37,672 nt of DNA, taken from contig JANYAF010000180.1 in NCBI GenBank assembly GCA_025355175.1, forward strand, positions 1 to 37,672, read 5' to 3'. This DNA comes from Deltaproteobacteria bacterium. Its GTDB lineage: Bacteria > Desulfobacterota > Syntrophia > Syntrophales > Smithellaceae. The notes under the pieces were generated by a model. The model had not been told where the DNA came from, did not search any database, and worked only from the letters and a program-made list of their open reading frames with translations. Made by a program: the position numbers and the translations under genes. Positions 1 through 37,672 of the stretch are shown piece by piece. How positions within the stretch are numbered: the stretch's first letter is position 1; each line of letters opens with the position of its first letter.

Positions 1-980
1 AATTCTTGCTTGACGTCGAGCAGCACCACCGGAATCCCGGCATTGGCAAAGCACATGGCGATGCCGCCGCCCATCGTACCCGCGCCCAGAATACCGACAG
101 ATTTGATTTCACGAGTCGGCTGGTCATCGGGCAGTCCCGGAATGCGGACGACTTCGCGCTCGGCAAAAAAGACATGACGCTGTGCCTTGGACTGATCGGA
201 TGCCTGTAATTCCGTAAATATGGCGCGCTCGCGTTTCATGCCTTCCGGGAAGGGTAATTCCGTAGCGGCCTTAACGGCTTCAATGCACTTGAATGGCGCG
301 ATAAAGCCGCGAGACTTGCGGGAAATGCTTTTGGCAAAATCATCGAATACGGTGGGAGAATCAGCTTTCGCCTCAAGCGAGCTTACTTTACGGATCGGCC
401 GTTTCTCGTCGACAACCTTTTTGGCAAAGAGCAACGCCGCCGCTTTCAGATCGCCATCGACGATTTCGTCGAGAATGCCCATGTCTTTGGCTTTGGCCGC
501 GGCAACCGGCGTGCCGGAGGTGATCATTTCGAGAGCCGCCTGGACGCCTGCCACGCGCGGCAAGCGCTGCGTGCCGCCGGCGCCGGGTAATAGCCCCAGT
601 TTGACTTCCGGAAGTCCCACTTTCGCGCTTGAAAGCGCGATTCGGAAATGGCAGCTAAGCGGAATTTCCAGGCCACCGCCCAGCGCTGTACCATGAATTG
701 CCGCGATGACTGGTTTGGGGGAATCTTCGATAAAATGGCAGACGTCCGGTAAATGAGGTTCCATGGGCGGTTTGCCGAATTCGCGGATGTCCGCGCCCGC
801 AATAAAGGTGCGGCCATCGCAAATGATGATCATGGCCGCAACGTCTTTATCGGCAATGCCCTTTTCAATACTCGCCTTAATGCCGGCGCGAACGGCCTGC
901 GACAGGGCGTTCACTGGGGGGTTGTTAACGGTAATCAAACCAATGTTGCCTTCTTTGGAAAACGCGACGATTTCTGCCAT
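1..980 (-). CDS. Bifunctional enoyl-CoA hydratase / 3-hydroxyacyl-CoA dehydrogenase, FadJ/EHHADH type (N-terminal part, runs off the window)
   Basis: I translated this frame from the ATG at 980 and it stays open to the window edge, giving about 326 codons. Residues 1-190 or so are a crotonase domain: IAGADIREF near 60-68 and GTALGGGLE near 97-105 form the oxyanion hole region, and PEVKLGLLPGAGGTQRL near 124-140 carries the second catalytic glutamate (E125). After a linker, a Rossmann motif GILGAGTMGGG opens the NAD-binding 3-hydroxyacyl-CoA dehydrogenase domain, which is cut off. The family hydrates 2-enoyl-CoA and oxidises the L-3-hydroxyacyl-CoA in beta-oxidation, or runs in reverse in fermentation. 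The start is supported by AAGGAG about 8 bases upstream. It is transcribed divergently from the cupin gene at 1162. The family call is firm; FadB versus FadJ versus monofunctional variants cannot be settled without the C terminus. Confidence 0.93.
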   Translation of the reverse strand, partial: MAEIVAFSKEGNIGLITVNNPPVNALSQAVRAGIKASIEKGIADKDVAAMIIICDGRTFIAGADIREFGKPPMEPHLPDVCHFIEDSPKPVIAAIHGTALGGGLEIPLSCHFRIALSSAKVGLPEVKLGLLPGAGGTQRLPRVAGVQAALEMITSGTPVAAAKAKDMGILDEIVDGDLKAAALLFAKKVVDEKRPIRKVSSLEAKADSPTVFDDFAKSISRKSRGFIAPFKCIEAVKAATELPFPEGMKRERAIFTELQASDQSKAQRHVFFAEREVVRIPGLPDDQPTREIKSVGILGAGTMGGGIAMCFANAGIPVVLLDVKQE

Positions 981-1161
981 AAGTCAAGCTCCTTTATCTT
1001 TATTTTGTATAATTTTTCGAAAAGGGATGGCACGTTGCCGGCCATTTGTCAAGATGCAATGGCCTTTATTCAGGCGAGTTTTTCACAATACAGTCTTGAT
1101 AAGTTTAAGGAAATAAGGTATTTTGAAAAAAAGATGTAGGATATTATTAAGGATAAGAGCG

Positions 1162-1515
1162 ATGATGTTTAACCAACAAAGCAAAGACGGCTATCATTCC
1201 AGGGTTAAAGGAATCGATCAGAAAACGCTGGTGTATGGCGAGAAAACACTGCTTGCGGAATTCCAGCTTGCAAAAGGCAGCATCGTACCGAACCATTTCC
1301 ATCCGAACGAGCAGACAGGATATCTGGTCAGTGGCCGTATAGTTTTTATCGCGGGCAACGAGCGATACGATGCGCTGCCTGGCGACAGTTGGTGCATAGC
1401 TGCAGGTGTTGAGCACCGTGCGGAAATCATCGAGGACTCAGTTGCTGTGGAGGTGTTTTCCCCGGTAAGGGAAGACTACTTGCCGGATAAAAATACCATG
1501 CGTGATAAAGAATGA
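1162..1515 (+). CDS. Small cupin-domain protein
   Basis: A single-domain cupin of about 117 residues. The first cupin motif is visible as [15 protein letters not shown], with the metal-ligand pattern H-x-H-x4-Q/E, and the second as [16 protein letters not shown], with the late histidine. I chose the ATG at 1162 (or 1165) over the in-frame start at 1123 because AAGGAT lies just upstream of 1162 and the extra 13 residues (KKRCRILLRIRA) look non-native. The gene is followed closely by the unrecognised gene at 1532 on the same strand, so they may be co-transcribed. Cupins of this size bind a metal and a small ligand or act as isomerases or dioxygenases. The sequence does not say which, so only the fold is claimed. 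Confidence 0.85.
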
Positions 1516-1531
1516 AGAGAGGGCATCATCC

Positions 1532-2314
1532 ATGAAACAATTATCACTGACGCCGGCTGCCGGAAAGCGGTTGATCGGCAAGGCTATGGCCAAACACCCC
1601 GCAGTACTGACCGCACTGAAAGCCGGAACCGTTGTAGTCATTGCCGGAACAACGAACGGTTATGTGGCAGAAGAACTGCTCGCGGCCGTCGGACAGTCGG
1701 CGGATTTCCAGCGGGATCGCTTTTTTCGCGGCATTGTTTTGCCGCCGGCCCGGCCGAAAAAGGAAGACGGACGGCTTCCCGATGAAAGCGGTTTTCCCGG
1801 AGACGTGGTGATTAAAGACGGCGTCTGGCAAAAAGGCAAAACCATTTTTGATGTTGTTTCTGATTTGGCAGAAGGCGACGTGATTTTAAAAGGCGCTAAT
1901 GCTGTTGATTTAGAGACAAAGCGGGCGGCGATTTTGATCGGCCATCCGCAGGCGGGAACCATCGGTGTTTCACTTCCTGCGCATTACGGCCGGCGCGTGC
2001 GACTGATCATTCCAGTGGGTCTGGAAAAACGCGTTTCCGGCAATCTGGATGAGCTTGCGGCAAAAATCAATGAGCCGGGCGCGCACGGTCCAAGACTGCT
2101 GCCCGTGCCCGGTGAAGTCATAACGGAGCTCGAGGCCATTACCTTGCTGACGGGGGCAAAAGCGCAACTGGTTGCAGCAGGCGGCGTAGCCGGCGCGGAA
2201 GGCAGTATCTGGCTGGCGATCAGCGGCGAACCCTCACAGGAAAAAGGCGCGATGGCATTGCTTCAGTCGTTAGTTTCAGAACCTGCGTTTGACATGAACT
2301 ATAAATACCCATAA
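1532..2314 (+). CDS. Protein of unknown function, about 260 residues
   Basis: I do not recognise this family. The protein is soluble, has no signal peptide or membrane segment, and is rich in glycine/alanine strands such as [32 protein letters not shown] and [14 protein letters not shown]. These look like an alpha/beta fold with conserved glycine loops, but no catalytic signature can be named. A frame continues upstream to 1502 and overlaps the end of the cupin gene. I prefer the ATG at 1532 because the extra ten residues are charged and unstructured and AGAGAGG lies upstream of 1532. Its 3' end overlaps the convergent SDR gene by 16 bases. Co-direction with the cupin suggests a two-gene unit. 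Codon use looks ordinary, so it is probably a real conserved gene. Confidence 0.75.
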
Positions 2315-3060
2315 GCCACCCAGCCGCCATCAACATTAACGACACTTCCCGTCATAAATGAAGACTCATCGCTTGCCATATATACAGCGATGCCGACCAT
2401 ATCCCCCACTTCTCCGATTTTTCCCATGGGAGTCCGTTTTTCAATAGCCGCCAGGGAAATCATGCCTTTTTCAATGACGCCTTCCACCAATTCCGTACGC
2501 GTATAGCCGGGCGCAATGGCGTTCACACGAATCTTCTTGGCTGCCCATTCTGCCGCCAGCACTTTTGTCAGCATGTTTGCCGCCGCTTTACTGGCGCAAT
2601 AGGCCAGACGTTCGGGTGCCGCCACGATACCATATATGGACGTGACGTTGATGATACAGCCGCCACCATGGGGAATCATGACCCGTGCTGCGGCCTGGCA
2701 CCCGTAAAAAACACCATAAAGATTGGTTTCCAGGGCATTTTTCCAATCTTTCGTGGAAAGACTTTCCGAAGGGTGGGCCATGGATACCCCGGCATTGTTA
2801 ACCAAAATATCGAGATGGCCGTATTTCTCCACCGTTTTTTCAATCACGTCATTAACGCTTTCCGGATTTCGCACATCCAGAGGCAGGGCTATGGCCTCTC
2901 CGCCGGACGCCTTGATATCTTTTGCGATGCGTTCCAAAAGATCAATAGAGCGGCTTGCCACAACGACGGCAGCTCCTTCTTTTGCATAAGCTATAGCGAT
3001 GGCTTTGCCAATGCCCTTGCTGGCGCCCGTAACAATTGCCACTTTATCTTTAAGTCTCAT
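2299..3060 (-). CDS. Short-chain dehydrogenase/reductase (FabG-like SDR)
   Basis: A classical SDR of 253 residues. The NAD(P)-binding motif TGASKGIG is at residues 11-18, the structural NNAG at 88-91, and the catalytic triad is S141, Y154 and K158 (YCASK). The family reduces or oxidises a carbonyl or hydroxyl on many substrates. FabG similarity alone does not assign it to fatty-acid synthesis, because no acp, fabD or fabF gene is nearby. It lies 210 bases downstream of the Liv substrate-binding gene on the same strand, so it may handle the imported compound, but the spacer is full of palindromes (3081-3247) that may end transcription. AGAGGATGG precedes the ATG. The 3' end overlaps the convergent unknown gene. 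Enzyme class is certain, substrate unknown. Confidence 0.93.
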
Positions 3061-3080
3061 TCCATCCTCTTTCTTTTAAT

Positions 3081-3247
3081 CCCGCTTAAGCGGGACGAGC
3101 GTTAATTCTCCGCAGCTTGCTGCGAGATGGTAGATTAGCCACTCCAGTTGCCCAAGCGTCACGCCCATGCAGCTTTCGTTGCCTTCCCTCCACCCATTTT
3201 ATACGGGATGACCCCTTTCATCACGAGTGTTGCCAGGGGTCATCCCG
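3081..3247. repeat. Cluster of three inverted repeats between livJ and the SDR gene
   Basis: Three palindromes sit in one spacer. CCCGCTTAAGCGGG at 3081-3094 is a perfect 14-bp palindrome. CGCAGC-TT-GCTGCG occupies 3111-3124. A 13-bp perfect inverted repeat pairs 3204-3216 (CGGGATGACCCCT) with 3235-3247 across an 18-base loop. The last lies 23 bases beyond the livJ stop and could fold as a terminator or mRNA-stabilising hairpin for the liv transcript, but no T-run follows it. The packing of unrelated palindromes is typical of dispersed REP-like intergenic elements. Confidence 0.7.
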
Positions 3248-3269
3248 TCAGGAGGGGGAATGAGTTATA

Positions 3270-4484
3270 TTACTGCATCTTGCAGTTCGTTTCCGCACAG
3301 GGTACTTCTACCGACTTGACGGAAGCGCTGCCGATCGGTGCCTCAAAGGCATGGTCGAAATATTTTGTCTTTTTTACAATTTCCGTGTACCAGAGGGGCA
3401 TCTGCGCCTGGTGATCACAGGCCCGCATGGTCCAAAGACCGGCCGGACCGTCATAGGTCAGGCCTTCCCAGGCTTTGATGACAGCCGCTACATCCGTTGT
3501 TCCGGCTTTCTTAACCGCTTCAGCCCAGAACATGGTGGCAATGTAGGCTTTCCCGCGTAGCCAGGTCGGGTAATATCCTTTGTCTTTGTAGAATTTGGCG
3601 ACAAAGGCCTCATTCTTTTTGGTGGGAATGGACAGCGTGTAAACTTCTGCGCCCATGTTGCCGATCATCAATTTATCATCACCCAGCGCCTGAATGGTGA
3701 ATTCGTCGTTGATATAATAGGAGAAAATTTTCTGGTTCATGCCCATGGGACGCCCCTGTTTGAGCAGCAGGGTAAGGTCGTTGCCCCAGTTCGGCGTAAA
3801 GATCACATCCGGTTTTGCCGCGATAAGCTGACTGACATAGGGACCATAGTCTTTGGTGCCGGCCGGATGATAGAGTTCGGCCACTATTTTCGCGGAGGGG
3901 TTCACCTGAGCAAGTTTCTTTTTAAAGGCTGCCAGAGCTTCCTGACCAAAGGAGTAATCCTGGGCGATAATGGCGACTTTCTTGTAGCCTTTCTTCCCGA
4001 TCAGTTCGGCCAGCGCGTAGGATTGCTGGTCCGTGTTAGCGCAGGTTCTGAAGAAGTTTTTGCTGCACTTCACGCCCGTCATGCTCGCTGCCGCCATTCC
4101 ATAGGTGTACATGATGACATTCTGTTTTTCGGCCAACTGTTGCATGGCCGCACCGACAGAACTTCCCGTACCGCCGCAGAAGAACTTCACACCGTCTTTC
4201 AGAATTAGGTTCTGAGCTTTGCGGGTCGCCACATCGGGTTTAAGTTCCGAGTCGAGCGGGATCACTTCCACTTTCTTGCCCAGCAGTCCGCCGCTCTCAT
4301 TGATGACTTTTGCGGCATACACGACACCGTCGAGATAACGTTCTCCGATATCCTTAAACGATCCGGAAAGCGGCTCCGTAACCCCGAGCTTGATCGTGTC
4401 CTCGGCTGCCGCGGCGAAAACCGGCACGAACAGCATAAAGACCATGGAAAGAAAACACAAACTGTAAACCAATTTCTTTTTCAT
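3270..4484 (-). CDS. livJ: Branched-chain amino acid-type ABC transporter, periplasmic substrate-binding protein (LivJ/LivK family)
   Basis: A 404-residue protein with a clear Sec signal peptide: KKK, then a hydrophobic stretch, ending near VFAAAAED. The mature start TIKLGVTEPLSGSFKDIG is typical of the Peripla_BP_6 / Liv-binding family, and the two-lobed type I fold is implied by its length. It would capture a ligand in the periplasm and deliver it to LivHM. AGGGAGG stands a few bases upstream of the ATG. It is the distal transport gene, separated from livF by 126 bases containing a hairpin, which may allow separate expression level or processing. Family members also bind amides, urea or aromatic acids, so the ligand should not be assumed to be leucine or valine. 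Confidence 0.93.
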   Translation of the reverse strand: MKKKLVYSLCFLSMVFMLFVPVFAAAAEDTIKLGVTEPLSGSFKDIGERYLDGVVYAAKVINESGGLLGKKVEVIPLDSELKPDVATRKAQNLILKDGVKFFCGGTGSSVGAAMQQLAEKQNVIMYTYGMAAASMTGVKCSKNFFRTCANTDQQSYALAELIGKKGYKKVAIIAQDYSFGQEALAAFKKKLAQVNPSAKIVAELYHPAGTKDYGPYVSQLIAAKPDVIFTPNWGNDLTLLLKQGRPMGMNQKIFSYYINDEFTIQALGDDKLMIGNMGAEVYTLSIPTKKNEAFVAKFYKDKGYYPTWLRGKAYIATMFWAEAVKKAGTTDVAAVIKAWEGLTYDGPAGLWTMRACDHQAQMPLWYTEIVKKTKYFDHAFEAPIGSASVKSVEVPCAETNCKMQ

Positions 4485-4560
4485 AAAATACCTCCCTTAT
4501 TTGTTGTTCATCTCTTTTAAACACCTATCAACTCTGTATATGCAAGCAACTCAAAGTTAC

Positions 4561-4604
4561 GACCAAAACGGTAACCCGCTCCGGCCGGAAACCTGCCGTT
4601 GGTC
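4561..4604 (-). promoter_or_regulatory. Intercistronic hairpin between livF and livJ
   Basis: On the + strand GACCAA (4561-4566) plus CGG (4569-4571) pair with CCG (4596-4598) plus TTGGTC (4599-4604), with a two-base bulge. The loop contains the palindrome CCGGCCGG. It begins 7 bases after the livF stop. There is no T-run, so I read it as a processing or stability structure for differential expression rather than a simple terminator. Confidence 0.45.
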
Positions 4605-4610
4605 TTGTTG

Positions 4611-5321
4611 TTATACTTCCAGGTAATTTTTTCTCACATCCTCTGCCGCCAGAAGCTCCTCAGTGTTTCCGGAAAATACAATCTGGCCCTTGCTCATGAT
4701 GTAATAGCGGTCGGCGACTTTGATGGCCGCTTTGAAGTTCTGTTCCACCATCAGAACGGTTACTCCCGATTTTCGAACGGTAGCCAGCATCTCCAGAACG
4801 TCCTTTACAATCAGAGGCGCCAGACCTTCCGTTGGCTCATCAACCAGAATAACACGGGGATTTCCCATCAGCGTCCTCACGACAGTCAACATCTGCTGTT
4901 CACCGCCGGAAAGATGACTGCCTTTGTTGTTGCACCTTTCCTGGAGGCGGGGGAAAAGACCATAAACGCGGTCGATAGTCCAGCCTCCTTCCCCGGCGCT
5001 TCCTTTTTTCCCGCTTTTCATTCCCATCAAGAGGTTCTCGTGAACGGTGAGACTGCGGAAAATCCGTCGGTCCTCGGGGACATAGCCGATACCAAGGCGG
5101 GCGATCTCATAGGGTGCAAGGCCTACCAATTCCTGATCATGGAATCGAATGCTGCCCTGTTGCGGTTTCACGACACCCATGATGCTCTTTAAAGTGGTGG
5201 ATTTGCCGACGCCGTTTCTCCCCAGGAGGCAGACTATTTCTCCTTCTTTTAAATCCAGGGAGACGCCGTGCAGAATATGGCTTTTGCCGTAGTAACTGTG
5301 AATATCTCTGATTTCTAACAT
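4611..5321 (-). CDS. livF: Branched-chain amino acid-type ABC transporter ATP-binding protein LivF
   Basis: A 236-residue ABC ATPase. Walker A GRNGVGKS lies at about 34-41, the signature LSGGEQQ follows near 140, and Walker B VILVDEPTEGL comes just after. Length and the PEDRRIFRSLTVHENL segment are typical of LivF, the smaller of the two Liv ATPases. It works as a heterodimer with LivG under the LivHM permease on the cytoplasmic face. Its ATG is 2 bases past the livG stop, and the ribosome binding site GGGGAAGGA lies inside the livG end, so translation is probably coupled. Confidence 0.95.
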   Translation of the reverse strand: MLEIRDIHSYYGKSHILHGVSLDLKEGEIVCLLGRNGVGKSTTLKSIMGVVKPQQGSIRFHDQELVGLAPYEIARLGIGYVPEDRRIFRSLTVHENLLMGMKSGKKGSAGEGGWTIDRVYGLFPRLQERCNNKGSHLSGGEQQMLTVVRTLMGNPRVILVDEPTEGLAPLIVKDVLEMLATVRKSGVTVLMVEQNFKAAIKVADRYYIMSKGQIVFSGNTEELLAAEDVRKNYLEV

Positions 5322-5323
5322 AT

Positions 5324-6067
5324 TTATCCTTCCCCCAGATAGGCGTCCTTGACGCGCTGGTCATTTCGAATTTTGTCCGGCGAATCGGAGACGAGAATTG
5401 TCCCGTAGTGGAGAACGGAAATGGTGTTGGCGAGCGAAAAAACGACTTCCATATCGTGCTCGATAACAATCAGGGTGCGGCCGGCCGTTACCTTGTCGAT
5501 CATTTTGATGGCCTGGTCTGTTTCTTCTCGCGTCATCCCCGCGGTGGGTTCGTCAAGAAGAATCAACTCCGGTTCCGTGGAAAGGGTGATACCAATTTCC
5601 AGCGCTCTCTGCTGGCCGTAAGACAGTGAACTGGCCGGTTGGTCCTTGACATCCGAAAGGCCGACCTCTTCGAGGATGGCCTCCACTTTTTCACAGATCT
5701 TCCGGTCGGAACCGGGCTTTTTGAAGAAATGATATCGTAAGCCGTAACGGGAGCGGACTCCGGAGAGAATGTTGTCGAAGACGCTCAATTCCTGGAAAAC
5801 GTTTGTAATCTGGAATGACCGTGACAGACCGCGGTGGTTCAGAATGTGAGAGGGTTTCCCCGATATGTCCTTTCCCTTGAAAAGGATAGCCCCGGATGAT
5901 GGTTTGAACTTGCCGCTGATAATGTTGAACAGGGTTGTCTTTCCCGCACCGTTGGGGCCGATGACGGCATGACGTTCCTTTTCTTTGACTTTGAATTCCA
6001 CGCCGGTCAGGACCTTTAACCCCGAAAAGTCTTTGTGAATATTCTGGATATGAAGATAATCGCTCAT
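5324..6067 (-). CDS. livG: Branched-chain amino acid-type ABC transporter ATP-binding protein LivG
   Basis: A 247-residue ABC ATPase. Walker A GPNGAGKT is at 37-44, the signature LSYGQQRALEIG follows, and Walker B LILLDEPTAGM is downstream. The C-terminal extension IVLIEHDMEVV-like segment (here LIVIEHDMEVVFSLA) and the DSPDKIRNDQRVKDAYLGEG tail are the usual LivG ending. It pairs with LivF to power import. The start overlaps the livM stop by 4 bases (ATGA type), which marks tight coupling within the operon. Nothing is missing from the nucleotide-binding motifs. Confidence 0.95.
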   Translation of the reverse strand: MSDYLHIQNIHKDFSGLKVLTGVEFKVKEKERHAVIGPNGAGKTTLFNIISGKFKPSSGAILFKGKDISGKPSHILNHRGLSRSFQITNVFQELSVFDNILSGVRSRYGLRYHFFKKPGSDRKICEKVEAILEEVGLSDVKDQPASSLSYGQQRALEIGITLSTEPELILLDEPTAGMTREETDQAIKMIDKVTAGRTLIVIEHDMEVVFSLANTISVLHYGTILVSDSPDKIRNDQRVKDAYLGEG

Positions 6068-7068
6068 GATGTCACTTCCTCAACCCCGGCGGCATTATCG
6101 CCGTTATTGTCTTTCTTGCCGAATAACCTTTGCCAGGCATTCATAATCACATTGGACAGGCCGCCGGGAACATACAGAACCATGAAGACAAAGATGATCC
6201 CCATAAACAACGGCCAGCGATCCGTAATATTGCTCAGGTAGTTCTGGAGAATAATATAGACGAAGGCGCCCAGAATGGGTCCCCAGAATGTCTTTGTTCC
6301 TCCGACAAAAGCCATGAGCAAAACAGCCGTCGTCATATCAATGCTGACGGCTGAAAGGGAAACAAACTGAAAATGGAGCGTGTAGAAAACACCGGCAAAC
6401 CCGGCGATGACACCGGTAAAGGTAAAAAGAATCAGGCGGCTTATATTCGTGTTGTATCCCAGAAATTTCATACGGTCCTCGTTTTCACGCATCAAGAGAA
6501 CCGTCTGGCCCATCGCCGTATGTGTAAAATACCAGCAGAAAAGAATGGATGCACCCATAATAACCAGTGTCAGGTAATAAAAGTTTGTCAGGCTGTTCAT
6601 GGGAATGGTCGTAAAGCCCAGTGCAAGATCGGGCCGGGTCAGGCTCAATCCGTCGTCGCCGCCGGTTACGGAATGCCATTTTGTTGCTACAGCATAGAAA
6701 AGGGCATTGAAGGCCATGGTCAGCAGGGCAAAGTAGGATCCCTTATGCCGTAAGAGAAGACCGCCCAGGACAAAGCCGCAAACCAGCGTAGCGGCGATGC
6801 CGATCAACATAACGTTCCACAGGGATATTCCGGGAATATGAATAACCGCTACGGCCGTTGCGAAGGCACCCAGGCCGAAAAACGCGGCATGACCAAACGA
6901 GAGAAGACCGGCGTAACCGAGAAGAAGATTGTAACTGACGGCATAAAGCGAGAAAATAATGATCTCCGTCAACATGTTCAAGTGATACTGTTTAAGGACG
7001 ACGGGCATAAAAGCTCCCGCCAGGAATAATGCGACAATAGCAATTAAGGATATGCTTTTCTGTTTCAT
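6064..7068 (-). CDS. livM: Branched-chain amino acid-type ABC transporter permease LivM
   Basis: A 334-residue polytopic membrane protein with about nine or ten hydrophobic segments. The family landmarks GYAGLLSFGHAAFFGLGAFA in the first third and the late VGGTKTFWGPILGAF segment mark it as the LivM-type permease. It forms the transmembrane channel with LivH. The ATG shares one base with the livH stop (TAATG junction) and the gene overlaps livG by 4 bases, so livH-M-G-F are tightly packed. The C terminus ends in a short charged cytoplasmic tail. Confidence 0.95.
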   Translation of the reverse strand: MKQKSISLIAIVALFLAGAFMPVVLKQYHLNMLTEIIIFSLYAVSYNLLLGYAGLLSFGHAAFFGLGAFATAVAVIHIPGISLWNVMLIGIAATLVCGFVLGGLLLRHKGSYFALLTMAFNALFYAVATKWHSVTGGDDGLSLTRPDLALGFTTIPMNSLTNFYYLTLVIMGASILFCWYFTHTAMGQTVLLMRENEDRMKFLGYNTNISRLILFTFTGVIAGFAGVFYTLHFQFVSLSAVSIDMTTAVLLMAFVGGTKTFWGPILGAFVYIILQNYLSNITDRWPLFMGIIFVFMVLYVPGGLSNVIMNAWQRLFGKKDNNGDNAAGVEEVTS

Positions 7069-7931
7069 TATTGTTCCTCCCCAAATAGCCCGGAAGGCTT
7101 AACGATTAAAACGATAGCCATGAGCAGGTAAATCAGGGCCACCGACAACTTGGGGATCAGGAGAACACCGAAGGACTGAAGTTGGCCGATGAGCAGCGCG
7201 GCCACCACGGCGCCGCCCAGGCTTCCGAAACCGCCCACGACGATTACGACAAAAGCATCCAGCAGAATTTCCTGGGCCATGCCCGGAAATGTTGAAAGAA
7301 GCGGCCCCGCAATCACGCCGGCAAATCCTGAAAGCGCCGTGCCGAAGGCGAAGACACCCATAAACACGAGAGGTACGTTCACCCCCAGGGTATTGGTCAT
7401 TTCACTGTCGTTGACGGATGCCCGGAGGATAATACCCAGACGGGTCTTATAAAGGATAAGGGCCATGACCGTGCCGACAAAAATGGCGCAAATAAAAATG
7501 AAGATACGATAGATGGGATACGTGATGCCGAAAATCGGGACGGTCCCGCTGAGGAATCCGGTGATGTTGACGGCCAGGGGATAATTACCCCAGTGCCATT
7601 TTACCAGCTCCGTGATGATGTAAGCCAACCCAAAGGTCAGGAGAAGTTCCTGTACATGGCCGTATTTGTGCACACGTCGCATAAGAAAACGCTCGATCAG
7701 CGCTCCGATGACAAAAAGGATCAGGGGGCACAGGATCAAGGCCATCCAGAATTGGCCGGTGAACTGCATGATAATGGTATAGGAAAGATAAGCGCCCACC
7801 ATGTACATGGCCGCATGGGCAAAGTTCAGGACGTTCATCATCCCGAAAATAAGGGTGAGGCCCGCCGAGACAAGAAAAAGAAGTCCGGCATACGCAAGGC
7901 CGTGAAGAAAAAAAACGGGAATGTCACTCAT
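7068..7931 (-). CDS. livH: Branched-chain amino acid-type ABC transporter permease LivH
   Basis: A polytopic permease of about 287 residues. Typical LivH segments are GLTLIFGMMNVLNFAHAAMY near the N terminus and VVGGFGSLGGAVVAALLIG toward the end. I place the start at 7931 (MSDIPVFFLHG) because AAAGGAA lies 6 bases upstream. A frame open to 7970 would add 13 charged, unlikely residues. It partners with LivM. It is the first transport gene, 84 bases downstream of the XRE-cupin regulator on the same strand, so regulator and transporter may share a transcript. Confidence 0.93.
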   Translation of the reverse strand: MSDIPVFFLHGLAYAGLLFLVSAGLTLIFGMMNVLNFAHAAMYMVGAYLSYTIIMQFTGQFWMALILCPLILFVIGALIERFLMRRVHKYGHVQELLLTFGLAYIITELVKWHWGNYPLAVNITGFLSGTVPIFGITYPIYRIFIFICAIFVGTVMALILYKTRLGIILRASVNDSEMTNTLGVNVPLVFMGVFAFGTALSGFAGVIAGPLLSTFPGMAQEILLDAFVVIVVGGFGSLGGAVVAALLIGQLQSFGVLLIPKLSVALIYLLMAIVLIVKPSGLFGEEQ

Positions 7932-8015
7932 TAGGGTTCCTTTCTTTTTACAGACGTTGCCTTGAAACAAAGGCTTCGCTCCCCCTGCATGGGAAGATTC
8001 TGCATTTCATCAATT

Positions 8016-8597
8016 TTATTGACTGCGGGGGCTGAAAATGACCATGAAACACTTAACCCCCTTGTCTCCTACAGACTCCCCGAAATGGGGAATCCCGGAA
8101 TCAAAGTAAACGCAGTCACCCTCTGCAACGATGAACTCTTCTGCGCCATGGAGAAACTTCATGGTTCCCTCCAAAATAAAGAGTATCTCCTGGCCTTCAT
8201 GCTGATAAAGCGTTCGTTTCTTTGGATGAACCGGAAGCGTCAGAATAAAAGGCTCCATCATCTTGTTGGTGAATTTATGAGCCACGGATTCATAGGAATA
8301 CTCAAAATTTGTGCCGTCCCTTATGATCGAGACCCGCTCCCCTTTTTTTACAAGACAGATGGAGGTGGCCGGGTTTTCTTCTCCCAGGAGGCTGGAAATA
8401 GTGATGCCGAGGGCGCGGGTGATTGTCCCCAGCGTGGAAACAGGGGGCGCCTTTTGGGATTTTTCCACTTTAGATAAATACCCTTTGGTGAAACCTGTCC
8501 TCAGGGCAAGGCTCTCCAGTGTGATGCGTTTCTTGTTTCGGGCTGACTTTATTCTTTTTCCAATTTCCGACTCAACAATGGCTGGTTTTTGTTTCAT
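8016..8597 (-). CDS. XRE-family transcriptional regulator with C-terminal cupin domain
   Basis: About 193 residues in two parts. An XRE/HTH_3 DNA-binding domain covers roughly 10-70 (IGKRIKSARNKKRITLESLA, then TGFTKGYLSKVEKSQKAPP). A cupin sensor domain covers roughly 110-190 (LYQHEGQEILFILEGTM, AEGDCVYFDSGIPHFGE). This architecture is the SutR/PuuR-like class that senses small ligands in the cupin pocket. I prefer the ATG at 8597; an upstream TTG at 8642 would put the start inside the likely promoter. A TATAAT only 12 bases upstream of 8597 implies a very short leader or none. It sits at the head of the liv genes and probably controls them and itself. The ligand is unknown. Confidence 0.9.
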   Translation of the reverse strand: MKQKPAIVESEIGKRIKSARNKKRITLESLALRTGFTKGYLSKVEKSQKAPPVSTLGTITRALGITISSLLGEENPATSICLVKKGERVSIIRDGTNFEYSYESVAHKFTNKMMEPFILTLPVHPKKRTLYQHEGQEILFILEGTMKFLHGAEEFIVAEGDCVYFDSGIPHFGESVGDKGVKCFMVIFSPRSQ

Positions 8598-8609
8598 GAT
8601 AGGATACCA

Positions 8610-8681
8610 ATTATACTCAATTTTGTTAATAAACTTTAACAAACATAATAATTATATGTACTTAATTTAAACAATTAAGTA
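8610..8681 (-). promoter_or_regulatory. Promoter and two palindromic operator candidates of the XRE-cupin/liv operon
   Basis: On the - strand TATAAT lies at 8615-8610, 12 bases from the regulator ATG. Immediately upstream is a perfect 8-bp inverted repeat, TTTGTTAA-N6-TTAACAAA (8622-8643), covering the spacer and -35 region. A second, 9-bp arms around 5 bases, TACTTAATT-N5-AATTAAGTA, lies at 8659-8681. Position over the promoter is what an autorepressor site would show. The -35 match itself is weak. Binding is inferred. Confidence 0.55.
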
Positions 8682-8794
8682 TTCCTCTTTGGAAACTATT
8701 TTTCATAACTGGGGAATGTTTGTCAAGTAATATTTTTAAATTTCAGAGCAATCGCCGCTGCTGACTCATTTTATCGATAGACTTGTAGAATACT

Positions 8795-10075
8795 TTAATA
8801 TTGTGTTCCCGCTGCCCGGTTGGCCGTGGCAAGCGCCCGATGTGCCAGATCAATGGACTGCCCCAAAGTGTTGAGCGCCTGATCGGGATTATGAAAGCCC
8901 ATAGAGTTTTCCGCGGCAATAAAATCCCATAACCATTGAGCATTGCGAAGAAGCTCGCGCGCCTTGTCCAGTTCACCTTTATTGACTTTGGCCACCGCGC
9001 CGGCTTTACCCAGCACCCCATGCGCCCGGGCAATTGTTTGACCGGCTATCCGCTGCAACTGAAAGACGTTGTTTTGCGTTGTTTTGACCCGTTCCAAAAG
9101 CCATTGTTCATCCTGCGTATGACAGGTGCGGCAGGAGGCCTGAATATGTTTCATCGGGCTTGTCACCCAGTGTGATGAGTATTTGCGGCCGCCTTCCCGC
9201 ATATAAGGCATATGGCAATCAGCGCATGAGACACCGGACTTGCCGTGGATGCCGCCGCTCGCCAGTTCATAGTCGGGGTGTTGCGCTTTGAGCATCTTTG
9301 CCTGTGAGTCAGGATGCAGCCAATCCATGTCGAATCCGGACGGAATGTCGTTGTAATAGGCGTACATGTCCTGAGGCTTCAACCCTTTATCCCAGGGGAA
9401 GATCACGCGCTTGGTTCCCGGCTCAAAATAATATTCGGCATGGCACTGTCCGCAGACGTAGCTGCGCATATCCTCGCGTGGCGCCTGGGCGATGTCGATG
9501 CCGCGTTTTTGCATGGCTTCAATAAAGGCAGGGTTGATCACGCGCAGTTTCATCGTTTGAGGGTCATGACAATTGGCGCAGACAATGGGATGTTTGATTC
9601 TGGGCAGTAATTCGGTTAGCGGCATCTTGGCATAATTCCAGCCCATGTCTTTATAAATTTCGTACAGGTTGGCCGTCTTGCAGGTCATGCAGGAACCGGG
9701 CGTCGCCGGTGTGACACGTTTTGTTTTTTCGAGATCGTCCATCGCGTAAGGGTGCCCCCGGTCTTCGGTATAATCCTTGCTGAAAGCCATGCCTTTGAAG
9801 TTGACAAGAATCTCCGGTTCCTTGATGGATTTCTGGTCTTTGACGGAGCCGCCGAATCCCGTAAGCGAAGGCGCCATTTCTTTATTCTTCAAGTAGCTGT
9901 TGTATTCCAGCGGATAATATTTACCCCACACGGCCGGGTCATATTCGCTATCCGATATGGCGACAAGTTTTTCCGTGGTGGCTGGCGCCAGAAGAAACAC
10001 GCGGATCAGAATGATGATCAGGATAATTAATACCATGCCCAGCAGAATTTTTAAGAAAAAATTTTTACTTTTCAA
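8795..10075 (-). CDS. nrfA: Ammonia-forming cytochrome c nitrite reductase NrfA (c552)
   Basis: A 426-residue pentaheme protein. The catalytic heme site is the diagnostic CMTCK (129-133) with lysine as axial ligand. Four CxxCH sites follow: CANCH 166-170, CGQCH 208-212, CADCH 284-288 and CRTCH 315-319. Active-site residues of the family are visible as R106 (EDRGHPY), Y215/Y216 (HAEYYF) and H277 (GGIHGKSG). It reduces nitrite to ammonium with six electrons from NrfH outside the cytoplasmic membrane. The N terminus is a long hydrophobic segment (about 7-30) with no obvious signal-peptidase site, so it may stay membrane-anchored. It is somewhat shorter than the well-studied enzymes (about 480-520). 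The gene overlaps nrfH by 11 bases. Confidence 0.96.
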   Translation of the reverse strand: MKSKNFFLKILLGMVLIILIIILIRVFLLAPATTEKLVAISDSEYDPAVWGKYYPLEYNSYLKNKEMAPSLTGFGGSVKDQKSIKEPEILVNFKGMAFSKDYTEDRGHPYAMDDLEKTKRVTPATPGSCMTCKTANLYEIYKDMGWNYAKMPLTELLPRIKHPIVCANCHDPQTMKLRVINPAFIEAMQKRGIDIAQAPREDMRSYVCGQCHAEYYFEPGTKRVIFPWDKGLKPQDMYAYYNDIPSGFDMDWLHPDSQAKMLKAQHPDYELASGGIHGKSGVSCADCHMPYMREGGRKYSSHWVTSPMKHIQASCRTCHTQDEQWLLERVKTTQNNVFQLQRIAGQTIARAHGVLGKAGAVAKVNKGELDKARELLRNAQWLWDFIAAENSMGFHNPDQALNTLGQSIDLAHRALATANRAAGTQY

Positions 10076-10559
10076 TTTTTATTCCTCCATCGGCATGCCC
10101 TCTGCCGTGAACCAGGTAACGATGACACTTTAGACAATCAGCGCCGTCATGCGCCATCGGTGTTTGGGCGATGGTTGATGCATGACAGCGACCGCAGTTG
10201 CCGTTGACGATTTGACGGCCTTCGGCGGAAAGGCCGATGCCCGCCGGATAATCGCGTGCTGTTTCATGGATCAAATCATTTATGCTGGCGCGGGTTTTAT
10301 AGATGACTTTGCCGGCAATATGGGTATCCGGCAGATGACATTCCGTACAGGTGAACTGATGATGATTGGATACGCTCCACTGGTGATGTGCCGGTTTCAT
10401 GCTGTGGCAGGATCCACAAAACCGGGCGTCGCCGGATTGATGATATGCGAAAACGGCAATGGCCGATACCAGAACGCCGATCATAATGCAGGGAATGCAG
10501 GGAATTAAGGGAATTAAAAGTTTGGAAATGGATGTTTTGGTTGCGCGCTCAAGGGGCAT
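10065..10559 (-). CDS. nrfH: Cytochrome c nitrite reductase small subunit NrfH
   Basis: A 164-residue NapC/NirT-family quinol dehydrogenase. One N-terminal membrane helix (about 14-38) is followed by four heme sites: CGSCH 48-52 with the NrfH-type CHSM continuation, CTECH 71-75, CGRCH 122-126 and CLKCH 142-146. It takes electrons from menaquinol and passes them to NrfA, anchoring the complex on the periplasmic side. It is the first gene of the nrfHA pair and overlaps nrfA by 11 bases. A good sigma-70-like promoter is found upstream at 10653-10625. The C terminus is histidine- and glycine-rich (VHGRGHADGG). Confidence 0.96.
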   Translation of the reverse strand: MPLERATKTSISKLLIPLIPCIPCIMIGVLVSAIAVFAYHQSGDARFCGSCHSMKPAHHQWSVSNHHQFTCTECHLPDTHIAGKVIYKTRASINDLIHETARDYPAGIGLSAEGRQIVNGNCGRCHASTIAQTPMAHDGADCLKCHRYLVHGRGHADGGIKIEK

Positions 10560-10624
10560 AATGGTTGCACCGTGTCAGGTTTAAAGTAAGGTTGACGCTT
10601 GCGCAAAGCATAGACTTGAATAAA

Positions 10625-10653
10625 ATATTAGCGACAAACAACATGCAAGTCAA
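10625..10653 (-). promoter_or_regulatory. nrfH: Promoter of nrfHA
   Basis: On the - strand TTGACT (10653-10648) and TAATAT (10630-10625) are separated by exactly 17 bases. The start codon of nrfH is 65 bases further on. A 5-bp inverted repeat ATCAA-N5-TTGAT at 10666-10680 lies just upstream of the -35 and could be an activator site. It does not match the FNR or HcpR arrangement (TTGAT-N4-ATCAA). Confidence 0.6.
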
Positions 10654-10700
10654 TAAAAATATTACATCAATTTATTTGATATCCGATCAGGACCTCCGCA

Positions 10701-11606
10701 CTAGTCTGCGATAACATTTTTAAGCGCCGCTTCAATATCCGGATAGCGAAATTTGAAGCCGGCGTCAATCAGGTGGCGGGGAATCACGCGTTGGCCTTTG
10801 AGGAGGACGGAACCAAACTCTCCAAGAATCAGTTCGATCATAAAGCCTGGCGCGGGCAGAAAAGAGGGACGGTGTAAAATCTTGCCGATAGCCTTTCCCA
10901 AATCTTTATTCCGGACAGGATTGGGTGAGCAGAGATTGACAGCGCCGGAGATTTCTTTGTGTGCCAGAAGAAAGATAAACGCCTGAGCCAGATCGGCCAT
11001 GTGCACCCAGGAAAACCACTGTCGTCCATTGCCCAGAGGGCCGCCTAAGAAATATTTGAAAAGCGGTATCATCTGGCCCAACGCACCGCCGTTTTTGCCC
11101 AGTACGATGCCGAAGCGGGTCAGAATTACGCGAGCGCCTTTGGTTTGCGCGCGCAGTGCTTCGACTTCCCAGTCGCGCGCCAAGTACGCCAGAAAATCAT
11201 CGCCGGAAGGTGATGATTCAACGAGTTCTTCGTCTTCATGGAATCCGTAATAGCCGACAGCCGACGTGCTGAAAAAAGTGATGTGCTTTGAATTGTCCGG
11301 TAGAGCTTCGACCAGATGTCGCGTCGTATCGATCCGACTTGAGCGTAAGATTATTTTCTGCGCTTCCGTCCAGCGGCTGAAGATGGAAGCGCCGGCCAGA
11401 TTGATGATGACATCATGATCCCGGACGGCTTCCTGCCAGGGGCCTTTGATGGTTGGATTGCCCGTGAGATAGGTCAACCCATCCATTTTTAATTCCGAAC
11501 CTGTAAGAGGCGGTGTCAGTACCGTGACCGTGTGCCCTTCCCTGATGAACTGCCCGACCAGATAGGTTCCCACGAAACCCGTGCCGCCTGTCATGAAGAT
11601 TTTCAT
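10701..11606 (-). CDS. TIGR01777-family NAD-dependent epimerase/dehydratase-like protein
   Basis: A 301-residue extended SDR. It begins with the Rossmann motif TGGTGFVG at 6-13. LAGASIFSRWTEAQK in the middle and the YYGFHEDEELVES segment, where TIGR01777/YfcH proteins place the tyrosine region, identify the subfamily. The C terminus carries the short DUF1731-like part (PAPGFMIELILGEFGSVLLK). The physiological substrate of this family is not established. The gene stands alone on the - strand between nrfHA and the PNPOx-like gene. A small palindrome (11634-11657) lies in its upstream spacer. No unusual features are seen in the coding frame. Confidence 0.92.
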   Translation of the reverse strand: MKIFMTGGTGFVGTYLVGQFIREGHTVTVLTPPLTGSELKMDGLTYLTGNPTIKGPWQEAVRDHDVIINLAGASIFSRWTEAQKIILRSSRIDTTRHLVEALPDNSKHITFFSTSAVGYYGFHEDEELVESSPSGDDFLAYLARDWEVEALRAQTKGARVILTRFGIVLGKNGGALGQMIPLFKYFLGGPLGNGRQWFSWVHMADLAQAFIFLLAHKEISGAVNLCSPNPVRNKDLGKAIGKILHRPSFLPAPGFMIELILGEFGSVLLKGQRVIPRHLIDAGFKFRYPDIEAALKNVIAD

Positions 11607-11633
11607 GATTCATATCTCCCCGGGTAAATTTGC

Positions 11634-11657
11634 AGGGGCACAATGCGTCGTGTCCCT
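11634..11657. repeat. Small palindromic element
   Basis: AGGGGCAC (11634-11641) pairs with GTGTCCCT (11650-11657) across an 8-base loop, with one G-T pair. It lies in the spacer between the PNPOx-like gene and the TIGR01777 gene, both on the - strand. It could be a short intergenic repeat or a weak terminator for the PNPOx-like gene, which ends 14 bases away. Confidence 0.45.
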
Positions 11658-11670
11658 ACGATGCCTATCG

Positions 11671-12054
11671 TTATTCTCCGCTGCCGATCAGCGGCAGAAC
11701 TTTATCCAGGTGAAAATAGATCAGGAACTTGGAGCCGCTTTTGTATTTACCTTCCACTTCGGGATATTTTTTGCGGCGGATTTCTTTAATCAGCGGGCTG
11801 TCTTTTTCCTCTCGCAACTTGGTTATATAGAGCCTGCGCCCTTCATAATGTCCTGCTTCCTTGAAGATATAGACGGCGTGTGGATTAACTTGCAGATTGG
11901 CATGGGTCAGTTTATCGGCGGCAATGAAGGCAACGGTTTCTTCGTCCATAAAATGTGGTCTTCCGTAGATGGCCGCGTCAACCTTCCCGTTTTGATCCGC
12001 CGTGGCAAGAACGCCAAATCCATCCGCTTTATCAAAATAGTTGCTTAGCTTCAT
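11671..12054 (-). CDS. Pyridoxamine 5'-phosphate oxidase-like split-barrel protein
   Basis: About 127 residues with the split-barrel flavin-binding pattern: GFGVLATADQNGKVDAAIYG as the first strand pair, then RPHFMDEETVAFIAADKLTH and NPHAVYIFKEAGHYEGRRLY. I start it at 12054 because AAAGGAGG lies 5 bases upstream; a frame open to 12078 would include the ribosome binding site itself. These small proteins bind FMN, F420 or heme. True PdxH activity is unlikely at this length. It is divergent from the flavoprotein gene at 12142, and the 87-base spacer must hold both promoters. Confidence 0.85.
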   Translation of the reverse strand: MKLSNYFDKADGFGVLATADQNGKVDAAIYGRPHFMDEETVAFIAADKLTHANLQVNPHAVYIFKEAGHYEGRRLYITKLREEKDSPLIKEIRRKKYPEVEGKYKSGSKFLIYFHLDKVLPLIGSGE

Positions 12055-12141
12055 ATTTCCTCCTTTGATTTTAAACACATTTTATGTAATTTAAGGCCTC
12101 CCCGGCGGATTGTAAAGGGAAACATCTGGAAAGGCTACTTT

Positions 12142-12783
12142 ATGACCTATAAAATTCTAGGCATTTCCGGCAGTCCGGTAAAGAAAGGTAATGTCGAAAC
12201 ACTGCTGAATCGCGCGATGGAAGGACTGCCGGCGAAAAACATTGAACATGACATTGTCCATCTCTCCGGCTTGAAAGTTCGAGATTGCATCCACTGCAAT
12301 TTCTGCCTGACCAAACAGACGCCGGGTAAATACTGTGCGATTAAGGATGATGGCCAGGCCATCTATGAAAAAGCCGAGACGGCGGATATTATTGTCCTGG
12401 CCAGCCCCGTATATTTCATGCGGACCTCCGCGCGAATGGCGGCGCTCATCGATCGGTTCCGTGTGTTCGTCTTTGGCAATCTGACAGCCGGACATATGAA
12501 AAATAAAATCGGTGTGAGCATGGCCGCTGCCTGGCTTCGGCACGGTGGGGTCGAAACAACGCACCTGACGCATACCCTGACGTTTCTGGGTCTGGAGATG
12601 ATTCCGGCCAGCGTGCATCAAGGCGTAAGCCCCCTGGGCGCATCGGTCCTGACCAGCATCAACGGTTCAGGAAATTTCGATCCGGCTGTGTCTTTGGGCA
12701 TCGAAAATGACGAACTGGGCCTGCAATCAGCTCGGCTGATCATGCGGCGGGCGCTGGATCTGGCGAAGCTAATGAATAAATAA
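12142..12783 (+). CDS. NADPH-dependent FMN reductase-like / iron-sulfur flavoprotein family
   Basis: A 213-residue flavodoxin-fold protein. The FMN phosphate loop is seen at the start as GISGSPVKKGNVETLL. A cysteine cluster CIHCNFC followed by a fourth cysteine nine residues on (GKYC) resembles the iron-sulfur flavoprotein pattern. ASPVYFMRTSARMAALIDRF is the usual second FMN-contact and dimer segment. Such proteins reduce quinones, metals or other acceptors with reduced nicotinamide or ferredoxin electrons. The exact role cannot be read from sequence. It is divergent from the PNPOx-like gene and near several other redox-stress genes. Confidence 0.88.
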   Translation: MTYKILGISGSPVKKGNVETLLNRAMEGLPAKNIEHDIVHLSGLKVRDCIHCNFCLTKQTPGKYCAIKDDGQAIYEKAETADIIVLASPVYFMRTSARMAALIDRFRVFVFGNLTAGHMKNKIGVSMAAAWLRHGGVETTHLTHTLTFLGLEMIPASVHQGVSPLGASVLTSINGSGNFDPAVSLGIENDELGLQSARLIMRRALDLAKLMNK

Positions 12784-12861
12784 TGCACGATCAATGTGAT
12801 TAAGTGATTGTCCGTTTGACAGAATTATCTTGGCAATAAGTATAGAGAGGACGACCAACCA

Positions 12862-12891
12862 TTGAAAATAATTGAATAGTGCTATTATGAT
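12862..12891 (+). promoter_or_regulatory. Candidate promoter of the DUF6448-hemerythrin-cupin operon
   Basis: TTGAAA (12862-12867) and TATGAT (12886-12891) are spaced by 18 bases, 77 bases before the start at 12969. A second set, TTGACA at 12816-12821 with TATAGA at 12841, has a longer spacer and is less convincing. Confidence 0.5.
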
Positions 12892-12968
12892 ACGCAAATA
12901 ATCGGGGAAAACGAAGTTTGAAGACAATTAATATCTTTTAGGACAAAATCAAAAGGAGGAGCATTACC

Positions 12969-13622
12969 ATGAAAGAGAAAACATTTTTAATTCGCATCTT
13001 CTTGCTTGTTTCCGTTACAACAGCATTAACTCTCGGAATTTATGGCTTTGCCGCTGCTCATTGCGACACATTAGATGGGCCCGTCATTCAGGATGCCCGG
13101 AAGGCCTTGGATACCAAAGATGTCACACCCGTCCTCAAGTGGGTAAAACAGAAGGATGAAAAGGCTGTTCGCGCGGAATTTGCCAAGGCACTCAGCGCCA
13201 GGGGAAAGAAAAATGCTGATGCAATAGAAAATAAATTCTTTGCAGCCCTTGTCAAGGTTCATCGAGCTGGCGAAGGGGCACCCTTTACCGGGCTGAAACC
13301 GGCAGGTGAAGTTGAACCCGCCATTGCCGAAGCGGATAAAGCCCTGTCAAGCGGCTCTGCTGATGCACTGGTAAAACTGGTCACCGACGATGTTGCCGAC
13401 GGTATTAGGACTCGTTACGAACGTGCAGCGGCTACTTACAAACACAAGGATGAGAGTGTCGAACAGGGACGGGAGTTTGTAGAAGCTTATGTTGCCTTCA
13501 CTCATTATGTGGAACGGATTCATCTGGATGCAACGGCCAAGGGAGCGCATGATGAACACTCTAAAGGTCCAAAGCCTTCCGCAGAAAAACACGGTACTGA
13601 TGTTCACAAGCACGGTCATTAG
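12969..13622 (+). CDS. Secreted DUF6448-family protein with histidine-rich tail
   Basis: A 217-residue exported protein. The signal peptide covers about 1-31 and ends at FAAA before HCDTLDGPV, a start I associate with the DUF6448 family. The mature part is mainly helical, with two similar halves (KALDTKDVTPVLKWVKQKDE and KALSSGSADALVKLVTDDVAD). The last 25 residues are rich in histidine, lysine and acid (for example HGTDVHKHGH), suggesting metal binding. AAAGGAGGAGC lies upstream. It is followed after 22 bases by the hemerythrin gene and then by a cupin, with good ribosome binding sites on each, so the three form an operon. Function of the family is unknown to me; a metal or stress role in the periplasm is inference. 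Confidence 0.82.
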   Translation: MKEKTFLIRIFLLVSVTTALTLGIYGFAAAHCDTLDGPVIQDARKALDTKDVTPVLKWVKQKDEKAVRAEFAKALSARGKKNADAIENKFFAALVKVHRAGEGAPFTGLKPAGEVEPAIAEADKALSSGSADALVKLVTDDVADGIRTRYERAAATYKHKDESVEQGREFVEAYVAFTHYVERIHLDATAKGAHDEHSKGPKPSAEKHGTDVHKHGH

Positions 13623-13644
13623 GCAATATAATAAGGAGTAAAAA

Positions 13645-14175
13645 ATGAAACCACGTGGACTTTTGATGATAGAACATCGATTAATTGAAAAGGTATTAAC
13701 TGTTGCGAAACAAAAAGCTATATCAATGACTGATATGGATTATAACCCGATATTCATTGAAACAATTGTCGATTTTATAAAAACATATGCGGATAGGACT
13801 CACCATGGGAAAGAAGAAGATATATTGTTTTTAGAATTGGCGAAGAAAAAGCTTGATACTGACAATCTACGAATAATGGATGAATTAATAGATGAACATA
13901 AACAAGCAAGAGCTAAAGTAAAGGAAATCGTTGAGCTTAATGAAAAGTATAAAAGGGGTGATCGAAAGGTTGTTCCTATGATAACTACTGCAATAGTGTG
14001 GCTGGCGGGGTTTTATCCGGTCCATATAAAGAAAGAAGATGCTGTATTCTTCCCAAATACAGAAAAGTATTTTAATCAAACAGAATTGGATACCATGTTA
14101 AACACGTTTTATGAATTTGATCGTAATATGATTCATGAAAAATACCTAAATGTATATAAAGCAATCAACAGGTAA
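13645..14175 (+). CDS. Hemerythrin (HHE) domain protein
   Basis: A 176-residue protein with the diiron hemerythrin pattern: an early histidine (MIEHRLIEK), HHGKEEDILF, a middle DEHKQARAKVKEI, and HIKKEDAVFFP near the end. These supply the HxxxE and H...D ligands of a four-helix bundle. Such proteins bind O2 or NO, or store iron. AAGGAG lies 7 bases upstream of the ATG. The reading frame is visibly richer in A and T than its neighbours, with many AAA, ATA and GAA codons, which may reflect transfer or simply its composition. It is the second gene of the DUF6448-hemerythrin-cupin unit and suits an anaerobe's defence against oxygen or nitric oxide. Confidence 0.9.
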   Translation: MKPRGLLMIEHRLIEKVLTVAKQKAISMTDMDYNPIFIETIVDFIKTYADRTHHGKEEDILFLELAKKKLDTDNLRIMDELIDEHKQARAKVKEIVELNEKYKRGDRKVVPMITTAIVWLAGFYPVHIKKEDAVFFPNTEKYFNQTELDTMLNTFYEFDRNMIHEKYLNVYKAINR

Positions 14176-14187
14176 AAGGAGTATAAA

Positions 14188-14508
14188 ATGAAAATAACAC
14201 GTGTATCAGAAGAAATGTCGTTCAAAAATCCTCACAAGATACAGGCAAAAAAAATATTCGGATCTCCTGATGCGGAAGTCATCCATATGACCTTAAATCC
14301 AGGCGAGGGTCTTATATCCCATAAAACACCGGTCGATGTGTTTTTTTATGTTCTTGCCGGTGAACCTACAATTGAAATCGGGGATGAAAGAGAGAAAGTT
14401 TCCGCCGATTCAATTATTGAAAGCCCGGCTGATATTCCACACCGTGTGTACAATGAATCTGAGACTACGGCAAAATTTCTGGTGGTGAAACTTCCAAAAT
14501 CAAAATGA
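14188..14508 (+). CDS. Small cupin-domain protein
   Basis: A 106-residue single cupin. The first motif is NPGEGLISHKTPVDVFFYVLAG and is incomplete, since only one histidine is seen. The second is PADIPHRVYNESE. It follows the hemerythrin gene by 12 bases with AAAGGAG in front, and so belongs to the same transcript. The missing canonical second histidine in motif 1 means metal binding is not assured. Role unknown; a stress or ligand-sensing accessory is possible from its neighbours. Confidence 0.85.
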   Translation: MKITRVSEEMSFKNPHKIQAKKIFGSPDAEVIHMTLNPGEGLISHKTPVDVFFYVLAGEPTIEIGDEREKVSADSIIESPADIPHRVYNESETTAKFLVVKLPKSK

Positions 14509-14645
14509 CAATTTCATGACCGCCTTCTTCTGATCTGCACGGTAAATTTGCAGTAGAAAACCTATAAAAGCAATTCCAGCGGACCCTCTGTGCCAATATA
14601 AGTGCCCGTCACTTCATTTTATGCTGGTTATATTGTATTGATTGC

Positions 14646-15157
14646 TTGAAAATAGCTAACATTGATTCAAAAAGGTGCTTGGTGGCTATCAGTAGCCTGA
14701 ATAAATTATTTGGCGTCGGTCCGATGGGAATGGCCATCAGCCTTGTGTTGTTAGCGATAGCTTTTTGGGTGGATCGCGTATGGGGACATTCAGCAATATT
14801 GACAAATCCGACACCTTTAAAAGCTGTTAGTGTGGTACTTGTCATAATCGGATTAGGGCTATGTTTCTGGAGCTTTTGGACATTGCGAAATTGGTGGACC
14901 AAAGATCCCTCTGCACAATGGGTCCTTTCAAGTGGTTCCGTCACCCGATGTATGCCGCTTGGATTACCTTTATAATACCAGCAGTGGCTCTGTATCTTAA
15001 TTCCTGGATTATCTTGCTCTTTGCTGTCTTGATACATCCTATCTGGCACCAGCTTGTCACCCAGGAAGAGAAAATGATGTTCGAGATCTTCCAAGAAGAA
15101 TATCGTTCATATGCAGTCCGAACCGGAAGGTTTTTCCCTTGGATATGGAATCGTTAA
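14646..15157 (+). pseudogene. Isoprenylcysteine carboxyl methyltransferase (ICMT/PEMT)-like membrane protein, frameshifted as given
   Basis: Two overlapping frames make one protein. The first part has two hydrophobic segments (MAISLVLLAIAFWVDRVWG and VVLVIIGLGLCFWSFWTLR) and reaches NWWTKD. The second frame continues with LCTMGPFKWFRHPMYAAWI, the hallmark ICMT-type SAM-binding and lipid-facing motif, and ends with EEYRSYAVRTGRFFP. One additional base in the AAA at 14901-14903 would join them as TKRSLCTMGPF. The start is uncertain: TTG 14646, GTG 14682 or ATG near 14724. Family members methylate isoprenylated or small hydrophobic substrates in the membrane. I think the break is more likely a sequence error than decay, because three other genes here show the same type of single-base break. 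Confidence 0.8.
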
Positions 15158-15186
15158 AGATCAATGCTACAATTAAGGGGAATTTT

Positions 15187-15609
15187 ATGACAACAGACCA
15201 AAACAAGGCCACCATGCGAATCTTCTTGGAGAAATTGGACGAGAACATATCTGCAATCGAAGAATTTTTCATCCCCGATTGCCAGGCACACCTTCCCGGC
15301 ATGTCTGAACCCACCGACCGCGAAGGATTTCGACAATTTGTCGCGATGCTCTATACCGCCTTCCCGGACTTGCATCATGTGGTTAAGGAGCAGACAGCCG
15401 AAAATGACAAGGTGGCGAGCATCATCAATGTATATGGCACTCACAAGGGCGACTTCCTGGGTATTGCCCCAACAGGAAGACAGGTTATGTTTGAAGATTT
15501 CATGATTACGCGCATCCAGGGAGGTAAGGTTGTAGAATTGTGGGCTCAGTTTGATGCCTTGAAATTGTTGCAGCAACTTGGTGTTTTTCAGTTACAAGGG
15601 CAAAGTTAA
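15187..15609 (+). CDS. SnoaL-like ester cyclase-family protein
   Basis: About 140 residues with an NTF2-like fold signature. The N-terminal helix segment leads to FIPDCQAHLPG, then AMLYTAFPDLHHVV, VYGTHKGDFLGIAPTGRQV and the closing GGKVVELWAQFDALKLLQQLG, which is the standard SnoaL polyketide-cyclase-like ending. I start at the ATG 15187 because AAGGGGA precedes it; the frame is open to 15139 but that overlaps the previous gene. Proteins of this family catalyse cyclisation, isomerisation or ester handling, and many have unknown substrates. No polyketide gene is nearby, so a biosynthetic role is not supported. Confidence 0.88.
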   Translation: MTTDQNKATMRIFLEKLDENISAIEEFFIPDCQAHLPGMSEPTDREGFRQFVAMLYTAFPDLHHVVKEQTAENDKVASIINVYGTHKGDFLGIAPTGRQVMFEDFMITRIQGGKVVELWAQFDALKLLQQLGVFQLQGQS

Positions 15610-15692
15610 GGCTGATAACGGGCGTGTTAGAAAACCAATGAGTTAGCTAATGTGGGCGCATAGACTGATTGAAAAATAGAAGGAGAATTGTC

Positions 15693-16170
15693 ATGAACAT
15701 ATTTACCGCAAGTGAAGTCGTTGAGTTCGCCGAACGGATACACGAGAACGGAGCAAATTTCTACCGATACGCAATCCAGCTTGTGCAGAATCAGGAAGCA
15801 AAAGACCTATTTGCTGAACTTTCTGAAGAAGAGCTGAAGTATCATAAAACGCTTGAAAAGATCTTTGCAGGTATAGAGAAATCAATACCGGAGGAAACGT
15901 ATGTCGGCGAGTATGCGCAATACCTTCGGAAATTACATAGACAACAACATCGTCTTCACCCAGCAGGCCATAAATGACGATTTGGCAGCAGTTAAGGATG
16001 CCTGTTCTGCCATCGATTTTGCTGCCCGCCGAGAGCTCGATTCCATCTCTTACTACGAAAGCATCAAACGTCTTGTACCGAAGATCCAGCATGAGGCCAT
16101 TGACCATCTCATCGCTGAAGAGAGGGATCACTTCGTGCGACTTACAAATTTGAAGAAGTGTATGCTGTAA
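15693..16170 (+). pseudogene. Ferritin-like / rubrerythrin-type diiron protein, frameshifted as given
   Basis: Frame one encodes a ferritin-like start (VVEFAERIHENGANFYRYAI, then AELSEEELKYHKTLEKIF) with E-x6-Y and ExxxxH-type diiron ligands, up to GEYAQYLR. Another frame continues NYIDNNIVFTQQAINDD and carries YYESIKRLV and LIAEERDHFVRL, the second half of the bundle with ExxxH. Removing one A from the AAA at 15930-15932 joins them as YLRNYIDNN. AGAAGGAG stands 8 bases before the ATG at 15693, while an upstream in-frame start at 15669 is less likely. The intact protein would be about 158 residues, and the role would be iron or peroxide handling. A sequencing error is likely. Confidence 0.82.
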
Positions 16171-16317
16171 ATCATTTCAAAAAAGAGAGGAGGCGTCCAT
16201 AAATCCCGACATGATGCTCATTCAGGCAAATGAGTGACTCTAGCAGGTTTCTTTTGGTAATAAATAAACTTTAAATGCCCTGATTCTATTTGTTTGTAGG
16301 TGTTATGATTGTCGCGC

Positions 16318-16351
16318 CATGACTTTACGGGACACTTGCTGTCAAGTCATG
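16318..16351. repeat. Hairpin in the 16171-16461 spacer
   Basis: CATGACTT (16318-16325) pairs perfectly with AAGTCATG (16344-16351). Inside, GACA and TGTC pair around a short CTTGC loop, giving a two-part stem. It lies between the ferritin-like gene (+) and the M15 peptidase gene (-), which converge, so it could terminate either, although a strong T-run is lacking. I see nothing else in this 291-base spacer. Confidence 0.45.
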
Positions 16352-16461
16352 TATCGGTCAGGGCGTGAATAAAGTTTCATGTTAATGCCAGAGTATCTGT
16401 CATATTCAAATGATTAATTTTACTTCTGCTTTCCCTTCGGCCTACAGTCTAATAGCCTATT

Positions 16462-17028
16462 TCATGTCTTCTCAAAATGATGATAATCTTTAGGCTGTTC
16501 AAAATTGCCGCCCCAGTGCCAGCCGCGTTTGATAAATTCCTGTACGATGGGATTTTTGGTGGTGAAGGTTCCGTTATTATGCAGTCGATAGATTGCTCCG
16601 GCCGGCGCGGTGATGCCTGTGGGATAGATGACCGGATTCTGGACAGGATTGATATCGACGGCACGCCCGAAGGAGTGAAGCGACAGTTTATTGGTGTCTG
16701 CGATAACGCGGAAATTGAAACCGGATGAATTGTTGTCGGCCATGGAGTCGCCGTCTTCCCAGTTGTAAGCGACAATGGGGATAACCTTGCCGACCGGGAA
16801 TTTCAGTTTCTCGATGAGTTGAAAGATTTCGTAGACGTCGTCTTCGAGATTGGCATCCACGATAATCTGTCCCTGATGGCGCAGGCCGTTAAAAGAATAA
16901 TAGATGACATCGACTAAAGATAGCGCATCGATGACTTCCAGTGGTGCGGCGCTGCCTTCAATGGCTTCGGCAAAGCTCATGGTGCTGTCGATGATGATTT
17001 CTTCTTCGGGCATTTGGGTGAACTCCAT
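16462..17028 (-). CDS. M15-family D-Ala-D-Ala / L-Ala-D-Glu-type metallopeptidase
   Basis: A protein of up to 188 residues. The zinc-site pattern of family M15 is present: LSLHSFGRAVDINP gives the H-x6-D pair, and GWHWGGNFEQPKDYHHFEK gives the conserved tryptophan region, catalytic D/E and last histidine. The family cleaves peptidoglycan peptide bonds. No signal peptide is visible, so the enzyme either acts on imported muropeptides in the cytoplasm or uses another exit. ATG 17028 has no ribosome binding site; ATG 17013 has GGAG nine bases before it and may be the true start. Neighbours related to wall recycling (amgK, murU, ampG-like) make a cytoplasmic recycling role attractive, but this is inference. 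Confidence 0.85.
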   Translation of the reverse strand: MEFTQMPEEEIIIDSTMSFAEAIEGSAAPLEVIDALSLVDVIYYSFNGLRHQGQIIVDANLEDDVYEIFQLIEKLKFPVGKVIPIVAYNWEDGDSMADNNSSGFNFRVIADTNKLSLHSFGRAVDINPVQNPVIYPTGITAPAGAIYRLHNNGTFTTKNPIVQEFIKRGWHWGGNFEQPKDYHHFEKT

Positions 17029-17074
17029 CGTGAATAATTTTCGAAACGGTGACGCTTCAGTAATTCTTAATTCT

Positions 17075-17157
17075 CTCCTTTTTTGAAGGAGGGTTAGGGA
17101 GGATTTTGTAAACCTGCTTAAATCCCCCTTAGTCCCCCTTTAGAAAAGGAGGATTTT
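17075..17157. repeat. Imperfect inverted repeat (REP-like intergenic element)
   Basis: A T- and G-rich arm with GAAGGAGGGTTAGGGAGG and ATTT (17075-17106) mirrors AAATCCCCCTTAGTCCCCC and a following AAAAGGAGGA (17119-17153), with a few mismatches. It fills the spacer between the M15 gene and the stop of the glycosyltransferase fusion. The CCCCCTTAGTCCCCC core is typical of dispersed intergenic repeats in many Gram-negative genomes. Confidence 0.55.
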
Positions 17158-19609
17158 AATAAGCTGTAATGATGGCTTTTATGATTTTGTCGAGCGTCTC
17201 CTCGTTAAGCGATACTTCCCTGTAGATATCGCGGATAGCGCCGCAATCCAAATGTTCATAATCTTTCAGAAGAGGAGTAATGACGACACCTGCCATGTCA
17301 ATGGCCCCGGGTGAGACGAAAATTCTGTCTTCACTTTCGGCATAGTAGGTATCGGGACGGTGCTTCCGGCGCAAAAAGACCGTGAGACGCAGGCAACCTT
17401 TATCGTGATCGCAAAAGACATTCACCGGTGGTTCATCGTTTGTTGTGAACACTTCCTGTGCGGATTTTAATAAATGAATGAATTGTTCTTTCAAAGCTTC
17501 TGTGTCTTCAGATACCAGTACGACAACAGCGCGATCAAACCATTTTTCTGCATGGATTTGAACAGTTGCGCCAACTTTAACCGGCGGCAGTTCGTTTAAC
17601 TCCTTCAGGAAGGGAAGGGTACCCGAGGGGATCATCTGAAAATGCAAATGATCGGGTGCGGAAGCGCCGCAGGCCGGGCCATTATATAAAACCGTATAAT
17701 CCGGCGAAGCGTCTGTGGCTAGTTGTAAGAGCCAACTAAGAGATGATGTAATGTCCTGCGGCTGGTGTTTAAGTGTAACAACGGTAAAATGCCTGTCGAA
17801 AATCGGCGCGGGATTGCAAAGAATCAGGTAGCGATTGCGGTATAAAATGCCATGTTGGCCGGGCGGTAAATTCCCCCGGCATAAAAAACAGGGGCGCTTG
17901 CGAATAGATTCGGGATCAACGGACGCGCTTCCGCTTACCACACGGGCGGGATTGAATTGCAAGGTCACATCATACCTTCCGCATGATAGCTGCCTTGTCC
18001 GGATGGATTCCAAATTCCGGTAGGCTTCGGCTAACACAGGCCAGCTTTTCTTTTGCGATTCATAGAGATCGAGGCAAAGGGAGGAAAGAGTCATTATTTT
18101 CCTGTCGGGGTATTCGGCATAAATTTGACCCGGCGATGAAATGACTTCTGTAGGGAACGATCTCGCCACCCGCACGGGTGGTCGCGAGCGTTCCCTACAA
18201 TTCATCAGTTGCCTTGCTTGAATTTCCAGTGTTCGTAGTTTGTCTTTATAATAGTCGTTACGATTTTGTTTTTCGATGGAAAGCCCCGCATCGGTATTGT
18301 CCGACCAGCGGCGGCATAGATAAAGGCTTTCATAGATTCGACCGATGCGGTATTCGCGCGATATTCTCAACGCCACGGCATAATCTTCACCGTAGCTCAC
18401 ATTGGGAAAACCGAATTGGCGGATGACGGACGTGTCAAAGGCGCGGGGCGCTCCCATGCCGTTGACGCGCAGGAAATTATTGTGGCCGTTTTTGGGCGTC
18501 CATTCGCGGTGATCAATGAGTCCTGGAGGAATCTTTTTCAGGTGTTCATTAACCAGTGTATAAGAACCCACGACCATCGCATATTGTCCCCGTCGTAAGG
18601 TGGTGACGATTTTTTGAAGTGTCTGCGGCGAGCTGTAAAGATCGTCGGAGTCCAGCTGAATGATATACCGACCGCAATGTGGCGAATAAATTGCTTCATT
18701 CCAGCAGCCGCCGATACCGAGATCACGCCTAGAAGGGATAATATGTTGAATATGGGGATATTTTGCGGCAAACTTTTTCAAAATATTTGTGGTGCCATCT
18801 GTGGAATGATTATCCACAACCAGGATGTTGAAGGGGAAGTCCGTCTGTTGTCCCAAAGCGCTCGTCAGCGCGTCGGTAATGGGTTTTTTACGGTTGAGCA
18901 CGGGAATGACGATACTTGCCTTCCATTGGAAAGCCGCCGGCTCTCTATCAGTCCTTTTTGTACGCGCAGGTAAGTGCGCTCCGATTTGCTTCAGATAGTT
19001 TGTTGCGATCTTCTCCATCGTTTGCTGACGGACGAAATTTTCTTTTGCGACATAGGCAAATTGTGCCTCTGTTTGCCTATCTGATGATTTTGCCGGCTTA
19101 ATCTTTTTTGCGGATACCGTGTACAAAGACTCCGGCACGTGAATCAAGGCATGATCGATGGAAATTTTCAGACGCAGATCATATAGAGCGGTGGATGCGT
19201 CATGGGGTGGCCCGCCATATTTTTGCAAAACGGTTTTAACGGCTGCCGTAGAGATTATAAAAAAATGGCCGAAGCTGAAATCATCGCGAATCGAACCTTC
19301 CTGATGGTCGTTCAACGGGTGCGCGCTGATGTCGTCCCCGTCGCGGCACAGGAAATCCGAATAAATCATCCCCGCCCCGGTATCGCGGGCGATGGCCAAG
19401 AGCCTTCGCAATGACTGTTGATCGCATGAGACGTTCGTCGTCGAATCCACCGCCAGTAAATAACCAGACGATATTTTGCTGAAGAACGAAGAAGGTCGGC
19501 CGGCGGCTTTGACCGCGTCTGCTCCGGCGGGCCAGGTGTTTGCCGCCTGTTTTTCATCCGCTGCGCACCAGAGTAAAAAACGTCCTAATTTGTAAACCGA
19601 AGGTTTCAT
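17156..19609 (-). CDS. Fusion of a family 2 glycosyltransferase and a DUF4922/GalT-HIT-like nucleotidyl-transfer domain
   Basis: An 817-residue protein with three parts. Residues 35-165 look like a degenerate glycosyltransferase half (AGMIYSDFLCRDGDD). Residues 229-440 are a full GT2 domain: KASIVIPVLNR, VVDNHSTDGT, LDSDD at 319-323 as the metal/nucleotide-sugar site, and YGEDY near 406-410. Residues 505-810 match the DUF4922 type, with a possible zinc pair CFLC (574-577) and HLHFQ (654-658), the H-x-H-x-Q pattern of GalT and Ap4A-phosphorylase-type HIT enzymes. Residues 471-487 are encoded by a palindrome inserted in frame. The gene follows lptE by 22 bases on the same strand and may be co-transcribed with it. 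Joint sugar transfer and nucleotide-sugar chemistry is inference; substrates are unknown. Confidence 0.85.
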   Translation of the reverse strand: MKPSVYKLGRFLLWCAADEKQAANTWPAGADAVKAAGRPSSFFSKISSGYLLAVDSTTNVSCDQQSLRRLLAIARDTGAGMIYSDFLCRDGDDISAHPLNDHQEGSIRDDFSFGHFFIISTAAVKTVLQKYGGPPHDASTALYDLRLKISIDHALIHVPESLYTVSAKKIKPAKSSDRQTEAQFAYVAKENFVRQQTMEKIATNYLKQIGAHLPARTKRTDREPAAFQWKASIVIPVLNRKKPITDALTSALGQQTDFPFNILVVDNHSTDGTTNILKKFAAKYPHIQHIIPSRRDLGIGGCWNEAIYSPHCGRYIIQLDSDDLYSSPQTLQKIVTTLRRGQYAMVVGSYTLVNEHLKKIPPGLIDHREWTPKNGHNNFLRVNGMGAPRAFDTSVIRQFGFPNVSYGEDYAVALRISREYRIGRIYESLYLCRRWSDNTDAGLSIEKQNRNDYYKDKLRTLEIQARQLMNCRERSRPPVRVARSFPTEVISSPGQIYAEYPDRKIMTLSSLCLDLYESQKKSWPVLAEAYRNLESIRTRQLSCGRYDVTLQFNPARVVSGSASVDPESIRKRPCFLCRGNLPPGQHGILYRNRYLILCNPAPIFDRHFTVVTLKHQPQDITSSLSWLLQLATDASPDYTVLYNGPACGASAPDHLHFQMIPSGTLPFLKELNELPPVKVGATVQIHAEKWFDRAVVVLVSEDTEALKEQFIHLLKSAQEVFTTNDEPPVNVFCDHDKGCLRLTVFLRRKHRPDTYYAESEDRIFVSPGAIDMAGVVITPLLKDYEHLDCGAIRDIYREVSLNEETLDKIIKAIITAY
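18149..18199. repeat. 51-bp imperfect palindrome inserted in frame in a coding sequence
   Basis: TGTAGGGAACG (18149-18159) pairs with CGTTCCCTACA (18189-18199). CTCG (18162-18165) pairs with CGAG (18185-18188), and CCACCCG (18166-18172) with CGGGTGG (18175-18181), leaving small bulges of two and three bases. Its length, 51 bases, equals 17 codons, so it adds CRERSRPPVRVARSFPT to the protein without breaking the frame. It falls between the two enzymatic domains. This is the pattern of a mobile palindromic element tolerated inside a linker. Confidence 0.8.
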
Positions 19610-19631
19610 GGATACTCGTGCCGGGGAGTCG

Positions 19632-20180
19632 TTAAAAATTAGACATCATCAGATTAAAAGCTTTTTCCGCCGTATCGCGGGACAGTTTGGTCAGCGCTCT
19701 CTTTCGGGTGGCGGGCAGCAGATTAATATCGTCTTGCAGCTCGTAATCGACTGTTGCGGTGACATTTCGGGAAGACCAGAGCGTTTTGCCGGTGTCCTTT
19801 TCACGGAAGCTGGACTCCAGTGTAACAGCCATTCTCTCTTCGGCGGCCAGGATGCTTTTCCGGTAGGAAAGCGCCACGGTATTGAGACTGAGGATGTTGC
19901 CGCTGATGATCGCGTCCGCCTGTTCGATAGTCGACGCGGCTTTAAAGCGGCTGTTCTGGATGATTTGATCAATGAACGCTGTCCGTATGAAATTTTCTAT
20001 TTCCGCCTGAGCGGTTTTGTTGCCGAAAGGTTCAACATAAACATTTTTTATGCGGCGGTCGATGTGTTCGCCTTGCGGCGCGAAGGCGTAACCGCACCCA
20101 AAGACCGCATAGACCAGCGCGAACAGCAAGCCAAATTTAATTCTGGAAAACGAGTTTTGTTTTTTCATAAAATTAACCAT
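19632..20180 (-). CDS. lptE: LptE-like LPS-assembly lipoprotein
   Basis: A 182-residue lipoprotein. A hydrophobic signal ends in a lipobox with cysteine at about residue 29 (VFGCGYAF). The mature part follows the LptE-type pattern: a VYVEPFGNKT segment, ENFIRTAFIDQIIQNSRF, and the later VTLESSFREKDTGKTLWSSR beta strands. LptE plugs the LptD barrel in the outer membrane and helps place lipopolysaccharide. The position directly after leuS (stop at 20183) is the classical leuS-lptE order in proteobacteria and supports the call. Two in-frame ATGs exist, 20180 and 20168, and neither has a clear ribosome binding site. The customary next gene holA is absent, and the glycosyltransferase fusion takes its place. 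Confidence 0.85.
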   Translation of the reverse strand: MVNFMKKQNSFSRIKFGLLFALVYAVFGCGYAFAPQGEHIDRRIKNVYVEPFGNKTAQAEIENFIRTAFIDQIIQNSRFKAASTIEQADAIISGNILSLNTVALSYRKSILAAEERMAVTLESSFREKDTGKTLWSSRNVTATVDYELQDDINLLPATRKRALTKLSRDTAEKAFNLMMSNF

Positions 20181-20182
20181 AG

Positions 20183-22761
20183 TTATTGAGTAACGACAAT
20201 GTTCACCAGCTTTTTGGGAACGTAAATGACTTTCATGATTTTTGCTCCTTTAAGCATCGCTACGATTTTTTCATCCCCCTGCGCGTCGGCTTTTATTTTT
20301 TCAGGATCTTCACCGACGGGCACCGTCATCCGGCTACGCAACTTGCCGTTGATCTGAATGACGATGGTCATTTCTTCTTCGCTGGCAATCGCCGGATCAA
20401 AGTCAGGCCAAGGCGCATCGGCCACGGATGTAGTATGGTCCAGCATCTGCCAGAGCTCTTCGGTCATATGCGGGACAATGGGCGCAAGCAGCAGAACCGC
20501 CGCTTCCAGCGCTTCGCGGATTACCGCCAGTGCGGTTTTATCTTCCCGGCCGGGATGTTTCACCGCGTACAGGGTGTTGACCAGTTCATCACCGCGCTGA
20601 TCGCGGTGTTGAAGTGGAAGCGGTCTTCAATGTCGGATGTGACCTTGCGGATGGTCTGATGCGTCTTTCGCCGAAGGGTCTTGAGATCGCCTGTAAGCGC
20701 CAGGTTTCCTGATGCAGGCGCAACCGTTTTGATGTCCTCCAGATATTCGTCAAAGATGCGCCATAAGCGGCTGAGAAATCGAAACGATCCTTCCACACCC
20801 TGTTCGCTCCATTCGAGGTCTTTTTCCGGCGGTGCGGTAAACAGGCAGAAGATACGCGCTGTGTCCGCGCCGTAGGTTTTGACCAGATAATCCGGATCGA
20901 TCACGTTCTTGAGTGATTTGGACATTTTTTCCGTTTTGCCGATCATAACGTCCTGACCGCAGATGTGGCATTTGCCGTCGGCTGCCTGCTCGGGGAAAAG
21001 ATAACCATGCTCGGGGCACTTCATCGTTTCCTTGCAGACCATGCCCTGTGTCAGCAGATTGGTGAAAGGCTCATCCACGCCGAGTACGCCGAAGTCGCGC
21101 AGCATCTTGGTGTAGAACCGTGAGTAGAGCAGATGCAGAATGGCGTGCTCGATTCCGCCGATGTATTGATCCACCGGCATCCAGTAATCAAGTTTTTTGC
21201 GGTCTAAACCCGGTTTGATGTCGTAATCCGGACTGCAATAGCGATCGAAATACCAGGACGATTCCACAAACGTGTCCATCGTGTCGGTTTCACGGGCTGC
21301 GGGGCCTCCGCATTTGGGACAGGTCGTATCGACAAATTCTTTGAGAGCCGCGAGCGGCGAGCCGCCTTCCGGGCTGAACACAACATTCTCGGGCAGGACG
21401 ACGGGCAGATCTTCTTCTTTGACGGGGACGATGCCGCATTTGTCGCAGTTGATCATCGGTATGGGCGCGCCCCAGTAGCGCTGGCGCGAAATGCCCCAGT
21501 CGCGCAGACGGTACTGAATCGTTCGCCGGCCTTTCCGCTCCGCCTCCATAAAATCGGCGATGGCCTCCAGAACTTTCGTGTTTTCCATACCGTTGAACTG
21601 GTCGGAGTTGACCAGGATGCCTTCATCCACATAGGCTTCGGTCATTGTTGCCGGATCAAGCGTTTTGTCTTTTGGTGAAATGACGACAATCAGCGGCAGG
21701 TTGAACTTTTTGGCAAATTCAAAGTCGCGCTGGTCGTGCGTGGGGACAGCCATGACGCAGCCGGTGCCGTAATCGGCCAGAACGAAGTTAGCTGCATAGA
21801 TGGGCATTTCCCGACCGGTAAGCGGGTTTTTACAGTAAGAGTCCAGAAACAGGCCTTCCTTTTCATAATACTCGGAGGTCCGCATGAGCTTGTCCTGCTT
21901 TTTGACTTTTTCCACAAACTGCCGGACATTGCCTTCGCAGGGCTTTCCTTTGGCCAGTTGCATGACCAGCGGATGTTCGGCGGCCACCAACATGAAGGTC
22001 GCGCCGAAGAGTGTGTCCTGACGGGTGGTGAAAACCTTGATCGCGCCTTCGGCACCGACCATGGGGAAATCCACCTCGCAGCCGTAGCTTTTTCCGATCC
22101 AGTTCTTCTGCATGGTCATGACGCGTTCCGGCCAGCCGGGCAGTTTGTCGCAGTAGTCCAGCAGTTCTTCGATGTAGGCGGTGATTTTGAAGAACCACTG
22201 ATCCAGTACTTTTTCGGTCACCTCCGTGCTGCAACGCCAGCACAGGCCGCCTTCTACCTGTTCGTTGGCGAGCACCGTGTCGCACTTGACGCAGAAATTG
22301 ACGGTGGAGCGTTTTTTATAGGCCAGGCCTTTTTCAAACATCCAGATAAAAAAGAGTTGTTCCCATCGGTAATATTTTGGTTCGCAGGTAGCTAGTTCCC
22401 GATCCCAGTCGTAGCTGAAGCCCATACGTTTGAGCTGTTTACGCATGTGGTTGATATTTTCATGGGTCCATTTGGCTGGATGAATTTTGTGTTCGATGGC
22501 GGCGTTTTCCGCCGGCATGCCGAAGGCGTCCCAGCCGATGGGATGCAGGACGTTGAAACCTTTCATGCGCTTGTAGCGGGCGACGACATCGCCGATTGTG
22601 TAATTACGGACATGGCCGATATGGATTTTCCCGGACGGGTAAGGGAACATCTCCAGCAGATAGTATTTTTTCTTTTGTGGGTCTTCGGTGACTTTAAAGG
22701 CTTTTTCTTCTTCCCATTTCTTTTGCCATTTTTCTTCAATGGCGATCGGTTCGTACTTCAT
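20183..22761 (-). CDS. leuS: Leucyl-tRNA synthetase LeuS, frameshifted near the C terminus as given
   Basis: Class I synthetase joining leucine to tRNA-Leu. HIGH is at 47-50 ([12 protein letters not shown]), KMSKS lies near residue 610, and the CP1 editing insertion is present. The main frame breaks at 20585-20589 after AISAVM; the anticodon-binding part then continues in another frame as [16 protein letters not shown] to 20183. Adding one G between ATG and AACTGG restores one protein of about 860 residues, the normal length. The gene is normally single-copy and essential, so a sequence error is the simplest explanation. I start at ATG 22761 ([13 protein letters not shown]), where homologous proteins begin. 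It leads a leuS-lptE unit on the - strand. Confidence 0.93.
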
Positions 22762-22855
22762 AGGTATCATGTGCTCCCAAATGATATTAATCGGTGATTT
22801 GCTTAACATATCGGCGGGGTGCTTGCAATGCCTTTGTGGAGGATACAAGGACAGC

Positions 22856-22915
22856 GGCTATCGGCTATGGGCTACAGGTAGAATTGTAGGGTGGGACAAG
22901 CGAAGCGGTTCCACC
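22856..22915. repeat. Short tandem heptamer and small palindrome between amgK and leuS
   Basis: Three near-identical heptamers GGCTATC, GGCTATG and GGCTACA stand in tandem at 22856-22876. Then GGTGGGAC (22890-22897) pairs with GTTCCACC (22908-22915), with one G-T pair, across a 10-base loop. Both look like fragments of dispersed intergenic repeats. They lie between two - strand genes and may weaken read-through from amgK into leuS. Confidence 0.5.
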
Positions 22916-22941
22916 AAAAAGTGTTTTTCGCGGACAATGCA

Positions 22942-23934
22942 TCAAATTGGCTTTGATGAAAGTTTATTCATACAATTCCTGGCCAATTCGTTTAAAACCG
23001 GCAGGGTTTCTGCGTTGGAGGTGGCTGTCACTAAATTCTTAATGCCGGTGGGAATGTGGGTGAGAAAATCCGGTTTGTTTTTTTTGAGCCCCAGAAAACC
23101 GTAGGCGCCCAAGGCCTGCATCAGACGCTGGGCTGCGCCTTCCCAGAAATGATCGGTGAATTGGTCCAGGCTGTAATTCGGTTCCATAATCCGGTAATAA
23201 AATGAAATCAGTTCGTTTCTTTCATCGTGGCTGAACATCACATAGGGATCGCAGATCAGCGACCCCAGATCGTAAAACAGGTTGCCAAGCCTCATTCCCT
23301 GAAAATCAATGAAAACAGGCCGGTCATTTTTAATCATAATATTCTGGGACTGAAAATCACGGTGGATCAGGCACGGTTGATTTTTTTGCAGACGGCCGAT
23401 CAGCCCGTCTGATTCTTCTGCCCAGCCGCGCATCAAGGAATCGGACAAATCCAATGTGCAGACCGCCTCAACAAAATTTTCCTTGAAGTAGTTGTGCTCC
23501 CACACGTAGAGAGACCGGTCATATCCTTTAGTCAGTTTCAAATGAGCCGGCAAGTCGGCCGGTGGAATGCGATGCAACCTGTGTATTTCCGAAAGCGCCC
23601 TTAAATAATAGTGACGCCTTTTGTACCAGGGAAGGGTGCGGAGCGAATACAAATCAATGTCACCCAGGTCTTCGAGCAATAAGAAACGCTGCCGGTAATC
23701 ATAGGCAATTATGACCGGTACCGGTATGCCGATTTCGGTCATAAAGCGGTTGATTTCCGCCCAGTAGGCGTTTTCCTCGACGTCGGCTCCGTATTGCATA
23801 AAAATAAAGGTTGGACCATGAGGCAGGCGTACCCGATAAAAATTGCGGTCGGAGCCGCCCTTTTTAATAGGATCATATTGAAAGTCAACCACACTCAGAT
23901 GATCATTTAAGAATTTTCGTATTTCTTTGTTCAT
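22942..23934 (-). CDS. amgK: APH-family sugar kinase, AmgK-like (N-acetylmuramate/N-acetylglucosamine anomeric kinase)
   Basis: A 330-residue aminoglycoside-phosphotransferase-fold kinase. The Brenner motif is HRDFQSQN at 191-198 and the metal-binding DFQG at 210-213. FLLLEDLGDIDLYSL near 84-98 is the hinge region. AmgK phosphorylates MurNAc or GlcNAc at C1 with ATP. The adjacent upstream gene is a MurU-type nucleotidyltransferase overlapping by 4 bases, the same pairing as in the Pseudomonas recycling shunt, which strongly supports this over an antibiotic-resistance kinase. It would act in the cytoplasm on sugars released from turned-over peptidoglycan. Confidence 0.87.
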   Translation of the reverse strand: MNKEIRKFLNDHLSVVDFQYDPIKKGGSDRNFYRVRLPHGPTFIFMQYGADVEENAYWAEINRFMTEIGIPVPVIIAYDYRQRFLLLEDLGDIDLYSLRTLPWYKRRHYYLRALSEIHRLHRIPPADLPAHLKLTKGYDRSLYVWEHNYFKENFVEAVCTLDLSDSLMRGWAEESDGLIGRLQKNQPCLIHRDFQSQNIMIKNDRPVFIDFQGMRLGNLFYDLGSLICDPYVMFSHDERNELISFYYRIMEPNYSLDQFTDHFWEGAAQRLMQALGAYGFLGLKKNKPDFLTHIPTGIKNLVTATSNAETLPVLNELARNCMNKLSSKPI

Positions 23935-24644
23935 AAGTTTTGTTGACGTAATTTATTGTATTCTTCAATCGTTCCGAGATCGTACCAGAAACCTTCGTCC
24001 ATGACAATCCCTCCGACGGAGCGACGATTTTTCCTGATACTTTCGATCAGCGGCAAGACAATCGATTCTGTTTTACCCGCCGTGAGCCGCTGTAAAAACG
24101 ATATTTCCACAATGTAAATACCTGCAAAAAGACAACTCTGAACGCCGGGGTTATGCAAAGCATCTCTCATATCGCAGATAAAGCCCGCAGTGTCAATATT
24201 GACGTTGGTGAGGGGCCCATGGCTGCGCAGAGCCAGGGTAACTTGCGTTTGAAGTTTAAAATGCCTGTCGATCAGCGGCGCAAGCGGCAAATTGGTGATA
24301 ATATCGCCGTTGTAAACGAGAATGCGTTCGTCCGTCCCAATCAGGTCTTCAATGTTTTTTATGCCGCCCCCCGTGTCCAGAAGCACCGGCTCGTGGCGGA
24401 ACGTGATCGGGATCCCCTGCCAGCTGCTGTCCGGGAACGCCTCTTTGTACTTGCCCGGGCAGTGATGCGTGTTGACAATGAACCTTTGAACACCAATGGC
24501 GCGCAACTGTTCCATCGCATAAGTAATCATCGGCCTGCCGCCGATTGGCAGAAGTGGCTTGGGCATATTTTCCGTGAGCGGCCGGAGTCTCGTGCCCAAT
24601 CCGGCACCTAAAATAAAGGCAGTATTAATATCTTTGTCTGTCAT
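23931..24644 (-). CDS. murU: MurU-like MurNAc-1-phosphate uridylyltransferase (nucleotidyltransferase family)
   Basis: A 237-residue sugar-nucleotide pyrophosphorylase. The N-terminal signature LGAGLGTRLRPLTENMPKPL covers about 12-31, with G-x-G-T-R for nucleotide binding, K29 and the PLLPIGG loop. LLDTGGGIKNI and VYNGDI are the usual sugar-1-phosphate and metal contacts, and the short length matches MurU rather than GlmU or RmlA. It converts MurNAc-1-P and UTP into UDP-MurNAc, bypassing de novo synthesis. It is the first gene of the murU-amgK pair with an ATGA overlap. GlcNAc- or mannose-type substrates are less likely given the kinase partner. Confidence 0.87.
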   Translation of the reverse strand: MTDKDINTAFILGAGLGTRLRPLTENMPKPLLPIGGRPMITYAMEQLRAIGVQRFIVNTHHCPGKYKEAFPDSSWQGIPITFRHEPVLLDTGGGIKNIEDLIGTDERILVYNGDIITNLPLAPLIDRHFKLQTQVTLALRSHGPLTNVNIDTAGFICDMRDALHNPGVQSCLFAGIYIVEISFLQRLTAGKTESIVLPLIESIRKNRRSVGGIVMDEGFWYDLGTIEEYNKLRQQNL

Positions 24645-24803
24645 TGCTTTTTCAAGCCTGCTCGTCTGTCAAAGTTTATTCCACTTTGTGCGTATGCCTT
24701 ATACTATACTGGCGGTTTATATTGGAGAATAATTTTACTCGAAAAGAGGGCAGCATCATCCTATCAGTCTTTGGAAGCAAACACCTCTATAGACATTATC
24801 ATC

Positions 24804-24832
24804 TTGACAAGTCATCGGTGATTATATTAGAT
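24804..24832 (+). promoter_or_regulatory. Candidate promoter of the outer-membrane barrel gene
   Basis: A perfect -35 TTGACA (24804-24809) is followed 17 bases later by TTAGAT (24827-24832), a weak -10. The gene starts at 24901 behind AAGGAGG. The divergent murU begins at 24644, so this spacer probably holds two promoters; the murU one is not evident. Confidence 0.4.
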
Positions 24833-24900
24833 ACAACAAACAAGTTATAATTACAGACACTGGCAATGTGTAGAAAAGATCGCATAAGGAGGTAATAAGT

Positions 24901-25653
24901 ATGAAAAAAATATTTATCTATGTACTTTATTTGTTCAGCCTGTTTTTGGTTGCTGTTCCCTGCAAATCATTCGCCCTGGGTCTCGAGGTAGGCGTGGGAG
25001 GCTGGATGCAGATGCAATCCGGTGAAATAGGATACAAGCCTGTATCACCCACTGATTCTGTCGATCTCGGAACCAACACAAAATACCAGCCGTATGGGCG
25101 AATCAAAATAGACATGCCCCTGTTTTTCCCGAATATCTATGTCATGGCGACACCCATGAACTTTGATGGATCAGGAAATAAAACCTTTAAATTCGGCGAC
25201 TATGCATTCACGGGAGCGTACGAATCAAAGCTCAAGCTGGATCATTATGACTTGGCATTGTATTACTCGATTCCCTTCCTGAAAACAGCAACATTGGATG
25301 TTCTGAATATCGAAGTCGGTATTAATGCCCGGGTGATCGATTTTAAGGCGCAAGTCAAGGAGTTATCAACCGGAACTTCGGTTTCAGAATCATTGACCAT
25401 TCCGTTGCCGATGGCCTATCTGGGCGCGCAAGTGAAACCCATCAAGGCACTCAGTCTCGAGGCTGAAGGCAGAGGTATCGCTTACAGTTCCAACCACTAT
25501 TTTGATGTAATTGGCAGGGCAAAAGTGACCGTTTACGGGCCGCTCTTCGTCGCAGCCGGTTATCGCTATGAGAAGATTAAGATAGACCAGAATGATGTAA
25601 AGGCGGATGCCCAGTGCAACGGGCCTTTCATGGAACTGGGGCTTTCATTCTGA
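24901..25653 (+). CDS. Outer-membrane beta-barrel protein, TIGR04219-like
   Basis: A 250-residue protein with a signal peptide (KKIFIYVLYLFSLFLV, ending near CKSFA before LGLEVGVGGW). The rest alternates strands of a small outer-membrane barrel and ends in a C-terminal phenylalanine (MELGLSF), as outer-membrane proteins do. Opening GLEVGVGGWMQMQSGEIGY and SLEAEGRGIAYSSNHYFDV resemble the TIGR04219 family of Geobacter-type bacteria. Its cargo or role is unknown. It is a single gene with AAGGAGG upstream and a strong terminator-like hairpin behind it, and it interrupts the wall-recycling genes on the opposite strand. Confidence 0.8.
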   Translation: MKKIFIYVLYLFSLFLVAVPCKSFALGLEVGVGGWMQMQSGEIGYKPVSPTDSVDLGTNTKYQPYGRIKIDMPLFFPNIYVMATPMNFDGSGNKTFKFGDYAFTGAYESKLKLDHYDLALYYSIPFLKTATLDVLNIEVGINARVIDFKAQVKELSTGTSVSESLTIPLPMAYLGAQVKPIKALSLEAEGRGIAYSSNHYFDVIGRAKVTVYGPLFVAAGYRYEKIKIDQNDVKADAQCNGPFMELGLSF

Positions 25654-25678
25654 TCGCAATAAGTCCGTTCCATATGGC

Positions 25679-25703
25679 TTGCCCCCGGGATCTCCGGGGG
25701 CAA
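25679..25703 (+). terminator. Intrinsic terminator-like hairpin after the barrel gene
   Basis: A perfect 10-bp stem TTGCCCCCGG (25679-25688) and CCGGGGGCAA (25694-25703) with a 5-base loop lies 26 bases after the stop. A T-rich run starts about 20 bases further on (CTTTTTTCT), rather than at once, so termination may be imperfect. It also lies beyond the end of the convergent AmpG-like gene. Confidence 0.65.
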
Positions 25704-25731
25704 CTGCCGACTGGGGTCTCGGTTCTTTTTT

Positions 25732-27021
25732 CTACTTCTTCCCATACTCCGGATCTATCTTCACCAGCGCCGTGACGATAAATCCGGGGATCGTTGTAAC
25801 CAGAATCCAGAAATAGAAATTTTTATAACCCAGCATGTCTTGAACCCAACCGCTGGCCATCGCCGGCAGCATCATGCCCAGAGCCATGATGCCGGTGCCG
25901 ATGGCGTAAAAGACAGTTTTGTATTCCCCCTGCGACACCATAATCATATACATCGTGTAAGCGGTAAAACCAAACCCGTAGCCGAACTGCTCAATCGCCA
26001 CGGCGGAACCGATCAGCCATAAACTTTGGGGCAGCGCGTGTGACAGATACACAAAAATCAAATCCGGCACGTGCATAATGATTACCATCGGCCAGAGCCA
26101 GAATTTCAAGCCATTTCTATAAATGACATACCCGCCCAAAAGCCCGCCCAGCATGAGCGCCACAACGCCGATGGTGCCGTAAATCAAACCGACTTCGGTG
26201 GTGGAAAGCCCCAGACCGCCTTTGGCGGGGGAATCGAGCAGAAAGGGCGCGACCATTTTCACCAACTGCGCTTCGGCAAAGCGGTAAAACAAAAAGAAGC
26301 AGATGATGATGACAATATCCTTGCGCCGGAAGAACAATGTCAGGATTCGGAAATACTCCGCAACCAGACTTTTCCCTTTATCCAGGGACGCGCTGTGGTC
26401 TGATTGGGGGTAGGGCAGGACGAAAAAATGATAAAGGCACAAGGCCAGGAAAACCGCCCCGGCGACTAAAAATGTAATCGACCAGGCGGAAGCGACCGGA
26501 TAACCGTATTTTTGTAGAAGGCCTGCCAGAATCACCAGGCCGCCTTTGGAAGCGATGGTGGCCACGCGGTAAAAAACCGTGCGCACGCCGACAAACGCAG
26601 CTTGCTCGGGCGTATTGAGCCCCAGCATGTAAAAGCCGTCGGCGGCAATGTCATGTGTGGCGGAACTAAAAGCCATAATCCAGAACATCGCCAGGGTGTA
26701 TCTTACAAAGTCCGTTGTGGGCAAAGTCAGAGCCACACAGGCGAACGATCCGCCGATGGCCAGCTGCATGGCGATAATCCAGAAGCGCTTGGTGCGGAAA
26801 AGATCGACAAAAGGGCTCCAAAGCGGCTTGATCACCCAGGGAAGATAAAGCCAACTGGTGTAAAGAGCGATTTGGGTGTTGGAGAGACCCAGGTTTTTGT
26901 AAAGCACCACGCTGACGGTCATGGCGATCATGTAGGGAACGCCTTCCGTTATATAAATGGAAGGCACCCAGAGCCAGGGGTTGGGGGTTCTTTTTACTGT
27001 TTTTTCGTTTGATGGGGACAT
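25732..27021 (-). CDS. AmpG/PAT-family MFS permease (muropeptide transporter-like)
   Basis: A 429-residue permease with about 12 hydrophobic helices. The AmpG-type signatures are IYITEGVPYMIA at the start, LYLPWVIKPLWSPFVD in the first loop and SSATHDIAADGF around the helix-4 region, the classic PAT-family motif. AmpG carries GlcNAc-anhydroMurNAc peptides from the periplasm into the cytoplasm. Here it follows the SpoIID-domain gene by 57 bases with AAAGGA in front of its ATG, so the two are probably co-transcribed. AmgK and MurU about 1 kb away would use the imported sugar. Family is clear; muropeptide substrate is inference from context. Confidence 0.87.
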   Translation of the reverse strand: MSPSNEKTVKRTPNPWLWVPSIYITEGVPYMIAMTVSVVLYKNLGLSNTQIALYTSWLYLPWVIKPLWSPFVDLFRTKRFWIIAMQLAIGGSFACVALTLPTTDFVRYTLAMFWIMAFSSATHDIAADGFYMLGLNTPEQAAFVGVRTVFYRVATIASKGGLVILAGLLQKYGYPVASAWSITFLVAGAVFLALCLYHFFVLPYPQSDHSASLDKGKSLVAEYFRILTLFFRRKDIVIIICFFLFYRFAEAQLVKMVAPFLLDSPAKGGLGLSTTEVGLIYGTIGVVALMLGGLLGGYVIYRNGLKFWLWPMVIIMHVPDLIFVYLSHALPQSLWLIGSAVAIEQFGYGFGFTAYTMYMIMVSQGEYKTVFYAIGTGIMALGMMLPAMASGWVQDMLGYKNFYFWILVTTIPGFIVTALVKIDPEYGKK

Positions 27022-27078
27022 GAAATTCCTTTAGCTCGTTTTTACACGCTTTCTCCAGGTCTTCGTTGAGGAACTGCG

Positions 27079-28401
27079 TCAATACAACTTCCTTAAAATC
27101 GCGCCTGTGAAGTAGTGCGCTAAAATATTCTCTGCTTCGTGTTCTTGAACCGCCATAACCGCCGCACCGATCTGGCACAGGCCCACGCCGTGTCCCCAGC
27201 CACCGCCGTCCAGGATAAAACGCAAAACCGTTCCGTCTGTATCTCGCTCGGTGGTGACGACAAACGCGCTGGAGAGTAAGTGCGTGGGCGAAAGCCAGCG
27301 GCGAATTTCCAGCTCCTTACCGACAACCACTGTGCGCAGCGAGCCTTCGATTTTGAGACGATAGATTCTTCCGGACGGGCCGCGCGCCATAGGCTCAAGA
27401 TTTTGCAGAATGCCGAAGTCGATACCGGATTTTGCCTTAAGAATTTCCTCCAGCTCTTCTCTGGTGTAGACACCCTGCCAGCGATAGAAATTCAACGTTT
27501 CCAGATCAAACGCGGGCAATATCCGCTGCAGGGTTTCCTGATCATTTGTGTTGCAGTAGGCGGCCGGTCTTGATCGCAGCCAGGCGGCCGCTTCTTCCTC
27601 CGAGGCGACAGGGGTCTGCTTTTCCGCATGGTCGGTTCTGCCGGCAAGATAGGAGAAAGACACATTCTCCCAGGCCGTCGAAAAAACATCCGTCTGTCCG
27701 CCGCAGCATTTGTGGTAGCGTGCGTCGCAGATTCGACCGCCGCTTGTCAGGAATATTCCGCGCGTGGCGTCGATGGCCCGGGCGACATTTTCAGAGATGA
27801 TTCTGGTGACGCCCTGATACCGCTGGCAGTGGTCGTCGGCACAGACGTCGAAACCCTGATGATCATTCACGTCCTGCCAGACCAGAATTTCGTCTTCTTT
27901 TTGCCGGGGCAGAGTCCGGAGGGATTCCTTTTTCGCCAGCATTGCCACAAGCCAGCTGCGCGCTGTAATAGCCTGCGCTTTGAGAAAAGCCAGGGGGGCT
28001 CCTGCTGCCATTTCCGACGAGATCACCGAGGCGAGGTATTCTTCGAGGGAGATGATATTGATGAGATTGAAGGTGGTCTCGCTGTGTCCCGACAAAAGAA
28101 GCGCGCCGCGAAAAGATTGCTCCTGGACTCTCTGCCAGTGAAAATCGATGCCGATTTTTACATCCAGGACAGTAAAATAAATTGCGGTTGACGCATCAGG
28201 CGTCAGGAAAATTTCTTTTTGACGAATGATCTCCCCGCCGCCGGAAGCAGCAAGAATGATCTGCCCGTTTGCGGCGCGGACGGAAAGCTCGCCTGTAACA
28301 ACGCGGCCGTCCGGCAGAAAAAAAGAACCTGTGAGCTTCAGCCGGGCTTCGGGGGAATCTTGCAATAGGGCTACTTTAATTTTCGGTTCGCAATCGATCA
28401 T
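27079..28401 (-). CDS. SpoIID/LytB-domain protein, no visible signal peptide
   Basis: A 440-residue protein. The SpoIID catalytic-domain landmarks are LEEYLASVISSEM with the conserved glutamate near residue 120, KAQAITARSWLVAML near 145, CDARYHKCCGGQT near 225, and the closing GWGHGVGLCQIGA near 405. SpoIID is a lytic transglycosylase acting on denuded glycan strands. The N-terminal 110 residues are beta-rich. The frame is closed by a stop upstream of the ATG at 28401, so no signal peptide can be restored, which is unusual for a wall enzyme. It leads into the AmpG-like gene. This may be a cytoplasmic enzyme acting on imported glycan, or the protein may leave by a non-Sec route. Confidence 0.85.
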   Translation of the reverse strand: MIDCEPKIKVALLQDSPEARLKLTGSFFLPDGRVVTGELSVRAANGQIILAASGGGEIIRQKEIFLTPDASTAIYFTVLDVKIGIDFHWQRVQEQSFRGALLLSGHSETTFNLINIISLEEYLASVISSEMAAGAPLAFLKAQAITARSWLVAMLAKKESLRTLPRQKEDEILVWQDVNDHQGFDVCADDHCQRYQGVTRIISENVARAIDATRGIFLTSGGRICDARYHKCCGGQTDVFSTAWENVSFSYLAGRTDHAEKQTPVASEEEAAAWLRSRPAAYCNTNDQETLQRILPAFDLETLNFYRWQGVYTREELEEILKAKSGIDFGILQNLEPMARGPSGRIYRLKIEGSLRTVVVGKELEIRRWLSPTHLLSSAFVVTTERDTDGTVLRFILDGGGWGHGVGLCQIGAAVMAVQEHEAENILAHYFTGAILRKLY

Positions 28402-28577
28402 GCCTTCATCCGTGTGGTTAAAATGTTATTGGTTTTTCTAGAAGCAATGAGAGGATAAGTCAAGAAAGTTATCGACTCTTTTTATCATACCTTTTCCCGG
28501 AAAAAGTCTGTATGAAAATAGGGTCCTGGTTTTTTCAGACTATGGCCGAAATTATCTGCAATTATTGAACTTATTGA

Positions 28578-28605
28578 TTGAATATTATTGATTTTCGTGT
28601 AAAAT
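28578..28605 (+). promoter_or_regulatory. Candidate promoter of the MinD-like / J-HTH gene pair
   Basis: TTGAAT (28578-28583) and TAAAAT (28600-28605) are 16 bases apart, 30 bases before the ATG at 28636. The region is A/T-rich, which suits a promoter. Upstream at about 28490-28508 a CTTTT/AAAAG palindrome may terminate something on either strand. Confidence 0.45.
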
Positions 28606-28635
28606 GCCGAATAAAAATATCAGGCGGATGCGCAT

Positions 28636-29556
28636 ATGGCTCATATTTGGCCCATTGGAGGCGGGAAAGGCGGTTCCGGTAAGAGTTTTTTAACCAGTTC
28701 CTTAGGACAGCTATCGGCGGGACTGGGCAGGAAAACGCTGGTGATCGATCTTGATCTGGGGGCGGCCAATCTGCATACCCTGGTCGGTGTTCCTTATCCG
28801 AAAAAAGGGTTTTCCGATTTTATCCGCAAAAAAACTCTCCAACTGGAAGACACAGTTGTGGAGACGCCTTTTGAAAACCTCTTTCTGATCAGCGGCGCTC
28901 ACGACAATTTTGATATCGCTAATCTACCTTATGAACAAAAAATTAAAACACTCCGCGCCATCATGAAATTAGACTATGACAGCGTCCTGCTGGATTTGGG
29001 CGCCGGGACATCTTTCAACACGCTTGACTTTTTCCTGATCTCGCAACACGGCATTTTTATCACCACACCGGAACCGACATCCATTGAAAATGTTTATCGG
29101 CTGATTCGCTCCATTTACTTCCGCCGGATTCGATACTGCTTCAATGTGACGGATTTCAAAGCGCTGGAGGACGAGGTGGTCATCCAATTTGGCGATGGTT
29201 CCTTCAATAAGCCTGAGTGCATGATCAAAGTCATTGCGGATGTGTATCCGGAAAAATACGAGCAACTGCAAGATGTGTTCAGTGCGTTTCGATTCAAGCT
29301 CATTATCAATCAGGTGCGTAAACATGACAACGCCGCGCTTGGGATGCAGATGAGCAGAATGATCGAGAAGCATCTGGGACTGCATATCGAGTTTGCAGGC
29401 AACGTGGCGTATGATGATCACGTTCATGACGCGATTTGTCAGCGGGTGTCTTTTCTGGACCGCTATCCCTGCACCAGAACCGCGTGTGACCTCCATGAAG
29501 TGGGCAAGCAGATTGTTCAGCCTGGCGGCCAGCAATTAATGTTCCGCTATCTGTAA
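28636..29556 (+). CDS. MinD/ParA-family P-loop ATPase
   Basis: A 306-residue deviant-Walker ATPase. The motif GGGKGGSGKS is at 8-17, with the signature lysine K11 of the MinD/ParA group. LVIDLDLGAANLHTLVG near 34-50 and LLDLGAG near 116-122 are the Walker B-type and switch regions. The middle insert (SIYFRRIRYCFNVTDFKALE) is not usual for plain MinD. There is no obvious C-terminal amphipathic membrane helix. Such ATPases position protein complexes, chromosomes or flagella. It is not a classical ParA, as no ParB or parS is visible. The J-like/HTH gene follows after 48 bases and is the likely partner. Confidence 0.88.
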   Translation: MAHIWPIGGGKGGSGKSFLTSSLGQLSAGLGRKTLVIDLDLGAANLHTLVGVPYPKKGFSDFIRKKTLQLEDTVVETPFENLFLISGAHDNFDIANLPYEQKIKTLRAIMKLDYDSVLLDLGAGTSFNTLDFFLISQHGIFITTPEPTSIENVYRLIRSIYFRRIRYCFNVTDFKALEDEVVIQFGDGSFNKPECMIKVIADVYPEKYEQLQDVFSAFRFKLIINQVRKHDNAALGMQMSRMIEKHLGLHIEFAGNVAYDDHVHDAICQRVSFLDRYPCTRTACDLHEVGKQIVQPGGQQLMFRYL

Positions 29557-29604
29557 GGAAAGCCATCAACCCCGGCCGTCAGGCAACGGCAACGGAGATT
29601 TTGC

Positions 29605-30264
29605 ATGCCCAAATGTTTTGCGCAGTTAAACTATTATGAAGTGCTGGACATCAAACCGGACGCAATGGCGTTTGAAATACGCCATGCTTATAACGCCGCG
29701 CTGCAGGTCTATCAGCCCAGTTCGCTCGCGAGTTATTCTTTTTTCCCCGAGGATGATAGACAAGAGATCTTGTCTATCATCGAGACAGCATATCGGACAC
29801 TGATCAGTGACCAGGCCAGGAAAGATTACAATGAAGAATTGATCCGTAGAGGAGAGCTCGGCGTAAGAAATGAAGCCACGTCGGCCGCTAAAAAGCCGGT
29901 GAGTATTTTTAATATCAGTCGCAACCCTGCCGCCAAAGTTGCTTTAACGAACAATGAAACATTAAAAAGTAAGATCAGTCAAAGTCAGCTGATTGGCGAT
30001 ATTTTGGCACAGAATGAATTATGCGGAGCAGACTTGAAAAGAATCCGTACGGAGCTTGGGGTGCTTATTGAACAAATCGCGCAGGAGACGAAAATACGAC
30101 ATGATCATTTGCGCAGTATGGAAGAAGATCATGTTGCGCGCCTGCCGGCAGCCGTTTTTCTCAAGGGATTTGTCAAATCATATTTGAAGTGTTTGTCTCT
30201 TGAACCGGTGGAAGAACTCAGCGCCCGTTATATGGATACCGTCGCGCGCTTGCCGCAAAAGTAA
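29605..30264 (+). CDS. Degenerate J-domain fused to a RodZ-type helix-turn-helix domain
   Basis: A 219-residue protein of two parts. Residues 8-80 resemble a DnaJ J-domain: NYYEVLDIKPDA, AYNAALQVYQPSS and LISDQARKDYNEEL. The HPD tripeptide needed for DnaK stimulation is missing, so it is probably a protein-binding module only. Residues 138-205 look like the cytoplasmic HTH_25 domain of RodZ: GADLKRIRTELGVLIEQIAQ, IRHDHLRSMEEDHVARLP and FLKGFVKSYLKCL. There is no transmembrane segment, unlike RodZ. It follows the MinD-like gene by 48 bases and probably forms a pair. Function is inferred only as an adaptor or localisation factor. Confidence 0.8.
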   Translation: MPKCFAQLNYYEVLDIKPDAMAFEIRHAYNAALQVYQPSSLASYSFFPEDDRQEILSIIETAYRTLISDQARKDYNEELIRRGELGVRNEATSAAKKPVSIFNISRNPAAKVALTNNETLKSKISQSQLIGDILAQNELCGADLKRIRTELGVLIEQIAQETKIRHDHLRSMEEDHVARLPAAVFLKGFVKSYLKCLSLEPVEELSARYMDTVARLPQK

Positions 30265-30325
30265 AATTTTTCGCGCAAGCTACGGGGAATACGCCTACTG
30301 CTGAATTTAGAAAAAGGAGGGAAAC

Positions 30326-30991
30326 ATGGAAGCAGATACCATTAAAACATCGCAAGGAGACCTTGTCATCAGTTTTCTTGGACACGGTTCATTGATGATG
30401 ACCTATGTCGGGAAAGCAATCCATATTGATCCGGTTTCGTCGGAAGCGGATTACGCGAAATTACCCAAGGCGGATATGATTTTGATCACCCATGAACATT
30501 ATGATCATCTGGACCTGAAGGCCGTCAACAGTATTAAAACCGCCGCTACAAAAATCGTCGGTACGTCCGAGGTCGCCAGTCAAATACCCGGCATTGTGGT
30601 TATGAAAAACGGTAATCTGCAAACGGTGGATGGTTTGCAGATTGAGGCCGTACCCGCCTACAATATCGTCAATATGCACGCGCCGGGGAAACCGTTTCAC
30701 CCCAAAGGCGTCGGCAATGGCTATATTGTCACCTTCGGCGACAAGCGCCTCTATATTGCCGGGGATACGGAAAACACAACGGAGATGAAGGAACTCCGGA
30801 ATATCGATGTCGCGTTTCTGCCGATGAATCTGCCTTATACCATGACGCCGGAAATGGTCGCCGACGCGGCCAAAGTGTTCAAGCCGAAGATTTTGTATCC
30901 CTATCACTATGGCGAGACGGATACAGCCAGGCTGGTTGCTCTGCTTAAAGATACACCGGGCATTGAAGTTCGCATTCGGAAGATGAAATAG
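30326..30991 (+). CDS. Metal-dependent hydrolase of the UlaG/metallo-beta-lactamase fold
   Basis: A 221-residue MBL-fold protein. The metal motif HEHYDHLD at 56-63 carries H56, H58, D60 and H61. Later ligands are D in AGDTENT and the histidine of PYHYGETDT. Family members of this size hydrolyse phosphodiesters, lactones or other esters, and substrate cannot be read from the sequence. AAAGGAGGG precedes the ATG. It follows the J-HTH gene on the same strand by 61 bases and converges with the thioesterase gene. Confidence 0.92.
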   Translation: MEADTIKTSQGDLVISFLGHGSLMMTYVGKAIHIDPVSSEADYAKLPKADMILITHEHYDHLDLKAVNSIKTAATKIVGTSEVASQIPGIVVMKNGNLQTVDGLQIEAVPAYNIVNMHAPGKPFHPKGVGNGYIVTFGDKRLYIAGDTENTTEMKELRNIDVAFLPMNLPYTMTPEMVADAAKVFKPKILYPYHYGETDTARLVALLKDTPGIEVRIRKMK

Positions 30992-31003
30992 ATGACCCTA
31001 TCT

Positions 31004-31422
31004 TTACTTAAGAGCTTTTGCTTTTTCCAACAGGGCTATATCTTCAGCATCAGTGTGCTCAAGAACAATGCCGTGCGGTATGGCCTTGCCTTGCAAATCC
31101 ACATGAACAAAACTTAAGAATCCGTCCAGGCATGACTGATCGCTGACGTTGTCCAGCACTTTAACATAAGAAACCAGTCGCGTTCTTGACGCCAGCACAA
31201 CTTTGCTTTCCAGCCGGATGATTTCCCGCTTCTCACTGGTTTTTTGAAAAGCATGCCGTGCACGTTGATGCAGACGATATTTTCGGGATGGGTGAGGCTG
31301 GCGGCGGCAATGAAACCCGCTTCGACAAACCACATGGCCGTTTTGCCCGCAAACAGCGTGCCGTGATGGTTGAGATCTTCACTTTTTACCAGTCTGCAGA
31401 TGCTGTGCGTTTTCAGTTTCAT
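31004..31422 (-). pseudogene. Acyl-CoA thioesterase (hotdog fold, YciA/BFIT-like), frameshifted as given
   Basis: The first frame gives NHHGTLFAGKTAMWFVEAGF, the hotdog active-site helix with the conserved N/D-HHG, and runs to KKPVRSG. The other frame continues EIIRLESKVVLASRTRLVSY, FLSFVHVDLQGKAIPHGI and a charged end, stopping at 31004. Adding one base to the CCC at 31225-31227 (GGG on the coding strand) joins them as RSGEIIRL, giving about 139 residues, a normal length. The family hydrolyses acyl-CoA thioesters in the cytoplasm. It is divergent from gspF and not obviously part of secretion. Error is more likely than decay, since the rest of the protein is well preserved. Confidence 0.85.
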
Positions 31423-31619
31423 AAGATATTCTCCTTTTTATCTTTCCCATCCGTAGCGAAAGATCACTTGCCTGTCAATTGGATTCGACGCTGTTTTGAT
31501 CCGATGTTTGTGATGAGCGCGCGGGCCATGACGGCAGAACTATTTGAATCATCGTTTAAAGTGTGTTAAGCCACTTTTACAAGTTACATCATTTATTTAT
31601 CGTTGCGGAGATCGAGCGG

Positions 31620-32846
31620 ATGAGTGTCTTTGAATACGTGGCATTAGATGAAAAAGGACGGCAACGCAAAGGTTTCGTGGATGCCCCCGGCGTTTCATTG
31701 GCCAGGCAGCAGTTGCGCGAGGAAGGGATTTATCCCGTCGAAATCCATCAGGCCCGGGAGAAAAAAAGTTCAGCCCTGTCCGGTATGTTGGAAGTCGGTT
31801 TTCTGCAAAAGGTTTCGGCCAAAGAAGTTTCGATTTTTACCCGCCAGCTTTCCACCCTGTTGGGCGCGGGTATTCCTTTGGTACCGTCTTTTTCTGTATT
31901 ACTCGCGCAAACTAAAAATCCACTCCTGCAAAAAATCATGGCGCAGATCCGGGCCGATCTTAATGAAGGAAAAAGTCTGACGGCAAGCATGGAAAATTTC
32001 CCACGTATCTTTCCGCCTTTTTACATCAATATGGTCAAGGCTGGCGAAGCTTCCGGCACCATTAATTTAGTTTTGGAGCGTCTGTCCGATTTCAGTGAAA
32101 GCCAGCAGGCACTGATGAGCAAAATCCGCTCCGCTCTGGCCTACCCACTGATTATGCTGCTGGTTGGCTCGCTGGTTATTTTTTTGCTCATGACTTTTGT
32201 GGTTCCAAAAATTACAGGAATTTTTACCGACATGAAACAAACGCTGCCGCTGATTACGATCATCCTGATTGCTGTCAGTAATTTTCTGAAATCTTTCTGG
32301 TGGCTGATTTTTCTTCTCATCCTGTCCGGAATTGTCTCCTTTAAATACCTGACGGCAGGCACGCAGGCAGGCCATCGTTTCTGGGACTCGGTTCGCCTGA
32401 AAGCACCCGTCTGGGGTTCGGTGAACCTCAAAATCGCCATTGCGCGATTTTCGCGGACGCTGGCGACGCTCCTGCAAAGTGGTGTCCCGCTTTTGGCGGC
32501 CCTTGAAATTGTCCGCAACGTGGTCAATAATATTTACATCGGCGAGACCATCGCGAAAGCGGCGAAAGAAGTGGAAGAAGGTCAGAGCCTGGCTGCGCCA
32601 CTGGCCGCAAGCGGCCTCTTTCCGCCGATGGTGACGGAAATGATCGCCGTTGGAGAGCAAAGCGGTTCGCTGGAAAAAATGCTCAACCGGATTGCAACAG
32701 CCTATGAAACGGAGGCGCAATCGGATATTCTGGTGATGACGTCTTTGCTGGAACCGCTGATGATTCTAGCAATGGGCTTGATTGTCGGATTTATTGTTGT
32801 GTCCATTTTGCTGCCGATATTTGAAATGAACCAACTCGTAAGATAG
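31620..32846 (+). CDS. gspF: Type II secretion inner-membrane platform protein GspF
   Basis: A protein of 408 residues with two GspF domains, each ending in helices. It starts [20 protein letters not shown], the standard GspF/PilC opening. [19 protein letters not shown] and [20 protein letters not shown] are the repeated signatures, and [12 protein letters not shown] and [15 protein letters not shown] the second landmark of each domain. The long hydrophobic segments near 165-220 and 375-400 are its membrane helices. It is the polytopic core of the secretion machine. I start at 31620 because homologous proteins do; an upstream frame to 31563 adds unconvincing residues. It is the first gene of the gspF-M run. 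GspE is not directly upstream, which is unusual. Confidence 0.95.
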
Positions 32847-32865
32847 AAAAACAAGAGGATCGATT

Positions 32866-33318
32866 ATGAAAAAATACAGAGAAAAAAGAAAAAGGGAAGC
32901 CGGGTTTACACTGATTGAGTTGATGGTGGTCATTATCATTTTAGGCGTATTGGCCGGGTTGATTATTCCCCGCGTGATGGGCCGTCCCGATGAAGCGCGC
33001 CAGACCAAAGCGAAAATGCAGATTGAAAGCCTTGAGTCGGCGTTAAAACTTTACAAGCTCGACAACGGCAGTTATCCCACGACGGAACAGGGTCTGAAAG
33101 CTTTAGTGGAAGCGCCTACGGCCGGCAATCTACCCAGAAACTGGCGGGCCGGCGGCTATCTGGAAAAAGGGAAGGTGCCCAAAGACCCCTGGAGCAATGA
33201 ATTTATTTATGTCAGTCCCGGCAGCCACGGAGACTTTGATTTGACCAGTCTGGGTGCCGACGGAGAAGCTGGTGGAGAAGGTGTCAATAAGGACATCAAT
33301 AACTGGGAAATTGAATAA
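32866..33318 (+). CDS. gspG: Type II secretion major pseudopilin GspG
   Basis: A 150-residue prepilin. A 13-residue basic leader ends in G13, and mature [18 protein letters not shown] has the Glu5 needed for assembly. [20 protein letters not shown] and the P-K-D-P-W segment are GspG signatures, and [15 protein letters not shown] near the end contains the calcium-binding type region. It is processed by prepilin peptidase GspO (not in the window) and polymerises into the pseudopilus. It follows gspF by 19 bases. The end overlaps the likely gspH start. Confidence 0.96.
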
Positions 33319-33835
33319 GCAAGGTTTTACGCTGGTCGAGTTGCTCGTGGTGATTGCGCTTGTCGGAATCATTCTGGTGATGGCTGTACCCGTTACTCGC
33401 GATATTTTAACCGCCAGCAGTCTTAAAAAGGCGTCTAGACAGCTCATTGGCCTGGAGAGGAAGCTGCGCGTGGAGGCGGTCCGCGATCAGGTTGACTATA
33501 TCCTCCTTCTGGATATTCCCGGCGCGAGCTACTACGTGATCACGCCTGATATGACCCCGGAAAAGCAAAATGACGTCAAAAAGAACGCGAAAAAATTTCC
33601 CGCCGGGGTTGCCGTTTTGGATATTATCAACCAAAAAAACGAAAAGATTGCGGAGGGCGTTGTAAAAATAAAATTCGGCAAGAATAATATTTGTCCGCCT
33701 TTGGTGATTCATTTGGCCGAAGATGAAGACCGTATGACGCTGGTCGTTAATCCCTTTTTAGGGGTAACAGCTGCTTATGATCAATACGTAGAGATTTCGC
33801 TGGATGATGGTTTAGGTAAAAATGCTGCAAAATGA
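33311..33835 (+). CDS. gspH: Type II secretion minor pseudopilin GspH
   Basis: A prepilin of about 174 residues. The leader L-N-K-Q-G is followed by mature [20 protein letters not shown] with Glu5, and the C-terminal part ([19 protein letters not shown]) is strand-rich like GspH. The start is uncertain. A TTG at 33311 overlaps the gspG stop by 8 bases and gives a short, normal leader. A GTG at 33254 lies deep inside gspG and would give an abnormally long one. I prefer 33311, with translation coupled to gspG. Order and neighbours (G-H-I-J-K) support the call more than similarity, which is weak in this family. Confidence 0.82.
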
Positions 33836-33844
33836 GGGCAGGCA

Positions 33845-34213
33845 ATGTTTAAGGAAAAGGCCGGATTTACGCTTCTGGAAGTCATGATCGCCATGGCCAT
33901 TTTGGCGATTGCGCTGGTGGCGGTTTTTCAGATGCAATCGCAGAGTATTTCCATGGCCGGCGAGTCACGTTTTATGACCACGGCGTCACTTTTGGCTCAG
34001 AGTAAAATGGCCGATATTGAGGCCGTTAAACCGCTTGGCAACCTAAGTCAAAAAGGTGATTTTGCGCCTGACCATCCCGAGTACGCCTGGACAATCCAAG
34101 TGACGGATACTCAAATAGCCAAGCTCAAAAGAATTGAAGTAAACGTCTTTCATCAGGTGCTGATCCGGGGCGGCGCTTACCAACTTGTTTTCTACAAGAC
34201 GAGCGGGATGTGA
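33845..34213 (+). CDS. gspI: Type II secretion minor pseudopilin GspI
   Basis: A 122-residue prepilin with leader MFKEKAG and mature FTLLEVMIAMAILAIALVAV, Glu5 present. LLAQSKMADIEA matches the conserved region after the helix in GspI. The stop of gspH is 9 bases upstream. The protein forms part of the tip complex with GspJ and GspK. Confidence 0.92.
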   Translation: MFKEKAGFTLLEVMIAMAILAIALVAVFQMQSQSISMAGESRFMTTASLLAQSKMADIEAVKPLGNLSQKGDFAPDHPEYAWTIQVTDTQIAKLKRIEVNVFHQVLIRGGAYQLVFYKTSGM

Positions 34214-34216
34214 CCT

Positions 34217-34882
34217 ATGTCTGACAGGCTGTCCGTCCATCATCACGATTCGCGTGGCTTTACCCTTCTGGAGATTTTGATTGCCATCTCCATTCTGGCC
34301 ATTGTGCTCACGACGATCTATGCCGCCTACAGCGGGACGTTGACGGTTATCAAGGAACTGGATGACGACTCCCGCGCGTATCAAATGGCGCGTACCACAC
34401 TGGACAGAATGAGCAGGGATCTATCCTCCCTGCAGCGCTTTGGAGATGCCTTTGTTCTGCAATCTGAAAAAAGCAGGATCGGCAACCACGAATTCGGCTC
34501 GATATTTTTCTGGTCGGCGGCTCATCTTGTTTTTGACGAAGACGGACGATCCGGCCCTCCGGCTTCGATTGCCTATTTTATCAAAGAAGCTAAAGACGGC
34601 GGTTTTTCACTCTGGCGTTCCGATGTCGCAGGAGCCAAACCTTCCACGGACAGGAAAACCGACAGCGGATTGATTATTTGTCAGAACCTTCAGGGTATCA
34701 ATTTGAAATTTTACGATGAAGGCGGCAGGGATTATGATTCCTGGGATACAACGTCTTTGTCGGAGCCGCAAAAAGGCAAGCCTCCTGCGTTGGTTCAAAT
34801 CGAGCTGATTCTGATAAACGCCCGTGATGCTGAAAAGCCATATAAGTTTATAACCAAAGTGTTCCTGCCGGTGAGAAAATGA
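34217..34882 (+). CDS. gspJ: Type II secretion minor pseudopilin GspJ
   Basis: A 221-residue prepilin. Leader MSDRLSVHHHDSRG is unusual in its three consecutive histidines. Mature FTLLEILIAISILAIVLTTI has Glu5. ARTTLDRMSRDLSSLQR after the helix and the later strand-rich part (VQIELILINARDAEKPYKF) match GspJ. The start is 3 bases past the gspI stop and the end overlaps gspK by 4 bases. It builds the pseudopilus tip with GspI and GspK. Confidence 0.92.
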   Translation: MSDRLSVHHHDSRGFTLLEILIAISILAIVLTTIYAAYSGTLTVIKELDDDSRAYQMARTTLDRMSRDLSSLQRFGDAFVLQSEKSRIGNHEFGSIFFWSAAHLVFDEDGRSGPPASIAYFIKEAKDGGFSLWRSDVAGAKPSTDRKTDSGLIICQNLQGINLKFYDEGGRDYDSWDTTSLSEPQKGKPPALVQIELILINARDAEKPYKFITKVFLPVRK

Positions 34883-35853
34883 AGCGATTGAACAAAATTT
34901 CACAAAACCAATCGGGCATCGCGTTGATAACCGTGATATTGATTATCAGTATTCTGGTGGCCGCCGCGCTGGAGTTGAACCGGTCGTCACGCGCCGATAT
35001 CTATTCTGCCGCCAATATCAGCGACGGCCTCAAGCTCACCTATATTGCCAAATCGGGTTTTTACGGGGCGGCGGCTTTGCTCGCCAATTCCAAAAATTCT
35101 TATGAAACCCTGAGTGACGACTGGGCCAACGCCCAGGTTTTATCCGCCCAGTCCAAAGTCCTGTTTACCAACGGTTATTTCACAGTGAGCATTGAAGACG
35201 AGCAAGGGAAAATTCCGCTCAATAAACTCGTGACTGGCAGCGTTGTGAATGTCGATATTAAAGATATGCTGCTGCGGCTTCTGAAACAGTCGGAATTCAA
35301 ACTGAATGAACGCAAGGCGGCGGAAATTGTTGATGCGATCATCGACTGGATAGATGCTGACGATACGCTTTCCGCTTCGGGCGCGGAAAGCTCCTATTAC
35401 AGGTCATTGGCTACGCCCTATGCCGCGAAAAACGCACCGTTGGATTGCATTGAGGAATTGCTTATGGTAAGAGGCATCACAAGTGAAATTTTTTCCGGGA
35501 CAAAAGACAAACCGTCCCTGCGAGATCTGGTAACCATTTACGGTACGGGGAAGATCCATATCAACACAGCGCCCAAAATGGTTTTACGCGCCCTTGATTC
35601 CAGGATCACTCCCGAATTGGCCGATAAAATGGATAAATACAGAAGAGCTAAAGGCAATAATCTGGTGGATCCCTTGTGGTATAAGAATGTGTCCGGCATG
35701 GAAAACATGGAAATAAAACAGGATTTGATTGGCGTGGCGAAAAGCAATTGCTTCAGGATTTACGCAACCGGGGTGGCCGATAAGATGGAACAGAACATCA
35801 GCGGCGTTTTGCAGCGGTCGCCTTTCCAGATCATGAGTTGGAGGCAGGATTAA
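34879..35853 (+). CDS. gspK: Type II secretion minor pseudopilin GspK
   Basis: A 324-residue protein, the largest pseudopilin. Leader MKRLNKISQNQSG precedes IALITVILIISILVAAAL; the position-5 residue is threonine rather than glutamate, as expected for GspK, which caps the tip. LNKL, DAIIDWIDADD and YAAKNAPLDCIEELLMVRGI are the GspK domain landmarks, and INTAPKMVLRAL belongs to the helix-hairpin-helix-like part. It overlaps gspJ by 4 bases and gspL by 1 (TAATG). Confidence 0.95.
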   Translation: MKRLNKISQNQSGIALITVILIISILVAAALELNRSSRADIYSAANISDGLKLTYIAKSGFYGAAALLANSKNSYETLSDDWANAQVLSAQSKVLFTNGYFTVSIEDEQGKIPLNKLVTGSVVNVDIKDMLLRLLKQSEFKLNERKAAEIVDAIIDWIDADDTLSASGAESSYYRSLATPYAAKNAPLDCIEELLMVRGITSEIFSGTKDKPSLRDLVTIYGTGKIHINTAPKMVLRALDSRITPELADKMDKYRRAKGNNLVDPLWYKNVSGMENMEIKQDLIGVAKSNCFRIYATGVADKMEQNISGVLQRSPFQIMSWRQD

Positions 35854-37379
35854 TGCAGCAGACGATTCTCGGTCTGGATATTGGATCTGACTCCATCAAA
35901 GCCGTTTTGGCGCAAGCCTCCGGTCGGATGGATACCCGTATTCTCGCTTCCGAAATCGTGCGACTCGAAGGCGGCATTGATCTGGAAGCGGCGTTAACGA
36001 AAATAGCCGAGATGATCCGCCCGATGGCGCCGTCAAGGATTCGCTGTGTGGTGTCCCTGCCGCCCTCGGATGTTATGTTTCGTCAAATCCGCCTGCCTTT
36101 CCGTGATGAAAGTAAAATCAAGAAAACCCTGCCTTTTGAATTGGAGCCGCTCCTGCCTTTGCCTATTGAAGAAGTTGTTGCCGACTATGTGCATCTTCCC
36201 GACGGCGGGCTGCTTACGGCCGCCGTTGGAAAAGAAAGAATACAGAAAGTCCTTTCGGCGGTAGAGGCGCACTTAGGTGAGGTAGCCTTCATCGACATTG
36301 CAACGGCTGCTCTGGCTTTGCCGCTTTTGGAACAAGAAGCTTTAACCGGCGCGGGCATTCTTCTGGATATCGGCGCCTCTTCCACCTTTGCGGTATTTTA
36401 TGAAAAAAACGCGCTGGTCCAGATACGCTCTTTTACCTTTGGAGGAAACACGATCACCCGCGCCCTGGCTGAGGATTTAGCTTGTGATTCTACAGAGGCT
36501 GAATCCGTAAAAATTAGCGCCGCCTATGGAACAAAAACCGACGGGACCCTGGCCGCTTGCCGTACATTTTGTGTCTCGCTTGCCAATACCGTTGAATTGA
36601 TGCGGCTCAATGAAACGCTGCATAGCCCACCTGCCGAGCTTTTGGTCACCGGAGGCGGCTCTTTATTTAAACCATTGATAGATGATCTGGAAAAAACTTT
36701 CGGCACGCCTATCAAGGTTCTCGATTTTGGCAGGTCCGGACAGCTGGAAATTGACGAAAAGCTGCAAGACCTCTATTCGCCGCCTATCATGAATACGGTG
36801 CTCGCGACTGTGAAAAGAGCCTTTGCTTCGCGCAAATCCTTTAATTTCCGGCAGGGGAAATTTGCGGCAAAAAGTGTCCGCGGCGATCTCGGAAAACAAT
36901 TCAAGTGGGGAGCAATTATTGTCGGGATTATTTTATTTTTGGCGGCGGTTGATCTGTTCCTTGATTATCAATGGCAGGCGAAGCAGGCGGGCAACCTTAA
37001 AAATCAGATCAGCATGATTTTTAAAAAGCATTACCCCCAGGCTCAAATGGTTGATCCGGTCGCACAGTTGCGAACGAAGCTTGCCGAAGACAAAAAAACG
37101 TATGGCATGGATGACGGTGGTTCGGGAGTAACCGTTCTGGAGTTATTAAAAGACATGTCGGGCTTTATTTCACCCGCGATGGATATTATTCTCACCCATA
37201 TGCATTATGAAAACAATATCGTTCTGCTCACAGGCGAAGCAAAAAAAATTGAGGATGTGGCGAACGTAAAAAATGAACTTCTGAAATCAAAATACTTCAA
37301 AAATGTTGCGATCAACTCAACCAGTCTGGCTAGGGAAGGCGCCAAATTGAATTTTGATTTGAGGATTGAACTGAGATGA
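35853..37379 (+). CDS. gspL: GspL/PilM-like actin-fold inner-membrane protein
   Basis: A protein of 508 residues. The N-terminal part begins ILGLDIGSDSIKAVLAQ, the actin-fold phosphate loop shared by PilM and GspL, and has GILLDIGASSTFAVFYEK and LLVTGGGSLFKPLI as the second half. One membrane helix (GAIIVGIILFLAAVDLFLDY) near residues 355-375 leads to a periplasmic ferredoxin-like end, combining PilM- and PilN-like parts as GspL does. It joins the cytoplasmic ATPase to the membrane platform and binds GspM. The start 35853 is used rather than 35838 because of the TAATG junction with gspK. It overlaps gspM by 4 bases. Confidence 0.9.
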   Translation: MQQTILGLDIGSDSIKAVLAQASGRMDTRILASEIVRLEGGIDLEAALTKIAEMIRPMAPSRIRCVVSLPPSDVMFRQIRLPFRDESKIKKTLPFELEPLLPLPIEEVVADYVHLPDGGLLTAAVGKERIQKVLSAVEAHLGEVAFIDIATAALALPLLEQEALTGAGILLDIGASSTFAVFYEKNALVQIRSFTFGGNTITRALAEDLACDSTEAESVKISAAYGTKTDGTLAACRTFCVSLANTVELMRLNETLHSPPAELLVTGGGSLFKPLIDDLEKTFGTPIKVLDFGRSGQLEIDEKLQDLYSPPIMNTVLATVKRAFASRKSFNFRQGKFAAKSVRGDLGKQFKWGAIIVGIILFLAAVDLFLDYQWQAKQAGNLKNQISMIFKKHYPQAQMVDPVAQLRTKLAEDKKTYGMDDGGSGVTVLELLKDMSGFISPAMDIILTHMHYENNIVLLTGEAKKIEDVANVKNELLKSKYFKNVAINSTSLAREGAKLNFDLRIELR

Positions 37380-37672
37380 TGAAAGCCACCTGGACAAAGT
37401 TGGATAGCAAACAGCGTTACCTTGTTGCCATTTGCGTAGCTGTGGTGGCCATCGCCCTGTTGCTTACGTTTGCCGTTTTTCCGATATGGGACGCTAAGGC
37501 CAAAATGAAGAAAACCATCGCGACCAGTTCAAAAAAACTCGAGGAAATGATTAAAATCGATTCTGACTTTGCCGTTCAGGATGCTAAAGTATCCCGGATC
37601 AAAAATGCGATTGCCTCACGCCGCGCCGATTTTACACTGTTTGCTTATCTGGAGAAAAAAGCTGTTTCGGCC
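37376..37672 (+). CDS. gspM: GspM-like type II secretion protein (partial, runs off the window)
   Basis: From the ATG at 37376 (overlapping the gspL stop) or 37379 the frame is open to the end, 99 codons. It begins MMKATWTKLDSKQRY, then one hydrophobic helix (VAICVAVVAIALLLTFAVFP), then a charged coiled-coil-like stretch rich in lysine and alanine. This is the architecture of GspM/PilO. Position directly after gspL supports the call; the sequence itself is not strongly diagnostic. The periplasmic ferredoxin-like domain is cut off. Confidence 0.8.
   Translation, partial: MMKATWTKLDSKQRYLVAICVAVVAIALLLTFAVFPIWDAKAKMKKTIATSSKKLEEMIKIDSDFAVQDAKVSRIKNAIASRRADFTLFAYLEKKAVSA

Follow-up and report, generated by a model that had tools for sequence, protein, structure and literature searches.

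Subclass 2.4 of the TnpA_REP (RAYT) transposases is marked by double-foot REPs and by REPs that lie within the tnpAREP gene without breaking its frame, an arrangement known in other phyla; double-foot REPs have been suggested to arise by central deletion (Quentin et al. 2018, PMC6006769). GTAG REPs that form in-frame parts of coding sequences, where they are proposed to occupy linkers or loops, have also been published from outside Rickettsia, as have REP ends that supply the TAG stop of an adjacent gene (Di Nocera et al. 2013, PMC3733652). Two other systems invite comparison. The palindromic elements of Rickettsia (RPE) lie in frame in protein genes and are tolerated as additional peptide, and in BIME/REPIN elements two inverted REPs and a spacer make one long hairpin.

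The palindrome described here lies in a window (the whole stretch of DNA that was analysed, 37,672 nucleotides) from a 2.9-Mb Smithellaceae MAG. The initial annotation likened it to the RPE. As to behaviour the likeness is apt, since members of the family have entered protein genes in frame (a GT2-DUF4922 fusion, a type II NADH dehydrogenase and a RAYT), but the element is of another kind: the host protein has its nearest named relatives in MAGs of Smithellaceae and Syntrophaceae, a different phylum from that of Rickettsia, most copies lie between genes, and there is a RAYT to which the family is linked. The further remark that such elements are not usually reported in this kind of organism loses force with the prior report of in-frame REPs outside Rickettsia (PMC3733652). 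The element is a double-foot GTAG REP of subclass 2.4. Like those described (PMC6006769), it has GTAG and CTAC at opposite ends of a long hairpin, many dispersed copies that are mostly intergenic, and a transposase gene that is flanked by the same REP (a REPtron), carries one in frame between its HUH and Y motifs, and has the NHxH, WQ and YIxNNP motifs. It differs in being a new, Smithellaceae sequence family, in having interiors with swappable or nested inner hairpins, and in size differences (51 or 30 bp) between orthologous copies. With the published intragenic REPs (PMC3733652) it shares in-frame coding copies and REP-derived stops; its hosts, the GT2-DUF4922 fusion and NADH dehydrogenase, are different and have insert-free orthologues in the same genus.

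What is added is modest: a new sequence family, host genes with insert-free orthologues, changes of size at one site, a linker that three repeat families have entered, and the empty site of a whole RAYT unit. New here are orthologues at one site that differ by loss or gain of an inner hairpin (51 or 30 bp), which inform how double-foot REPs form, and the entry of three repeat families into a single linker. For a mobile palindrome that has become part of a protein outside Rickettsia, the relatives offer a range of states to compare (insert absent, 30 bp, 51 bp, decayed or replaced), and a candidate for the transposase is encoded in close relatives.

The palindrome and its host gene

The 51-bp element (Table 1) reads TGTAGGGAACGATCTCGCCACCCGCACGGGTGGTCGCGAGCGTTCCCTACA. 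Its 17-nt arms are 88% complementary and enclose an inner CCACCC/GGGTGG hairpin, and its minimum free energy of -37.1 kcal/mol compares with -17.5 (sd 3.0) for shuffled sequences (z = -6.6). It was reported as near-perfect; the palindrome is genuine, but the adjective is slightly generous for a stem that has a few mismatches or bulges. Rfam holds no family matching it. A single TGTAGGGAACG at position 26931 of the window has no partner arm and was taken as a chance occurrence.

As the initial annotation had it, the palindrome adds 17 residues, without breaking the frame, to the linker between two enzyme domains, here GT2 and DUF4922. Comparison of orthologues shows that linker to be hypervariable in both length and sequence. 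A poor AlphaFold model of the host protein, made from a thin alignment (mean pLDDT 58.9), places the insert in a low-confidence predicted coil following a helix. This is compatible with a flexible linker, but as evidence it counts for little. The insert may well be neutral for the enzyme.

Table 1. Coordinates of the palindrome, its host gene and related features (positions in the window unless a locus is given)
Feature	Location	Strand	Basis
Host gene, GT2-DUF4922 fusion, 817 aa	17156..19609	-	ORF; Pfam PF00535 (E 6.7e-22) and PF16269 (E 1.4e-54)
GT2 domain, PF00535, residues 232-366	18512..18916	-	Pfam
DUF4922 domain, PF16269, residues 515-660, with HLHFQ motif	17630..18067	-	Pfam
Hypervariable interdomain linker, about residues 467-507; landing place of three repeat families in relatives	18089..18211	-	Orthologue comparison
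Double-foot GTAG REP, 51 bp, in frame, coding for CRERSRPPVRVARSFPT (residues 471-487)	18149..18199		Pattern, fold, covariance model, family alignment
Outer arm TGTAGGGAACG, GTAG foot (+ strand)	18149..18159		Arm match
Outer arm CGTTCCCTACA, GTAG foot on the - strand	18189..18199		Arm match
Inner hairpin module, 21 bp, CCACCCGTGCGGGTGGCGAGA on the - strand; missing in the 30-bp orthologue of G006	18161..18181		Orthologue comparison
RAYT gene of G006	L215 1712-2284	-	NCBIfam NF047646 REP_Tyr_transpos (E 7.6e-14)
RAYT+REP unit, ~600 bp	L215 1712-2317 (G006:C8:119365-119967)		
Decayed palindrome copy inside NDH-2	L196 2001-2070 (G000:C21:7760-7829)		

A dispersed family and its transposase

The family has the form TGTAGGGAACG...CGTTCCCTACA, starting with GTAG at the 5' end and closing with the complementary CTAC at the 3' end. 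Of 20 genomes from the genus, 14 contain the pattern GTAGGGAACG-N(6-36)-CGTTCCCTAC; the reversed pattern, run as a control, gave no match. Exact copies are most numerous in G006 (34), followed by G011 (14). By a covariance model, the window's own genome has about 15 copies, G006 about 51 and G015 about 13, so that the related palindromes elsewhere for which the initial annotation proposed a search exist at many loci, both in the own genome and in relatives. The commonest form is a single perfect 30-bp palindrome, TGTAGGGAACGGTCGCGACCGTTCCCTACA, unlike the two REPs and spacer of a BIME or REPIN; the 51-bp form does resemble an inverted pair with a central hairpin. Other members hold an inner CCACCC/GGGTGG, GTGACC/GGTTAT or ATCCGG/CCGGAC hairpin, sometimes nested. 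A census of 78 copies from three genomes places almost all of them between genes; roughly 13 provide the TAG stop of an adjacent gene from their own GTAG end. Copies within genes are rare tolerated events. Four further, weak in-ORF candidates (L190, L204, L225 and L254) have no Pfam match and were treated as lying in spurious ORFs.

These copies are probably spread by a small transposase. None of the RAYTs recovered with PF01797 is flanked by this family, the cognate gene falling below the cut-off of that model, probably because of the REP that it contains. It came to light on reading the flanks of the copies in G006, and its score against NF047646, 51.8 bits, is also under the curated cut-off of 80. 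Three family copies bracket and enter this gene: one upstream, one internal and one at the 3' end. The internal copy is 30 bp long, in frame, and directly behind the HUH motif (MPNHLHGIIHV|VGNGRDRSL). G011 has a homologue (L276), 64% identical, with an identical layout of copies. The motifs are NHVH, WQ and YIVNNP in G011 and NHLH, WQ and YITNNP in G006, where the L deviates from NH[IFV]H. The two genomes that carry the gene are also the two richest in exact copies of the palindrome. We infer that it was this G006/G011 RAYT family that moved the copy in the window.

A cognate RAYT was sought in the window's own genome and not found there, so that movement in that lineage must be old or in trans. 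The RAYTs that this genome does encode (C63, C156 and C191) were rejected as candidates, each having its own, different GTAG REPs. In G004, a genome 88% complete with 11 exact copies, no RAYT was detected. In other RAYTs of the order (L259, L261-L264, L266-L268, L277 and L279) a GTAG palindrome, a different one in each, sits in frame immediately behind the HUH motif, and matching copies often flank the gene.

The complete RAYT and its REPs in G006 sit between two genes that read, from their sequences, as 2-hydroxyacyl-CoA dehydratase subunits. In G000, G008 and G015 the unit is missing at the orthologous site, where the flanking genes are 93-97% identical and separated by an 11-bp spacer. The upstream gene ends in a pre-existing GTAG that adjoins the junction of the unit, which is what targeting of GTAG would predict; on the other side the spacer differs too, and that junction is therefore not clean. 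At this site, the one precise empty site, no target-site duplication is seen. REPtrons reportedly do not transpose as units, and this empty site makes their mobility testable. Two further G006 copies are missing from orthologous intergenic sites of relatives.

Linker states and changes at orthologous sites

Orthologues of the host gene within the genus present several states of the linker. A 51-bp copy is found in the window gene and L015, a 30-bp copy in L014, L016 and L020, and a decayed copy in L021, L023 and L040. There is no insert in L017, L018, L026, L028 and L029, nor in the sister genera g2 and g3. An unrelated repeat, TCATTCCCGCGCAGGCGGGAATCC, takes its place in L032, L038 and L039, with a diverged copy in L040; this repeat is dispersed too, with 1-7 exact copies in each searched genome. 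All complete linkers of the genus are in frame (one, L041/L103, is obscured by Ns). The initial annotation had proposed comparing homologues for a linker that lacks the 17 residues, and such homologues exist, with no insert, a shorter one or a different one, always in frame; together with the dispersed copies they bear out its suggestion of a mobile palindrome able to enter genes.

Mapped on to the gene tree, the pattern of presence requires five changes, so that a single insertion and several insertions are inseparable, and the insert-free linkers have diverged to the point at which the ancestral empty site of the linker copy is unreadable. Between L096 (in G008) and L068, identity of 88-98% drops to 55-77% around the linker and returns to 92-95%, which implies replacement of the linker region by recombination; about 600 bp were taken over from a divergent lineage, the palindrome being swapped for the unrelated repeat. 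In L080, from a Syntrophaceae MAG, a third, unrelated in-frame insert makes the linker about 130 bp longer than that of its sister L077, which lacks the insert.

The type II NADH dehydrogenase (NDH-2) provides a second case. In G000, G006 and G008 it carries a decayed in-frame copy of about 70 bp, and in G010 a shorter in-frame insert resembling a decayed 30-bp form. The gene is insert-free in most other relatives (72 nt as against 183 in the compared stretch); G018 and G009 show other length variants.

At orthologous sites the interior of the palindrome varies while arms and flanks are constant. The forms are 51 and 30 bp in the window linker and L068, and likewise in L190 and L198, where only one flank aligns; they are 53 and 43 bp in L185 and L201, 49 and 30 bp in L187 and L244, and 51 and 69 bp in L204 and L254. 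The consensus 51-bp form contains short direct repeats (GACC), deletion between which would yield the 30-bp form. The same-site differences match the suggested central deletion, although the direction of change is our inference. The arms can also change. At one orthologous intergenic site (L208 2001-2030 and L183 2001-2030), GTAGGG is replaced by GCCCGG with complementary changes opposite, so that the arms stay paired, an outcome that either template switching or selection for pairing would produce.

Origin of the linker copy

The account that we favor, at a probability of about 0.88, is that a double-foot GTAG REP, spread by its cognate RAYT, inserted in the linker of an ancestral gene and was later remodelled, decayed or replaced. 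An HUH/Y1 transposase (RAYT/TnpA_REP, subclass 2.4-like), intact in G006 and with the same layout in G011, would disperse the copies. REP-type single-strand transposition would have placed one of them in the GT2-DUF4922 linker in an ancestor common to several species of the genus. As both lengths, 30 and 51 bp, are divisible by three and one of two open frames was in use, the copy would have added a linker peptide and persisted. Afterwards the inner hairpin was lost or gained, the arms decayed in part of the species, and recombination in G008 replaced the linker region with that of an allele bearing the unrelated repeat. Points that weigh against this account are the failure to find a cognate RAYT in the window's own genome or to detect one in G004, the score of the G006 gene below the curated cut-off, the five changes required by the gene tree and the unreadable ancestral site of the linker copy.

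It could be argued instead that the REP first lay between separate GT2 and DUF4922 genes and that a later fusion read through the trapped element. Other genera do have the two domains as separate neighboring genes, which in g4 and g6 overlap at TGATTG, exactly at the linker, and an intergenic start would suit a family of mostly intergenic REPs. The fused, insert-free form, however, occurs in g2 and g3 as well as in several species of the same genus, so that the fusion most simply came first, and NDH-2 has a like in-frame insertion within one enzyme with no fusion. This order of events seems to us improbable. Slightly less probable still is that the hairpin is kept for a local function, for example as an mRNA structure that slows translation between the domains or stabilizes the transcript. 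The strength of the fold and the symmetric paired changes at the L183/L208 site, which preserve the palindrome, would suit such a role, but those changes can come from template switching without selection, many species have no hairpin at this place, the arms have decayed in L023 and L040, and other species have another repeat there. A chance palindrome, unrelated to any mobile element, might be looked for in so variable a linker, but is refuted by the exact arms at dispersed loci, the empty control and the fold.

Returning to insertion of a mobile REP, a more tentative extension can be put forward: complete RAYT+REP units might move as a unit on to pre-existing GTAG sites, often TAG stops, and hairpin tips might be hot spots at which inner palindromes are gained or lost, so that several repeat families would land time and again in one linker.

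Two other stretches of the window have repeat-like features. Immediately downstream of the host gene, at 17076-17165, is ctccttttttgaaggagg ... aaatcccccttagtccccctttagaaaaggagg. Between two minus-strand genes, at 3203-3248, is another compact palindrome, with 22-nt arms that are 86% complementary and a 2-nt loop, possibly a terminator or another repeat.
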